The notes under the pieces are model-generated. The model ran no database searches, was not told the DNA's origin, and worked only from the letters and a program-made list of their open reading frames with translations. Of a stretch of DNA of 64,000 nt, positions 1-64,000 are shown one piece after another. The stretch is from an uncultured Methylibium sp. (GTDB lineage Bacteria; Pseudomonadota; Gammaproteobacteria; Burkholderiales; Burkholderiaceae_C), in the NCBI RefSeq assembly GCF_902826655.1, contig NZ_CADEFR010000012.1, positions 22,023 through 86,022 of the forward strand, in the 5' to 3' direction. The stretch's first letter is position 1, and every line of letters begins with the position of its first letter. The position numbers were made by a program, and so were the translations under genes.

Positions 1-8
1 AGCTGACG

Positions 9-947
9 ATGAGTGCAGGCATCACCCCGGACGCCAAGGTCTACGTCGCCGGCCATCGCGGCATGGTCGGCAGCGCGCTGGTGCGGCGGCTCCAGGCCGG
101 CGGCTACCGCCAGGTGCTGTGCCGCGGCCGCGACCAGCTGGACCTGCTGGACCCGCGCGCGGTGCAGGCCTTCCTGGACGCCGAGCGGCCCGACTACATC
201 TTCATCGCGGCCGCCAAGGTCGGCGGCATCCAGGCCAACGACCAGTTCCGCGCCGACTTCCTGCACCAGAACCTGCTCATCGAGGCCAACCTGATCCACG
301 GCGCCCACCTGGCCGGCGTGCAGCGGCTGATGTTCCTGGGCTCCAGCTGCATCTACCCGCGCGACTGCCCGCAGCCGATCCGCGAGGACTACCTGCTCAC
401 CGGCCCGCTCGAACCCACCAACGAGCCCTATGCGATCGCCAAGATCGCCGGCATCAAGCTGTGCGAGAGCTACAACCGCCAGCACGGCCGCCAGTACGTG
501 AGCGTGATGCCGACCAACCTGTACGGCCCCAACGACAACTACGACCTCGCCAGCAGCCACGTGCTGCCGGCGCTGATCCGCAAGGCCCACGAGGCCAGGC
601 TGCGCGGCGACGCCGAGTACGTGGTCTGGGGCAGCGGCACGCCGCGGCGCGAGTTCCTGTACGTGGACGACCTGGCCGATGCCTGCGTGCACCTGGCCGA
701 GCAGGGCTACGACGGTCCGCTGGTCAACATCGGCACCGGCGAGGACGTGACCATCCGCGAGCTGGCCCAGACCGTGATGGACGTCGTCGGCTTCAAGGGC
801 CGCATCAGCTTCGACAGCGGCAAGCCCGACGGCACGCCGCGCAAGCTGCTGGACGTGTCGCGCCTCGCGGGCCTGGGCTGGCGCGCGCGCACCGGCCTGC
901 GCGACGGCATCCGCCTCGCGTACGACCACGCCCCCTTCCACGGCTGA
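9..947 (+). CDS. fcl: GDP-L-fucose synthase
   Basis: Converts GDP-4-keto-6-deoxymannose to GDP-L-fucose (3,5-epimerisation, then NADPH reduction) in the cytoplasm. The 312-residue product matches the usual family length. It has the Rossmann motif GHRGMVG at 15-21, and the short-chain dehydrogenase catalytic residues are visible as S112, C114, Y141 and K145 (SSCIYP and YAIAKIAG). Its substrate is made by Gmd, encoded 32 bp downstream; in many loci gmd comes first, so the order here is swapped. It opens the plus-strand glycan operon as seen, but only 8 bases precede it, so the true first gene may lie outside the window. Confidence 0.96.
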
Positions 948-979
948 GCCGGCCACCCCACCCTTCGCCCCTTCCGACC

Positions 980-2101
980 ATGACGACACCGAAAGTTGCC
1001 CTCATCACCGGCGTGACCGGCCAGGACGGCGCCTACCTCTCCGAGCTGCTGTTGAACAAGGGCTACCAGGTGCATGGCATCAAGCGCCGCGCCAGCCTCT
1101 TCAACACCGACCGCATCGACCACCTGTACCAGGACCCGCACGTCGACCACCAGCGCTTCACGCTGCACTACGGCGACCTGACCGACAGCACCAACCTGAT
1201 CCGCATCATCCAGCAGGTGCAGCCGGACGAGATCTACAACCTGGCGGCCATGAGCCACGTGGCGGTGAGTTTCGAGACGCCGGAGTACACCGCCAACGCC
1301 GACGGCATCGGCACGCTGCGCATCCTGGAGGCCATCCGCATCCTGGGCCTGGAGAAGAAGACCCGCTTCTACCAGGCCAGCACCAGCGAGCTCTACGGCC
1401 TGGTGCAGGAGATCCCGCAGAAGGAGACCACGCCCTTCTACCCCCGCAGCCCCTATGCGGTGGCCAAGCTCTACGGCTACTGGATCACCGTCAACTACCG
1501 CGAGGCCTACGGCCTGTACGCCTGCAACGGCATCCTCTTCAACCACGAGAGCCCGCTGCGCGGCGAGACCTTCGTCACGCGCAAGATCACCCGCGCGATG
1601 GCGCGCATCGCGCTGGGCCTGCAGGACTGCCTGTACCTCGGCAACCTGTCGGCGCTGCGCGACTGGGGCCACGCCAAGGACTACGTCGAGATGCAGTGGC
1701 TGATGCTCCAGCAGCAGCAGGCCGAGGACTTCGTCATCGCCACCGGCGTGCAGTACAGCGTGCGGCAGTTCGTGGAGTTCTCGGCCAGGGAGCTGGGCGT
1801 GGAGCTGCGCTTCGAGGGCCAGGGCGACGCGGAGATCGGCATCGTGGCGGCGGTGAACGGCAGCAAGGCGCGCTGCAAGGTCGGCGACGTGATCGTGCGG
1901 GTCGACCCCCGCTACTACCGCCCGACCGAAGTGGAAACGCTGCTCGGCGACCCCAGCAAGGCCAAGGCCAAGCTGGGCTGGACGCCGAAGATCACGCTGC
2001 CGGAGCTGGTGAAGGAGATGGTCGAGGCGGACTACGCGTCGGCCAAGCGGGACAGCCTGGTGAAGCTGGCGGGGTTCCAGGCGTATGACTATCACGAGTG
2101 A
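980..2101 (+). CDS. gmd: GDP-mannose 4,6-dehydratase
   Basis: First committed step of GDP-L-fucose (and GDP-rhamnose) synthesis: GDP-mannose to GDP-4-keto-6-deoxymannose. The 373 residues equal the length of the E. coli enzyme. Visible are the NADP-binding motif GVTGQDG (11-17), the TSELYG segment carrying the catalytic Thr/Ser and Glu (135-137), and Y159/K163 in SPYAVAK. The same frame is open far upstream; the ATG at 980 is chosen because it gives the family N-terminus and starts just after fcl. With fcl it supplies GDP-L-fucose for the glycosyltransferases of the operon. Confidence 0.97.
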
Positions 2102-2161
2102 TTTCTCGCCGAGCGACGGCGCTTTCCACGACCCTGCCTGGGCCACCGGCCCGCATGACGC

Positions 2162-3220
2162 ATGATTGAATTCGCCATTGTCGGCTGCGGCCGCATTGCC
2201 AAGCGCCACGCCGAGTTGCTGGGCACCGGACAGATCGCCGGAGCTCGCCTGTCAGCTGTCTGCGACGTGCGTCCCGAGAGGGCCGAAGCGTTCGGCCAGC
2301 GCTACGACGTCCCATGGACCACGTCCCTCGACGAATTACTGGCGCGTCCGGGCATCGACGTCGTGTCGGTGCTGACTCCGAGCGGCATGCACGCTGCCCA
2401 TGTGATCGCGGTCGCGCGCTCCAGGCGCCACATCGTCGTCGAGAAGCCGATGGCTCTGACGCTGGCCGATGGCGACGCGATGATCGAGGCTGCCGACGCT
2501 GCAGACGTGCGCCTCTTCGTCGTCAAGCAGAACCGCTTCAATGTGCCGGTCGTCAAGGCGCGCGAAGCGCTGGACACAGGCCGCTTCGGGCAGCTGGTGC
2601 TGGGCACGGTGCGCGTGCGTTGGTGCCGCGACCAAGCCTACTATGCCCAGGACGATTGGCGCGGTACCTGGGCGCAGGATGGCGGCGTCATCGCCAACCA
2701 GGCCAGCCATCACGTGGACATGTTGACGTGGTTCATGGGAGAGGTCGAGAGCGTGCACGCGCGCGGCAGCACGGCGCTGGTCGACATCGAGACCGAAGAC
2801 ACCTGCGTCGCGACGCTCAAGTTCCGCAACGGCGCACTCGGTGTGGTCGAGGCCACGGCCGCGACGCGTCCGAAAGATCTGGAAGGCTCGCTGTCGGTGC
2901 TGGGTGCCGGTGGCACGGTGGAGATTGCGGGTTTCGCGGTCAACAAGATCCGCACCTGGCAGTTCACCGAAGCGCAGGAGCACGACCAGGCCGTCGTTGA
3001 GCGCTATTCGGTCAACCCCCCGAACGTCTATGGCTTCGGTCACCAGGCCTACTACGAGCATGTGGTCGATTGCCTGCGCAGCGGCCGCCAGGCGCTGGTG
3101 GACGGGCACGAGGGGCGCCGCAGCCTCGAGCTGGTGGCGGCACTGTATGAATCGATGGCCAGCGGGCGCGAGGTGAAGCTTCCACTGCGCGTCGAGCATT
3201 CGCGCCTGGGCCGCGGCTGA
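2162..3220 (+). CDS. wlbA: Gfo/Idh/MocA-type UDP-GlcNAcA 3-dehydrogenase (WlbA/WbpB-like)
   Basis: Predicted to oxidise C3 of UDP-N-acetylglucosaminuronic acid, the first step toward UDP-2,3-diacetamido-2,3-dideoxyglucuronate. The 352 residues begin with an NAD fold (VGCGRIAKRHAEL) and carry the Gfo/Idh/MocA signature EKPMALT. The central block with CRDQAYYAQDDWRGTW and NQASHHVDML resembles WlbA/WbpB more than inositol or glucose-fructose oxidoreductases. Assignment is strengthened by the two genes that follow, the matching acetyltransferase and aminotransferase, spaced 3 bp apart and then overlapping. No WbpA-type UDP-GlcNAc dehydrogenase or WbpI epimerase is seen in the window. Confidence 0.88.
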   Translation: MIEFAIVGCGRIAKRHAELLGTGQIAGARLSAVCDVRPERAEAFGQRYDVPWTTSLDELLARPGIDVVSVLTPSGMHAAHVIAVARSRRHIVVEKPMALTLADGDAMIEAADAADVRLFVVKQNRFNVPVVKAREALDTGRFGQLVLGTVRVRWCRDQAYYAQDDWRGTWAQDGGVIANQASHHVDMLTWFMGEVESVHARGSTALVDIETEDTCVATLKFRNGALGVVEATAATRPKDLEGSLSVLGAGGTVEIAGFAVNKIRTWQFTEAQEHDQAVVERYSVNPPNVYGFGHQAYYEHVVDCLRSGRQALVDGHEGRRSLELVAALYESMASGREVKLPLRVEHSRLGRG

Positions 3221-3223
3221 CGC

Positions 3224-3724
3224 ATGAGCACCGGCCCGACCCAGCTGTCGGTCTCGATCCGCGACGTGCAATGCGGCGCGCGCGTGCGCATCGTCGAGCC
3301 AGCCAACGTCTATGGGTGCACGCTCGGCGACGACTGCTTCGTGGGCCCCTTCGTCGAGATCCAGAAAGGCGTCCTCATCGGTGCCCGCACGAAAGTGCAG
3401 TCGCATGCATTCATCTGCGAGTTGGTCGAGATCGGCGAGGACTGCTTTGTCGGTCACGGCGTCATGTTCACCAACGACCCGTTCTCCGTCGGTGGACCGG
3501 CCCGCGGCCGCAGAGCTCTGTGGCGCCGTACGCACATCGGCGATCGCGTCTCGATCGGCTCGAACGCAACGCTGCTGCCGGTCACCGTCTGCAGCGACGT
3601 GGTGATCGGTGCGGGCGCCGTCGTCGCGCGCGATATCACGCGACCCGGCATCTACGCCGGCAATCCTGCGCGGCTGCTGCGTGCCCTCGATCCCCTTCCG
3701 TCGTCTGCCCCCGAATCCGAATGA
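3224..3724 (+). CDS. wlbB: Hexapeptide-repeat N-acetyltransferase (WlbB/WbpD-like)
   Basis: Predicted to acetylate the 3-amino group of UDP-2-acetamido-3-amino-2,3-dideoxyglucuronate using acetyl-CoA. The 166-residue protein is almost entirely left-handed beta-helix hexapeptide repeats (for example IGEDCFVG and VVIGAGAVV) and ends with the usual YAGNPARLL closure. The segment KVQSHAFIC holds a histidine at the place expected for the catalytic residue of WbpD-like enzymes. It lies between wlbA (3 bp upstream) and the aminotransferase, with which it shares an ATGA start/stop overlap, the expected order of the wlbABC pathway block. Confidence 0.87.
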   Translation: MSTGPTQLSVSIRDVQCGARVRIVEPANVYGCTLGDDCFVGPFVEIQKGVLIGARTKVQSHAFICELVEIGEDCFVGHGVMFTNDPFSVGGPARGRRALWRRTHIGDRVSIGSNATLLPVTVCSDVVIGAGAVVARDITRPGIYAGNPARLLRALDPLPSSAPESE

Positions 3725-4842
3725 GCGCCATCCCCTTCGTCGACCTGCACGCGCAGTACCTCAGCATCAAGGACGGCATCGACGCCGCGATCGCGGAGGT
3801 GATCCGCACTTCGGCCTTCATCCGCGGACCTCACGTGCAGCGCTTCGAGCAGGAGTTCGCAGCCGCGACCGGCGCGGCCCATTGCGTTTCGTGCGCCAAC
3901 GGCACGGACTCGCTGTACATCGCGATGCGAGCGCTGGGTGTGCAGCCGGGCGATGAGGTGATCGCACCCGCGCATTCGTGGATTTCCACGACCGAGACCA
4001 TCACCCAGGCGGGCGGTACCGTGGTCTTCTGCGACACCGAGGCGGAGCACTACACGATCGATCCCGCGCGCATCGAGGCCCTGATCACTCCGCGCACTGT
4101 CGGCATCGTTCCCGTGCACCTGTACGGCCAGCCTGCCGACATGGACTCGATCATGGCGATCGCACGCAAGCATGGCTTGTGGGTGATCGAGGACTGCGCT
4201 CAAGCCCACCTCGCGCGCTACAAGGGGCGCCAGGTCGGTCGCTTCGGCACCGTGGCCTCCTACTCGTTCTATCCCGGCAAGAACCTGGGTGCAATGGGCG
4301 ACGCCGGCGCGCTGACGACCGATGACGCCGCGCTCGCCGAGCGCATGGCCATGCTGGCCCGCCACGGCGGCCTGACCAAGGGAGATCACCAGATCGAAGG
4401 CGTGAACAGCCGTCTCGATGGCATGCAGGCCGCTGTGCTATCGGTCAAGCTGCCCCATCTGTCGTCGTGGACCGCGCGACGCCAGGAGGTCGCCGCCGAG
4501 TACGGCCGCCTGCTCGCCGGCATTCCCGGGCTGGCACTGCCGCAGGTGGCCGAGGGCCGAGAGCACGTCTATCACCTCTACGTGGTGCGGCACGAGCGGC
4601 GCGACGCGCTGGCGCGCCACCTCGCCGAGCGCGGCATCCAGACCGTTGTCAACTACCCGGTCGCGCTGCCCTTCCTGCCGGCCTACGCGCGTCTGGGCCA
4701 CCAGCCTGCCGACTTTCCGAACTCGCACGCCCACCAGTCGCGCATCCTGTCGCTGCCGCTCTATCCGGAGATCTCTCCGGCGCAGCTGCGGGCGGTCGAG
4801 GGTGCCATCCGCAAGTTCTGCGACGACGTCAGCGGGCAATGA
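3721..4842 (+). CDS. wlbC: DegT/DnrJ/EryC1 PLP aminotransferase (WlbC/WbpE-like)
   Basis: Predicted to transaminate the 3-keto sugar produced by WlbA to the 3-amino sugar, using PLP and glutamate. The 373 residues show the family pattern: ANGTDSLYIAMRALG near 60, VIEDCAQAH with the PLP-ring aspartate (D158), and YSFYPGKNLGAMGD with the Schiff-base lysine K187. It overlaps wlbB by ATGA and the next gene by ATGA. By homology alone other amino-sugar aminotransferases are possible; the wlbA-wlbB neighbours make the diacetamido-uronate role the best reading. Confidence 0.88.
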   Translation: MSAIPFVDLHAQYLSIKDGIDAAIAEVIRTSAFIRGPHVQRFEQEFAAATGAAHCVSCANGTDSLYIAMRALGVQPGDEVIAPAHSWISTTETITQAGGTVVFCDTEAEHYTIDPARIEALITPRTVGIVPVHLYGQPADMDSIMAIARKHGLWVIEDCAQAHLARYKGRQVGRFGTVASYSFYPGKNLGAMGDAGALTTDDAALAERMAMLARHGGLTKGDHQIEGVNSRLDGMQAAVLSVKLPHLSSWTARRQEVAAEYGRLLAGIPGLALPQVAEGREHVYHLYVVRHERRDALARHLAERGIQTVVNYPVALPFLPAYARLGHQPADFPNSHAHQSRILSLPLYPEISPAQLRAVEGAIRKFCDDVSGQ

Positions 4843-6347
4843 CCGACCGCAGTGCCGGCAAGCGCCTGCTCTCCAACTCGCGTTGGAACGCCTCGGCCTT
4901 TGCGGTGGCGCTGCTGGTCAACTTCCTGACCGTTCCCCTGGTGATCGCAGCCATCGGCCTCCCGGCCTTTGGCTCTGCCGGCCTGGTCCTGGCGATGTAT
5001 GCGCCCTTCTCCTTGATCGGCACAGTCTTGGGTCAGGCGGTGGTCCGCGACATGGCTGGAGCCGCTGTGCGAGGAGACCGGGCGATCGCTCGCCGTGTTC
5101 TCTGGTCGGCGGCGTTCTGGGCCTTTGCAGGAAGCCTAGCAGTGGCGGCACTGGCCGCTACGGCAGGCAAGACCCTCCTGACGCAGCTGTCGTCAGGCGA
5201 TCCCAGCGGCGCCGGCGACTGGAGCCTGGCGCTTTGGGTCGGCTTCGTCGGGTGGTTCATGCAGCAGAGCTGTCTCCTGCTGCAAAGCGCGCTCGCGGCA
5301 CTGCAGTCTTATGCCCGACTGGCCCTGGCTAACGCCGTGGGCGCCGTGCTGACCGCCGTCGGCCTGGTCACCGCATCCCGTCTTGAGGCTAGTGACATCG
5401 GCTTCCTGGTCGGGACTGCAATCGGCTTCGTGCTGCTCTTCATGTGTCTGCTGGTCGCCGTGCTGATCGATGCGCCCTGGTTGCTCCGCCCTTCGCGCTG
5501 GCAGCGGACGGAGGCGGCTTCGATGCTGAAGTTCGCCCGATGGCAAGGCGCCGCACACTTCACCGGCGCCGCAGCCAACCAGGCGGACCGTTACGTGCTG
5601 GGCATGGTCGCTCCGCTGTCGGTGGTTGGTCAGTACAACGTCGCGATGCGGCTGCAGGAAGTGGTTCACATGGGCTTGCTGAAGCTGGTAGAGGTGCTGC
5701 TCCCGCACTTCAGCATCACGGCCGCCGAGCAGCCCCAGCAACGTGCTGATTTCTACGTGCGAACGTGCTGGCTCGTCAATGTCATCAGCGTCGCTGCACT
5801 GGCTCCGCTGATTCCGATTTCCGCACCGCTGATCACGTTGTGGGTCGACCAGACCGCAGCGGAACTGGGCGCGACGATGCTGCAGACGCTAGCGACAGCC
5901 GGCGTCATCGGTAGCGGGGTCAACGTGTTCACCTACTTTGCGATCGCGACCGATCAGGCTCAGCGTCTGGCCTACCTCAACCTGGCGCACTCGCTCGTCC
6001 TCATCGCCTTGACGGTCCCGCTGATCTTCGCCTTCGGGCCGATCGCGGCGGGCGTCGCGTATATCGTCGGCAATCTGATGCGCCTGGTCGGAGCCGGCTG
6101 GATCACGCTCCAGCACTTCGCCGACGCCTTGCAAGCTCGCGCGCTGATGTGCTCGACCTGGCCGCCACTGTTGGGCGGGTTGCTCGGCGCCTGGGCGCTC
6201 GGTCAGTTCGACTGGAGCATCTCCAGCTGGCCGACGCTGATGCTGGCCTACGTCGGATCGGCCATCGCGAGCATGTCTTGCGCCGTGCTGGTCAGCGCGC
6301 TCTTCACCGACGGTCGCAAGTTCATCACTCACTACGTGCGCAACTGA
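4839..6347 (+). CDS. wzx: Wzx-type polysaccharide flippase (MOP superfamily)
   Basis: Inner-membrane protein of 502 residues with about 12-14 hydrophobic segments spread over the whole length, as in MOP-superfamily O-antigen/lipid III flippases that move undecaprenyl-linked repeat units to the periplasmic face. The start at 4839 overlaps the aminotransferase stop by ATGA; the frame is open further upstream only as the antisense-like continuation of the previous gene. It sits two genes before a Wzy-like polymerase. A second, shorter member of the superfamily is encoded at 26333-27592, so each convergent operon has its own exporter. Confidence 0.85.
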   Translation: MTDRSAGKRLLSNSRWNASAFAVALLVNFLTVPLVIAAIGLPAFGSAGLVLAMYAPFSLIGTVLGQAVVRDMAGAAVRGDRAIARRVLWSAAFWAFAGSLAVAALAATAGKTLLTQLSSGDPSGAGDWSLALWVGFVGWFMQQSCLLLQSALAALQSYARLALANAVGAVLTAVGLVTASRLEASDIGFLVGTAIGFVLLFMCLLVAVLIDAPWLLRPSRWQRTEAASMLKFARWQGAAHFTGAAANQADRYVLGMVAPLSVVGQYNVAMRLQEVVHMGLLKLVEVLLPHFSITAAEQPQQRADFYVRTCWLVNVISVAALAPLIPISAPLITLWVDQTAAELGATMLQTLATAGVIGSGVNVFTYFAIATDQAQRLAYLNLAHSLVLIALTVPLIFAFGPIAAGVAYIVGNLMRLVGAGWITLQHFADALQARALMCSTWPPLLGGLLGAWALGQFDWSISSWPTLMLAYVGSAIASMSCAVLVSALFTDGRKFITHYVRN

Positions 6348-6349
6348 CC

Positions 6350-8197
6350 ATGTGCGGCATAGCAGGGATCCTGGACGATCACAGTGGCCCGGTGAGCCCG
6401 GACGACCTGCGCCGGCTCGCCGATGCGTTGGCGCACCGCGGCCCCGACGGCGAGGGGCTGTGGATCAGCCCTGACGGACGGGCCGGCCTGGTTCATCGTC
6501 GCTTGGCGATCCTCGACACCAGCGACGCCGGCCACCAGCCGATGCACAGCGCGGACGGCCGAGAATCCATCGTCTTCAACGGCGAGATCTACAACTTTCT
6601 CGAACTGAGAGGCGAACTCGCCTCGCTGGGCCATCGATTCACGAGCGAGAGCGACACCGAAGTCATCCTGGCCGCGTGGCGCCAGTGGGGCGAGGGGATG
6701 CTCGATCGGTTCAACGGCATGTGGGCACTGGTCCTGCGCGACAACCGAAGCGGCGAGGCCTTCCTGGCGCGTGATCGGTTCGGCATCAAGCCCTTCTTGT
6801 ATGCCGCTCATGCCGGGCGGCTGGCGTTCGCCTCCGAGATGCGAGCGCTGCGAAGCCTGCACGCGTTGTCGAGCGAGATGGACAACGACGTGGCCGAGCG
6901 CCTGCTGTTTGACCCTTTCAGCGTCGAGGGCGGATCGCGCACGCTTTTTCGCGATGTAGCTCGATTGCCGGCGGGCCACTGCGCCCGCTGGCGTAACGGT
7001 CGGCTGTCGGTTCGCCGATGGTGGCGCACCGTCGATCATCTGGTCGACGTGCCGGCCAGTCCGGCCGAACAAGCCGACCGTTTCCGGGCCCTGCTCACCG
7101 ATGCCGTGCAGCTTCGCATGCGCAGCGACGTGACCATCGGGACCTGCCTGAGCGGAGGCTTCGACTCGACGGCCATCGTCTGCACGATGTCGGACATTGC
7201 GCGCGCGTCGCAGCCACGCCTGCGTGAGGCCCAAGACTGGCGCCACGCCTTCGTGGCGTCGTTTCCGGGTCGGTCGAACGACGAAACGCCGCTGGCACTG
7301 GAAGCGGCCCGCTGGGCCCATGTCGAAGCTCACTTGCTCGACCTCCAGCGCGTTGATCACGATGCGCTGGAGCATGTCCTTGCCGACCTCGATGACGTCT
7401 ACATCGGCGCCCCTGAAGCGCCGTGGAAGATCTACAGAGCGCTGCGCAAGCATGGCACGCTGGTCTCGCTCGACGGGCACGGTGCCGATGAACTGATGGG
7501 CGGCTACCTGCAGCAGGGGCAGTCGGCTGGCTTCGTCCTTCGCAACGCCTTGGCCAAGGCCACGCACGCATCTCGGGCGACACGCGCAGCACTCGACAAC
7601 GCCAAGATGGCATGGCTGTCCCTGCGGGGCCTCGCGCATCTGCGCCGTCACAGGCTCCGCGCGCCGGCCAGCCTCGAACTGCCGGCCGACGCCGACGACC
7701 TTCCGTCGCACTGGGGGCCGCTGAATCGGCGCCTCTACAGGATGTTCCATGCGACGGTGCTGCCGACCATCCTGCGCAACTTCGATCGGCTCTCGATGGC
7801 CCATGGTGTCGAGGTGCGCATGCCGTTCATGGACTGGCGCCTGGTGACCTACGTGATGTCCTTGCCAGACGAAGCGAAGTTCGGCGACGGTGTCTCGAAG
7901 CTCGTCGCTCGCCGGGCCATGAGCGACCGCATGCCCGAGTCCATCCGCTCCAACACGCGCAAGGTCGGCTTCAACTCGCCGATGCCGGACTGGTTGAACG
8001 GCGAGCTGGGCCCCTGGGCCGAGCAGCAGCTGCGGCAGTGCCCATCTCAGGTCGAAGCACTGATCGACACCAAGCGATTGATCGCGAAGGTCCACGAATT
8101 GAGCAGCAGCCGGTCGTGGACATGGGAGTCGGCCGGCCGGCTTTGGCCGTACATCAATCTGGCGTGGTACTCGCGCTCGTCGCGGCTCTCCGCATGA
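6350..8197 (+). CDS. Glutamine-dependent asparagine synthase-like amidotransferase
   Basis: The 615-residue protein has the two AsnB domains. The N-terminal class II glutaminase starts MCGIAGI with the nucleophile Cys2 and contains HRGPDGEG and FNGEIYNF; the C-terminal synthase domain has the ATP-pyrophosphatase loop SGGFDS at 268-273. In the family this chemistry uses glutamine and ATP to amidate a carboxyl group. Inside a polysaccharide operon, two genes after wlbABC, the likely acceptor is a uronic acid of the repeat unit rather than free aspartate; that is inference. It starts 2 bp after the flippase and overlaps the polymerase gene by ATGA. Confidence 0.9.
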   Translation: MCGIAGILDDHSGPVSPDDLRRLADALAHRGPDGEGLWISPDGRAGLVHRRLAILDTSDAGHQPMHSADGRESIVFNGEIYNFLELRGELASLGHRFTSESDTEVILAAWRQWGEGMLDRFNGMWALVLRDNRSGEAFLARDRFGIKPFLYAAHAGRLAFASEMRALRSLHALSSEMDNDVAERLLFDPFSVEGGSRTLFRDVARLPAGHCARWRNGRLSVRRWWRTVDHLVDVPASPAEQADRFRALLTDAVQLRMRSDVTIGTCLSGGFDSTAIVCTMSDIARASQPRLREAQDWRHAFVASFPGRSNDETPLALEAARWAHVEAHLLDLQRVDHDALEHVLADLDDVYIGAPEAPWKIYRALRKHGTLVSLDGHGADELMGGYLQQGQSAGFVLRNALAKATHASRATRAALDNAKMAWLSLRGLAHLRRHRLRAPASLELPADADDLPSHWGPLNRRLYRMFHATVLPTILRNFDRLSMAHGVEVRMPFMDWRLVTYVMSLPDEAKFGDGVSKLVARRAMSDRMPESIRSNTRKVGFNSPMPDWLNGELGPWAEQQLRQCPSQVEALIDTKRLIAKVHELSSSRSWTWESAGRLWPYINLAWYSRSSRLSA

Positions 8198-9534
8198 TCG
8201 TCGCCTCGGTCGTGCACGCAGCTGTGCTGGTCGTCGTGGCCTGGTGGATCGCCGCGCGGCTGGGCGGCCGCATCAGTACATCGCTCTTGCTCTTCGGTGC
8301 GATGTGGTTGATCCACGGCCTGCCGCTGCAGGTATACCTGCACCGAACCGGCCCGGACACTTTGATCTTCGAAGAAGCCATCGGCGGCCTTCCCCGCGAT
8401 GAACTGCGGTCCTTGATCCTGTACGCGGTCGCGGCGGCCTTGACCTTGATGATGGCAGGCAGTGAAGTCGCACGCCTTGCCCTGAGCAAGATGGCAGTTC
8501 GGGGTAAGCGTGCCCTGCTTCGGCAAGGCAGCGACATCGTCGCGCATCGCGTGCGACTCGGGGTCGGCGCGCGAGCGATCTTGTGGATGCTCGCCGCAGG
8601 GATGCTGGTCGTCTCGCTCGCCGAAGGGCAGCTCGGCAAGGTCGTGGAGTACTTTGCGTTCAGCGAATCCGAACTCGCCCGCATCCTGCTTCGAACCGAG
8701 GGCGGCGGCACGCCCTACTACGCGTACAACCTGATCCTCTACTCCGTGGCGCCCTACCTCGTCATGCTCGCTTGGTGCGCTGACCACGACCGTCAACGCC
8801 TGCCCGTCCTGGCCGGGGCGCTGTTCGTTGCAGTGATGCTCGGCAAGTTCGGCACCCTGAGCAAAGCGCCGCCGGTCATCTTTCTGCTGCAGCTGGTGCT
8901 GCTGCGCGTCATGCTCCGGCGGACGCCGCTGCAGCTGCGGTCCGCGATGCTGCTGCTGATCGCGAGCACAGGTCTGTTCGCGGTGATCGTGAGCCTCACT
9001 ATCCCGGACCTCGATCTTCGCGGACTCGCAGCATTCTTGTACTACCGCGTCTTCGACATACCGAACGAGAGCTTGCTGGAGTACTTTGCCGCGATTCCGG
9101 CGTCCATACCGCACGGCGGCGGGGCCGGCATCTTTTCGTTCCTGCGCCCCGACGGCGAGTTCCTGCCAATGTACTCGCGCGTCGCCGAGCTGCACCGCGG
9201 CAGCCTGGCTTCGACGTCGAACGCCGTGTTCATCGCCGACGCATGGGCGGAGTTCGGTTGGTTGGGGCTGCTGAGCTTCGCTTTCGTGGCTGGTGCGACC
9301 GTCCGCGCCATCGACGTGCTCGCCTTTCGAGATGGCGACACCGATGCCTCGGCCTGCCTGATTGCGGGATGTTCCTTCGGCGTGTTCACGGCGCTCTCTA
9401 CAGCCCTTCCGACCGCCTTCCTGACGGGGGGGCTGGCGATACTGCCGCTACTGATGATGGCAACCACTCGACGCCCTCGGATCAGCGCTCGCACCAGCCT
9501 CGACGCGCCCAGCGCGTTGGTCCCAGGGCGCTGA
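8194..9534 (+). CDS. wzy: Wzy-like O-antigen/polysaccharide polymerase
   Basis: Integral membrane protein of 446 residues with roughly ten to twelve hydrophobic segments, a long mainly polar loop around residues 285-355 and little other sequence signature. This is the usual look of Wzy polymerases, which are poorly conserved. Position supports the call: it directly follows a flippase and an amidotransferase, overlaps the latter by ATGA, and precedes glycosyltransferases. The large periplasmic loop (NESLLEYF through the HRGSLASTSNAVF region) is where Wzy acceptor sites usually lie. No other polymerase candidate is seen in the window. An O-acetyltransferase or another carrier cannot be excluded by sequence alone. 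Confidence 0.72.
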   Translation: MIVASVVHAAVLVVVAWWIAARLGGRISTSLLLFGAMWLIHGLPLQVYLHRTGPDTLIFEEAIGGLPRDELRSLILYAVAAALTLMMAGSEVARLALSKMAVRGKRALLRQGSDIVAHRVRLGVGARAILWMLAAGMLVVSLAEGQLGKVVEYFAFSESELARILLRTEGGGTPYYAYNLILYSVAPYLVMLAWCADHDRQRLPVLAGALFVAVMLGKFGTLSKAPPVIFLLQLVLLRVMLRRTPLQLRSAMLLLIASTGLFAVIVSLTIPDLDLRGLAAFLYYRVFDIPNESLLEYFAAIPASIPHGGGAGIFSFLRPDGEFLPMYSRVAELHRGSLASTSNAVFIADAWAEFGWLGLLSFAFVAGATVRAIDVLAFRDGDTDASACLIAGCSFGVFTALSTALPTAFLTGGLAILPLLMMATTRRPRISARTSLDAPSALVPGR

Positions 9535-9548
9535 ATGACATCACGACC

Positions 9549-10649
9549 ATGAGACTGTTTCAGAACTCCGGGCTCTACCCCAGCTACGTTCCGCGCCTAC
9601 GGGCCTTGGTCGCCTCAGGCGGCGCACGCAGCTTCGCCGACCAACGTCGCGTCTTCCTGTCCGACCGTTTCGGTGCCGCACACTTCCTGCAACCGGTACT
9701 GGCAGAGGAGTCTTCGGCCTTCTTCACCAATGCCGACGACGATGTCCTGCAGCAGACCTGGGCCCGCGAGCACGGCCTTCCGGCCGACACATCGACCGAA
9801 GACATTCTGCTGGCGCAGATCGAGCATCATCGGACCGAGGTTTTCTACAACCTCGACCCGATGCGATTTGGCAGCAGCTTCGTGCGCCGCCTGCCCGCCT
9901 CGGTCCGCTGCGCGATTGCCTGGCGTGCCGCGCCGTCACCCGGCGCGGACTTCGGCGCCTACCACCGCGTCATCTGCAACTTCCCGAGCATCCTGCGCAG
10001 CTACGAGGATCGCGGCTGGCGCGCCAGCTACTTCGCACCCGCGCACGACCCCGAGATGGATCTCTACGCCGCGAATGCGGATCGACCGGTCGATGTGCTC
10101 TTCGTCGGAGGCTACACGCGCCACCACCGCCGGCGTGCCGAAGTGCTGGAGGCCGTGAGTCGCCTCGCTTCGACGCATCGCGTCGTGTTCCACCTGGATC
10201 GCTCGCGCATGACGCGCTGGGCCGAGTCGCTGCCCGGCCGCTGCTTGCCGCTGGCCCGTCACCGGCGGCCGCGCGAGATCCAGGAAGTCACAGCCGAACC
10301 GGTGTTCGGCCGGGACCTGTATGCCGCACTGGGACAGGCCAAGATCGTGCTCAACGGCGCCGTCGACATGGCCGGGGCCGACCGAGGCAACATGCGTTGC
10401 TTCGAGGCGATGGGCTGCGGTGCTGCCATGGTGTCCGACACCGGCAACTACCCGCCAGGCATGGTCGACGGCGAGACGATGCTCTGCTACGAGTCTGCCG
10501 ACGAGGTTGTGGCGTCGGTCCGGTCCTTGCTAGACGACATGCCACGACGCAGCTCGATCTCGCGGCGCGGTTCCGTGCTAGTGCGCGATGTTTACAGCAA
10601 GTCTTCGCAGTGGATGGCGTTCGTATCGATCGTGGGCTCGATCTCATGA
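9549..10649 (+). CDS. Glycosyltransferase, CgeB/GT4-like C-terminal domain
   Basis: A 366-residue soluble protein. The C-terminal third has the glycosyltransferase block [17 protein letters not shown], followed by a nucleotide-sugar-type acidic stretch, as in the Glyco_trans_1_2 (CgeB-like) group; [16 protein letters not shown] marks the start of that domain. The N-terminal half is not recognised. The start ATG at 9549 follows the polymerase stop by 14 bp; the frame is open further upstream only as an overlap with wzy. Donor and acceptor cannot be read from sequence. It overlaps the acetyltransferase downstream by ATGA. Confidence 0.75.
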
Positions 10650-11224
10650 AGACCCTAGCCCGTACTGCGAACTCGCTACTGTCGTTGCTACGCAACCGAG
10701 ATTCCCGCGTTACGGTGGGTTCGACTAGTCGCATCAACTGGTGGCGGCTGGGCAAAGTACGAGGCCGACTGACGATCGGTGAGCAAGCGATCGTCCAGTG
10801 CCGCATCGACTTCGACAGCCCTGACGGCGAGGTGGTCGTCGGCGACCGGAGCTACATCGGTGCCAGCCACATCGTGTGTCATTCACGGGTGGAGATTGGT
10901 AACGACGTGATCATCTCGTGGGGTGTCACTGTCGTCGATCACAATTCGCACTCGTTGAACTGGCAGAAGCGACGGTACGACGTGACTGATTGGATGCAAG
11001 GACGCAAGAACTGGACAGACGTCGCCGTCGCACCCGTAAGCATCCAAGACAAGGTATGGATTGGCTTTGGTGCGGTAGTTCTCAAGGGCGTTTGCATTGG
11101 TGAAGGCGCTGTGGTCGGTGCTCACGCTGTTGTGACACGCGATGTCCAGCCATATACCGTCGTCGCCGGAAATCCTGCGCGACCGATCCGTCATCTTGAG
11201 AACCACGGCGGAGGCCTGCCGTGA
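10646..11224 (+). CDS. Hexapeptide-repeat acyltransferase (WbbJ/Maa-like)
   Basis: A 192-residue left-handed beta-helix acetyltransferase. Hexapeptide repeats run from about residue 45 to the C-terminal [11 protein letters not shown], with the WbbJ-type loop DHNSHSLNW containing the catalytic-type histidine. It probably O- or N-acetylates a sugar of the repeat unit. It overlaps both neighbours by 4 bases (ATGA in, GTGA out). Its base composition stands out: 10861-10980 counts 65 G/C in 120 bases (54 percent), against about 70 percent or more in surrounding genes. This suggests the gene was acquired separately from the rest of the operon. Confidence 0.85.
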
Positions 11225-12075
11225 CGGTTCACTCACCCGATGCGTGGGAGCGCGCCGTTCTTTGGCTGCGCGCGCAATCCGATCGGCAAAGTCTGGTCCG
11301 CGACGCCTACTACGATGATCCGCTAATCGACGCGGCCACCCGCTACTGGCGCAGCAGCGAGTGGCAGGCCCTGCGCGCCTGGCTGCCGGCTGCAGTCGGC
11401 GCACGCGCGCTGGACGTGGGAGCAGGCCGTGGCATCGCGAGCTTCGCGCTCGCGCGCGACGGCTTTCAGGTCACGGCGCTGGAGCCCAACGCCAGCGATG
11501 TCGTCGGGGCAGGCGCCATCAGCGCGCTAGCCGCCGAAGCCGGCCTGCCAATCACGGTTGTGCAGGAAGCCTCCGAACGCCTGCCCTTCGACGACGCGAG
11601 CTTCGACCTGGTGTTTGCGCGCGCCGTGCTGCACCACACCCGCGACCTCGATGCCGCTTGCCGCGAGTTCCTGCGCGTGCTGCGGCCCGGCGGCCGGCTG
11701 GTCGCGGTGCGCGAGCACGTGATCTCGCACGACACCGACTTGCCGGCGTTCTTCGATGTGCACCCGCTGCACCACCTGTACGGCGGCGAGAACGCCTTCC
11801 GCCTGGAGCGCTACACCCAGGCCATCGCGAGCGCCGGCTTCTCGCTGCGGCGGGTGGTCGCGCCGCTCGATAGCGCCGTCAACCTCGCCCCGCACACGGC
11901 GGAGACGTTCAAGGCCGAGCTGGCCGCGCGCGCAACTCGGCGTGTCCCCGGTCTGCGCGGTCCGCTGTGTCTGGCCCTCGACCTGCCGGGCAGCTGGGCG
12001 CTGCTGCGGCGCATGTTGCGGCGCTTCGACCATCGGCCCGGGCGGCTGTACTCCTTTGTCGCGGAGCGCCCATGA
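11221..12075 (+). CDS. Class I SAM-dependent methyltransferase
   Basis: The 284-residue protein has a Rossmann methyltransferase core: motif [17 protein letters not shown] near residue 60, then an acidic ALEPNA strand end, the later [12 protein letters not shown] block and the [10 protein letters not shown] strand typical of the Methyltransf_11 group. The start is GTG at 11221, overlapping the acetyltransferase stop by GTGA. In this context a sugar O-methyltransferase or a modifier of a lipid-linked intermediate is likely; the substrate is not readable. It overlaps the downstream epimerase gene by ATGA. Confidence 0.85.
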
Positions 12076-13019
12076 GCAGTCCGATCGCATGGGTCACGGG
12101 CGCCCACGGCTTCATCGGCCGCCACGCGGCGCGCCAGTTGCAGGCGCTCGGCTACCGCGTGCTGGGCCTCGGCCATGGCGGCTGGCCGGCGGACCAGGCG
12201 GCGGCGTGGGGACTGTCGCACTGGATCAACGGCGACGTGTCCTCCAGCAATCTCCATGCGCTGCAGGCGATCGCCGGCCTGCCGGATTGCATCGTGCACT
12301 TGGCCGGTGGCTCGTCGGTCGGCGCTGCTGTGGCTCATCCGCGCGAGGACTTCGTCCGCACCGTCGCCGGGACCGTGGAGTTACTGGAGTGGATGCGGCT
12401 CGAGTCGCCGGCCTCGGCGCTGGTCGTCGTGTCGAGTGCGGCCGTCTACGGCGCCGGTCATGACGACTGCATCACCGAGTCGGCCGTGCTGCGGCCCTAC
12501 TCGCCCTACGGCCACCACAAGCTGATGATGGAGCAGTTGTGTCGCTCCTACGGCGCGGCCTACGGCTTGCGCAGCGTGGTGGCGCGGCTGTTCTCGGTCT
12601 ATGGGCCAGGCCTCAGCAAGCAGCTGCTGTGGGATCTGTGCAGCAAGCTGCGCAGCGGGCCAGCGACGATTGTCCTGGGCGGGCACGGCGACGAGCAGCG
12701 CGACTGGACCCACGTGCGTGACGTCGTGGCGGTCCTGCCGCGGCTCGCCGCGTTGGCCGACCGCGAGGTACCGACGCTGAATGTCGGTAGCGGCAGCGGA
12801 ACGTCGGTGCGGCGCATTGCCGAACTCGTGCTCGCCTGCTGGGGGGGCGGGACGGCACCTGCGGCGCTGCAGTTCAGCGGCCAGGGAAGGCCGGGCGATC
12901 CTCGTCATCTGGTGGCCGATGTCGGCCGCCTGCAGCGCGCCGGTCTCGCATGCTCATCGCCCGTCGCCGACGGCGTGGCCGAGTACGTGGCCTGGTTCCG
13001 CAACGCGGCGGCGGACTGA
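12072..13019 (+). CDS. NAD-dependent epimerase/dehydratase family sugar reductase
   Basis: Extended short-chain dehydrogenase of 315 residues. The N-terminal NAD motif is VTGAHGFIGRHAARQ; VVVSSAAVYG gives the catalytic serine and SPYGHHKLMMEQL the Tyr-x3-Lys pair. The DWTHVRDVV segment is typical of nucleotide-sugar epimerases and reductases. It may make or reduce a 4-keto sugar for this polysaccharide, but the exact product (UDP-Gal, a 6-deoxyhexose or other) cannot be told from sequence. The true start at 12072 overlaps the methyltransferase stop by ATGA, and its stop overlaps the next start by one base (TGATG). Confidence 0.84.
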   Translation: MSSPIAWVTGAHGFIGRHAARQLQALGYRVLGLGHGGWPADQAAAWGLSHWINGDVSSSNLHALQAIAGLPDCIVHLAGGSSVGAAVAHPREDFVRTVAGTVELLEWMRLESPASALVVVSSAAVYGAGHDDCITESAVLRPYSPYGHHKLMMEQLCRSYGAAYGLRSVVARLFSVYGPGLSKQLLWDLCSKLRSGPATIVLGGHGDEQRDWTHVRDVVAVLPRLAALADREVPTLNVGSGSGTSVRRIAELVLACWGGGTAPAALQFSGQGRPGDPRHLVADVGRLQRAGLACSSPVADGVAEYVAWFRNAAAD

Positions 13020-14197
13020 TGCGAGTCGCCTTCACGCTGATCGGCGGCAAGAACTGGACCGGAGGCTACAACTATCTGATGAACCTGCTGCGTGCCCTCG
13101 CGGAGCACGAGCCGGGGCGCCTGACGCCTGTCCTGATGGCCGGCGACAGCGTGCCTGCCGACGACCTCGCGCCGTTCGCGACCATCCCGGGCGTCGAGTT
13201 CGTCCGCTCGCCGCTCTTTGATGGGCGTCGTCGCCAGCTCGCCCTGCTTCGCGCGCTGAGCCTGGGCGGTGATGCGGAGCAGCAACGCCTGTTCGATGCC
13301 CAGAGCATCGACGTCCTGTTCGAGGCCGCGCAGTTCTTCGGCCGGCGCACACACCAGCCGGCGATCGCCTGGATCCCCGACTTCCAGCACCACCACCTGC
13401 CGCAGCTCTTCAGCCGCAGCGGCCTGTGGAAACGCGAGCTGGGCTTCCGGGCCCAGGTCGCCGCCGGTCGGACGATCATGTTGAGCAGCGAAGATGCCCG
13501 CGCCGACTGCGAGCGCTTCTACCCGCGCACCCGCGGGCGCACTTGCGTCGTGCGGTTCGCCGTGCCGCCGCCGGCGCCGATGGCCCGCCAGGTCGTGCTC
13601 GACGTGGCGCACCGGCACGGCCTGCCGGCGCACTACTTCTTCATGCCCAACCAGTTCTGGCAGCACAAGAACCATGCCCTGGTCGTCGAGGCGCTGGCCC
13701 TGCTGCGCGAGCGCGGACGCAGCGACATCGTCGTGGCGGCGTCGGGCCGCCAGGCCGACCCGCGCAGACCCTCGCATGTGCCTGCGCTGCAGGCGCGCAT
13801 CGCGGCGCTCGGCGTCCGTGACCAGTTCCGCCTGCTGGGGCTACTGCCGCACGATCAGGTGCCGGCGTTGATGCAAGGCGCAGCGGCGCTACTCAATCCC
13901 TCGCTCTTCGAGGGATGGAGCACAACGGTCGAAGAGGCGCGCGCGCTGGGCGTGCCAATGCTGCTGTCCGACCTGGCGGTCCACCGCGAGCAAGCCGGCT
14001 CGGCGGCGCACTACTTTGACCGTCACTCAGCGGCATCGCTGGCCGATGCGCTGGTCGGCTTTCCCGTGCTCGATGCACGGGCGGCGGAGCGGGCAGCCGC
14101 TGGAGCGCGGGATGCGGCGACGGCTCGTGTGCGCGACTTCGCAGCAGCGTTCGCCGAACTGGTCGAAGCCACCGCTCGTCGCCGCCTTGCCGCATGA
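13019..14197 (+). CDS. Family 4 glycosyltransferase
   Basis: A 392-residue GT-B fold protein. The N-terminal Rossmann domain holds the glycine-rich GGKNWTGGYNYL loop and the AWIPDFQHHHLP segment often seen in O-antigen GT4 enzymes. The C-terminal domain has FMPNQFWQHKNH and the donor-binding PSLFEGWSTTVEEARALG block with the E-x7-E arrangement. Likely adds one sugar to the undecaprenyl-linked repeat unit on the cytoplasmic face. Start and stop overlap the neighbours (TGATG upstream, ATGA downstream), so translation is probably coupled. Confidence 0.88.
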   Translation: MRVAFTLIGGKNWTGGYNYLMNLLRALAEHEPGRLTPVLMAGDSVPADDLAPFATIPGVEFVRSPLFDGRRRQLALLRALSLGGDAEQQRLFDAQSIDVLFEAAQFFGRRTHQPAIAWIPDFQHHHLPQLFSRSGLWKRELGFRAQVAAGRTIMLSSEDARADCERFYPRTRGRTCVVRFAVPPPAPMARQVVLDVAHRHGLPAHYFFMPNQFWQHKNHALVVEALALLRERGRSDIVVAASGRQADPRRPSHVPALQARIAALGVRDQFRLLGLLPHDQVPALMQGAAALLNPSLFEGWSTTVEEARALGVPMLLSDLAVHREQAGSAAHYFDRHSAASLADALVGFPVLDARAAERAAAGARDAATARVRDFAAAFAELVEATARRRLAA

Positions 14198-14934
14198 AGG
14201 TCAGCGTCATCACTGTCTGCCGCAACAGCGCCGCCACCATCGGCGACACGCTGCGCTCACTGGCCGCCCAGACCCACGCGGAGCTCGAACATCTTGTGAT
14301 CGATGGGGCCTCAACCGACGGCACGCAGGATCTGGTGAGGTCGCTCGGCACGCGCTACACCGTGCTGGTGTCAGAGCCAGACCGCGGCATCTACGATGCG
14401 ATGAACAAGGGGCTGCGCCTGGCCACCGGCGACTGTGTGGGCTTCCTCAACGCCGACGACATGCTGGCCTCGCCCGAGGCGCTCGCACGGATCGCGCAAG
14501 CCGCAGCCGGCTCGCACATCGTCTACGGCGACCTCGAGTACCTGGGGGTGACGACCGGCCGCGTGGTACGGCACTGGCGCTCCGGTCACTATCGCCGCGA
14601 CCGCCTGCGCTACGGTTGGATGCCGCCTCACCCCACCTTTTACGTCAAGCGCGACCTGCCAGCGGTCGCCCAGGGTTTCGACACAACGCTGAGCATCGCC
14701 GCGGACTACGACTTCATGACGCGCTGCCTGCTGCAGCCCGGCATCGCGATCTCCTACGTACCCGAGGTGCTGGTGCGCATGCGACTGGGCGGCGCCAGCA
14801 ATGCAAGCGCGCGCGGCATGCTGCGCAAGAGCCGTGAGGACTTGCTGGTGATGCGTCGTCACGGCCTCGGCGGCTGGTTCACGCTGGCCAGCAAGAACCT
14901 GCGCAAGCTGCCGCAGTTCGTGCAGCGGAGCTGA
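14194..14934 (+). CDS. Family 2 glycosyltransferase (WcaE-like)
   Basis: A 246-residue GT-A glycosyltransferase: the N-terminal KVSVITVCRNSAATI strand, DGASTDGTQ, SEPDRGIYDAMNKGL and the metal-binding-type NADDM motif are all in place. The HPTFYVKRDL segment and the overall length resemble WcaE and related capsule or colanic acid enzymes. It is the last gene of the plus-strand operon. It ends 6 bp short of the stop of the convergent sulfatase-like gene; the two stops lie inside one small hairpin (14930-14945). Confidence 0.9.
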   Translation: MKVSVITVCRNSAATIGDTLRSLAAQTHAELEHLVIDGASTDGTQDLVRSLGTRYTVLVSEPDRGIYDAMNKGLRLATGDCVGFLNADDMLASPEALARIAQAAAGSHIVYGDLEYLGVTTGRVVRHWRSGHYRRDRLRYGWMPPHPTFYVKRDLPAVAQGFDTTLSIAADYDFMTRCLLQPGIAISYVPEVLVRMRLGGASNASARGMLRKSREDLLVMRRHGLGGWFTLASKNLRKLPQFVQRS

Positions 14935-14945
14935 GATCGCTCAGC
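14930..14945. other. Small hairpin joining the two convergent operon ends
   Basis: GCTGAG (14930-14935), a 4-base loop, then CTCAGC (14940-14945) form a perfect 6-bp stem holding the stop codons of the plus-strand GT2 gene and the minus-strand sulfatase-like gene. There is no T-tract, so it is not a canonical terminator, but it is the only structure available between two roughly 13-15 kb convergent operons. Confidence 0.35.
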
Positions 14946-16278
14946 GACGGCCCGCAGAGTCCGCGTCGATGCCGAGGACATCCAGCACGCCAGCATTCGA
15001 TGTCGGCAGCACGAGCGGCAACTCCGCAGGTGCCGCCACGATCAGCGGCACTCGGTATGGCTGGGCGTAGCGGGCCGGGCGCTCGCATCGATGACCATAC
15101 CCCTCCCCGCAGTTCGGCATCGCCCGCAAAGGATGGTCGGCGAAGATAACGAGCCGGAAACGCCCCGGAAAGCGCTCCTGCAGTCGGCGCGCCGCGCTCT
15201 CGACAAGCTTCGCTGCGAGCGCGAGGTTGAGTTCGTAGGCCTCGGCCAGCGAAGGCAGTGCCTGCTCGCTGGCCGGCAGATGAGGCAGCGGGAGATGCGC
15301 GTAGAGATCGCCGCCTTCCGACCAGAAAGGGGCCTGGTCGAACGCGGAGATCAATCGAGCACGCAGGGCAAGCTCTCGCGCACGGTCATCGATGACGCAG
15401 TCGGCGCGTCCCGGCAAGCGACGCCGAGCTGCGCATCGAAGAGCTTCGAACTGGTCGCTCCAAGTGGGCGCGGCGCGCGTGTCGAGACAGGTCCGCCATC
15501 CTTGCATCGCGCAGTAGGGATGATGGATGCCGATCAGGTCGACATCCGGGCGACCGACGCCGACCCGTGCGAAGTCGACGCTGCGCGAGCGAGCGCACAC
15601 GGCAGTCAGACTGCATGGCGCGGTCGCGGGCCCCATGCGAGCTCGAACGATGATGCTCGGCAGCACGTCGAGCGTGTTGTCGCCCGCTGGCTCGAGCGCA
15701 TGGACTGCTGTCCACAAGCCGGCTTCCCGCAGCGGTTGCACCAGGCCCTCGGCTGCCCCGAACGACGTTTCGTCGAGCAGCAACCACACGGTGGGCACGC
15801 GAGCGTCCGCGGCGACCGGCGGCAGGAAAGCGCGCTTCTCGGCGCCCAGCCATCCACCGGCTGGCGCCGCCAGAAAGAACAGCAGGCCGCCAGCCGTCAG
15901 CGCGATCCGGAGCCTCGGCCAGGCGCGCTGGATCCACGCTGCAGAGAGACCGGCTGCCAGAGCGCCGGTAACCATAGCGGCGATCAGCAGTCCTGCAATA
16001 GGGCTGCGCGCGAGCGTCCCGCCAGTTGCGACGACACCGGTGAAGAATGTAACGGCCGCGACAACCAGTCCTCGTCCGCAGCGGCTCGCAGAGCGATCGC
16101 TCACGGACAACAGCAGCACCGCAGGTAGCAGCATCGAGGCCGACAGGACGATGGCAAGAAAGCCGGCGGAGTTGTTCTGGTAGTACAGCCGCGCCCAGAT
16201 CGACGAGGACAGCGTCGCCAGCAGCAGCGCGAACACCGGCGGCAAGTCTGCGAGCCGATGCAAGCGAGCCATGCTCAT
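14941..16278 (-). CDS. Membrane-anchored sulfatase/alkaline-phosphatase-fold protein
   Basis: A 445-residue protein with about four hydrophobic segments in residues 12-145, followed by a soluble domain with the sulfatase-superfamily skeleton. VWLLLDETSF (D169) ends the first strand; DNTLDVLPS holds a threonine (T202) where the nucleophile is expected; YAHLPLPHLP (326-335) and VIFADHPLR (D381, H382) fit the metal-binding histidine/aspartate positions; VPLIVAAP follows. Homologues in glycan loci are thought to transfer or remove phosphate-containing groups outside the cytoplasm. Sulfatase activity is doubtful because no formylglycine motif (CxPxR) is visible. Its start overlaps the methyltransferase stop by ATGA. 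Confidence 0.68.
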   Translation of the reverse strand: MSMARLHRLADLPPVFALLLATLSSSIWARLYYQNNSAGFLAIVLSASMLLPAVLLLSVSDRSASRCGRGLVVAAVTFFTGVVATGGTLARSPIAGLLIAAMVTGALAAGLSAAWIQRAWPRLRIALTAGGLLFFLAAPAGGWLGAEKRAFLPPVAADARVPTVWLLLDETSFGAAEGLVQPLREAGLWTAVHALEPAGDNTLDVLPSIIVRARMGPATAPCSLTAVCARSRSVDFARVGVGRPDVDLIGIHHPYCAMQGWRTCLDTRAAPTWSDQFEALRCAARRRLPGRADCVIDDRARELALRARLISAFDQAPFWSEGGDLYAHLPLPHLPASEQALPSLAEAYELNLALAAKLVESAARRLQERFPGRFRLVIFADHPLRAMPNCGEGYGHRCERPARYAQPYRVPLIVAAPAELPLVLPTSNAGVLDVLGIDADSAGRR

Positions 16279-17600
16279 GCCAAGCTCAACAGGACCAGCG
16301 TCCGCTCGCAGGCCGGCAGGGCTTGCTCATGCTCGACCACAAAGCCCGCTTGCACGAACGCCTGGCGCTGCGCTTCGATGCCGAAGTCCGCCGGCTCCCG
16401 CCGCCGCTGCCCGCACAGCAGCCGCAACTGCGGATCCTCCTCACCGATGAACTCGACGATCAGCCAGCGCCGCGACCAGCGTGCGGCCAGCGCGGCGACC
16501 TGCGGCAGCGGCACGGCGGCGGCGATCGCCAGGTGGTGGATCAGGGCCAGCATCAGCACCACGTCGAAGCGGCCTTCGGCACGCTGGGCCAGGCCCGGAT
16601 GCTCCTCGCCCGCCCAGCCGCGCCCGCCGGTCAGGTCGTCGAGCGGCGCCACCAGCGGGTGCAGGCGCGCATCGTCCGGCGTCGCCAGGAACAGTCGCTG
16701 GATGCTGTCGTGGTCGGCGTCGATGGCCACGACCTGCGCGCCCGCCGCCAGCGCCAGGCGCGAGAACTCGCCGGTGTTGCAACCCAGGTCGGCGACCCAG
16801 GACGGCGCGGTCTGCCGCAGCCACTGCGCCACGAGTTGCCGCTTGGCGTCCAGGCTCGCGTCGCCGTAGTGCGTGCGGTCGGCCTCGTAGTTCTGCCAGC
16901 CTGCGCCCGCCGGGGGCCGCGGGCGCGCGCCCTGCAGCATCCACTCGAGCGTGGCGTGCAGTCGGTTGCGGAACGCCGCGATGCGCTCGGCCGGGCGCTG
17001 GCCATCGCGGGCCACCGCATCGAGCGCGACCGCGGGCTCGGAGCGGCCCTCGGCCATCAGCGGCCAGTAGCGGGTCAGGAAGCGCGTCGGTCCTAGCAGG
17101 TCGCGGGCGACCTCGGGCGGCACGCCGTCGCGCCAGGCCTTGAACGTGGCCCCCGACGGCAGGCCGCGGCGATGCGCCAGCACCAGCGGCAACAGGAAGT
17201 GCCGCGCGAACTGGCCGGCGGCCCACCAGCGGCGGTCGGCCAGCGGCTCGAAGGACATCAGGTCGCAGAACACCGGGCGCGTGCCGGCGAAGACGATGTT
17301 CCACGCCGACGCGTCCTTCAGGTCGTAGCCGCCGGCCACCGCCTCCTGCTGCAGCTGCAGGGTCAGGCGCGCGGCCTCGAAGAGCTGCGCATCGCTCCAC
17401 TCGTAGGGATGGGTGACGAAGGGCAGGCGCTCGGCCACCACCGTCCGGTCGTCGCGCAGCTCGAAGGGAACCAGCCGACCGTCGCCGACCCAGCGCGCCG
17501 CCAGCGCGGAGCGCAGGAAGTGGTCTGCCGGCAGCGGCTCGCGCGTGTGCCTCAGGACATGGGCGGGCGCGAACTCGATCGCCGCGTCCGGATCCCTCAT
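16275..17600 (-). CDS. Class I methyltransferase with an N-terminal kinase-like motif
   Basis: The product has 441 residues. The C-terminal half is a SAM methyltransferase with motif I WVADLGCNTGEFS (268-280), the VVAIDAD strand and the VLMLALIHHL block. The N-terminal roughly 200 residues are not a methyltransferase: they contain YDLKDASAWN (D96, N101) and then PVFCDLMSFE (D113). This has the D-x4-N...D spacing of the catalytic loop and metal site of aminoglycoside-kinase-fold enzymes. Whether this half is active is unknown. The start at 17600 overlaps the stop of the upstream YVDPGTG gene by ATGA, although the frame stays open upstream. Likely a glycan modifier. Confidence 0.8.
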   Translation of the reverse strand: MRDPDAAIEFAPAHVLRHTREPLPADHFLRSALAARWVGDGRLVPFELRDDRTVVAERLPFVTHPYEWSDAQLFEAARLTLQLQQEAVAGGYDLKDASAWNIVFAGTRPVFCDLMSFEPLADRRWWAAGQFARHFLLPLVLAHRRGLPSGATFKAWRDGVPPEVARDLLGPTRFLTRYWPLMAEGRSEPAVALDAVARDGQRPAERIAAFRNRLHATLEWMLQGARPRPPAGAGWQNYEADRTHYGDASLDAKRQLVAQWLRQTAPSWVADLGCNTGEFSRLALAAGAQVVAIDADHDSIQRLFLATPDDARLHPLVAPLDDLTGGRGWAGEEHPGLAQRAEGRFDVVLMLALIHHLAIAAAVPLPQVAALAARWSRRWLIVEFIGEEDPQLRLLCGQRRREPADFGIEAQRQAFVQAGFVVEHEQALPACERTLVLLSLA

Positions 17601-17797
17601 CGCCGGAAGAGGCGCTCGAACAGGCGCTTGATGGCCTGCCAGGGGTTGCGCATGAAGACCAGCACCGCGCCGACGGCGGCGATGAGGCCCTGCCACAGCA
17701 GCATGCCCGTGCCGGGGTCGACGTAGGCGTGGGCCGTCGCGGGCTGGCAGAGCACGGCCAGAAGCAGCAGGCAGAGACGAAGGTTCACGGTGGGCAT
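17597..17797 (-). CDS. Small YVDPGTG-motif membrane protein
   Basis: A 66-residue protein: signal peptide or first hydrophobic stretch at 5-24, the motif AYVDPGTGMLLWQ at 24-36, a second hydrophobic segment (about 33-50) and a strongly basic tail (WQAIKRLFERLFRR). I do not know a characterised function. Proteins with a Y-(V/I)-DPGTG motif of this size are, as I recall, recurrent beside glycan-modifying methyltransferases and sulfatase-like proteins. Here the gene overlaps the methyltransferase start by ATGA and lies 43 bp after the dehydratase gene on the same strand. It may be a membrane partner of the two genes downstream. Confidence 0.75.
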   Translation of the reverse strand: MPTVNLRLCLLLLAVLCQPATAHAYVDPGTGMLLWQGLIAAVGAVLVFMRNPWQAIKRLFERLFRR

Positions 17798-17840
17798 CGA
17801 AGCAGGCGCGTTTGCCAGGAGCGGGGCGGTCGTGTTCCCG

Positions 17841-19751
17841 TCATCGTGGCGTCACGGATTCTCGCATTGCGATCGTCCCTTCGACCGACGTCTCGCGGTA
17901 CTCGCCGACCACAGCCATCAGGTGCGCCCGCACGCCCGCGTCGTCGGGGACCGGGGTCGCATGCAGCCAGTCCACCAGATCGGCCGGGCTGCCGGACGGT
18001 ACATCGAGGCGCGCAATCCGCAGCTGCGCAAACGCCGTGGGCAAGGTCGTGTCGGCGTCCGCGAGCAGCTCCTCGTAGAGCTTCTCGCCGGGCCGCAGGC
18101 CGCTGAACACGATCTCGATGTCCTGCGGGCCGTGCCCCGCCATCCGGATCAGGTCGCGCGCCAGGTCGACGATCTTCACCGGCTCGCCCATGTCCAGCAC
18201 GAGCACCTGACCGGTCTCGCCGATCGCGGCGGCCTGCACCACCAGGCGCGCGGCCTCGGGGATGGTCATGAAGTAGCGGGTGATCTCGGGGTGGGTCACG
18301 GTGACCGGTCCGCCCCTGGCGATCTGCTCCTTGAACTTGGGGATCACGCTGCCGCTGGAGCCCAGCACGTTGCCGAAGCGCACGGCCATGAAGCGCGTGC
18401 CCGTGTGTTCCTTCGCCAGCTGGCTGATCACCATCTCGGCGGCGCGCTTGGTGGCGCCCATCACGTTGGTCGGGTTCACGGCCTTGTCGGTGCTGATCAG
18501 CACGAAGCGCCCGACGCCCGCCTCGGCGCTGGCCAGCGCGGCGTGCCAGGTCCCCAGCGTGTTGTTCTGCAGCGCGGCCCAGGCGTTGTGCTCCTCCATC
18601 AGCGGCACGTGCTTGTAGGCCGCAGCGTGGAAGACGACCTGCGGCCGCCAGCGCTGCATCACCTGGCGCAGGTGCTCGAGGTTCTTCACGTCGCCGATCA
18701 GGCGCACGAGCTCCAGCCCCGGGAAGCGTTCGCCGAGCTCCTGCTCGACGGTGTAGAGGTTGAACTCGCTCTGTTCCAGCAGCACCAGCCGCTCGGGCCG
18801 GTAGCGCGCGACCTGGCGGCACAGCTCGCTGCCGATGCTGCCGCCGGCGCCGGTGATCAGCACCGTGCGGCCGCGCAGGCAGTCGGCGATGCCCGCCTCG
18901 TCCAGCAGCACCGGCTCGCGGCCCAGCAGGTCGTCGGGCTCGATGTCGCGCACGCGGCTCACCGTGGCGCCGTCCAGCAGCTCCTGCGCCGACGGCACCG
19001 TGAGCACCGGCCGCCCGACGCTGGCCGCCAGATCGAAGACGCGACGCCGCGCCGCGCCGCGCACCGAGGGCATCGCGACGATCACGTGCGTGATGCCCTG
19101 CAGCAGTGCCAGCTCGGCCAGCCGGTCCAGGGTGCCCAGCACCGGCACGCCGCCGATGCGGCCGCGCTGCTTGGCCGGGTCGTCGTCGAGCAGACCCGCC
19201 ACGACCCAGCCCTGGTGCTGGATGCCGGCCAGCAGCAGCCGCGCGGCGTCGCCGGCGCCCAGCACGATCGCGCGGCGCGTCTCGCTGGCGCTGCCGGAGA
19301 TCTGCGCGCGCATGTGCTCGTAGAGCATGCGGTAGCCGATGCGCACGCTGGCCAGGCCCATCAGCGTGATCACCGGGTGCAGCGCCAGCACCGCGCGCGG
19401 CACCTCGCGCAGGCCGGCCAGCATCACCACCGCCGCGGCCAGCGCGCCGGCCAGCGTGCAGGCGATCGTCAGCCGCTTGACCTCGCCGAACCCCGAGAAG
19501 CGCCACATGCCGCGCGGCACGCCGAGCAGCGCGAACACCGCCAGGTAGAGCGCGACGATGCCCAGCAGCACCCAGCCGTCGTAGGCCGGCCGCGCGCTGA
19601 TCCAGCGCTCGAAGCCCAGGCGGAACAGGTAGGTGAACTGCCAGCAGGCCGCGACGACGAGCGCGTCGATGGCCAGCGACAGCGGCTGGCGCTGCGGACG
19701 CAGCCGCGTCAGGAAGGCGTCGAGCCGCTGCCAGGACTGCATGCCGTTCAT
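17841..19751 (-). CDS. FlaA1/WbpM-type nucleotide-sugar 4,6-dehydratase
   Basis: A membrane-bound UDP-HexNAc C6 dehydratase of 636 residues. About four transmembrane segments fill residues 25-140, then a CoA-binding-like Rossmann domain (VLGAGDAARLLL near 163), then the catalytic domain with ITGAGGSIGSEL (299-310), ISTDKAVNPTNVMGATKR (S420, D422, K423, M431, K435) and ITRYFMTIPEAA. The methionine in place of the usual tyrosine is the WbpM/FlaA1/PglF signature. The start at 19751 overlaps the sugar-transferase stop by ATGA. It probably makes UDP-4-keto-6-deoxy-GlcNAc, which the DegT aminotransferase two genes upstream could aminate. Confidence 0.93.
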   Translation of the reverse strand: MNGMQSWQRLDAFLTRLRPQRQPLSLAIDALVVAACWQFTYLFRLGFERWISARPAYDGWVLLGIVALYLAVFALLGVPRGMWRFSGFGEVKRLTIACTLAGALAAAVVMLAGLREVPRAVLALHPVITLMGLASVRIGYRMLYEHMRAQISGSASETRRAIVLGAGDAARLLLAGIQHQGWVVAGLLDDDPAKQRGRIGGVPVLGTLDRLAELALLQGITHVIVAMPSVRGAARRRVFDLAASVGRPVLTVPSAQELLDGATVSRVRDIEPDDLLGREPVLLDEAGIADCLRGRTVLITGAGGSIGSELCRQVARYRPERLVLLEQSEFNLYTVEQELGERFPGLELVRLIGDVKNLEHLRQVMQRWRPQVVFHAAAYKHVPLMEEHNAWAALQNNTLGTWHAALASAEAGVGRFVLISTDKAVNPTNVMGATKRAAEMVISQLAKEHTGTRFMAVRFGNVLGSSGSVIPKFKEQIARGGPVTVTHPEITRYFMTIPEAARLVVQAAAIGETGQVLVLDMGEPVKIVDLARDLIRMAGHGPQDIEIVFSGLRPGEKLYEELLADADTTLPTAFAQLRIARLDVPSGSPADLVDWLHATPVPDDAGVRAHLMAVVGEYRETSVEGTIAMRESVTPR

Positions 19752-20398
19752 CGACGGGCCTGCGGCGCCTTGGACGGCGGCGTGCCGGCGGGCTGCGCGG
19801 CCATCAGCATGGCGATGGTGCGCACGATCAGCCGCAGGTCGCTCCACAGCGTCGCGCGGTCGATGTAGTCGGCCGACAGGCGCAGCTTCTCGGGCAGCAC
19901 CTGCTCGGCGTAGGCGCGCTGCGGGTCGGGCGCGGCCGCCAGCAGCGCGGCCTCGTCGCGAAACGCCAGCGAGGCCGGGTCGACGATGCCCGGCCGCACC
20001 GACAGCACGCGCTCGCGCAGGGCCGCCGGATACAGCGCCACGAACTCCGGCACTTCGGGCCTCGGTCCGACCAGGCTCATGTCGCCGCGCAGCACGTCGA
20101 TCAGCTGCGGCAGCTCGTCCAGCCGCGTGCGGCGCAGCCAGACGCCGCTGCGCGTGATGCGCGGGTCGGCACCGACGGTCAGCGGCGGGCCGCCAGCATC
20201 GGCCACCATGGTGCGCAGCTTGTGGATGCGAAACGCCTGCCCGCCGCGCCCCACGCGCCGCTGGCGAAAGAACACCGGCCCCGGCGAGTCGCGCTTGATC
20301 AGCAGTGCCAGTACGGCGAGCCAGGGCGCCAGCAGCAAGAGGCCGAGCGCGGCACCCAGCAGGTCGAAGGCTCGCTTGGCCATCGCGCTTCGGGCCAT
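19748..20398 (-). CDS. Initiating sugar phosphate transferase (PglC/WcaJ family)
   Basis: Transfers a sugar-1-phosphate from a UDP-sugar to undecaprenyl phosphate, starting repeat-unit assembly at the inner membrane. The 216-residue form corresponds to the small monotopic PglC-like class: one re-entrant hydrophobic segment (LLGAALGLLLLAPWLAVLAL), then KRDSPGPVFFRQRRVG, FRIHKLRTM, the RRTRLDELPQL block and the SLVGPRP signature. Two ATGs (20398 and 20383) are possible, and an upstream one at 20440 would overlap the aminotransferase; 20398 is preferred because it lies 7 bp after that gene's stop. With the adjacent FlaA1-type dehydratase and aminotransferase this suggests a bacillosamine-like or QuiNAc4N-like first sugar. 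Confidence 0.92.
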   Translation of the reverse strand: MARSAMAKRAFDLLGAALGLLLLAPWLAVLALLIKRDSPGPVFFRQRRVGRGGQAFRIHKLRTMVADAGGPPLTVGADPRITRSGVWLRRTRLDELPQLIDVLRGDMSLVGPRPEVPEFVALYPAALRERVLSVRPGIVDPASLAFRDEAALLAAAPDPQRAYAEQVLPEKLRLSADYIDRATLWSDLRLIVRTIAMLMAAQPAGTPPSKAPQARR

Positions 20399-20405
20399 CG
20401 CGCGC

Positions 20406-21575
20406 TCAGTCGCGAGCGACGAGCGCGTGGCGCACGGCATGCACCACGCGGTCGACGTCGGCCTCGCCCATCTTCGGATAGATCGGCAGGCTCAGCATGC
20501 GCTCGTAGGCGTGCTGGCTGTGCGGGAACTGCTCGGCACGCAGGCCGTAGCGCTCGCGCCAGTAGGGATGCAGGTGCAGCGGGATGTAGTGCACGCTGAC
20601 GCCGATGCCCAGCGCGAACAGGCGCTCGATGTAGCGGTCGCGCGCCACGCCGGCGTCGTCGGCCAGGCGCAGCACGTAGAGGTGCCAGGCGTGGGTCTCG
20701 CCGTCGGGCGCGTCGGGCGGGGCCAGCACGGGCAGGCCCGCCATCGCCTCGCGGTAGCGCCGGGCGACGGCCTCGCGGGTCTCGCGGAACTCGCGCGCCC
20801 GCTTCAGCTGGTGGATGCCCAGCGCCGCGGCGATGTCGGTCAGGTTGTACTTGAAGCCCGGCGCGACGATCTCGTAGGCCCAGGCCGGCGCGGTGGACGT
20901 GAAGCGATCGAAGGCGTCGCGGCTGATGCCGTGCAGGCGCATGACCTTCATGCGCTTCACCAGGTCGGCATTGCGCGACACCACCATGCCGCCCTCGCCG
21001 GTGGTGATGGTCTTGTTGGCGTAGAAGCTGAAGACCGTCGCGTCGCTGCCCAGGGTGCCGACCAGCGCGCCGCCGTGCGTGGCGGGCAGCGCGTGGGCCG
21101 CGTCCTCGACGACCTTGAGGCCGTGGCGCCGCGCGATGGCGAGGATCTCGTCCATCGGCGCGGCCAGGCCGGCGTAGTGGACCGGCACGATGGCGCGGGT
21201 AGCGGGCGTGATGGCCGCCTCGACCCGCGCCGGGTCGATGTTGAGCGTCGCCGGGTCGATGTCGACCAGCACCACGTCGGCGCCGAGGTAGCGCACCACC
21301 TCGGCGGTGGCGGTGAAGGTGTGCGTGGTGGTGATGACCTCGTCGCCGGGGCCGATGCCCAGGCCTTCCAGCGCCAGGTGCAGGCCGGCGGTCGCCGAGT
21401 TGACGGCCACCGCCTCGAGCGAGGCATCGCCGAGGAAGGCCGCGAAGTCCTGCTCGAAGCGCCGCGCCTTGGGCCCGGTCGTGACCCAGCCGGAGCGCAG
21501 CGTGTCGACGACCTCGGCGATCTCGGCTTCGCCGATCTCGGGCAGGGCGAAGGGCAGGAAGGGACGATCGCTCAC
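20406..21575 (-). CDS. DegT/DnrJ/EryC1 nucleotide-sugar aminotransferase
   Basis: A 389-residue PLP enzyme with [26 protein letters not shown] (PLP-ring aspartate) and [16 protein letters not shown] with the Schiff-base lysine K188, the pattern of 4-amino-sugar aminotransferases such as PglE/ArnB relatives. The start is a GTG at 21575 overlapping the ugd stop by GTGA; the frame is open far upstream, antisense to nothing useful. Its position between ugd and a PglC/FlaA1 pair points to amination of UDP-4-keto-6-deoxy-GlcNAc. It is a different paralogue from the aminotransferase at 3721-4842. Confidence 0.9.
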
Positions 21576-22912
21576 GCCGGGCTCGGCACGGACGGGCGGC
21601 CGATGCAGTGGTACTCGATGCCGAACTGCGCCATCAGCGCCGGCTCGAACAGGTTGCGCCCGTCGAACACCAGCGGCTGGCGCAGCGTGCCGCGGATGGT
21701 CTCGAAGTCCGGCGTGCGGAATTCCTTCCACTCGGTGACGATGACCAGCGCGTCGGCGCCCTCCATCGCCGCGACGGCCGAGTCGGCATAGCGCAGGCCG
21801 GCCTGGCCCGGCATCGCCTTGCGCGCCTCGTCCATCGCCACCGGGTCGTAGGCGACGATCTCGGCGCCCAGCGCGGTCAGGCGGTCGATCAGCACGCGGC
21901 TGGGCGCCTCGCGCATGTCGTCGGTGCCGGGCTTGAAGGCCAGGCCCCACAGGGCCAGGCGCTTGCCGGCCAGCTGGCTGCCGAGGCGCGCGATCACCTT
22001 GTCGGCCAGCACCTGCTTCTGGCGCTCGTTGACGGCCTCGACCGCACCCAGCAGTTGCAGCTCGTGGCCGGCCTCGCCGGCCGACCGGATCAGCGCCTTG
22101 ACGTCCTTGGGGAAGCAGGAGCCGCCGTAGCCGGCCCCGGCGTAGAGGAAGTGCGTGCCGATGCGCGGGTCGCTGCCGATGCCCTGGCGCACCAGCTCGA
22201 TGTCGGCGCCCACCGCCTCGGCGACGCGCGACAGGTCGTTCATGAAGCTGATGCGCGTGGCCAGCATGGCGTTGGCGGCGTACTTGGTGAACTCGGCGCT
22301 CTTGATGTCCATCACCATCACGCGGTCGCGGTTGCGCACGTAGGGTGCGTAGAGCGCACGCATCAGCAGGATGGCGCGCTCGTCGTCGGCGCCGATCACC
22401 ACGCGGTCCGGGCGCATGAAGTCGGGCACGGCGGCGCCCTCCTTCAGGAACTCGGGGTTGCTGACGATCGCGAAGTCGAGCTCGAGCCCGCGGGCCGCCA
22501 GCGCCGCGGCGATGGTCGCGCGCACCTTCTCGCCGGTGCCGACCGGCACGGTGCTCTTGTCGATCACGACCTTGTAGTCGGTCATGCGCTCGCCGATCGT
22601 CCGCGCCGCGGCCAGCACGTACTGCAGGTCGGCCGATCCATCCTCGCCGGGCGGCGTGCCGACCGCGATGAACTGCAGCGTGCCGTGCGCCACGGCGCGA
22701 TCGACGTCGGTGGTGAACTCCAGGCGCTTGGCGCCCGCGTTGCGGCGCACCACTTCCTCGAGGCCGGGCTCGTGGATGGGGATGCCGCCGCCGTTCAGCA
22801 GCGCGATCTTGCGCGCGTCGACGTCGAGGCAGACCACGTGGTTGCCCATCTCGGCCAGGCAGGCGCCGGTGACCAGGCCGACGTAGCCGGTGCCGATGAC
22901 GGTGATCTTCAT
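21572..22912 (-). CDS. ugd: UDP-glucose 6-dehydrogenase
   Basis: Oxidises UDP-glucose to UDP-glucuronate with two NAD+, supplying an acidic sugar. The 446 residues show the whole family layout: [17 protein letters not shown] at the NAD site, [36 protein letters not shown], and the catalytic cysteine C266 in [10 protein letters not shown], then [16 protein letters not shown]. The N-terminus fits UDP-glucose rather than UDP-GlcNAc (WbpA) enzymes, so this gene probably does not feed the wlbABC branch. It lies 22 bp before the methyltransferase gene downstream and overlaps the aminotransferase by GTGA. Confidence 0.95.
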
Positions 22913-22934
22913 GACGGGGATCCCTCGATGACGG

Positions 22935-23642
22935 TTAGGTTTTCTGGAGCCAGCACAGCCGGTGGGTGCGCAGCAGCGGCAGCAGGTTCAGCAGTCCCGG
23001 CAGGCCGGGGTGGAGCCGGCCGGCGGCCCGCGCCAGCGGCGGCGCCAGGGTGAGGCGCCGCACGGTGCAGCGCGCCTGCGGAAACAGCGCTCGCCAGCGC
23101 GACGCGCTCACGGCGCGGACATCGGCATTGCCCGGATTGTCCACCGCGAAGTCGTAGGCCAGCACCCCCCCGCCTGGGCGCACCCAGCGCCACATCGCTG
23201 TCGCGAGCTGGTGCTGGACCGCATCGTCCAGCAGGGACGAGAAGACCGTGAAGGCCAGCACGGCGTCCTGGCTGGCGTCAGGCAGCGGCGCCGCGATCGC
23301 GTCGCCCTCGATCAGGCGGGCGGCCGGCGGCAGCACGGCGCGCGCCGCGATCACGCGCTCGGGCAGCAGCTCCAGGCCGGTCACGCGGCCCGGCTCGGCG
23401 CCCAGCCGCAGCAGGTCGAGCAGGTTGCCGCCGCCGCCGCAGCCGACCTCGAGCAGGTCGCGCCCGGCGAGGCCGGCCCAGCCGTGGGCGCGCCACAGCG
23501 CCAGCATCGCGCGCTGGCGCTCCTGGTGGGCCTGCAGCGCGGCGGCATCGAAGAGGCTGTAGCGACGCGCATCCGCGTCGGCGTCGCGACGCGCGTAGCG
23601 CTCCGCGACCGCCTGGGCCTCGCGCTCGGCCGGGTCGCTCAT
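22935..23642 (-). CDS. Class I SAM-dependent methyltransferase
   Basis: A 235-residue methyltransferase. Motif I is [19 protein letters not shown], followed by [11 protein letters not shown] and [14 protein letters not shown]; the proline-glycine strand [12 protein letters not shown] is present. The start ATG at 23642 overlaps the glycosyltransferase stop by ATGA, and a longer open frame upstream is not used. It probably methylates a sugar or a lipid-linked glycan of this locus; the substrate cannot be assigned. A second methyltransferase with an extra N-terminal domain is encoded later in the same operon. Confidence 0.85.
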
Positions 23643-24658
23643 CGCGTCAGCGCTCCGAAGGCCGGTGACGGGCGCGCGCGCACCAGCACGTCGAACCAGC
23701 CGCGCAGCGTGCCCAGGCCGTAGCCGCCGTGGTAGGCCGCGATCACCGCCGGCAGGCGCGGCAGCAGGTCCATGCCGGCCTCGCGCGCGACGGCCCACGA
23801 GCAGGCCGCGACGAACAGCGCATAGAGCGCCAGCAGCTCGGCCAGCGCCAGCCAGGCCAGCGGCCAGGCCAGGCCCAGCAGCGCCAGCAGGCCGCAGGCC
23901 CCGACCAGCAGCCCCGGCACCAGCTGCCGCAGCGACGCCGCGCGGCCATGCTTGCGCATCACGAAGGGCTTCCAGTAGCCGTACTGCAGCTGCTGGCGGA
24001 ACAGCGCCGCGAGGCTGTCGCGCGGGCGGTAGCTCGAGCGGATGCGCGCGCTCTGCCACACCAGCGCACCGGCACGGGCCAGGCGCAGGTTGTGCTCGTC
24101 GTCCTGGTTGCGGACCAGGCTCTCGTCGAAGGGGCCGTGGCGGTCGAAGCTGGCGCGCGGCCAGCAGCCGAGGTAGACCGTGTCGACCGGCCCTTCGTAG
24201 GCCAGGTCGCGCGAGCGCGCACCGCCGGCGATCCAGCGACTCTGGAAGGCCGCGGCGATGGCCCGCTGCATGCCGCCCTCGCCTGCGGCCCGCCACGGGC
24301 CGCCGACGTTGGCGGCGCCGCTGCGCGCGAGCGCCGCCAGGCATTCGGCGATGTAGTCGTCGGCGTAGGTCGTGTGCAGGTCCATGCGCACGATGACCGC
24401 GCCGCGCGACTGTTCGAGGCAGCGGTTGAGCCCGCTGGAGACGATGCGCCCGGGGTTGTCGACCAGCCGGAAGCGCGCATCGGCGCGGCAGCGCTGGGCC
24501 AGGGCCTCGCGCGTGCCGTCGTCGCTCTGGCCGTCGGCGACCAGCACCTCCATCTGCACGCCGGGCGGCAGGCGCTGCGCGGCGACGGCGTCGCAGAAGG
24601 CCAGCACGTGGCCGCGCTCGTTGCGGCAGGGGGCGATGACGCTGACGATCGTCATCAT
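23639..24658 (-). CDS. Family 2 glycosyltransferase with C-terminal membrane segments
   Basis: A 339-residue GT-A glycosyltransferase. The catalytic domain has VIAPCRNERGH, VADGQSDDGT, the acceptor/metal motif MDLHTTY in place of the usual DxD, and RNQDDEHNLRL. The last third has two to three hydrophobic segments (LVPGLLVGACGLLALLGLA and the LALAELLALYALFVAA region), as in ExoA-type succinoglycan glycosyltransferases anchored in the inner membrane. The start is the first of two adjacent ATGs and overlaps the GT4 stop by ATGA. Donor unknown. Confidence 0.87.
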   Translation of the reverse strand: MMTIVSVIAPCRNERGHVLAFCDAVAAQRLPPGVQMEVLVADGQSDDGTREALAQRCRADARFRLVDNPGRIVSSGLNRCLEQSRGAVIVRMDLHTTYADDYIAECLAALARSGAANVGGPWRAAGEGGMQRAIAAAFQSRWIAGGARSRDLAYEGPVDTVYLGCWPRASFDRHGPFDESLVRNQDDEHNLRLARAGALVWQSARIRSSYRPRDSLAALFRQQLQYGYWKPFVMRKHGRAASLRQLVPGLLVGACGLLALLGLAWPLAWLALAELLALYALFVAACSWAVAREAGMDLLPRLPAVIAAYHGGYGLGTLRGWFDVLVRARPSPAFGALTR

Positions 24659-25749
24659 GCGACGGGCGCCGGTGCCTTGAGCCTGAGCGAGTCGTACAGC
24701 ACCGCCATGCGGTCCATCTGCACGCGCCGCGACGCGCGGTGCTCGGCCCAGCGGCGGTTGCGCTCGCCCTGGGACTTGGCCAGGGCCGGGTCGTCGTGCA
24801 GGCGCAGCAGCGCGGCGGCCAGCGCGTCGACGTCGCGCGGCGGCACCAGCAGGCCGGCGTCGGCGTCCAGCCACTGGCGGTTGGCCGGCAGCTCGCTGGC
24901 GATGACGGGCAGGCCGCAGGCCATCGACTCCAGCAGCGACACCGAGGTCGCGTCGCTGCTGGGCACGCTGACCGACACGCGCGAGCGCTGCAGCATGGCG
25001 ATCATCGATGCATCGCCGACGCGGCCGAGGAAGCGCACGCTGTCGCCGAGCTGCAGCTCGGCCGCCAGGGCCTTCAGCGCGGCCTCGTCGGGCCCGCCGC
25101 CCATCAGGTGCAGCACGGCGTTCGCCTGCGGACGCTCGGCGCGCAGGCGCGCGAAGGCGCGCAGCACGGTCGCGATGTTGTAGTTGGGCTCCCAGGCGCG
25201 CAGGCTGGCGATCTCGAAGCCGGGCGCCGGCTTCGCGGGACGGAAGCGCTCGGTGTCGGCGCCCCACAGGATCTCCTCGCAGCGCGCCGTCGTGCCGTAG
25301 GCGCGGATCGCCGCGATGACGTCCTGCGAGTCGGCGGTGACCAGGCGGGCGCGCTTGAGCGACCAGCCGACCAGCGCCGCCATCGCGCCGCCGCGCAGGC
25401 CGGGCTCGCGCGGCGTGACCAGGATGTCCGAGCCCCAGGCCGTCAGCACCACCGGCGTCTCGGGTCCCGGCGAACAGCTGGCCGCCCACAGTCCGTAGGA
25501 GGTGACGTAGTGGCCGTGCACCCACTGGGGCGCGAGGCGCCGGGTGAGGCGGTGCACCTCGGGCAAGGCCAGCAGCCAGCCGGCGGCGTCGGCGCCGGGC
25601 CGCACGGCGATCACCTCGCGCGCGCCGGGCACCGGGGCCGGCCGGCGTGTCGCCACGACGCAGTCGTAGCCGCGGCCGGCGATCTCGCGCACCCAGCGCT
25701 GGGTGTGGACGCTGCTCGCGTCGGCGAAGAACAGGATGAGCTTGTTCAC
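24655..25749 (-). CDS. Family 4 glycosyltransferase
   Basis: A 364-residue GT-B enzyme. The N-terminus (KLILFFADASSVHTQRW) resembles GT4 members that scan a lipid-linked acceptor; the C-terminal donor domain carries LRAWEPNYNIATVLRAF, VRFLGRV and the nucleotide-sugar loop SLLESMACGLPVIASE with its conserved glutamate. The start is a GTG at 25749, chosen because it overlaps the acetyltransferase stop by GTGA and gives the family N-terminus. It is part of the tightly packed minus-strand operon and overlaps the GT2 gene by 4 bases. Confidence 0.88.
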   Translation of the reverse strand: MNKLILFFADASSVHTQRWVREIAGRGYDCVVATRRPAPVPGAREVIAVRPGADAAGWLLALPEVHRLTRRLAPQWVHGHYVTSYGLWAASCSPGPETPVVLTAWGSDILVTPREPGLRGGAMAALVGWSLKRARLVTADSQDVIAAIRAYGTTARCEEILWGADTERFRPAKPAPGFEIASLRAWEPNYNIATVLRAFARLRAERPQANAVLHLMGGGPDEAALKALAAELQLGDSVRFLGRVGDASMIAMLQRSRVSVSVPSSDATSVSLLESMACGLPVIASELPANRQWLDADAGLLVPPRDVDALAAALLRLHDDPALAKSQGERNRRWAEHRASRRVQMDRMAVLYDSLRLKAPAPVA

Positions 25750-26336
25750 GCCCCGCGCACCCAGGCCTCGTAGGCGGCTCGCGCCTCGGGGTCGTAGTCG
25801 CCGGCGTGGCGCTCGATCCAGGCGCGGTCGAGCTCGCGGGTGTCGCCGACCACGCGGGCCGGCTGGCCCTCGACCACGGCGAAGTCCGGCACCTCGCCCG
25901 CGACGTAGCTGTAGGCCTTGACCAGCACGCCGCGGCCCAGCCGCGTGCCGGGCGCGATCGTGCTGTGCGGGCCGATGAAGCTCCAGGCCCCCAGCACCAC
26001 CGGCTCGCGCTGCAGGCCGGCCGGTGCGTCGTGGCCCCAGTAGCGTTCGCGCTCGAGGCGCAGCGCGCGGTGGCTGGAGTGGGTCAGCACCGACACGTGG
26101 TTGGTGACTTGGCAGCCCTCGTCGATGCGCAGGCCGCCGGAGGCGTCGATGAAGTTGAACTGGCCGATGAAGACGTGGTCGCCCAGCTCGAGCGCGCCGC
26201 GCGCCTCGACGTGCGTGTGCGTGCCGATGCGGCTGTGCACGCGCAGGCTGCCGTCGGCGCTGCGCTGGCCATAGACCATGCGCGGCGCCACGAGGCGCTG
26301 CCACCCGTCCGCGAGGAGTCGCTTCAAGCCCTTCAT
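25746..26336 (-). CDS. Hexapeptide-repeat acyltransferase
   Basis: A 196-residue left-handed beta-helix protein. Repeats begin near residue 33 (LRVHSRIGTHTHVEARG) and run through IGPHSTIAPGTRLGRGVLVKA, ending AVVEGQPARVVG. The loop VLTHSSHRALR supplies histidines in the place of the catalytic residue of the WbbJ/LacA group. Likely acetylates a sugar of the second glycan. The start at 26336 overlaps the flippase stop by ATGA; the ATG 11 codons upstream would overlap the flippase coding region by 37 bases and is rejected. Confidence 0.85.
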   Translation of the reverse strand: MKGLKRLLADGWQRLVAPRMVYGQRSADGSLRVHSRIGTHTHVEARGALELGDHVFIGQFNFIDASGGLRIDEGCQVTNHVSVLTHSSHRALRLERERYWGHDAPAGLQREPVVLGAWSFIGPHSTIAPGTRLGRGVLVKAYSYVAGEVPDFAVVEGQPARVVGDTRELDRAWIERHAGDYDPEARAAYEAWVRGA

Positions 26337-27592
26337 GCCGGCCGCGATTGTCGCGTGGCGCCCGGCCACAGCAGCCCGCGCCAGCCCAGGCCGGCGTCAC
26401 GCAGGAACAGCGCGAGCGCCAGCGCGATGGCCAGCGTGTACGCGACCGAGGTGGCCAGCGCCGCGCCGGCGGCGCCATAGCGCGGGATGCCCCAGGCGGC
26501 GATCGCGATCGTCAGGCCCAGCGACAGGCCGGCCACCGCGGCCGACCACTGCGGCAGCCCGCGGTGGTTGGTGTAGTAGGCCGACAGGCTGGACGCCGCC
26601 GCGTAGCCCGCCACGCCCGGCAGCAGCAGCGCGAGCGGCAGCAGGGCGCCCTGGTAGGCCGGCCCCAGCACCGCGGGCAGGGCGGCGTGCGCGCCGGCGT
26701 AGAGCAGCGGCGCCGCCACCAGCGTGGCCAGCAGGTTGACGCGCACCGCGCGCAGCGTGGTCAGCGCGGCCTGGTCGGCGTCGGGTGCGCCGATGCGGTG
26801 GTAGGCCGAGATCGTGACCGACGAGGACAGCAGCCACAGCAGCTCGGCCACCTGCACCGCCACCGAGTAGACGCCGGCTTCGGCCAGCCCGCTGTGGCGC
26901 TCCAGCATGAACAGCGTGGCGCGGTAGTTCAGCAGGCTGACGACGTTGGTCGCGCCGATCACGACGACGAAGCGCCACTGCTTCCTCAGGGCGCTGCCGT
27001 CGGCGGGCGCCCAGCCGGCCTCGCGCGACGCCGCGGCCCCGGTGCCCAGGCCGACCAGGGTCTTGCCGACCACCCAGGCCGCCAGCACGGCCAGCACCGG
27101 CGCCGGCCCGAACTGCTGCAGCACCGTCAGCGCCGCCAGCACCAGCAGCGGCGCCGCCACCTGCGGGAGGTTGAGCGGGCCCATGCGGCCCTGCCCCAGC
27201 CACAGGCCGCTGGCGGTGGGCACCCACAAGAGCAGCGGCGCGGCGAGCGCCAGCAGCCAGAGGTGGCGGTAGGGCTCGGTCTCGGCCACCGTCGACACCG
27301 CCAGCAGCACTGCACCTGCCGCCAGCCCCAGCACGAAGGCCGCGCGCAGCAGCGCGCCCAGCAGCGGCGCCGGCTCGGCCTGGCGGTGCGAGATCTCGCG
27401 GGCCAGCAGCAGGCCCAGGCCCGAGAACAGCGTCAGCAGCAGCGACTCGAAGGCGACGAACAGCGCGAAGGCCCCCTGCACCTCGGGCCCGAAGCGCGCC
27501 ACCGTGACCAGGATCGCCAGGCCCAGCAGCACCGTGGCCACGCGTGCCGCCAGGTTGAGGGCGGCACCACGGGCGAGGGGCTGGGGCAGCAT
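26333..27592 (-). CDS. Second MOP-superfamily polysaccharide flippase
   Basis: A 419-residue integral membrane protein with about 12-14 hydrophobic helices, including [19 protein letters not shown] at the N-terminus and the paired arginine/lysine region before [16 protein letters not shown]. This is the pattern of polysaccharide-export flippases (Wzx/RfbX group). It is probably the first gene of the minus-strand operon, divergent from lysS with 127 bp between starts. The start at 27592 was chosen for the family N-terminus MLPQPLARG; the frame continues upstream but with low-complexity sequence antisense to lysS. Confidence 0.83.
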
Positions 27593-27667
27593 GCGGTCGG
27601 CGGCGGGAAGCGGGTCGTCGATTGTCGGCGAGCCGGCGCCGGTGGCGGCCCGCGCGAGCCCGGTCCC

Positions 27668-27673
27668 TAGAAT
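27668..27673 (+). promoter_or_regulatory. Possible -10 element for lysS
   Basis: TAGAAT followed by CG, 46 bases upstream of the lysS ATG, in a 127-bp divergent intergenic region otherwise made of G/C. No good -35 (TTGACA-like) lies 16-18 bases upstream, so this rests on the -10 alone. Confidence 0.3.
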
Positions 27674-27719
27674 CGCGGGTCCGCCGCGGCAGCACGTGCC
27701 CGGCCCCGCAGGAAACCCG

Positions 27720-29225
27720 ATGAGCCCCACGCCCCCTCCGCCGCCGCCCGCCGACGACAACCAGCTGATCGCCGAGCGCCGCGAGAAGCTGGCCGCGCTC
27801 CGTGCCCAGGGCGTGGCCTTCCCCAACGACTTCAAGCCGCGCGACCACGCCGCCGACCTGCACCGCCTGCACGAGGGCAAGACGCCCGAGGAACTGGAGG
27901 CGCATCCGCTGCCTGCCAGCGTCGGCGGCCGCATGATGTTGAAGCGCGTGATGGGCAAGGCCTGCTTCGCGACGCTGCAGGACGGCTCGGGCCGCATTCA
28001 GCTCTACATCACATCGGACGCTGTCGGGCCCGAGCAACTGGCCGAGTTCAAGCACTGGGACCTGGGCGACATCCTCGGTGCCGAGGGCACGCTCTTCAAG
28101 ACGCGCACCGGCGAGCTGTCGATCAAGGTCTCGTCGGTGCGCCTGCTGACCAAGAGCCTGCGGCCGCTGCCGGACAAGTTCCACGGCATGGCCGACCAGG
28201 AGCTGAAGTACCGCCAGCGCGAGGTCGACCTGATCATGGACGAGGCCTCGCGCGAGCGCTTCCGCGCGCGCAGCAAGGCCGTCAGCTCGATCCGCCAGTT
28301 CATGGTCGAGCACGGCTTCCTGGAAGTCGAGACGCCGATGCTCCATCCCATTCCCGGCGGTGCGAACGCGCGACCCTTCACGACCCACCACAACGCGCTG
28401 GACCAGCAGATGTTCCTGCGCATCGCGCCGGAGCTCTACCTCAAGCGCCTGGTGGTCGGCGGCTTCGAGCGGGTGTTCGAGATCAACCGCAACTTCCGCA
28501 ACGAGGGCGTGTCGGTCCGGCACAACCCCGAGTTCACGATGATGGAGTTCTACGCCGCCTGGTGGAACTACCACGACCTGATGGACTACACCGAAGCCAT
28601 CCTGCGCCACGCCGCGCGCAAGGCCGTCGGCACGGCACAGCTCAGCTACGGCGGCCAGCCGGTCGACCTGGAGGCGCCGTTCGCGCGGCTGTCGGTGCGC
28701 GACTCATTGGTCCGGCACGCCGGCCTGAGCGAGGCCGAGGCCGGCGACGCGGCGGTGCTGCGCGCCAGGCTCAGGAGCCACGGCGAGGAGCCGCCCGCAC
28801 GCTTCGGCCTGGCCGAGCTGCAGTTCGCGCTGTTCGAGGCCGAGGTCGAGGAGAAGCTCTGGCAGCCGACCTTCATCATCGACTACCCCGTCGAGGTCTC
28901 GCCGCTGGCCCGCGCGTCCGACGCCAATCCGGCGATCACCGAGCGCTTCGAGCTCTTCATCACCGGCCGCGAGTTCGGCAACGGCTTCTCCGAGTTGAAC
29001 GACCCCGAGGACCAGGCCGCGCGCTTCAAGGCCCAGGCCGACAACAAGGACGCGGGCGACGAGGAAGCGATGCACTACGACGCTCCCTACATCCGGGCCC
29101 TGGAGCACGGGCTGCCGCCGACCGGCGGCTGCGGGATCGGGATCGATCGGTTGATCATGCTGTTGACGGATGCGCCCAACATCCGGGATGTGATCCTGTT
29201 TCCGGCCTTGCGGCGGGAAGGCTGA
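27720..29225 (+). CDS. lysS: Lysyl-tRNA synthetase, class II
   Basis: Charges tRNA-Lys in the cytoplasm. The 501 residues match the class II LysS length. Visible are the N-terminal OB-fold anticodon domain ([20 protein letters not shown]), motif 2 ([20 protein letters not shown]), the TMMEFYAAW segment and motif 3 ([14 protein letters not shown]). An AGGAAA ribosome-binding site sits about 5 bases before the ATG at 27720. After a proline-rich start ([11 protein letters not shown]) the sequence is canonical. It is transcribed away from the glycan operon and ends at a large inverted repeat. Confidence 0.98.
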
Positions 29226-29280
29226 CGCTAGGGCCTGCTGCCCGGGCTGCGACGCGCGGGTCTCGCCCCGCGGGCGAGTC

Positions 29281-29308
29281 ACTTTCATTTGCTGGCCCAA
29301 ATGAAAGT
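29281..29308. repeat. Hairpin inside the left arm of the inverted repeat
   Basis: ACTTTCATTTG (29281-29291), 6-base loop CTGGCC, then CAAATGAAAGT (29298-29308): a perfect 11-bp stem. Lies 55 bp after the lysS stop, so it may also shape the 3' end of that transcript. Confidence 0.7.
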
Positions 29309-29617
29309 AACCAAAGCAAAGGGCCTGAACGCCAGCCATTTGGGTTGAGCGGATCGATCGCTGCGCTCCGGACTTCTGCGCACCGCGGCTCGCCCGCGAG
29401 GGGCTCGAACATTTCTGTTGTTGAAGGACGAGGGCACTCTCGGCGCTCACTCGTCCAAGGCCGCTGCCTGGTTGGACGATCGGTGCTTCGGACCAGCGCC
29501 GTCTGTGCAAGGCCGCGGTGTTCGAGCCCCTCGCGGGCGAGCCGTGGCGTGCCACCGAACGGAGCGCAGCGATCGAGACCTCAGTCCAGATGTCTGGCGT
29601 TCGAGGCTCTTTCTTTG

Positions 29618-29649
29618 CCTACTTTCTTTGAGCCAGCAAAGAAAGTAGG
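29618..29649. repeat. Hairpin inside the right arm of the inverted repeat
   Basis: CCTACTTTCTTTG (29618-29630), 6-base loop AGCCAG, then CAAAGAAAGTAGG (29637-29649): a perfect 13-bp stem. It is the counterpart of the left-arm hairpin, with loop complementary to the loop there apart from one base. Confidence 0.75.
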
Positions 29650-29708
29650 TCGCCCGCCGGGCGAGACCGGCGCGCCCTCCCGCGGCCAGCGGACATCAGC
29701 TGTCGCGC

Positions 29709-30503
29709 TCAGCGATGCTTGAACTGCGGCTTGCGCTTGTTCACGAAGGCATCCATGCCTTCCTTCTGATCCTCGGTCGCGAACAGGGAGTGGAAGAGCC
29801 GCCGCTCGAACCACACGCCCTCGGCGAGCGGTGACTCGTAGGCGCGGTTGACGCACTCCTTGGCCGCCAGCAGGCTGGGCAGCGACAGGCTGCAGATGGC
29901 GTCGGCTGCGGCCTGCGCCTCGGCCAGCAGTCGCTCGGCCGGCACGACGCGCGACACCAGGCCGCTGCGCTCGGCCTCGGCGGCGTCCATCATGCGGGCC
30001 GTCAGCACCAGGTCCATCGCCTTGGCCTTGCCCACGGCACGCGGCAGGCGTTGCGTGCCGCCGGCGCCGGGGATCACGCCGAGCTTGATCTCGGGCTGTC
30101 CGAACTTGGCGGTCTCGGCGGCGATGACCAGGTCGCACATCATCACCAGCTCGCAACCGCCGCCCAGCGCGAAGCCGGCCACCGCGGCGATGACCGGCTT
30201 GCGCACCATACGGATCTGCTGCCAGTTGCGGGTGATGTAGTCGCTCTTGTAGACGTCCATGTAGCTGTAGCCGGCCATCGCGCCGATGTCGGCGCCGGCC
30301 GCGAAGGCCTTCTCGTTGCCGGTGATGACCATGCAGCCGACGCTCTCGTCGGCGTCGAAGGCCTTCAGCGCATGGCCCAGCTCGTCCATCAGGTGATCGT
30401 TCAGCGCGTTCAGCGCCTTCGGGCGGTTCAGCGTGATCCACGCGGTCTTCAGCGGGGCGTCGCCGCGCAGCTCGGTCAGCAGGTTCTCGTAGGTGGCGTT
30501 CAT
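29709..30503 (-). CDS. Enoyl-CoA hydratase/isomerase
   Basis: Crotonase-fold enzyme of 264 residues that hydrates trans-2-enoyl-CoA in fatty-acid or aromatic-acid beta-oxidation (PaaF/FadB-hydratase type). The oxyanion-hole segments are [11 protein letters not shown] and [11 protein letters not shown], and both catalytic glutamates are present ([11 protein letters not shown] and [15 protein letters not shown]). The start ATG at 30503 has a GAGGA ribosome-binding site about 5 bases upstream; an ATG 7 codons earlier lacks one. It stands alone, divergent from the small paralogue pair and convergent with lysS. Confidence 0.94.
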
Positions 30504-30628
30504 CGCGGTCCTCGTGGCTTCCAAAAGACTGTACCCGGCGCGATACAGACCCCTCGACGTGTGCGAAAAGTCGCAGGAATTCAGTTACATTTCGACGCGG
30601 CAATCCTGGAGGCTTTCCCCGGACGTCG

Positions 30629-31135
30629 ATGAGCAAGCCCGGCTCCCGCAACTCCCGCGCCGAACAGATCGCGCGCGCCTATCGCAAGACCGACAGCGGT
30701 CTTCGAGAGATCGCCAGCCGCGCTCACCGCCTCGGTCACTGGATGCGCTTCGCGCTGATCATGGTCAATGGCCGGCGCACCGAATCCGAGCTGTCGTCGC
30801 TGATCGGGCACTCGGGACCCGACACCCTGCGCGAGCTGGTCGAGCTGGGCCTGATCGAGCCGGTGCCGGCCACCGACTCGCCGACCACCGTGCAGGGCGA
30901 CGTCGAGCCGGTGCTGTTCGTCCCGCTGGAGCTGGCCCGGGCGCGCGGGCTGGTGTGGATCGCCGAGGAGTTCGGCCACAAGGGCGCGCCGCTGACGCGC
31001 CGCCTGACGCGCGCCGAGACGCTGGCCGAGCTGCACCACGCGCTGGCGCTGACCGAGCGCTTCCTGCGTCGCATCCAGGGCACGCAACGCGCCCACCAGT
31101 TCCAGCGCGAGGTCGGCCTGCGGCCGATGCACTGA
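30629..31135 (+). CDS. Conserved hypothetical protein, paralogue A of a tandem pair
   Basis: A 168-residue soluble protein that I do not recognise. No signal peptide or membrane segment. Residues about 15-75 look like a small helical, winged-helix-like domain (YRKTDSGLREIASRA, then ALIMVNGRRTESEL and a LVELGLIEP wing), and the C-terminal third is helical (ALALTERFLRRIQG). It is clearly homologous to the next gene over its whole length, including the shared YRKT-x2-G-x2-EI-x2-RA start and the F-x3-(V/L)GL-x-P end. The divergent 125-bp gap before it holds the enoyl-CoA hydratase promoter as well. A GGAGG lies about 17 bases before the ATG, further than usual. Confidence 0.8.
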   Translation: MSKPGSRNSRAEQIARAYRKTDSGLREIASRAHRLGHWMRFALIMVNGRRTESELSSLIGHSGPDTLRELVELGLIEPVPATDSPTTVQGDVEPVLFVPLELARARGLVWIAEEFGHKGAPLTRRLTRAETLAELHHALALTERFLRRIQGTQRAHQFQREVGLRPMH

Positions 31136-31274
31136 GTGCGTGAGTGCGCGGCAGCAACAACGGTCCGTGACGAAGCGTGCTTTTTTGCGTTCGAGACGGC
31201 CCTCGCGCCGTCGCCATGTACGCCGTCTCACATAGCTTGCGTTAGTCTTACGACATAGAAGAAGACGTTGGGAC

Positions 31275-31766
31275 ATGAGCACGACCTACCGCAAGACGGA
31301 ACTGGGCCAGGCCGAGATCGCCACGCGCGCCATGAAGCTGGTGCCGCGGCTTCGCCAGGCGCTGATCCTGGTGGACGGCAAGCGCAACGACGACGAACTG
31401 CGCAAGCTGATCCCTGCGCCGGCCGACGAGGCCTTGCAGGCGCTGCTCGAGCAGGGCTTCATCGAGATGAGCGCCGTCACGGCCGTTCACGTGCCGCTGC
31501 CGGAGACGCCCGCCGCGCCGGTGGTCGCCGCCGTGGTACTGACGCTCGACGAGATGCGCCGGCGCGCCGTGCGCTGGCTGAGCGGCGCGCTCGGCCCCTA
31601 CGCCGACCCGCTGAACATCCGCATCGAGAAGGTCAAGACCGACGAGGACATGCGCAAGGCGCTGGCGCTGGCGGCGAACTTCGTCGCGCAGCAACTGGGC
31701 TCGGGCAAGGTCGCCGAGTTCGAGCAGCACCTCGGCCTGCCGCCGGGCAGCACCTCGGGCGGCTGA
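31275..31766 (+). CDS. Conserved hypothetical protein, paralogue B of a tandem pair
   Basis: A 163-residue soluble protein of unknown function, paralogous to the gene 139 bp upstream. Shared segments are YRKTELGQAEIATRA, ALILVDGKRNDDELRKLI and LLEQGFIEM in the N-terminal winged-helix-like part, and PLNIRIEKV...ALALAANFVAQQ...LGLPPG at the end. The middle is an alanine/proline/valine linker. It starts ATG at 31275 shortly after a purine-rich GAAGAAGACGTTGGGA stretch. The separate upstream gap suggests its own promoter. It ends 3 bp from the convergent DUF3108 gene. Confidence 0.8.
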   Translation: MSTTYRKTELGQAEIATRAMKLVPRLRQALILVDGKRNDDELRKLIPAPADEALQALLEQGFIEMSAVTAVHVPLPETPAAPVVAAVVLTLDEMRRRAVRWLSGALGPYADPLNIRIEKVKTDEDMRKALALAANFVAQQLGSGKVAEFEQHLGLPPGSTSGG

Positions 31767-31769
31767 GCC

Positions 31770-32894
31770 TCAGCGCGCCGGCCCGGCCTGCTGCGGCAGC
31801 CGCTCGATCATCAGGTCGATGTACTGCTCCGGCCCCTGCCGGATCACGATGCGCACCGGCAGGTACTGCAGGCTGGGCGCGAACCAGGTCTCGATGCTGA
31901 GCGCGCTCGCGTCGCCCAGGCGCTGCGGGCGCAGGTGCCAGGTCGGCAGGGCGCCGAAGGGCGTCGCGAGCTCCTCCTCGCCGACCACGTCGTAGACCCA
32001 GACGTCGACGCGCCGCGCCAGCGCCAGCGGCAGCTCGATGCGCGCGCCGGGCTGCAGCTGGTGCGCACCGATGCCGAACAGATAGCTCAGCTGCACGAAC
32101 TGGCTGGCGGTGTCCTGCACCGCTGGAAGCGTCGGCACGCGCTGGCCGCTGGCCAGCGTCACGCCGTCGTCATCGAAACCCAGCGTGACGCGGCGCGGGC
32201 GACCGAAAGCCAGCTGCGTCTCCTCGTCGTAGCGGCGCGGCACCAGGCCCTGCGGCGTCAGCTCGCCGTCGCTGCTCATGCGACGCTGCATCAGCGGCGC
32301 CGCCGAGGGGCCGACGACCACGTCGAGGTGCACCTGGTAGCGCGACCCCTCGCGCAGCCACTCGACGCGGGCGCTGCCGTGGACTTCGCCGCGCACGTAG
32401 CCGCCGAGCGAGTAGCTCAGGCGCGTCGAGGCCGGCCACTCGAAGGCCGGCGCACTGGCCGCGGGCGCCGTCGCGGCGGGCGTCGTGTCGGCGGCACTGG
32501 CGGCGGCGAGTTCGGGGGACGACGCCGCGGCGGCCGGCGGCAGCTCGGCCACCGTCGGCAGCGCCGGCTCGACGGGTGTCGGCGACGGAGCGTCGCTCGC
32601 CACGGCCTCGACCGGCGGCGGGAGCTCGGGCGCCGAGGCCGCCTCGGCCGGCGGGCGCGCCGCGGCACGACGCGGCGACCGCGCCGGGGCCGCCGGCGTG
32701 TCGGGAGGTGCGGCAGGCAGCAACTCGCGCACGAACACCGCCTGCAGCCGCGGCGGTGCGGTGGCCGCCTGGACCGCGCCTTCGCGCCAGGCCGAGAAGC
32801 GTTCGGCCAGCAGTCCGTGCAGCAGCAGCGAGGCCAGCACGAGCAGCGCGAAGGCGCCGCGGCGCCGGGCGCTGGCGGGACCCGCGCCCTTCAT
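31770..32894 (-). CDS. DUF3108 domain-containing protein
   Basis: A 374-residue exported or membrane-anchored protein. An N-terminal hydrophobic segment (FALLVLASLLLHGLLAE) is followed by a long low-complexity Ala/Pro/Ser stretch (about 45-150), then a beta-rich domain beginning TRLSYSLGGYVRGEVHGSA that matches DUF3108. Members are widespread in betaproteobacteria and probably act in the envelope; no reaction is known to me. The ATG at 32894 lies 6 bp after the M61 peptidase stop (a GTG at 32897 is possible), so the two are likely one transcript. Confidence 0.87.
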   Translation of the reverse strand: MKGAGPASARRRGAFALLVLASLLLHGLLAERFSAWREGAVQAATAPPRLQAVFVRELLPAAPPDTPAAPARSPRRAAARPPAEAASAPELPPPVEAVASDAPSPTPVEPALPTVAELPPAAAASSPELAAASAADTTPAATAPAASAPAFEWPASTRLSYSLGGYVRGEVHGSARVEWLREGSRYQVHLDVVVGPSAAPLMQRRMSSDGELTPQGLVPRRYDEETQLAFGRPRRVTLGFDDDGVTLASGQRVPTLPAVQDTASQFVQLSYLFGIGAHQLQPGARIELPLALARRVDVWVYDVVGEEELATPFGALPTWHLRPQRLGDASALSIETWFAPSLQYLPVRIVIRQGPEQYIDLMIERLPQQAGPAR

Positions 32895-32900
32895 CACGGC

Positions 32901-34616
32901 TCAGTCGTCGGCGAGCCAGCGCTGGCGCCGTGCCCGGCTCGCGTCGTCGGCCCGGGCGTCCAGGCCGAGCGCGACCGCGCCAGGGGCCTTGGCCGCCGGC
33001 AGCGTCAGCTCGAGCAGGCGCTGGTCGCGCGCCGCCAGCAGCGGCAGCGGACGCTCGAAGGCGCGCAGCGCGGCCAGGTCGTCGATGCGCCGCAGCCGCC
33101 AGCCATCCAGCGCGATCAGCTCGTCGCCGGGCGCGAGCCCGGCCCGCTCGGCCGCACCGCCGCGCAGCACCGCCTGCAACTTGAGCTGGCCGCCGGCATC
33201 GCCTAGGCGCGCACCCAGGCGCTGCGCCAGCGTCGGCGCGTCCTCGCTCCAGGCCACGCCGAGCGCGGCCAGCGCGGCCTTGAGCGGCAGCTCGCCGGTG
33301 CCGTGCACCCAGGCCGCGATCTCCTTGCGGTACGGGCGCCCGCCGACCTCCTCGAGGGCCGCGGCGATGTCGGCCTCGGCGATCGGGCCGCCGCCGCTGC
33401 GCTGCCACAGCGCGCGCATCACGTCGTCGAGCGATCCCCGGCCCTCGGCGCGCAGCGTCAGGTCCAGGGCCAGCGCGACCAGCGAGCCCTTGGTGTAGTA
33501 GCTGACCGTGGCGTTGACCGTGTTCTCGTCGGGCCGGTAGTACTTGACCCAGGCATCGAAGCTGGCCTGCGCCACGCTCTGCACCGCGCGACCCGGCGTG
33601 CCGAGCACGTTGTTGATGGTCTTGGCCAGCAGCATGAGGTAGCGCGCCTCGTCGATCAGCCCGGCACGGCGCAGCAGCAGGTCGTCGTAGTAGGACGTGA
33701 AGCCCTCGAAGAACCACAGCAGCGAGGAGTAGTTCTCCTGCGTGTAGTCGTAGCGCGCGAACTCGCGGGGCTTCAGCCGCTTGACGTTCCAGGTGTGGAA
33801 GTACTCGTGGCTGATCAGGCCGAGCAGGGTCACGTAGCCGTCGGCGCCGGGCTTCATGCCGGCGTGCGGCAGGTCGCGGCGGCTGGCGATCAGCGCGGTG
33901 CTGGCCCGGTGCTCGAGGCCGCCGTAGCCGTCCTCGGTGGCGTTGAGCAGGAAGACGTAGCGCCCGAACGGCGGCTTCTTGCGACCGTGCCAGAAGGCGA
34001 TCTGCGTTTCGCAGATGCGCTTGCAGTCGGCCAGCAGGCGCTCGCCGTCGAAGCCGGGCAAGGCCCCGGCGACGACGAAGTCGTGCGGCACGCCCGCCGC
34101 CTTGAAGCTGCCGCGCCAGAAGCGTCCCAGTTCGACCGGGTGGTCGACCAGCTCGTCGTAGTCCGCCGCCTGCCAGGCCTTGCCGGCCGTCGGCAGCGCG
34201 GTCGCGATCTGCCAGCCGCGCGGCAGCTTGCCGAAGCTCAGCTGCTGCGGGTCCTGCTCGCGCCCATGCACGCGCAGGAAGACGCTGGTGCCATTGAAGA
34301 ACCCGCGCTGCGTGTCCAGGTAGGCGGCGCGCACCGACGTGTCGAAGGCGTGCACGAGGTAGCTGACGACCAGCGCGCCGCGGCCGCGGCAGCCGGCGAC
34401 CCAGCTGGCCTTGTCGCGTTGCACCAGCGGAACGGCCCGGCTGCCCTGGCGCGCCTCGAGACCCGACAGGTGACGGGCGAACTCGCGCACCAGGTAGCTG
34501 CCGGGGATCCAGACCGGCAGGCTCAGCACCTGCTCGGCGGCCGGTTCGGCGATGGTGAGGGTGACGCGGAACTGATGGGCCGGGGCATCGGCCACGTCGA
34601 GGCGGTAGCGAATCAT
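32901..34616 (-). CDS. M61 family zinc metallopeptidase with PDZ domain
   Basis: A 571-residue protein with the glycyl-aminopeptidase-like zinc site HEYFH (270-274), the following WNVKRLKP block typical of M61, and the third zinc ligand glutamate E304 in WFFEGFTSYYDD. The beta-rich N-terminal domain (about 1-170) and a C-terminal PDZ-like domain (RGGAAERAGLAPGDELIALDG) complete the family layout. No signal peptide is seen, so it may act in the cytoplasm. It is transcribed with the DUF3108 gene just downstream; the 297-bp gap before its start contains a 17-bp palindrome. Confidence 0.93.
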   Translation of the reverse strand: MIRYRLDVADAPAHQFRVTLTIAEPAAEQVLSLPVWIPGSYLVREFARHLSGLEARQGSRAVPLVQRDKASWVAGCRGRGALVVSYLVHAFDTSVRAAYLDTQRGFFNGTSVFLRVHGREQDPQQLSFGKLPRGWQIATALPTAGKAWQAADYDELVDHPVELGRFWRGSFKAAGVPHDFVVAGALPGFDGERLLADCKRICETQIAFWHGRKKPPFGRYVFLLNATEDGYGGLEHRASTALIASRRDLPHAGMKPGADGYVTLLGLISHEYFHTWNVKRLKPREFARYDYTQENYSSLLWFFEGFTSYYDDLLLRRAGLIDEARYLMLLAKTINNVLGTPGRAVQSVAQASFDAWVKYYRPDENTVNATVSYYTKGSLVALALDLTLRAEGRGSLDDVMRALWQRSGGGPIAEADIAAALEEVGGRPYRKEIAAWVHGTGELPLKAALAALGVAWSEDAPTLAQRLGARLGDAGGQLKLQAVLRGGAAERAGLAPGDELIALDGWRLRRIDDLAALRAFERPLPLLAARDQRLLELTLPAAKAPGAVALGLDARADDASRARRQRWLADD

Positions 34617-34808
34617 TCGCGGCGTTCAGGGGTTCGCGGAGGCGCCGGCGATTGTGACTGCAGGGGCCGCGCTGCGCCGCCCGGGTCGGGCCGGGAGGCC
34701 ACGGCCGCCCCTCCCTCGCCGACCCGTCCAGGCAGATCTCGACCTGGATTGCGTCTGTCGAGCATCTCGCCCCGTACATGGGTTCACACCGATGGTTTTG
34801 GACCAGTT

Positions 34809-34825
34809 GTTCTGAAATTCAGAAC
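34809..34825. promoter_or_regulatory. 17-bp perfect palindrome, possible operator
   Basis: GTTCTGAA-A-TTCAGAAC: two 8-base arms around one base, in the 297-bp divergent region between the M61 peptidase and the DUF4148 gene, about 89 bases before the latter. The surrounding stretch (34780-34870) is AT-richer than the rest of the window, as expected for a promoter. No regulator is assigned. The rest of the gap (34617-34780) shows no other feature I can support. Confidence 0.4.
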
Positions 34826-34913
34826 AGTGCATTCGCATCTTGGTGATTTATCTCTGGATCAGATGAGCCTAAATTTCACTCACCGCAACGGACAACCCTG
34901 AAAGGACCCCACC

Positions 34914-35222
34914 ATGAACGCCATCCTCAAGATCTCCGCCGTCGCCCTGACCGCTTCGCTGGTCGGCTTCTCGGCCCAGGCCCAGAGCAATGCCTCGAAC
35001 GAAGTCTTCGGCGGCATCGACCTCCCGGTCGTGACGCTCAAGGCCCCCAAGGCCACCACGTCGTACGCCGGCGTGACCCGCAGCGAAGTGCAAGCCGAAC
35101 TGGCGCGTGCCCGCGCTGCCGGCGAACTGGACTTCGCCTACGCGGAAGTCAACGGCAGCCTGCCCCAGCGCGGCAGCGTGACCGCCAGCGACCTGCGCCT
35201 GGCTGCCCGCAGCAGCAAGTGA
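34914..35222 (+). CDS. Small secreted DUF4148 protein
   Basis: A 102-residue protein with a clear Sec signal peptide (MNAILKISAVALTASLVGFS, cleavage likely after AQA near residue 23). The mature part has the DUF4148 segment GVTRSEVQAELARARAAGEL and ends in a serine/alanine-rich tail. The family is abundant in Burkholderiales and periplasmic; its function is unknown. It has a GAAAGGA ribosome-binding site 8 bases before the ATG and a strong terminator after it, so it is probably a monocistronic, well-expressed gene. Confidence 0.92.
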   Translation: MNAILKISAVALTASLVGFSAQAQSNASNEVFGGIDLPVVTLKAPKATTSYAGVTRSEVQAELARARAAGELDFAYAEVNGSLPQRGSVTASDLRLAARSSK

Positions 35223-35256
35223 GCGGAGCGGGACGCGCCCGCCGCGGCGCTTTCAG

Positions 35257-35285
35257 GGAAAAGGGCCCCTCGGGGCCCTTTTTCC
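35257..35285. terminator. Bidirectional intrinsic terminator
   Basis: AAAAGGGCCC, loop CTCG, GGGCCCTTTTT: a 10-bp stem whose arms begin with an A-run and end with a T-run, so it works as a rho-independent terminator in both directions. It separates the DUF4148 gene (plus) from dsbC (minus), which converge here. Confidence 0.9.
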
Positions 35286-35305
35286 ATGGCCGGCCGCTCT
35301 GCTGA

Positions 35306-36028
35306 TCAGGACTTGCTGCTGGCCGCCAGCTGCTTCTCGAGCTGGGCGGCGTTGAGCATGCCGGGCACCCGCGTGCCGTCCTCGAAGAAGATCGCCGGCG
35401 TGCCCTGCACCCGGTGCTTGCGCCCCAGCGCGACATTGCGCTCGATCGGCGACGACTTGCAGGCCCCGAGCAGCTTGGGCGGCTCGACCCCATCGACCAT
35501 CCAGTTGCGGTAGGCCTGGGTCGGATCCTTGGCGCACCAGATGGCGTTGACCTTCTCCGGCGAATCGCCACCGAGCACCGGGACCAGGAAGGTGTAGACC
35601 GTCAGGTCCTTGACGCCGGCGAGCTCGCGCTCGAAACGCTTGCAGTAACCGCAGTTGGGGTCGGAGAAGACGGCGATGCGGCGCGCGCCGGTGCCGGTCT
35701 TCCAGACCACGGCGTCCTTCAGCGGCAGCTTGTCGAAGTCGATGCCGTAGAGCTTGTTGAGCCGATCCTGCGTCAGGTTGCGCCGCGTCTTGAGGTCGAT
35801 GATCTCGCCCTGGACGATGTACTGGCCCTCGGCGTCCGTGTAGTAGAGGTCCTGGTCGAGCTTCACCTCGAACAGGCCCGCGATCGGCGATCGTGCGACC
35901 GAGTCGATCTGCGGGAAGCCCCGTTCGGCCAGGCCCTTGCGGATGGCGGCTTCCTGCGGCACCTGGGCCGTTGCGGTGACGGCCAGTGCGGCAGCGATCG
36001 CCGCGAGGGCGGAGAACTTGAACTTCAT
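35306..36028 (-). CDS. dsbC: Thiol:disulfide interchange protein DsbC
   Basis: Periplasmic disulfide isomerase of 240 residues. Signal peptide at 1-22 (ALAAIAAALAVTATA), N-terminal dimerisation domain, then a thioredoxin fold with the active site CGYC at 126-129 and the cis-proline loop VQGTPAIFF. The second cysteine pair of DsbC is represented by IWCAKD and LLGACKS. The start at 36028 (MKFKFSALA) gives the signal peptide; an in-frame ATG five codons earlier does not improve it. Convergent with the DUF4148 gene across a terminator. Confidence 0.95.
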   Translation of the reverse strand: MKFKFSALAAIAAALAVTATAQVPQEAAIRKGLAERGFPQIDSVARSPIAGLFEVKLDQDLYYTDAEGQYIVQGEIIDLKTRRNLTQDRLNKLYGIDFDKLPLKDAVVWKTGTGARRIAVFSDPNCGYCKRFERELAGVKDLTVYTFLVPVLGGDSPEKVNAIWCAKDPTQAYRNWMVDGVEPPKLLGACKSSPIERNVALGRKHRVQGTPAIFFEDGTRVPGMLNAAQLEKQLAASSKS

Positions 36029-36070
36029 CGGATGTCCTTGCAACGGCAGCAGTGAGTCGATCGGGACGCT

Positions 36071-37210
36071 TCAGCCTTGCAGCGCATGATGCGCGAGCCA
36101 GCGTTTCAGCGCCGGGACATGGTCGACCAGACCGAGTCCGCGGTTGCGAAGTTCCCGCCAGGGCGCGCCCTCGCGTGCGAAAAGCTGCAGCAGCCCGTCG
36201 GTGACCTGCCCCATCGCCCAGGTCGGCGCGGCGCGGGCGCGGGTGTAGCGCGCCAGCAGACGTTCGTCGCCCAGCGGTCGCCAGGCCTCGCGCGCGGCGC
36301 GCTCGGCCAGCACCGCCGTCAACGTGTCGACATCGGCAAGGCCGAGGTTGAGCCCCTGGCCGGCCAGCGGATGCACCACATGCGCCGCATCGCCCAGCAG
36401 GACCCAGCCCGGGCCGTGCCAGCGCGACGCGCGCGCCAGCCGCAGCGGCCAGGACGCGCGCTCGCCGGCCAGGCGCAGCGTGCCGGCGGCACCCTGGCTG
36501 GCCGCGTTCAGCGCCGCCTCGAAGCCCGCCGCATCGGCGGCCATCAGCTCGTCGGCGCGCTGCTGCGGCAGCGACCACACGAGGCCGTAGCCCCGGCTGT
36601 CGTCGATGTCGAAGGGCAGCAGCGCCAGCACATCGGGCGAACGGAACCACTGCCAGGCCCGACCCAGGTGCGGCCGGTCGCAGTGCAGACGTGCCGCCAC
36701 GGCGCGCTGGCCGTAGTCGACGCGCTCCACCTCCACACCCAGCGCCTCGCGCTGCGGCGAATCGCGGCCGTCGCACAGCGCCACCAGGTCGGCCGGCACC
36801 GCCGCATCGACCCGGCTGACATGCGGCGCGAAGCGCAGCGCGGTCTCCATCTCGCGTTCGAGCGCGGCCGCATCGACGATCCACGCGAGCTCGCGCACCC
36901 CCTGCTGCCAGGCGCTGAACTCGAGCGCGCCGCCGGCGTCGCCCGCCACCTGCATGTCGAGCACTGCGGTCGCGACCGGCGGGCGCGCGGCACGCAGCGC
37001 GTCCCAGACCTTGAGCTGCTGCAGCAGCGCCACCGAGCGCGCGCTCAGCGCGTAGGTCCGCACGTCGGGGGCGGCAGTCGCCGCGGGCGACTCGCCGCCA
37101 GCCAGCGCGACACGCAGGCCCAGGCGCGACAGCGACAGGGCCAGCGCCTGGCCCACCGCGCCGCGCCCATGCACACACACGTCGAAACGATCGCTTGCGA
37201 AACGATTCAT
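36071..37210 (-). CDS. UbiH/UbiF-type FAD-dependent hydroxylase
   Basis: A 379-residue flavoprotein monooxygenase of the ubiquinone-biosynthesis hydroxylase group. The FAD motif is VHGRGAVGQALALSLSRLG (GxGxxG), the second FAD motif GDAAHVVHPLAGQGLNLGL is well kept, and TYALSARSVALL fits the family. Which ring position it hydroxylates (UbiH, UbiF, UbiI or UbiM-like) cannot be told from sequence. TACAAT lies 9-14 bases before its ATG. It is divergent from the AsmA-like gene and 42 bp upstream of dsbC on the same strand. Confidence 0.9.
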   Translation of the reverse strand: MNRFASDRFDVCVHGRGAVGQALALSLSRLGLRVALAGGESPAATAAPDVRTYALSARSVALLQQLKVWDALRAARPPVATAVLDMQVAGDAGGALEFSAWQQGVRELAWIVDAAALEREMETALRFAPHVSRVDAAVPADLVALCDGRDSPQREALGVEVERVDYGQRAVAARLHCDRPHLGRAWQWFRSPDVLALLPFDIDDSRGYGLVWSLPQQRADELMAADAAGFEAALNAASQGAAGTLRLAGERASWPLRLARASRWHGPGWVLLGDAAHVVHPLAGQGLNLGLADVDTLTAVLAERAAREAWRPLGDERLLARYTRARAAPTWAMGQVTDGLLQLFAREGAPWRELRNRGLGLVDHVPALKRWLAHHALQG

Positions 37211-37218
37211 TGCGGATC

Positions 37219-37224
37219 ATTGTA
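37219..37224 (-). promoter_or_regulatory. Possible -10 element for the Ubi-type hydroxylase
   Basis: TACAAT read on the minus strand, ending 9 bases before the ATG at 37210. Its closeness to the start implies a very short leader. No clear -35 is seen. Confidence 0.3.
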
Positions 37225-37289
37225 GGCAGCGCCCTCGGGGCCTTGCGGGCGGCGTCACAATGAAACGGACGTCACTCACGAGAAGCGCC

Positions 37290-39746
37290 ATGCCCCGCTG
37301 GCTCCTCCGTTCGCTGATCGCCCTGGCCGTGCTGCTGGGCATCGTCGTCGCCGCGGCGGCGTGGCTGGTCGCGAGCTTCGACCCCAACCGCTACAAGGGC
37401 GTGCTGATCGACTGGATGCGCGAGCACAAGTCGCGAACGCTCGCGATCGACGGGCCGATCGCGCTGTCGGTCTTTCCGCGCCTGGAGGTGAGCCTGCGCG
37501 ACGTGAAGCTGAGCGAGCACAGGAGGCCCGCCGAGTTCGCCTCGTTGAAGGAAGCGACCCTGTCGATCCAGCTGATGCCGCTGCTGACGAGCCGCCAGCT
37601 CGCGGTGGGCCGCGTCGCGGCCAACGGCGTGCGCGTCGCCTACGCGCGCGACGCCGACGGCCGCAGCAGCATCGACGACCTGTTGAACCCGGCCCCGGCC
37701 GACGCGAAGGCGGACGCACCGGCCGCCGCGGCAGGCGCCGATCTGAAGTTCGACGTCAGCCGCATCGAGCTGAAGGACCTGCAGGCCACGGTCAAGGACG
37801 CGAAGACCGGCCTCGACGGCCGCTTCATCGTGCAGGAGCTGTCGACCGGCCGGCTCGCGGATGGCGCCGAGTCGCCGGTGCGCTTCGTCGGCCAGGCGGT
37901 GCTGGCCGAGCCGGTGCTCAACGCGCAGATCGAACTCGACGGCAAGCTCAAGCTCGCGCTGCCGGCCGGTGCGCCGGCCAGCGTGGCGCTGTCCGACCTG
38001 AAGCTGGCGCTGCGCGGCGAGGGCTTCAAGGTCAAGCAGCTCGACGCCCTGCTCACCGGCGCGCTGGCCTACGACGGCGCGAGCGGCGCGCTGCGCGCCG
38101 GCAAGCTCAAGCTGCGGCTGTCGGGCGACCGCCTCGGCATGAGCCTGAAGGACAGCCAGCTGGCGCTGGACAGCCTGCGCTTCGAGCCGAAGGACCGCGC
38201 GCTGCGGCTCGAGGCGCTGGCCCTCGAACTGGCGGGCCGCAGCGGCGACGGCGCGATCGCCGCGACGCTGGCCTGGCCCCGGCTCGAGGTGACCGGCGAC
38301 AAGCTCGAGGGCAGCGCGCTCAAGGGCAGCGCCAGCCTCAAGGGCGTGCAGTCCGTGAAGATCGACTTCGAGTCGCAGGCGCCCAGCGGCAGCTTCGAGC
38401 GCATCCGCGTGCCGGGCGTGAAGATCGCGGTCGACGGCAGCGGCGCCGGCCGCACGGTGCGCGGCCAGGCCAGCACCGATCTCGGCCTCGCGCCGCAGCC
38501 GCTGGCCGTGGCCCTGGACGCGCTGCAGCTGAAGCTCGCCTTCACCGACCCCTCGTTGCCGCCGATGAACCTGGTGTTGCAGGGCCAGGCCAAGGCCGGC
38601 GCCCAGGACGCGAGCTGGGCCATCGACGGCGCGATCAACGAGCAGAAGTTCAACGTCACCGGCCGCGCCGACCTCGCCAAGGCCGTGCCACGCATCGACG
38701 CCCAGGCGCGCTTCGCGGCGCTCGACCTGACGCGCTTCGTCGCACCGGCCGGTGCGGCGAAGCCGGCCGCCGGCCAGCCTGCAGCCGCCGACCCGGTGAT
38801 CGATCTCTCCGGGCTGAAGGCCGTCGACGGCAACTTCAGCCTGCGTGCCGGCAGCCTGGTCTATCCGCCGTATCGCGTGGCCGACGCCGCGCTCGACGCC
38901 ACGCTGGCCGGCGGCGTGCTGCGCGTGAGCCAGCTCTCGGGCAAGGCCTGGAACGGGCGCTTCAATGCCCAGGCCTCGGCCGATGCCAACGCGCAGCGCC
39001 TGGGCTTCAAGCTCGATGCGGCCGACGTCGACATCGCTCAGCTGCTGGACAACGTGGCCCAGTTCAGGAAGCTCGAGGGGACCGGCCGTGTCACGGCCGA
39101 CGTCACGACACGCGGCGCCAGCGTCGGCCAGTTCAAGCAGCAGCTCGCGGGCAAGGCCGCCTTCCAGCTGCGCGACGGCGCCGTGCGCGGCATCAACCTC
39201 GCCAAGGTGCTGCGGCAATGGCGCTCGGCCGTGAGCCTGGACCAGAACGCCGTGCAGGCCGCCAGCGCCGAGGAGAAGACCGACTTCTCCGAGATCTCGG
39301 CCAGCTTCGACATCGCCGGCGGCGTCGCGCGCAGCAGCGACCTGTCGGCCAAGAGCCCCTTCCTGCGCGTCGGCGGCGAGGGCCTGGTGGACATCGGCAA
39401 GAGCCGCATCGACTACCTGGCCAAGGCCACCGTCACCGGCACCGCCGAGGGCCAGGGCGGCGCGGACCTCGCGGCGCTGAAAGGCGTGACCGTGCCGGTG
39501 CGCCTGGTCGGCCCCTTCGAGGCCGTCGGCTACGAGGTGCAATGGACGGCGGTGGCCGCCGCGCTGCTGAGCAACCGCGCCAAGGAAGCGCTGAACGAGC
39601 GCACGAAGGGCGTGCTCGGCGGCCTGCTGGGCACGCCGTCCGCGGCCGCCAGCGGCGCCTCGGCACCGGGCACCCCGAAGGAGCAGGCCAAGGACGCCGC
39701 GAAGGAAGCCGCCAAGGAGAAGCTGAAGAAATTGCTCGGACGCTAG
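37290..39746 (+). CDS. AsmA family protein
   Basis: An 818-residue envelope protein with an N-terminal membrane anchor (LLRSLIALAVLLGIVVAAAAWLV), the AsmA N-domain (FDPNRYKGVLIDWMREHKSR and the LAIDGPIALSVFPRLEVSL block) and a C-terminal AsmA_2 region with LRDGAVRGINLAKVLRQ. AsmA-like proteins are implicated in phospholipid transport between membranes. An ATG at 37260 is in frame, but it lies in a promoter-like TCACAAT, while 37290 has a GAGAAG ribosome-binding site and gives the family N-terminus. The C-terminus is an Ala/Lys-rich helix. A 6-bp stem hairpin (39745-39762) overlaps its stop. Confidence 0.92.
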   Translation: MPRWLLRSLIALAVLLGIVVAAAAWLVASFDPNRYKGVLIDWMREHKSRTLAIDGPIALSVFPRLEVSLRDVKLSEHRRPAEFASLKEATLSIQLMPLLTSRQLAVGRVAANGVRVAYARDADGRSSIDDLLNPAPADAKADAPAAAAGADLKFDVSRIELKDLQATVKDAKTGLDGRFIVQELSTGRLADGAESPVRFVGQAVLAEPVLNAQIELDGKLKLALPAGAPASVALSDLKLALRGEGFKVKQLDALLTGALAYDGASGALRAGKLKLRLSGDRLGMSLKDSQLALDSLRFEPKDRALRLEALALELAGRSGDGAIAATLAWPRLEVTGDKLEGSALKGSASLKGVQSVKIDFESQAPSGSFERIRVPGVKIAVDGSGAGRTVRGQASTDLGLAPQPLAVALDALQLKLAFTDPSLPPMNLVLQGQAKAGAQDASWAIDGAINEQKFNVTGRADLAKAVPRIDAQARFAALDLTRFVAPAGAAKPAAGQPAAADPVIDLSGLKAVDGNFSLRAGSLVYPPYRVADAALDATLAGGVLRVSQLSGKAWNGRFNAQASADANAQRLGFKLDAADVDIAQLLDNVAQFRKLEGTGRVTADVTTRGASVGQFKQQLAGKAAFQLRDGAVRGINLAKVLRQWRSAVSLDQNAVQAASAEEKTDFSEISASFDIAGGVARSSDLSAKSPFLRVGGEGLVDIGKSRIDYLAKATVTGTAEGQGGADLAALKGVTVPVRLVGPFEAVGYEVQWTAVAAALLSNRAKEALNERTKGVLGGLLGTPSAAASGASAPGTPKEQAKDAAKEAAKEKLKKLLGR

Positions 39747-39853
39747 GCACCAGCGCGTGCCTCGGATCGCGGTACGCGTTGCGCAGCAAGCGACCCGCGG
39801 TCACCGCCGGTGCCCGGCGCATCGATCGCGCGTACCCCAGCGACAATCGCCGC

Positions 39854-40705
39854 ATGAGCGATCTCACCGTCACGCTGGCGTCCCTGCACGTCTACCCCAT
39901 CAAGTCCTGCGCGGGCGTCGCGCTGGACGAGTGCCTGCTGATCGAGACCGGCCTCGAGTTCGACCGCGCCTGGATGGTGGTCGACAGCGAGGGCGAGTTC
40001 GTCAGCCAGCGCGAGCTGCCGCGCATGGCACTGGTCAGCTGCACGCTCAGGCACAGCGAGCTGGTGCTGCGCGCACCCGGCATGCTGGCGCTGCACCTCG
40101 CGCTCGACACCGTCGAGCAGCCGACCCGCGTGCGCGTCTGGGACGACGCGGTCGCGGCCTATGACATGGGCGACCTCGCGGCGCGCTGGTTCAGCGACTT
40201 CCTGCGTCAGGAGCTGCGGCTGGTGCGCTTCGATCCCGAGCAGAAGAGACTGTCGAACCGCGCCTGGACCGGCGCCATCGAGGCCGAGAACGCCTTCAGC
40301 GACGGCTACCCGCTGCTGGTGGTCTCCCAGGCCTCGCTGGACGGCCTGAACGAGCGGCTCGCAGCCAAGGGCGTGGCGCCGGCGACGATGCAGCGCTTTC
40401 GCCCCAACCTCGTGCTCGCGGGGCTGGACGCGCACGGCGAGGACCATCTCGACGAACTCGCCTTCGACACCGCCGACGGCCCGGTGCGCCTCAAGCTGGT
40501 GAAGCCCTGCCCGCGCTGCCCCATCCCCAACATCGATCCGGCCACCGGCGTGCCCGGCACCGAGCCCGGCGACACGCTGCAGGGCTACCGCGCCGACGAG
40601 CGCGTCGACGGCGCGATCAGCTTCGGCATGAACGCCGTCATCGTCGAAGGCATCGAGCGCGCGCTGCGCGTCGGGCAGACCGGCCAGGCCAGCATCCGCT
40701 TCTGA
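39854..40705 (+). CDS. MOSC domain-containing protein (molybdenum cofactor-binding type)
   Basis: A 283-residue protein with an N-terminal MOSC beta-barrel domain (LASLHVYPIKSCAGVALDE, FDRAWMVVDSEG) and a C-terminal MOSC domain containing the conserved cysteine in KPCPRCPIPNIDP. The layout matches YcbX/mARC-like proteins that bind sulfurated molybdenum cofactor and reduce N-hydroxylated compounds. YcbX normally has an added ferredoxin domain, which is absent here. The frame is open far upstream, but 39854 gives the family N-terminus. It overlaps the EamA gene by one base (TGATG). Confidence 0.92.
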   Translation: MSDLTVTLASLHVYPIKSCAGVALDECLLIETGLEFDRAWMVVDSEGEFVSQRELPRMALVSCTLRHSELVLRAPGMLALHLALDTVEQPTRVRVWDDAVAAYDMGDLAARWFSDFLRQELRLVRFDPEQKRLSNRAWTGAIEAENAFSDGYPLLVVSQASLDGLNERLAAKGVAPATMQRFRPNLVLAGLDAHGEDHLDELAFDTADGPVRLKLVKPCPRCPIPNIDPATGVPGTEPGDTLQGYRADERVDGAISFGMNAVIVEGIERALRVGQTGQASIRF

Positions 40706-41634
40706 TGGCTGCGGGCGCGTCGACCGCCGGCCGTCATCTGCCCGGGCTGCGCAGCTGGCAGCTGTTCGCCATCTGCGTCGGCATCTGGGGCACGACCTGG
40801 CATGCGATCACCTACCAGCTGGACGGCACGCCGCCCGAGCTGGGCGTGACGCTGCGTTTCGGCCTGGCCGGCGCGGTGGTGCTGGCGTGGTGTGCGTGGC
40901 GCGGCACGTCGCTGCAATTCGGCTTGCGGCAGCACGCGCTGTTCGCTCTGCAGGGCGTGTTCCTGTACTCGCTCAGCTATGTCTGCGTCTATCACGCCGA
41001 GCAGCACGTGCCCTCGGGCCTGGTGGCGGTCGGCTACTCCGCCAGCCCGCTGATCAACGGCCTGGCCGCCCGGGCGCTGTGGGGCGTGCCGGTGACGCGA
41101 CGTTTCGTGGCCGGTGGCCTGTGCGGCGTGGCCGGCGTCGCGCTGATCTTCGCGCCCGAGTTCGGCCGCGCCTCGGTCGGCAACGCGGTGGCGCTCGGCG
41201 CGCTGTTCACCGTCGGCTCGGTCCTGCTGTCCTCGATCGGCGGGCTGACCGCCAGCCGCAACCGCGCGCAGGGCCTGCCGCTGTGGCCGGCGCTGGGCTT
41301 CGGCATGCTGTACAGCGGCGTCAGCTCGGCGCTCGTGCTGGGCCTGACGGTCGCTGCCGGCGGCACGGCGCTCGCGCTGCCGACCGCGGCGAGCTGGTGG
41401 GCAGCGCTGCTCTACCTGTCGCTCGCGGGGTCGGTGCTGGCCTTCGCCTGCTGGCTGGCGCTGCAGGACCGGGTCGGGCCCGGCCCGTCGTCGGCGGTCG
41501 GCGTCGCGGCGCCGGTGCTGGCGATCATCGTGTCGGTGGCGCTCGAGGGCTATCGGCCCGGCTGGCTCACGCTGGCCGGCGTCGCGTTCGCGGTGCTGGG
41601 CAACGTCTGGATGCTGGTCCCGCGGAGGCCCTGA
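40705..41634 (+). CDS. EamA/DMT-superfamily transporter
   Basis: A 309-residue inner-membrane protein with ten hydrophobic helices in two five-helix repeats (from LFAICVGIWGTTWHAI to TLAGVAFAVLGNVWML), the pattern of RhaT/EamA drug-metabolite exporters. The substrate is unknown. It starts at the last base of the MOSC stop codon, so the two are translated together. Its stop abuts that of the convergent pirin gene (TGATCA at 41632-41637). Confidence 0.92.
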   Translation: MAAGASTAGRHLPGLRSWQLFAICVGIWGTTWHAITYQLDGTPPELGVTLRFGLAGAVVLAWCAWRGTSLQFGLRQHALFALQGVFLYSLSYVCVYHAEQHVPSGLVAVGYSASPLINGLAARALWGVPVTRRFVAGGLCGVAGVALIFAPEFGRASVGNAVALGALFTVGSVLLSSIGGLTASRNRAQGLPLWPALGFGMLYSGVSSALVLGLTVAAGGTALALPTAASWWAALLYLSLAGSVLAFACWLALQDRVGPGPSSAVGVAAPVLAIIVSVALEGYRPGWLTLAGVAFAVLGNVWMLVPRRP

Positions 41635-42525
41635 TCAGGGCCGGCGCTCCGGCAACGGGATGCGCTCGGTCTCGCCCGGCACCTGCCCCAGGCGATCGGC
41701 GGCCCAGTCGTCGCCCGCCTGCAGCAGGCGGTCCTTGCGCGAGGACACGAAGTTCCACCACAGGAAGCGGTGGCCGAGCGGCGTGCCACCGATCAGCACC
41801 ACGCGGGCGGCAGCGTCCGCGGCGACGAGGCGTGCGACCGCGCCTTCGGGCAGCACCGCCATCGTGCGCGGCTCGACGCGCTCGCTCACGCCGTCGATGC
41901 GGACCTCGAAGGCCGCGTCGATGCCGTACAGCGCGCGCTCCTGGGCGTCGGCCGTCGTCGGCAAGGCCGTGGCAGCACCCGCTTCGAGTGCGTAGTCGAC
42001 ATAGAGCGTGGGCGACAGCGTGCCCACCGGCGAGCGCAGGCCATGCGCCGCGCCGATCAGCACGCGCGTCGTGACGCCGGCCTCGACGCGCTGCGGAATG
42101 CGCGCCGCGGCCGTGTGCTCGAAGCGCGGCTCGGCCTCCTCGTGCTCGGCCGGCAGCGCCGCCCAGAGCTGCAGGCCGTGGCTGCGGCGTTCGACGCCGC
42201 GCAGGTCGTCGGGCGTGCGCTCCGAGTGGACGATGCCGCGCCCGGCCGTCATCCAGTTGATCGCTCCCGGCTCGATGCGCTGCGAGATGCCGGTCGAGTC
42301 GCGATGCTGCATCGCGCCCTCGAACAGGTAGGTCACGGTGGCCAGGCCGATGTGCGGGTGCGGACGGACGTCGTGGTTGTCTTCGGGCCCGGCGGTGATG
42401 GGACCGAAGTGGTCGAAGAACAGGAAGGGGCCGACGGCTTGCCGCGCTGCCGAGGGCAGGAGCCTGCGGACCTGGAAGCCGCCGCCGAGGTCCTTGGTGT
42501 GGGGTTGGAGTGTCTGGAGCGCCAT
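41635..42525 (-). CDS. Pirin family protein
   Basis: A 296-residue bicupin. The N-terminal cupin carries the metal-binding set DVRPHPHIGLATVTYLFEG and RGIVHSERTP (histidines and glutamate in the pirin order), preceded by FLFFDHFGP; the C-terminal cupin follows from about residue 185 (GTLSPTLYVDYAL). Bacterial pirins bind iron or nickel; some have quercetinase activity and others modulate central metabolism, and the role here is not assigned. The ATG at 42525 gives MALQTLQPHTKDLGG; the longer frame upstream runs through a repeat. Confidence 0.93.
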   Translation of the reverse strand: MALQTLQPHTKDLGGGFQVRRLLPSAARQAVGPFLFFDHFGPITAGPEDNHDVRPHPHIGLATVTYLFEGAMQHRDSTGISQRIEPGAINWMTAGRGIVHSERTPDDLRGVERRSHGLQLWAALPAEHEEAEPRFEHTAAARIPQRVEAGVTTRVLIGAAHGLRSPVGTLSPTLYVDYALEAGAATALPTTADAQERALYGIDAAFEVRIDGVSERVEPRTMAVLPEGAVARLVAADAAARVVLIGGTPLGHRFLWWNFVSSRKDRLLQAGDDWAADRLGQVPGETERIPLPERRP

Positions 42526-42551
42526 GGGGCTAGTTTGGCGCCTTTGCCTTG

Positions 42552-42616
42552 CTTCCGCTGGCCGCGGGATGCTGCGCCGGTCTCGCCCGCCGGGCGAGAC
42601 CCGGCGCGCTGCATCC
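42552..42616. repeat. REP-like palindromic repeat, same family as the 29.3 kb element
   Basis: Sixteen bases at 42554-42569 and fifteen at 42574-42588 are exact reverse complements of 29678-29693 and 29659-29673, each pair separated by 4 bases, so this is a dispersed copy. Within it, 42567-42616 folds on itself around GTCTCGCCC-GCC-GGGCGAGAC with outer arms GGATGC/GCATCC. It occupies the 97-bp gap between the pirin start and the WS/DGAT stop. Confidence 0.8.
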
Positions 42617-42622
42617 CCATGC

Positions 42623-44071
42623 TCAACCCTCACCCCACGGCAACATCAAGGTCGTCAGCAGCAGCCGCTCGAACTCGGGCGCGAACCCCGCGATGATGTT
42701 CTCGGGGTCCGGGCACAGGGTCGAGTCGGTGATGAGTCCGAACTGCACGCCGCCGCCGTAGGACAGGATCGACAGGCCCATGCCGATGTCGCCCGACTGC
42801 GGCACCCAGAACATGGTCTGGCGCAGGGTCGAGCCGCAGAACTTGAGCGGCTCCTTCGGGCCCGGCACGTTGGTCATCACCGCGGTGGCCTTCTTCGCGA
42901 ACAGGTTCAGCAGCGCGTGCTGCACCGGCTTGATCAGCAGACCTGCCACCGCCAGCACGCCGAAGGCCAGTACCGGCTGGTAGCTGCCCTTGAGCTCGTT
43001 CATGCGGCGCTTCACCGCGTAGACGCGCTGCACCGGGTTGGCGATGCCGATCGGCAGCACCAGCGGCACCAGGCCGAAGCGGTTGCCGAGCTGATGGGCC
43101 TTCTCGATCGGCCGCAGGTTCACCGGCACCATCGCGCGGATCTCCTGGCCTGCCGTGTCGTCGCCCTTGCCGCGCAGGTAGGCGCCGATCGCACCGGCCG
43201 CGCAGGCCAGCAGCACATCGTTGATCGACGCGCCCAGCGCTTTGCCCACGGCGCGCACGTCGTCCAGCGGGATCGGCTCGCACCAGGCCACGCGCTTGGC
43301 CGTGCCGGGCTTGCCTTTCAGGCGCGTCGGCGAGTCGTCGTCCATCAGCGCCATCGCCGCGACGTCCTTGATCACCTGCGCGCCGGTCAGCGCGAGATCG
43401 ACCGAGCCGAACAGCTCCTGCGGCTTGGACAGTGCCTCCATCGACTTCGTGACGCCGCTGCCGTAGAGACCGATCGCCTTGATCGCGACGTCGGTGATGG
43501 GCTTGAGGACGGCATCGCTGAGCCAGTCCTTCTCGTCGTCGGACCGCTGCGCGCGCTCGGGCGGCGGCTTGCCGCCGTCGGTGATCGACAGCATCACCGA
43601 GATCAGCGCGATGCCGTCGGCGATGCAGTGGTGGATGCGGGCGATCATCGCGCTGCCCTTGCGGCCTTCGACGTCGGGGTAGTCCTCGATCAGGTGCAGT
43701 TGCCACAGCGGGTAGGCCGGGTCGAGCGGCGTCGCCGCCAGTTCGGCGGCGCGCGCCTCGAGCGCCTCGCGGTGGCTCTGGCCGCGCCGCGGCTTCAGCG
43801 TCTCTCGCAGCACGTGGCGCTGCAGGTCGAAGCCGCGGTCCGTGACCCAGGCCGCGCCCATGGTGTCCTCGACCACCTTCTGGCGAAAGCGCTTGTACTT
43901 GAGCAGCCGCTCTTCGACGCGCTGACACAGCGCCTCGTGCGACACCCCGGGTTCGAGCAACCACACGCCGATGATCATCATCAGGTTGGACGGCGTGTCC
44001 ATGCGCAGCCAGGCGGTGTCGACGCGCGACATGCGCTCGCCCTGGGTGGCGGGGACAAGGGCGGTGGCCAT
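42623..44071 (-). CDS. Wax ester synthase/diacylglycerol acyltransferase family protein
   Basis: A 482-residue WS/DGAT (bifunctional acyltransferase) protein with the catalytic motif HHCIADG at 147-153, the MSRVDTAWLRMDTPSNLM start and the C-terminal LTDVPGP-like block TNVPGPKEPLKF. Such enzymes esterify fatty alcohols or diacylglycerol with acyl-CoA to make storage lipids. The start at 44071 has a GAGGAGA ribosome-binding site. It is divergent, with 116 bp between, from an acyl-CoA-binding protein that could supply its substrate. Confidence 0.92.
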   Translation of the reverse strand: MATALVPATQGERMSRVDTAWLRMDTPSNLMMIIGVWLLEPGVSHEALCQRVEERLLKYKRFRQKVVEDTMGAAWVTDRGFDLQRHVLRETLKPRRGQSHREALEARAAELAATPLDPAYPLWQLHLIEDYPDVEGRKGSAMIARIHHCIADGIALISVMLSITDGGKPPPERAQRSDDEKDWLSDAVLKPITDVAIKAIGLYGSGVTKSMEALSKPQELFGSVDLALTGAQVIKDVAAMALMDDDSPTRLKGKPGTAKRVAWCEPIPLDDVRAVGKALGASINDVLLACAAGAIGAYLRGKGDDTAGQEIRAMVPVNLRPIEKAHQLGNRFGLVPLVLPIGIANPVQRVYAVKRRMNELKGSYQPVLAFGVLAVAGLLIKPVQHALLNLFAKKATAVMTNVPGPKEPLKFCGSTLRQTMFWVPQSGDIGMGLSILSYGGGVQFGLITDSTLCPDPENIIAGFAPEFERLLLTTLMLPWGEG

Positions 44072-44131
44072 CGATGGTCTCCTCGGGTTTGCTCTTGTGG
44101 GTCGCTCGTGGTGTGGCCGCACGATGCTCGG

Positions 44132-44137
44132 TAACAT
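44132..44137 (+). promoter_or_regulatory. Possible -10 element for the acyl-CoA-binding protein gene
   Basis: TAACAT followed by CG, 50 bases before the ATG at 44188, in the 116-bp divergent region shared with the WS/DGAT gene. No convincing -35. Confidence 0.25.
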
Positions 44138-44187
44138 CGACAGCGTCAATCCGATTTTCACCACCACCCAGCCTGGGAGCGTCCGTC

Positions 44188-44442
44188 ATGGCCGATCTGA
44201 AAGCCGCCTTCGAGAAAGCCGTCGCCGAGTCCAAGTCCCTGCCCGAGAAGCCGGACAACATGACCCTGCTGAAGATCTACGCGCTGTACAAGCAGGCGAC
44301 CACGGGCGATGTCGACGGCAAGCGGCCCGGTTTCACCGACATGGTCGGCCGCGCCAAGTGGGACGCCTGGAACGAGGTGAAGGGCAAGGACGACAAGTCG
44401 GCGATGCAGGACTACATCGACCTCATCGAAAGCCTCAAATAG
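44188..44442 (+). CDS. Acyl-CoA-binding protein
   Basis: An 84-residue ACBP, the full length of the family: four helices with the ligand segment MTLLKIYALYKQATTGDVDG, then KWDAWNEVKGKDDKSAMQDY. ACBPs bind long-chain acyl-CoA in the cytoplasm and hand it to acyltransferases. In bacteria they are found mainly in groups such as Burkholderiales. The frame is open upstream to 44074, but 44188 gives the family N-terminus (MADLKAAFEKAV). Divergent from WS/DGAT and convergent, 4 bp apart, with the PHA-system gene. Confidence 0.95.
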   Translation: MADLKAAFEKAVAESKSLPEKPDNMTLLKIYALYKQATTGDVDGKRPGFTDMVGRAKWDAWNEVKGKDDKSAMQDYIDLIESLK

Positions 44443-44446
44443 GCCG

Positions 44447-44788
44447 CTAGCCCTTCTTGCCGCCTTTCTTGGCGGCCGCGGCCCTGGGCTTCTTGCCCTC
44501 GGCCGCCAGCAGGGCGTCGAGGTTCTTCTCGATCTCGCCCTGGATGGTCTTGGAGAACGCGCCCAGCAGGATGCCGAGCCGGGCCTTCAGATCGAAGTCG
44601 TCGTCCGTGACGCGCAGCGTGCCGTTGACGCCACTGCGCGTGAAGTGCACGACATCCTCGTCGTCGCCCTCCTCGACCGTGCACTCCATGTCGAACTTGG
44701 CTTCGACTTCCTCGGCCCATTTCCACGCGATCTCTCGCGCGCGCTTGAGTCCCAGCTGGTGGCGGCGTTGCAGGGCGATGTCGGGCAT
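44447..44788 (-). CDS. Polyhydroxyalkanoic acid system family protein
   Basis: A 113-residue protein matching the small PHA-granule-region family: ALQRRHQLGLKRAREIAWKW, then FTRSGVNGTLRVTDDDFDL and an Ala/Lys-rich, phasin-like C-terminus (KKPRAAAAKKGGKKG) suited to nucleic acid or granule binding. Members occur near PHA genes; the exact role is not known. The ATG at 44788 is preferred over an upstream one that overlaps the aminopeptidase gene. Only 16 bp separate it from that gene, so they may be co-transcribed. Confidence 0.88.
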   Translation of the reverse strand: MPDIALQRRHQLGLKRAREIAWKWAEEVEAKFDMECTVEEGDDEDVVHFTRSGVNGTLRVTDDDFDLKARLGILLGAFSKTIQGEIEKNLDALLAAEGKKPRAAAAKKGGKKG

Positions 44789-44804
44789 GTTCTGCGTCCT
44801 CGTT

Positions 44805-45887
44805 CTAGTCGGCCGAGGCTGTCGGCGTGGCCGCCAGTGTGGCGCGCCGCTCGTCCTTGGGCAAGGCGGCGAGCCGCGCAACTTCGGCATAGAAGCGCGG
44901 GAAGTCGCGGCCCTGCGCGGCGAACAGCGCCTCGAAGGCCGGCACGAGGGCGTTGTAGGCGGCCTGCACGCCGAGGCTGGCGTTGTTGGCGTTGGCGAAC
45001 CAGGCGTCGTAGCCGCTGTAACCGGCCCAGGGGCCGTCCTTCAGGCGCTGGTGCTCGGCCCGCAACTCGACCAGCAGTTGCTGCTTGCCGGCTCGCTTGT
45101 CGGCCTCGGTGCCGGGGCCGCGGTAGAGCGCGTCGAACTTCTGGCGCGCCGCCAGCGTCAGCGCGCGGAACTCGCGGCGGCGCGCATCGAAGCGCGCGTA
45201 CTCGTCGCGGGCCGCGGGCGCGGCCTCGCGCTCCAGCCAGCGCGTGCCACCGAGGCGCTCGACCGCGGTGGCGAAGCTCTCGTTGAACTCGGTGTCGTCC
45301 TTCGCGTACGCGACCTGGTGCGCCAGCTCGTGGAAGATCAGGCGCGCGAGCTCGCCCTCGGGGTAGCGGATGAAGGTGCTGAGCAGCGGGTCCGCGAAGA
45401 AGTCGAACGGCAGCTTGCCCAGGGTGGAGTAGGCCGGCACGCCGTAGACGCTGACCTCGAGTCCCTGCGCCTTCAGTTCGGTCGCGTGGGAGTCGGCGTC
45501 GGTGCGGTCGAAGTAGCCGCGGTAGCCCACGCAGCCGACGACCGGAAAGCACCAGGTCTTCAGCTGCAGCGACAGCTCGGGCGCGGCGACGACGTTCCAG
45601 ACCACGGCCGGGCGTTTCAGGTCGGCGTAGCGGCGGTAGCTGGCGTTGTCGGGCAGCGCGAGTTCGCGCACCGCGAAGTCGCGCATCCGCTGCGTCAGCA
45701 GCAGGCGCTCGCGCAGCTCGGCCGGCGTGGCAGCGTCGGCCAGCCAGGTCTCGACCGGCCGCGCCGCGCGCATCACACCCAGGTGGCCTGCGACCGACTG
45801 CGACAGGTAGCCGATCTGCGCGCAGCCGCTCCCGACGAGCGCCAGCGTCGCAACGACCAGGGCGACCAGCGAGGCTCGACGCAGCAC
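44805..45887 (-). CDS. Putative lipoprotein aminopeptidase (PF10023-type)
   Basis: A 360-residue lipoprotein with a gluzincin-like zinc site. The signal ends in a lipobox-like VGSGC (cysteine at 22), and HELAH sits in RLIFHELAHQVAYAKDDTEFNESFA, with the glutamate of NESFA as possible third ligand. The family is annotated as putative aminopeptidase; the substrate is unknown. The preferred start is the GTG at 45887, 4 bp after the molybdopterin oxidoreductase stop, because it puts the signal peptide directly at the N-terminus; upstream codons overlap that gene. Confidence 0.83.
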   Translation of the reverse strand: MLRRASLVALVVATLALVGSGCAQIGYLSQSVAGHLGVMRAARPVETWLADAATPAELRERLLLTQRMRDFAVRELALPDNASYRRYADLKRPAVVWNVVAAPELSLQLKTWCFPVVGCVGYRGYFDRTDADSHATELKAQGLEVSVYGVPAYSTLGKLPFDFFADPLLSTFIRYPEGELARLIFHELAHQVAYAKDDTEFNESFATAVERLGGTRWLEREAAPAARDEYARFDARRREFRALTLAARQKFDALYRGPGTEADKRAGKQQLLVELRAEHQRLKDGPWAGYSGYDAWFANANNASLGVQAAYNALVPAFEALFAAQGRDFPRFYAEVARLAALPKDERRATLAATPTASAD

Positions 45888-45891
45888 TCGA

Positions 45892-47961
45892 TCAACCGAG
45901 CGGACGCGGCGAAGCCGCAACGGAGTGGACGTCCACCAGGCAGTCGTAGAAGCTCGGCGCACGTCCCAGGTCGGTCAGCCGCTGGTGCGTCAGCTCGTTG
46001 ACGTTGCTGCCGCGCAGGCCGAGCTTGCGCCACCAGATGCCCAGGCCGTTGACGACGCCGGGCCGCGCCCGCCCGCCGAGCGAGGCCTTGCAGAAGTACT
46101 CGCCGCGGTCGTTGAACACGCGCACCAGCGCGCCGTCGACGATGCCGCGCGGGGCCGCATCGTCGGCATGGATCTCGAGCAGCGGCTCGCCCTCGATGTC
46201 GCGCAGGCTCTTGACGTTGACGAAGCTGGAGTTGAGGAAGTTGCGCGCCGGCGGCGAGATCATCGCCAGCGGGTAGCGCGCGGCCAGCTCGGGGGTGCTG
46301 AGCGCGGACTCGTGGTTGGGCAGGAAGTCGGGGCAGGCGATGCCCGGCGCCTCGACGCGGCAGCGGCCGCTGGGGGTCGGGAAACCGCCCTGCGCGAACG
46401 GCGCCTCGGGCAGCGGCAGCTGCACCCAGCCGCGCTCCCGCAGGTCCTCGAAGCGCACACGCTCGCCGAAGGCCTGGCGAGCCAGCGCTTCGTCGTCGTC
46501 GGCGAAGCAGGCGTCGCCGTAGCCCATGCGGGCGGCCAGGCGGCGGAAGATCTCGGTGTTGGGCAGCGCCTCGCCGAGCGGCGCGACCGCCGCCTCGTTG
46601 ATCAGCACCGAGGTGTGGCCGTAGCTGCGGTGCACGTCCAGGTGCTCGAGCTGCGTGGTCGCCGGCAGCACGTAGTCGGCGTGATCGGCGGTATCGGTGA
46701 GGAAGTGCTCGAGCACCACGGTGAACAGGTCCTCGCGCGCGAACCCCCGCACCACCTTCGGCGACTCGGGCGCCACCGCGACCGGGTTGCTGTTGTAGAC
46801 GACCAGCGCCTCGATCCTCGGGCCGAAGGCGGGCGAGGCCTCGCGCAGCAGCTCGTCGCCGATCGTGCTCATGTTGATGGTGCGCGGCCGCCGTGCGCCC
46901 AGCAGGTCCGGCCGCTGCAGCGCCGCGTGGGCTATCGGGTACCAGCCGCTGCTCGACAGCAGCAGACCGCCGGCCCGATGCCGCCACGCGCCGACCAGGC
47001 AGGGCAGTGTCGCGATCAGGCGCACCGCGTTGCCGCCACCGCGCACGCGCTGCATACCGTAGTTGAGGCGGATCGCGGCCGGCTTCGCCGCGGCGTAGTC
47101 GCGTGCCAAGCCGCGCACCTCGTCGGGCGTCAGGCCGCAGACCTCGGCGGCGCGTTCGGGCGTCCAGGCCAGGGCCTTGTCGCGCAGCGCCGGCCAGCCC
47201 TCGACGTACCGCTCGATGTAGTCGTGGTCCAGGGCGTCGTCGCGGATCAGTTCATGGACCAGGCCCAGCGCCAGCGCCCCGTCGGTCCCGGGGCGCAGCG
47301 CGATGTGCTGGTGGCACTTGTCCGCCGTCTCGGTACGGCGCGGATCGATGCAGATCAAGCGCGCGCCGTTGCGCTTGGCCTGCTGCGCGTAGGTCCAGAA
47401 GTGCAGGTTGGACGCGATGCTGTTGCTGCCCCAGATCAGGATCAGCCGGGCCTCGGCGAAATGCTCGACATGCATGCCGACCTTGCCGCCGTAGCTCTGG
47501 GTCAGGGCCTCGGCGCCGGCGCTGGCGCAGATCGTGCGATCGAGCAGCGACGCGCCGAGCCGGTGGAAGAAGCGCTGGGCCATGCTCTCGCCCTGCACCA
47601 GACCCATGGTCCCGGCATAGCTGTACGGGACGACGGCCTCGGGGTCGCGCGCTGCGATGGCGGCCAGCCGGCCGGCGATATCGGCCAGCGCCTCGTCCCA
47701 GCCGACGCGCACGAACTCGCCGCGCCCCTTGGGCCCGACGCGCTTGAGCGGGTGCAGCACCCGCTCGGCGTGATAGGTCCGCTCGGCGTAGCGCGAGACC
47801 TTGGTGCACAGCGCGCCGTGCGTCGTCGGATGGTCGGGATCGCCCTGCACCCGGGTGACGCGATCGCCTTCGACGGTGATGCGCAGCGCGCAGGTGTCGG
47901 GGCAGTCGTGCGGGCAGGCGCCGCGGACGACGCGCTCCGTTTCGCGAACAGTGGAACTCAT
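45892..47961 (-). CDS. Molybdopterin-dependent oxidoreductase
   Basis: A 689-residue member of the DMSO-reductase superfamily. The N-terminal 4Fe-4S motif is ACPHDCPDTCALRI with a fourth cysteine in HGALCTK; the catalytic region (IWGSNSIASNLHFW) and the C-terminal molybdopterin-guanine-dinucleotide domain (PPARNFLNSSF) are complete. There is no Tat signal, so it acts in the cytoplasm; partner subunits are not nearby. The substrate cannot be read. GTG at 47964 is directly before the ATG at 47961. Divergent from the binding-protein genes. Confidence 0.9.
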   Translation of the reverse strand: MSSTVRETERVVRGACPHDCPDTCALRITVEGDRVTRVQGDPDHPTTHGALCTKVSRYAERTYHAERVLHPLKRVGPKGRGEFVRVGWDEALADIAGRLAAIAARDPEAVVPYSYAGTMGLVQGESMAQRFFHRLGASLLDRTICASAGAEALTQSYGGKVGMHVEHFAEARLILIWGSNSIASNLHFWTYAQQAKRNGARLICIDPRRTETADKCHQHIALRPGTDGALALGLVHELIRDDALDHDYIERYVEGWPALRDKALAWTPERAAEVCGLTPDEVRGLARDYAAAKPAAIRLNYGMQRVRGGGNAVRLIATLPCLVGAWRHRAGGLLLSSSGWYPIAHAALQRPDLLGARRPRTINMSTIGDELLREASPAFGPRIEALVVYNSNPVAVAPESPKVVRGFAREDLFTVVLEHFLTDTADHADYVLPATTQLEHLDVHRSYGHTSVLINEAAVAPLGEALPNTEIFRRLAARMGYGDACFADDDEALARQAFGERVRFEDLRERGWVQLPLPEAPFAQGGFPTPSGRCRVEAPGIACPDFLPNHESALSTPELAARYPLAMISPPARNFLNSSFVNVKSLRDIEGEPLLEIHADDAAPRGIVDGALVRVFNDRGEYFCKASLGGRARPGVVNGLGIWWRKLGLRGSNVNELTHQRLTDLGRAPSFYDCLVDVHSVAASPRPLG

Positions 47962-48127
47962 CACGAAATCATGTCACACGCGCGGCCGGGGACTCGGCGA
48001 GTTGTGGTCGAACGGACATATGTCGCTAGCAATGCCGGGACCCCGCGGCTATTCTCTTCAGCGATTCGCAAGCCAGCCATTAAGTCTTGGCGAAGCAAGC
48101 ACTTAGACGCTGTTGTTGGGAACCCGC

Positions 48128-49255
48128 ATGAACCGTCGCGACCTGATCCGGCAGATCGCCGCCACCGGGGCCAGTCTGGCCCTGCCCGCCCTGGCCCAGG
48201 AGGGTCGGACCATCGTGCTGGGACAGTCGGCCGCGTTCAGCGGCCCGGCCGCGCAGCTGGGCATCCAGATGAACAAGGGCGCGAGGATCTTCTTCGACCA
48301 GGTCAACGCCAGCGGCGGCATCAACAACCATTCGATCGACCTGCGCACCGCCGACGACGGCTACGAGCCCGATCGCTGCAAGGCCAACACCGAGAAGTTC
48401 ATCAAGGACGAGGTGTTCGCGCTCTTCGGCTACGTCGGCACGCCGACCTGCCTGGCCGCGCTGCCCCTGATCAACGAAGCCAAGATCCCGTTCTTCGGGC
48501 CGTTCACCGGTGCCGAGGCGCTGCGCGATCCGTTCAGCCGCTATGTCTTCCACCTGCGTGGCTCGTACTACGACGAGACGGCGCTGATCGTGAAGCAGCT
48601 GACCTCGCTGGGCCTGAACAAGATCGCGGTCTTCTACCAGGACGACGCCTACGGCAAGGCCGGCCTGGAAGGCGTGACGCGCGCGCTGAAGGCGCTGAAC
48701 CTGTCGCCGGTCGCGCTGGGCACGGTGCAGCGCAACACCGTCGACGTGGCCAAGGCGGTGGCGGAGATCGTGCCGAAGCAACCCAACGCCGTGGTGCAGA
48801 TCAGCGCCTACAAGAGCTGCGCGGCCTTCATCCGCGAGGCCCGCAAGGCCGGCTACGGCGGCACCTTCTACAACGTGAGCTTCGTGGGCACGCAGGCCCT
48901 GGCCGACGAGCTGGGCCGCGAAGGCCGCGGCGTCATGGTGAGCCAGGTGATGCCCTTCCCCTTCAGCACCACGACGCCGATCGCGCGCGAGTACCTGGAG
49001 GCCGTCCGCAAGGCCGGCGCCGATGCCACCGCAAACTACTCGAGCATGGAAGGCTACCTGGCGGCGAAGGTATTCGCCGAGGGCCTGAGGCGCGCCGGGC
49101 GCAACCCGTCGCGCGAAGCGCTCATCAACGGCCTCGAATCGATCAACAGCGCCAACTTCGGTGGATTCAACGTCAACTTCGGGCCGCGCGACCACGTGGC
49201 CTCGAGCTTCGTCGACCTGTCGATGCTGACCGAAGACGGCAAGGTCCGCCGCTAA
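48128..49255 (+). CDS. ABC transporter substrate-binding protein (LivK family), copy 1
   Basis: A 375-residue periplasmic binding protein of the branched-chain amino acid/amide type. The N-terminus MNRRDLIRQIAATGASLALPA is a Tat-like signal (twin arginine) ending near ALAQ, and the mature start IVLGQSAAFSGPAAQLG fits the family, followed by DDGYEPDRCKANTEKFI and FALFGYVGTPT. No permease or ATPase gene is adjacent. The gene downstream is a close paralogue 18 bp away, so this is a tandem duplication. The TTG five codons upstream is possible but the ATG gives the normal signal peptide. Confidence 0.9.
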   Translation: MNRRDLIRQIAATGASLALPALAQEGRTIVLGQSAAFSGPAAQLGIQMNKGARIFFDQVNASGGINNHSIDLRTADDGYEPDRCKANTEKFIKDEVFALFGYVGTPTCLAALPLINEAKIPFFGPFTGAEALRDPFSRYVFHLRGSYYDETALIVKQLTSLGLNKIAVFYQDDAYGKAGLEGVTRALKALNLSPVALGTVQRNTVDVAKAVAEIVPKQPNAVVQISAYKSCAAFIREARKAGYGGTFYNVSFVGTQALADELGREGRGVMVSQVMPFPFSTTTPIAREYLEAVRKAGADATANYSSMEGYLAAKVFAEGLRRAGRNPSREALINGLESINSANFGGFNVNFGPRDHVASSFVDLSMLTEDGKVRR

Positions 49256-49273
49256 ACGCAGGAGCAGTGCAAC

Positions 49274-50401
49274 ATGCAACGCCGCCAGTTCATCCAACGA
49301 CTCGGCGGCGCTGCTGCCGCAACGCTCGCCCTGCCGACACAGGCCCAGGCCGAGCGCAACCGCATCGTGCTGGGACAGTCGGCAGCGCTCAGCGGCCCGG
49401 CCGCCGAGCTGGGCCTGCAATTCCAGCGCGGCGCGAAGCTCTACTTCGAGCGCCTCAACGCGCGCGGCGGCATCAACGGCCGCGTGATCGAGCTGCGCAG
49501 CCTGGACGACGGCTACGAGCCCGAGCGTTGCAAGGCCAACACCGAACGCCTGATCCGCGAAGAGGTGTTCGCACTGTTCGGCTACATCGGCACGCCCACC
49601 AGCCTGGCGGCGCTGCCGCTGGCCACCGCGGCCAAGGTCCCCTTCGTCGCCCCCTTCACCGGTGCGCAGGCCCTGCGCGATCCGTTCAACCGCTACGCCT
49701 TCCACGTGCGCGCGTCCTACTTCGACGAGACCGCGCGCATCGTCAACCAGCTGGCCTCGCTGGGCACGAAGAAGATCGCGGTCTTCCACCAGAACGACAG
49801 CTACGGCCAGGCCGGCCTGGACGGCGTGACCCGCGCGATGAAGACGCTGGGGCTGACGCCGGTGGCCACGGCCACGGTCGAGCGCAATTCGGTCGAGGTG
49901 GCCGACGCCGTCAAGGCCATCACCGGGGCCGGACCCGAGGCCGTGGTCCAGATCAGCGCCTACAAGAGCTGCGCCGCCTTCATCCGCGCAGCGCGCAAGG
50001 CCGGCTACGGCGGCGGCTTCTACAACGTCAGCTTCGTCGGCACGGCGGCGCTCAGCCGCGAGCTGGGCGCCGACGCGCGCGGCGTCGTCGTCAGCCAGGT
50101 GATGCCCTATCCCTTCGCCCCGGTGTCGCCGCTGGCCGGCGAGTACCTGGCCGCCGGGCAGGGCGCGGCGGACTTCGAGGTCAACTACAGCAGCATGGAA
50201 GGCTATGTCGCCGCCAAGGTGCTGGCCGAAGCCCTGCGGCGCACCACCGGCGCTTCGCGCGAGGACCTGGTCGGCGGGCTGGAGAACCTGCGAGAGCACG
50301 ACCTCGGCGGCTTCTTCGTCGACTTCAACGCCCGCAAGCACACCGGATCGACCTTTGCCGAGATGACCATCCTGACCCAGGACGGACGCGTCAGGCGCTG
50401 A
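49274..50401 (+). CDS. ABC transporter substrate-binding protein (LivK family), copy 2
   Basis: A 375-residue paralogue of the preceding gene, of identical length, with a clear Tat signal MQRRQFIQRLGGAAAATLAL and mature start IVLGQSAALSGPAAELG. Both copies keep FALFGY-I/V-GTPT, QISAYKSCAAFI and the SSMEGY segment, but the ligand-pocket neighbourhood differs in several residues, so the two may bind different ligands. A GGAG ribosome-binding site precedes the ATG. Likely one operon with copy 1; no transporter genes follow. Confidence 0.92.
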   Translation: MQRRQFIQRLGGAAAATLALPTQAQAERNRIVLGQSAALSGPAAELGLQFQRGAKLYFERLNARGGINGRVIELRSLDDGYEPERCKANTERLIREEVFALFGYIGTPTSLAALPLATAAKVPFVAPFTGAQALRDPFNRYAFHVRASYFDETARIVNQLASLGTKKIAVFHQNDSYGQAGLDGVTRAMKTLGLTPVATATVERNSVEVADAVKAITGAGPEAVVQISAYKSCAAFIRAARKAGYGGGFYNVSFVGTAALSRELGADARGVVVSQVMPYPFAPVSPLAGEYLAAGQGAADFEVNYSSMEGYVAAKVLAEALRRTTGASREDLVGGLENLREHDLGGFFVDFNARKHTGSTFAEMTILTQDGRVRR

Positions 50402-50421
50402 ACCGGGCGCCGCCCCGGCGC

Positions 50422-50427
50422 TACCAT
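50422..50427 (+). promoter_or_regulatory. Possible -10 element for the M20 amidohydrolase
   Basis: TACCAT followed by CG, 35 bases upstream of the ATG at 50463 in a short G/C-rich gap. No -35 is recognised. Confidence 0.25.
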
Positions 50428-50462
50428 CGCCGCTCGAGGGCGCCAGCCCTGAGGAGCGCACG

Positions 50463-51662
50463 ATGCAGTTGATCGAATCCATCCTCGCCGACAGCGCGGC
50501 CGTCGCCGCCATCCGCCGCGACCTGCACGCCCATCCGGAGCTGTGCTTCCAGGAGCAGCGCACCTCCGACGTCATCGCGAAGGCGCTCGCCGACTGGGGC
50601 ATCCCGGTGCACCGCGGCCTGGGCACGACCGGCGTCGTGGGCATCGTGAAGAACGGCTCGTCGTCGCGCGCCGTGGGCCTGCGCGCCGACATCGACGCGC
50701 TGCCCATCACCGAGCACAACCGCTTCGCGCACGCCAGCAAGCACCCCGGCAAGATGCACGCCTGCGGCCACGACGGCCACACGGCGATGCTGCTGGCGGC
50801 GGCCAAGCACCTGGCCCGGCACCGCCACTTCGACGGCACCGTCTACCTGATCTTCCAGCCGGCCGAGGAAGGCGGCGGCGGCGCGCGCGAGATGATCAAG
50901 GACGGCCTGTTCGACCGGTTCCCCATGGAGGCGGTGTTCGGTGCCCACAACTGGCCGGGGCTCGGGGCCGGCCAGTTCGCGCTCCGGGCCGGGCCGGTCT
51001 TCGCCAGCAGCAACGAGTTCAAGATCACGATCCGCGGCAAGGGCTCGCACGGCGCGATGCCGCACCTGGGCATCGATCCGGTGCCGGTGGCCTGCCAGAT
51101 GGTGCAGGCCTTCCAGACCATCATCACGCGCAACAAGCGGCCGCTGGACACCGGCGTGATCTCGGTGACGATGATCCACACCGGCGAGGCCACGAACGTG
51201 GTGCCCGACCACTGCGTGCTCGAGGGCACGGTGCGCACCTTCACCACGGAGGTCCTCGACCTGATCGAGCGCCGCATGAGGATCGTCGCCGAGCAGACCT
51301 GCGCCGCCTTCGAGGCCGGCTGCGAGTTCGAGTTCTCGCGCAACTACCCGCCGACGATCAACCATGCGGCAGAGACCGCGTTCGCGCGCACGGTGATGGC
51401 CGACGTCGTCGGTCCCGAGAACGTGCTCGAGTTCGAGCCGACGATGGGCGCCGAGGACTTCAGCTATTACCTGCAGCACCGGCCCGGCTGCTACTTCGTG
51501 ATCGGCAACGGCGACGGCGCGCATCGCGAAGGCGGCCACGGGCTGGGTCCCTGCATGCTGCACAACCCCAGTTACGACTTCAACGACGACCTGATCCCGC
51601 TGGGTGCGACGCTGTGGGTGCGCCTGGCCGAGCGCTGGCTCGCCCCGGCGGCGCCCGGCTAG
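50463..51662 (+). CDS. M20 family amidohydrolase (hippurate hydrolase-like)
   Basis: A 399-residue metallohydrolase of the HipO/IAA-amino-acid hydrolase group. Dinuclear metal ligands are visible in MHACGHDGHTAML (C101, H103), QPAEEGGGG (E135, E136) and NWPG; RADIDALPITE and the lid region GKGSHGAMPH are typical. It cleaves N-acyl amino acids; the specific substrate is unknown. A GAGGAG ribosome-binding site precedes the ATG. Its TAG stop and that of the convergent pgi lie in one palindromic CTAG (51659-51662). Confidence 0.93.
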   Translation: MQLIESILADSAAVAAIRRDLHAHPELCFQEQRTSDVIAKALADWGIPVHRGLGTTGVVGIVKNGSSSRAVGLRADIDALPITEHNRFAHASKHPGKMHACGHDGHTAMLLAAAKHLARHRHFDGTVYLIFQPAEEGGGGAREMIKDGLFDRFPMEAVFGAHNWPGLGAGQFALRAGPVFASSNEFKITIRGKGSHGAMPHLGIDPVPVACQMVQAFQTIITRNKRPLDTGVISVTMIHTGEATNVVPDHCVLEGTVRTFTTEVLDLIERRMRIVAEQTCAAFEAGCEFEFSRNYPPTINHAAETAFARTVMADVVGPENVLEFEPTMGAEDFSYYLQHRPGCYFVIGNGDGAHREGGHGLGPCMLHNPSYDFNDDLIPLGATLWVRLAERWLAPAAPG

Positions 51663-53290
51663 TCGCGCAGGCGCGCCAGCAGGCCGGCCGTCGACGCGTC
51701 GAGGCCCGTCACATCGCCGCTGTCCAGGCGCGGCAGCAGCTGATTGCACAGCACCTTGCCCAGTTCGACGCCCCACTGGTCGAAGCTGTTGATGCCCCAG
51801 ACCGCCCCGCTGCTGAAGACACGGTGCTCGTAGAGGGCGACCAGCGCCCCGAGGCTCGTCGGGTCGAGACGATCGAGCAGCAGCGTCGTGCTGGGTCGAT
51901 TGCCGGGGAAGCTGCGATGCCGCGCGACGGCCTGCCGCGACATCTGCGGCGAGGCGGTCGACGGCGACTCGAGCAGGGCTTCCTGCGCCGTCTTGCCCAG
52001 CATCAGCGCCTGCGATTGCGCCAGGCAGTTGGCCAGCAGCTTGCGATGCTGGTCCTCGAACGCGGCCCGTACCGCTGGCGCGAAGCCGAGCGGGCCGTGG
52101 CTGGTCGCGCGCACCGCGATGAACTCGACCGGGATCGTGTCCGTGCCCTGGTGCAGCATCTGGAAGTAGGCGTGCTGGCCGTTGGTCCCGGGCTCGCCCC
52201 AGACGACCGGCGCCGTCGCGACGCGCAGCGCCTCGCCCTGCGCGTCGACGCGCTTGCCGTTGCTCTCCATCTCGAGCTGCTGCAGGTAGGCCGGCAGACG
52301 CCGCAGGCCCTGGTGGTATGGCGCAACGCTGCGGCTCGCGAAGCCGTGGAAGTTGCGGTACCAGACGTCGAGCAGGCCCAGCAGCACGGGCAGGTTGCGC
52401 TCGAGCGGCGCCTCGGCGAAGTGGCGGTCCATCGCATGCGCGCCAGCCAGCATCGCGCGGAAGTGGTCGGCACCGATCGCGATCGCCAGCGGCAGGCCGA
52501 TCGCCGACCACAGCGAGTAGCGACCGCCGACCCAGTCCCAGAAGCCGAAGCTGGTGGTGATCCCGAAGGCCGCGGCGGCCTCGACGTTGGTGGTCGTGGC
52601 GACGAAGTGCTTCGCGATGTCGGTGCCGCCAGCTGCCAGGAACCAGGCCTTGGCGGCCTGCGCGTTGGCCATCGTCTCCTGCGTCGTGAAGGTCTTGGAG
52701 GCGACGACGAACAGCGTGTGCCGCGGATCGAGCCGCCGCAGCAGCGGACCCAGGTCGTGGCCGTCGACGTTGGCGACGAAATGGCTGTTCAGTTGTGGAT
52801 GGGCATAGCCCGCCAGTGCCGCTGCCGCCATCTGCGGACCCAGGTCGGAGCCGCCGATCCCGATGTTCACGACGTCGCGGATGCCGCTGGACTCGACCTG
52901 CCGGACCCGGTCGGCGTAGGCCAGCATCGCATCCAGCGTCGCATGCACCTCCGCCGAGAACGGCGCGCTGCCGCGCGGGGCACGCAGTGCCGTGTGCAGC
53001 ACCGCGCGCGACTCGCTGTCGTTGACCGGCTCGCCGGCCAGCATGCGATCGCGGCGCGCCTCGAGCCCCGTCTCCCGGGCGAGGTCCAGCAGGAAATGCA
53101 GCGTGGCGGTGTCGAGCAGGTTCTTCGACAGGTCGGCGAAGACCGACGGGGCTTCGAAGCTGAGGGACGTGTGGCGGTGCGGATCGCGGGCAAAGGCCTC
53201 GCGCAGGTCGAAGTCGCGGCCATGCGCCTGGAAATGCCCCTGCAGCGCGCTCCAGGCTGCCGTCTGGTCGCAGGCCACGGCGCGACTCAC
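51659..53290 (-). CDS. pgi: Glucose-6-phosphate isomerase
   Basis: Interconverts glucose-6-phosphate and fructose-6-phosphate. The 543 residues fit the family: VNIGIGGSDLGPQM, VASKTFTTQETM, the GGRYSLWSAIGL block and GVELGKVLCNQ. The start is taken as the GTG at 53290, overlapping the transaldolase-homologue stop by GTGA; a GTG at 53278 is the alternative. Coupling to a transaldolase gene makes sense for sugar-phosphate metabolism, although that partner looks catalytically broken (see below). Confidence 0.95.
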   Translation of the reverse strand: MSRAVACDQTAAWSALQGHFQAHGRDFDLREAFARDPHRHTSLSFEAPSVFADLSKNLLDTATLHFLLDLARETGLEARRDRMLAGEPVNDSESRAVLHTALRAPRGSAPFSAEVHATLDAMLAYADRVRQVESSGIRDVVNIGIGGSDLGPQMAAAALAGYAHPQLNSHFVANVDGHDLGPLLRRLDPRHTLFVVASKTFTTQETMANAQAAKAWFLAAGGTDIAKHFVATTTNVEAAAAFGITTSFGFWDWVGGRYSLWSAIGLPLAIAIGADHFRAMLAGAHAMDRHFAEAPLERNLPVLLGLLDVWYRNFHGFASRSVAPYHQGLRRLPAYLQQLEMESNGKRVDAQGEALRVATAPVVWGEPGTNGQHAYFQMLHQGTDTIPVEFIAVRATSHGPLGFAPAVRAAFEDQHRKLLANCLAQSQALMLGKTAQEALLESPSTASPQMSRQAVARHRSFPGNRPSTTLLLDRLDPTSLGALVALYEHRVFSSGAVWGINSFDQWGVELGKVLCNQLLPRLDSGDVTGLDASTAGLLARLRD

Positions 53291-54153
53291 AGCGCGCGGA
53301 TCCGCTGCTCGAGCCGCTGCGCGTCGGCCGCAGCGGCCCGCACGCCGGATGCCAGCCGCTCGCTCGCCACGGCATCGTCGTTCAAGGCGTAGCGAAAGCT
53401 CGGCTCGTTGTAGCTCGAGGCCTTGGCATCGCAATGAAGCGCTGCATCGGGATCCAGGGCGCGGGCCAGCGGCGCCTGGCTGGCCTGCAACTGCGCCAGC
53501 AGGTCGAGGTCGAGCGCGATCAGGTCGCAACCGCTCAGCGCCAGCGCCTGCGCGACGTCGTTCAGGCCGTCGGCCATGACCTCGGTATCGACGCCGAACT
53601 TGCGGAAGTAGCGCCAGACGCCGGCCGCCACATCGGCACCCGCCGACAGCAGCGGCACGCCGGCCTCGCCGGCCGCCACCGCCTGGCACGGTGCGAAGAC
53701 GCAGGCCAGGTGGGTGTGCACGCCGTGGTGGCCCAGGGCCTTGGCGGCCTGGAGGCCCTCCCAGGTCGCGGGGATGCGCACCCGCAGCCGGTCGGGCGGC
53801 AGGCCTTCGGATTCGTACAGGCTGGCGATGCGCTGGGCACGCGCGACGATCGCGGCGGTGTCGAAGCTCGAGCGCGCGTCGAGCTCGGTGGAGACCCAGC
53901 CCGGCACGACGCCGAGCAGCTCGCAGCCGAAACGCACGAGCAGCCGGTCGAGCAGTGCATCAGGCGGCTGGCCGCGATGGGTCGCGACGGTCTGCGCCAG
54001 CAGCGGCGCGCAGACAGGGTCGTCCAGCGCCTCGAGGACACGCGCCATGCCAAGGCTCGCGGCGTGCGGCGCGAACGCGCTCAACCGGCCGAACCGTGCG
54101 GTGTCGGCGACCACGGGCGAGAGAAGCTGGAGCTGCTCGAGTTGGCTGGGCAT
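53287..54153 (-). CDS. tal: Transaldolase-family protein lacking the Schiff-base lysine
   Basis: A 288-residue homologue of TalB (E. coli 317), shorter by a loop after residue 170. Numbering offset 6 is constant through the middle. D17 and E96 (here E90) and S176 (S170) are kept. The Schiff-base lysine K132 is R126 (codon CGC, in RLRVRIPATW), T156 is A150, the ATTNPS motif with N35 is gone, and the SPFVGR and SFRN phosphate-binding arginines are replaced. The frame is intact, so this is not a sequencing frameshift. Transaldolase activity as known would require the lysine, so a non-catalytic or altered role is likely. It overlaps pgi by GTGA. Confidence 0.88.
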   Translation of the reverse strand: MPSQLEQLQLLSPVVADTARFGRLSAFAPHAASLGMARVLEALDDPVCAPLLAQTVATHRGQPPDALLDRLLVRFGCELLGVVPGWVSTELDARSSFDTAAIVARAQRIASLYESEGLPPDRLRVRIPATWEGLQAAKALGHHGVHTHLACVFAPCQAVAAGEAGVPLLSAGADVAAGVWRYFRKFGVDTEVMADGLNDVAQALALSGCDLIALDLDLLAQLQASQAPLARALDPDAALHCDAKASSYNEPSFRYALNDDAVASERLASGVRAAAADAQRLEQRIRAL

Positions 54154-54180
54154 GCGACATCGGCAAGAGCCGTCGCGACG

Positions 54181-54186
54181 ATGATA
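54181..54186 (-). promoter_or_regulatory. Possible -10 element for the transaldolase homologue
   Basis: TATCAT followed by CG on the minus strand, 28 bases before the ATG at 54153, between it and mlaB. No -35 recognised. Confidence 0.3.
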
Positions 54187-54216
54187 GACCGCAGCCCGCC
54201 GTCGCCCGACCGAGGG

Positions 54217-54507
54217 TCAGGCGACGCTGGCGTCTTCCTGCGTGAGCAATTCGGCGATTCCGTACAGCTCGGCCAGCTCGCGCAGGTGCTGCGGCAGGGA
54301 ACGCAGTTCGTAGCGCTTGCCCCAGGCCTGGGCCAGCCGCCGGCACTCGATCAGCACGGCCAGCGCGCTGGAGTCGAAGTGCTGCAGCTGCGAGCCGTCG
54401 ATGACCAGCAGCGGCTCGGCCTCGCGTTCGAGCGAGACCTTGAGCAGTCGCAGCGTGTCGCGCGCCTCGCGCAAGGTCAGCGTGTCGGGCAGCAGCAGCG
54501 TCGTCAT
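54217..54507 (-). CDS. mlaB: MlaB, STAS-domain subunit of the Mla transporter
   Basis: A 96-residue STAS protein with VIDGSQLQHFDSSALAVLIEC, where the DSSAL turn is the usual anti-sigma-like or MlaF-contacting position. In the MlaFEDB complex MlaB binds the ATPase and stabilises it. It is the last gene of the operon mlaF-E-D-A-C-B and starts 12 bp after the mlaC stop. A free STAS regulator is the only alternative, made unlikely by position. Confidence 0.9.
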   Translation of the reverse strand: MTTLLLPDTLTLREARDTLRLLKVSLEREAEPLLVIDGSQLQHFDSSALAVLIECRRLAQAWGKRYELRSLPQHLRELAELYGIAELLTQEDASVA

Positions 54508-54519
54508 CGCTCGCCGGCC

Positions 54520-55149
54520 TCAGCTCTTGGCGGCCGCCGCCTTGTTGCGCTCGGCCAGCTTGGCGATCAGGCCGTCGATGCCGTTGGCCGAGATCTCCTG
54601 CGCGAAGCTGTTGCGGTAGTTCTCGACCAGCCACACGCCGAGCACGTTGACGTCGTAGATCTTCCAGCCGTCGGAAGTCTTCTCCAGGCGATAGTCCAGC
54701 TGGATCGCATCACCGCGTCCCTTGACCTCGGTGCGCACGACGACCTCGGTGTCCTCGGGCTTGCTGCGCAGCGGCCGCAACTCCACGACCTGATCGCGGA
54801 CCTGGGTCAGTGCGCCCGAATAGGTGCGCACCAGCAGGGTCTTGAACTCGGCCTGCAGCTTCTGCTGCTGCTCGGGGCTGGCCTGACGCCAGTAGCGACC
54901 GACGGCCGACGCCGTCATGCGCTGGAAGTTGACGTGCGGCAGCACCTTGGCGTCGACCAGGGCCATGATCTTCTTCAGGTCACCGGCCTGGATGGCCTTG
55001 TCGGCCTTCACGCTGTCGATGACCTCGGTCGAGACCTGCTTGACCAGCGCATCCGGAGTCTGGACTTCGGCGCGGACCGGCGACTGCAGCAAGCCCAGCG
55101 ACACGAGGCCCGTGGCGGCCAGGCGAGCGAGGAATTGACGTTTCTTCAT
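54520..55149 (-). CDS. mlaC: MlaC, periplasmic phospholipid-binding protein
   Basis: A 209-residue periplasmic protein. The signal peptide is KKRQFLARLAATGLVSLGLL (cleavage after VRA), then the MlaC/Ttg2 domain with QTPDALVKQVSTEVI, VLPHVNFQRMTASAVGRYWR, and WKIYDVNVLGVWLVENYR, the core of the lipid pocket. It carries phospholipid between the outer-membrane MlaA complex and MlaFEDB in the inner membrane. 136 bp separate it from mlaA; this gap holds a 6-bp stem (GCGTTG/CAACGC, 55229-55245) and may contain a separate signal. Confidence 0.94.
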   Translation of the reverse strand: MKKRQFLARLAATGLVSLGLLQSPVRAEVQTPDALVKQVSTEVIDSVKADKAIQAGDLKKIMALVDAKVLPHVNFQRMTASAVGRYWRQASPEQQQKLQAEFKTLLVRTYSGALTQVRDQVVELRPLRSKPEDTEVVVRTEVKGRGDAIQLDYRLEKTSDGWKIYDVNVLGVWLVENYRNSFAQEISANGIDGLIAKLAERNKAAAAKS

Positions 55150-55285
55150 AGAACCTTTCTGCAGTGATCGCTCACATGATGATCTGCTTGGAGGCGCGGA
55201 CCGGGGACCGGGTTCACCACGCTACAAGGCGTTGCATCTCAACGCACGCGCCGGCACCCCGGTGGACGCCGGTCAGCACGACTGC

Positions 55286-56068
55286 TCAGCGATCCGGCGC
55301 GCTCGCGGCCGCAGGCGCCGGCGCGGCACTCGCGCCCGGAGCCGCCGGCAGCGGCAGATCGTAGCGCTCGTTGTCGCCGTCGGGCGGAGCGCCGTCGTAG
55401 ATCAGGCTGCGCCGACGCTGCAGGTAGGCGTCCCGGATGAAGGTGTACTTGTCGAGTGCGATGTCGTCGAGCAGGCCGGTCGCACCCAGCAGGTTGGCCC
55501 GGGCGTTGACGACCCGCACGGCCGTCAGCGTGTTGCGCACCGCGATCGAGTGGGCGATCTGGTCCGGCGACGCCTTGATGTCCACCGGCAGGCCGACCAC
55601 ATCGCGGATCGTCGACGGACCGAGGATCGGCAGCACCAGGTAGGCGCCGGCCGGCACGCCCCAGCGGCCCAGCGTCTGACCGAAGTCCTCGTAGTGCGGA
55701 TCGAGACCCAGCTCGCTGGCCCAGTCGACGAATCCGCCGGCGCCCAGCACGGTGTTGGTGCCGAAGCGGATGAAGTCGCTGGCGCCGTCGCCGAAGCGGC
55801 CCTGCAACACCAGGTTCACCGCCGACCACGCGTCACGCAGGTTGTTGAAGAAGTTGCTGACGCCGAGCCGGATGGTCTGAGGCACGATGTCGCGATAGAC
55901 CGTGGCCGGCGGCACGATCACGTACTTGTCGACACCCTCGTTGAAGGCGAAGACCTGCCGGTTGAGCTTCTCGAGCGGGTCGGGGCGCTGCGCGGTCGCA
56001 CAGCCCGCCAGCAGCAGGCTGGCGCCCACCGCGAGCGCGACCAGGCGTCGAGGGGACGATCGCGTCAC
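55286..56068 (-). CDS. mlaA: MlaA, outer-membrane lipoprotein of the Mla pathway
   Basis: A 260-residue lipoprotein with lipobox LLAGC (cysteine 23). The VacJ domain follows: DPLEKLNRQVFAFNEGVDKY, FFNNLRDAWSAVN, GRWGVPAGAYLVLPILGPS. It removes misplaced phospholipids from the outer leaflet. In E. coli mlaA is unlinked; here it sits inside the operon between mlaD and mlaC, overlapping mlaD by ATGA, as in other betaproteobacteria. The C-terminus is an Ala/Pro-rich tail. Confidence 0.95.
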   Translation of the reverse strand: MTRSSPRRLVALAVGASLLLAGCATAQRPDPLEKLNRQVFAFNEGVDKYVIVPPATVYRDIVPQTIRLGVSNFFNNLRDAWSAVNLVLQGRFGDGASDFIRFGTNTVLGAGGFVDWASELGLDPHYEDFGQTLGRWGVPAGAYLVLPILGPSTIRDVVGLPVDIKASPDQIAHSIAVRNTLTAVRVVNARANLLGATGLLDDIALDKYTFIRDAYLQRRRSLIYDGAPPDGDNERYDLPLPAAPGASAAPAPAAASAPDR

Positions 56069-56547
56069 TTCTTGCCCCCCTCGGCCGTGCCGGTGTCCGC
56101 GGCCTTGTCGTAGAGGAACTGGCTGATCAGGTTCTCCAGCACCACGGCGGACTGCGTCATCGAGATCTTGTCGCCGCCGGCAAGCAGCTTCTCCTCGGCC
56201 CCGGGTTCGATGCCGATGTACTGCTCGCCGAGCAGGCCGGACGTGAGGATCTTGGCCGAGCTGTCCTTCGGAAAGCTGAAGCGCTTCTCGAAGTCCAGGT
56301 CGACGCGGGCCTGGTAGGTGGTCGTGTCGAAGCCGATCGCCGCCACGCGGCCCACGACCACGCCGGCGCTCTTGACCGGTGCCCGAACCTTGAGGCCACC
56401 GATGTTGTCGAAGCGCGCCGAGACCGTGTACGTGTCCTCGAAGCTCAGGCTCAGCAGGTTGCCGGCCTTCAGCGCGAGGAACAGGATCGCGGCCGCGCCG
56501 ATCATCACGAACAGGCCGACCCAGAGGTCGTTCTTGGATTTCTGCAT
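56065..56547 (-). CDS. mlaD: MlaD, MCE-domain substrate-binding subunit
   Basis: A 160-residue MCE protein with one N-terminal helix (VGLFVMIGAAAILFLALKAG), the MCE domain (VSARFDNIGGLKVRAPVKSAGVVVGRV) and the LTSGLLGEQYIGIEPG pore segment. Six copies form the hexamer that accepts lipid from MlaC over the MlaE permease. It begins 25 bp after the mlaE stop and overlaps mlaA by ATGA. Confidence 0.95.
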   Translation of the reverse strand: MQKSKNDLWVGLFVMIGAAAILFLALKAGNLLSLSFEDTYTVSARFDNIGGLKVRAPVKSAGVVVGRVAAIGFDTTTYQARVDLDFEKRFSFPKDSSAKILTSGLLGEQYIGIEPGAEEKLLAGGDKISMTQSAVVLENLISQFLYDKAADTGTAEGGKK

Positions 56548-56572
56548 CTTGTCTCTCCTGGTGCGCGATGCC

Positions 56573-57355
56573 TCAGATGGAGAACATCATCGCGGTCAGC
56601 ACGAAGTCGAGGCCCAGCACCGCCAGCGAGGCGACCACCACGGTGCGCGTCGTGGCTCGCGACACGCCTTCGGGCGTCGGCTGGCAGGTGTAGCCCTGCC
56701 ACAGCGCGACGAAGGTGACGGTGATGCCGAACACCACGCTCTTGACGATGCCGTTGCCGACGTCCTTGAACACGTCCACGCCGCCCTGCATCTGCGACCA
56801 GAAGCCGCCGGCGTCGATGCCGATCAGCAGGACGCCGACGACATAGCCGCCGATGATGCCGACCGCGCTGAACACCGCGGCCAGCAAGGGCATCACGATC
56901 ACGCCACCCCAGAAGCGTGGAGCCAGCACGCGCTGCACGGGGTCGACGGCCATCATCTCCATCGCGGTCAGTTGCTCGCCGGCCTTCATCAGGCCGATCT
57001 CGGCAGTCAACGAGGTGCCGGCGCGGCCGGCGAACAGCAGCGCGGTGACGACCGGCCCGAGTTCGCGCACCAGCGACAGCGCCACCAGCAGGCCGAGCGC
57101 TTCCGACGAACCGTAGCGTTGCAGCGTGTAGTAGCCCTGCAGCCCGAGCACGAAGCCGACGAACAGCCCCGAGACGGTGATGATGGCCAGCGAGTGGTTG
57201 CCGAGGAAGTGGACCTGGTCGACGATCAGCCGCACGCGCTGGAAGGCGCTGGCGGCGCTGGCCGCCAGCCGCGCGAAGAGCCGCGTCGCCGCGCCGATGT
57301 CCGCGAGCTTGCTCCGCACGGCCAGGCCGACGTCGGCGGGTTGGTACCAGCTCAT
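56573..57355 (-). CDS. mlaE: MlaE, inner-membrane permease
   Basis: A 260-residue permease of the MlaE/YrbE family with about five to six hydrophobic segments. The conserved [27 protein letters not shown] region (in parts: [26 protein letters not shown]) and the [14 protein letters not shown] loop identify it. It moves phospholipid across the inner membrane with MlaF. It overlaps the mlaF stop by ATGA. Confidence 0.95.
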
Positions 57356-58188
57356 CGGGCCCCCACGCCGAAATCCTCGCCGACGGCCGTCGCGGGGTAG
57401 TGGAAGCGCACCGGACCGTCGGGCTCGGCATCGACGAACTGGCGCACCAGCGGATCGCTGCTCTCTCGCATCTCGGTCGGCGTGCCTTGCGCGACGACAC
57501 CGCCGTTGGCGATGAAGACCACGTGGTCGGCGATCCCGAAGGTCTCGTCGACGTCGTGCGATACGACGATGCTCGTGATCCCCAGCGACTGGTTCAGCTC
57601 CTTGATCAGCCGCGCCGCCACGCCCATCGAGATCGGATCCAGGCCGGCGAAGGGCTCGTCGTAGAGCATCAGTTCGGGGTCGAGCGCGATGGCCCGCGCC
57701 AGCGCGACACGGCGCGCCATGCCGCCCGAGACCTGGCTGGGCATCAGGTCGCGCGCGCCGCGCAGTCCCACCGCGTTGAGCTTCATCAGCACCAGGTCGC
57801 GGATCATCGATTCGGACAGCCCACTGTGCTCGCGCAGCGGAAACGCCACGTTGTCGAACACCGAGAGATCGGTGAACAGCGCCCCGAACTGGAACAGCAT
57901 GCCCATGCGGCGCCGCGCGGCGTAGAGGCCGTCGCGGTCCAGAGTCGCCAGGTCGGTCCCGTCGAACAGCACCTGGCCGCTCATCGGGTCGATCTGCCGG
58001 CCGATCAGCCGCAGCACGGTCGTCTTGCCACCGCCCGAGGTTCCCATCAGCGCCACCACGCTGCCGCGCGGCACGACCAGGTCGACATCGCGCAGGATGA
58101 CGCGATCGCCATAGCCGCAGGTGACCTGCCTGATTTCGACGAGAGCGGGGGAGCGGTCGGGACTCGACGGCGCTGTTGGACTTGTCAT
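57352..58188 (-). CDS. mlaF: MlaF, ABC ATPase of the Mla transporter
   Basis: A 278-residue ABC ATPase. Walker A is GTSGGGKTT (49-57), then the Q-loop [18 protein letters not shown], signature [14 protein letters not shown], Walker [14 protein letters not shown] and the switch histidine in VVSHD. It powers retrograde or anterograde phospholipid movement. The start ATG at 58188 gives a short family N-terminus; the frame upstream runs antisense to nothing known. First gene of mlaFEDACB, 92 bp downstream of gltD. Confidence 0.96.
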
Positions 58189-58229
58189 GGGCCGGAGGGG
58201 GCCGGCGTCATGGGGACGCGGCCGCCGGG

Positions 58230-58235
58230 ATGATA
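58230..58235 (-). promoter_or_regulatory. Possible -10 element for the mla operon
   Basis: TATCAT on the minus strand, 42 bases before the mlaF ATG, in the 92-bp gap after gltD; ACCC/GGGG-rich flanks, no -35 recognised. Confidence 0.3.
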
Positions 58236-58280
58236 GGGGATAACACCGAGCCGCGTCGGCCCGGTGCCACCCGGCCCGGG

Positions 58281-59759
<1,479 letters not shown>

Positions 59760-59780
59760 GTTGCTGATTCCTGTGATCGA

Positions 59781-64000
<4,220 letters not shown>

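Follow-up and report, generated by a model that had tools for sequence, protein, structure and literature searches.

The window analysed here is a stretch of 64,000 nucleotides from a contig of an uncultured Methylibium sp., the genome of which is a draft of 4.22 Mb in 142 contigs (completeness 100, contamination 4.24). Its reverse strand carries, beside an intact glucose-6-phosphate isomerase gene (pgi), a reading frame with the limits and strand already given to it in the preliminary description, and it is open throughout, as was claimed there (Table 1). The frame is homologous to the transaldolases, being matched by the Pfam family PF00923 (TAL_FSA) at E 1.1e-37, and its score against the equivalog model TIGR00874 is 210.6 bits, about half of the cut-off of 396.2 bits.

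Table 1. Features of the tal-pgi locus, in positions of the window.
Feature	Position	Strand	Basis
pgi, glucose-6-phosphate isomerase, intact	51659..53290	-	NF001211, E 3.1e-222 (53278 start)
Transaldolase ortholog (288 aa), active site non-functional	53287..54153	-	PF00923 match, alignment
TTNPS motif replaced by SLGMA, codons 33-37	54043..54057	-	Alignment
Codon 126 (CGC, Arg126), at the place of the Schiff-base Lys132	53776..53778	-	Alignment, codon read
Codons 196-198 (G-L-N), replacing S226 and the phosphate-binding R228	53560..53568	-	Alignment
Site at which 28 codons are deleted in frame, following S170 (stretch with F178 and R181 gone)	53643..53644	-	Alignment; in the model, strand 6 is followed immediately by helix 6

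The tal locus and its orthologs

The order of mla-type genes (named by eye), tal and pgi is common to the window, the congeners G001 and G002, and the relatives G112, G070, and G251. In the congeners G003 and G004, what was seen was pgi adjoining tal, so that the two genes are neighbours in four of the five congeners, with pgi not found beside tal in G005. Given this conservation of the surrounding order, the gene in the window is orthologous to the tal that the congeners have intact, rather than a stray paralog. It is also the sole PF00923 gene found in the draft genome, and a search for a second tal across the whole 4.22 Mb, as the preliminary description had recommended, recovered none.

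Identity between the window protein and its counterparts in the five congeners is 55-61%, against 78-97% among the congeners themselves. The pgi gene presents no such jump: where it lies beside tal, in four congeners, identity to the window's copy is 73-76%, and 77-96% among those four. This gene, the mla-type genes, and gltD (the last two recognized by eye) are open, stand in the order of G001 and G002, and lie at ordinary distances.

The preliminary description also had tal overlapping pgi, which is plausible, as a GTG at 53290 would overlap the tal stop codon as GTGA, but remains unproven, given the alternative GTG at 53278 and the variation of the overlap in relatives. The junction reads TGATG in two congeners (L040 and L041) and in one member of another genus (L047), while in the relatives L045 and L046 pgi seems to begin after a gap, and no pgi was found after tal in the stretch fetched from the congener G005 (L044). 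In this last stretch, a short tandem repeat of tgaggctctc comes after the tal stop codon. A fused transaldolase/phosphoglucose isomerase model (PRK09533) exists in NCBIfam. Beyond pgi, the window contains two similar adjacent reading frames of 380 and 375 residues (48113-50401, plus strand), which resemble, by eye, tandem periplasmic amino-acid-binding proteins, followed by an apparent M20-type amidohydrolase at 50463-51662.

Active-site residues and predicted structure

The residues were compared in an alignment of 33 sequences, made up of the window protein, Escherichia coli TalB (from MG1655), and 31 relatives, five of them congeners. These relatives were the nearest matches, one per genome, from the 276 matching genomes of a family draw of 299 genomes in 141 genera, together with two more congeners. 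A separate scan of genome contigs, from which records near the source genome may be missing, added 17 distant homologues at 33-37% identity.

In the numbering of TalB, in which Lys132 forms the Schiff base and Arg181 and Arg228 bind phosphate, the window protein retains D17, S94 (its own S88), E96 (E90), and S176 (S170). Against these stand the replacements T33S, N35G, K132R, N154H, T156A, S226G, and R228N, and a deletion of 28 residues just past S170 that includes F178 to R181. Both phosphate-binding arginines are thus gone, position 181 through the deletion and position 228 through its replacement by Asn198. Every active-site residue that was lost or changed is retained in all 31 relatives, the congeners included. 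Further replacements at the pocket are radical (P36M, L38R, L124R, A128P, and A195D).

The structure predicted by AlphaFold2 has a pLDDT of 95.9 and all eight strands of the barrel, and its first 32 matches in the PDB are transaldolase-type entries (query TM 0.87-0.96), the fold matching that of TalB and of mouse and human transaldolase. As the input alignment consisted of the 31 intact relatives, the high pLDDT is weak evidence for folding, and indicates instead that the sequence is compatible with the fold. In the model, strand 6 (168-172) passes straight into helix 6, and the deletion appears to take out the substrate loop while leaving the barrel unbroken. The remaining lysines of the protein (138, 185, and 244) are located in modelled helices or in a loop; there is none on any barrel strand, the place on strand 4 being occupied by Arg126. 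A Schiff base cannot form at such a site, and Schiff-base chemistry on the strands of the modelled barrel is accordingly not possible.

The residue-level part of the preliminary description is borne out by the alignment, both in what it listed as kept (D17, E96, and S176) and in what it listed as lost (K132 to arginine, T156 to alanine, the TTNPS motif, and the two arginines); the deletion was not named there. Its view that the known mechanism would not work agrees with the loss of the catalytic set and the lack of a strand lysine in the model. A base-calling error at codon 126, which it had named as a possible refutation, is excluded by the fact that some 40% of the residues differ. The suggestion that relatives with arginine at position 132 might form a clade of their own beside pgi did not hold, as no such clade was found and the five congeners are intact. 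In a search for relatives sharing the lost residues, none of the matches listed for other genomes among the 299 spans the full length of the window protein. The other family genomes with a strong match show at least two matches each, among those listed, as would be expected where the deletion in the window splits an intact tal, and three genomes of a single genus (G111, G207, and G280) show one weak match each.

Selection on the remaining codons

The codon tests drew on 14 of the 31 relatives and were confined to alignment columns that the window protein occupies, which leaves out the deleted stretch; the background of the codon model, with three site classes, was given 25 optimisation steps and fixed thereafter. 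On the branch of the species, the omega of tal is 0.19, in comparison with 0.066 in the background (2dlnL 12.9), and is also below 1 (2dlnL 48), while pgi, mlaE, and mlaD show no difference between branches. Synonymous change is near saturation on this branch, which makes its length and the timing of events uncertain. A model with two classes of sites, in which about 38% are released and the rest constrained, surpasses a uniform model of recent neutrality by 2dlnL 44, and none of 100 parametric bootstraps under uniform decay came near this value (highest 3.8). Recent uniform decay of tal, which was fitted as a model of its own, is thus rejected in favour of the two classes. When the neutral composition is made GC3-like, the gain becomes 42 and the released fraction 0.22; part of the support comes from codons hit more than once, a pattern that multi-nucleotide mutations might also produce. 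For the released sites, the fitted neutral length is approximately 2.4 per codon, close to the length of the whole branch (1.8-2.3, by the neighbour genes), which would place the loss early. The GC content at codon positions 1 and 2 is 0.64 in the window gene and 0.56-0.61 in the others, a sign of relaxed constraint on the protein.

The changes are concentrated at the pocket. At the 140 codons that are invariant in the 14 relatives, 24 of the 36 within two residues of an active-site residue have changed, against 29 of the 104 elsewhere (p 6e-5). In TalB, a working and more distant enzyme, the pattern is reversed, with one of 35 near positions and 16 of 85 far positions changed at 120 family-invariant positions, where the window protein has 23 of 35 and 24 of 85, respectively.

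The replacements are also mild. The 53 changes have a mean BLOSUM62 score of +0.09, against -0.72 to -0.90 in neutral simulations, none of which reached the observed value (0 of 1500 in each of seven settings), and large hydrophobic residues gave way to non-hydrophobic ones in four of 23 cases (17%, against 45-54% in the simulations). There is a single new proline where 3-11 would be expected, a deficit that is not significant at 50% GC, and new charges are not significantly fewer than under neutrality in most settings. Other features would, by themselves, suit uniform drift: the non-synonymous steps at the 140 invariant codons (87, 41, and 12 codons with zero, one, and two steps) fit a single Poisson distribution, and the rate of change is similar across the conserved classes (39%, 30%, and 35%). 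Along the chain, the changes cluster only moderately (p 0.006 for the invariant positions, and 0.07-0.14 for wider sets).

The earlier claim that selection keeps the gene is therefore supported by the omega values, the two-class model, the mildness of the changes, and their concentration at the pocket, and is opposed by the Poisson steps, the similar class rates, and the moderate clustering. The proposal of a pseudoenzyme gains support as well: the catalytic residues are lost and the pattern of substitution speaks against free decay, with a scaffold under purifying selection, subject to the caveats of Poisson steps, class rates, and multi-nucleotide mutations.

Transaldolase loss, a possible bypass, and the fate of the protein

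The source genome encodes a PPi-type phosphofructokinase (NF010675, 643.8 bits against a cut-off of 273), a transketolase (TIGR00232, above its cut-off), and a fructose-bisphosphate (FBP) aldolase, which are the genes of the sedoheptulose-bisphosphate (SBP) pathway. The first and last of these enzymes are reported to stand in for transaldolase in clostridia (PMC7029132). Judging by its genes, the organism could run the same route, which could explain the loss of tal. The genome also contains a cbb cluster (cbbLSXFP) with a LysR regulator, the large and small subunits of RuBisCO, an AAA protein (CbbX-like by position), an FBPase, which passes the Pfam cut-offs and fails the NCBIfam equivalog cut-offs, and a PRK. 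The congeners G001 and G002 carry the same bypass genes and yet have an intact tal, so the bypass may permit the loss, but neither forces nor causes it. The source genome, G001, and G002, three of the six genomes in the genus, have a transketolase, but the C-terminal domain of G6PD was found in none of them, and as it is equally absent from the two congeners that keep tal, a missing oxidative pentose-phosphate branch was discarded as the cause. In the congeners G003 (C17:46131-47646) and G004 (C338:762-2277), FBPase and PRK lie side by side, and no large subunit of RuBisCO was found in either draft assembly, where its absence may be a gap.

Across the family draw, 23 of the 299 genomes have no tal match, three of these being recognized from gaps in the numbering of the match list. 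Absence of tal occurs several times inside genera whose other members have the gene. A PPi-type phosphofructokinase is present in 16 of these 23 genomes and in 95 of the 276 with a tal match (p 0.001), when assigned by E-value class and number of matches, with at least two matches defining a carrier, some of which may be split matches of the ATP type. A stricter count, restricted to genomes whose best match falls in the PPi class, yields 12 of 23 versus 54 of 276 (p 0.0009). If, in the wider count, the three weak-match genomes (G111, G207, and G280) are added to those lacking tal, 19 of 26 carry the enzyme, versus 92 of 273. These 26 genomes belong to 20 genera, 13 of them with the PPi-type enzyme, and as several are incomplete or related, the p-values (0.001 to 0.00004) overstate their independence. 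RuBisCO was tried as a predictor of the lack of tal and set aside, the link being weak (12 of 23 against 86 of 276, p 0.06; or, adding the weak-match genomes to those lacking tal, 14 of 26 versus 84 of 273, p 0.03).

Taken together, these observations, with the dead tal known from a single genome, suggest that the original tal of the species has probably become a pseudoenzyme in place, released early from catalysis, with its fold still under selection. Selection for transaldolase activity would have ended early on the species' own branch, with sedoheptulose-7-phosphate (S7P) handled otherwise, by a PPi-dependent phosphofructokinase that may convert it reversibly to SBP, which FBP aldolase would then split into E4P and DHAP; the bisphosphatase of the Calvin cycle is a further possibility. 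The pocket would then have been free to change and the substrate loop to be lost, while the rest of the barrel would have remained under selection to fold, in a protein that is presumably still made and has a role apart from transaldolase catalysis. This role is most likely a structural one, and Pgi, encoded by the overlapping or adjoining gene, may be the partner; the fused model PRK09533 would fit such a pairing.

It is also conceivable, if rather doubtful, that the locus was reused, the barrel serving as a non-catalytic subunit or sensor of Pgi, or as a binder of an anionic ligand through Arg126, His148, and Asn198, with catalysis left to the PPi-type phosphofructokinase and aldolase. If so, a single species would have made a regulator, at the original locus, out of an enzyme of central metabolism.

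A different view of the open frame, which seems unlikely, is that the protein has no function, the translational coupling of tal to pgi selecting against stops and frameshifts, and the cost of misfolding keeping the changes mild. The possible GTGA overlap in the window and the TGATG of L040, L041, and L047 would fit such a spacer, as would the frame itself, in which the sole type of indel is an in-frame deletion, the Poisson steps at invariant codons, and the raised GC at positions 1 and 2; the overlap varies, however, with the gap before pgi in L045 and L046 and no pgi found beside tal in L044. Keeping the frame would, moreover, predict no preference for mild changes, and those observed are much milder than neutral and depend on distance from the pocket. 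For these two reasons, a structural protein, perhaps a partner of Pgi, is favoured, on the pattern of codon change, over a translated and folded product kept for the translation of pgi. Slightly less plausible again is a new enzyme or ligand-binding protein with a rebuilt pocket, in which D17, S88, E90, and S170 are kept and R126, H148, and N198 are new. The concentration of changes at the pocket, the radical ones included, and the four original residues retained there are consistent with this, but the new residues turned up in none of the relatives compared, where their conservation might have been seen, which leaves rebuilding indistinguishable from release.

That the gene is an ordinary pseudogene which has yet to acquire a stop or frameshift is highly improbable. 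The absence of stops says little by itself, as some 180 neutral substitutions would leave the frame free of them with a probability of 0.01-0.27 under the base compositions assumed, and the Poisson step counts would suit decay; on the other side are an omega well below 1, the mild changes, the pocket-specific pattern, the lack of any frameshifting indel (probability no higher than about 0.02, given the fitted distance and assumed indel rates), and the failure of all 100 uniform-decay bootstraps to reach the two-class gain. An artefact of sequencing, assembly, or contamination, to which a fragmented draft with some estimated contamination might be open, can practically be dismissed, given that the neighbouring genes are open, in their usual order, and at ordinary distances, and that the difference consists of many codon changes, unlike scattered errors.

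The favoured reading, an orthologous transaldolase that has turned pseudoenzyme, may be set beside known systems. Cellulolytic clostridia with an SBP pathway are described in PMC7029132, and the source genome resembles them in its PPi-type phosphofructokinase, FBP aldolase, and transketolase, and in having no working tal; most of those clostridia have no annotated tal, whereas here a dead one is kept in place, and the action of the phosphofructokinase on S7P is putative. The same paper treats the extent of the transaldolase-free SBP pathway as an open question (PMC7029132). As the lack of tal goes with a PPi-type phosphofructokinase in this family, the pathway is testable there.

The window protein is like the transaldolases of the TalA/TalB type (EC 2.2.1.2; TIGR00874, PF00923) in sequence, in position beside pgi, in its predicted (beta/alpha)8 barrel, and in D17, S94, E96, and S176, and differs from them in having no Schiff-base lysine, TTNPS motif, N154, T156, S226, or phosphate-binding arginine, and in its 28 deleted residues. 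No transaldolase pseudoenzyme or inactive transaldolase was found among the literature matches listed. Pseudoenzymes are mostly paralogs that exist beside a live copy. The window protein shares with them the loss of catalytic residues on a scaffold apparently under selection, but its gene replaces the sole ortholog found, with no live enzyme alongside. That the sole ortholog found of this core pentose-phosphate enzyme is dead, while its scaffold still seems to be selected, would mean that selection on catalysis is separable from selection on the protein.
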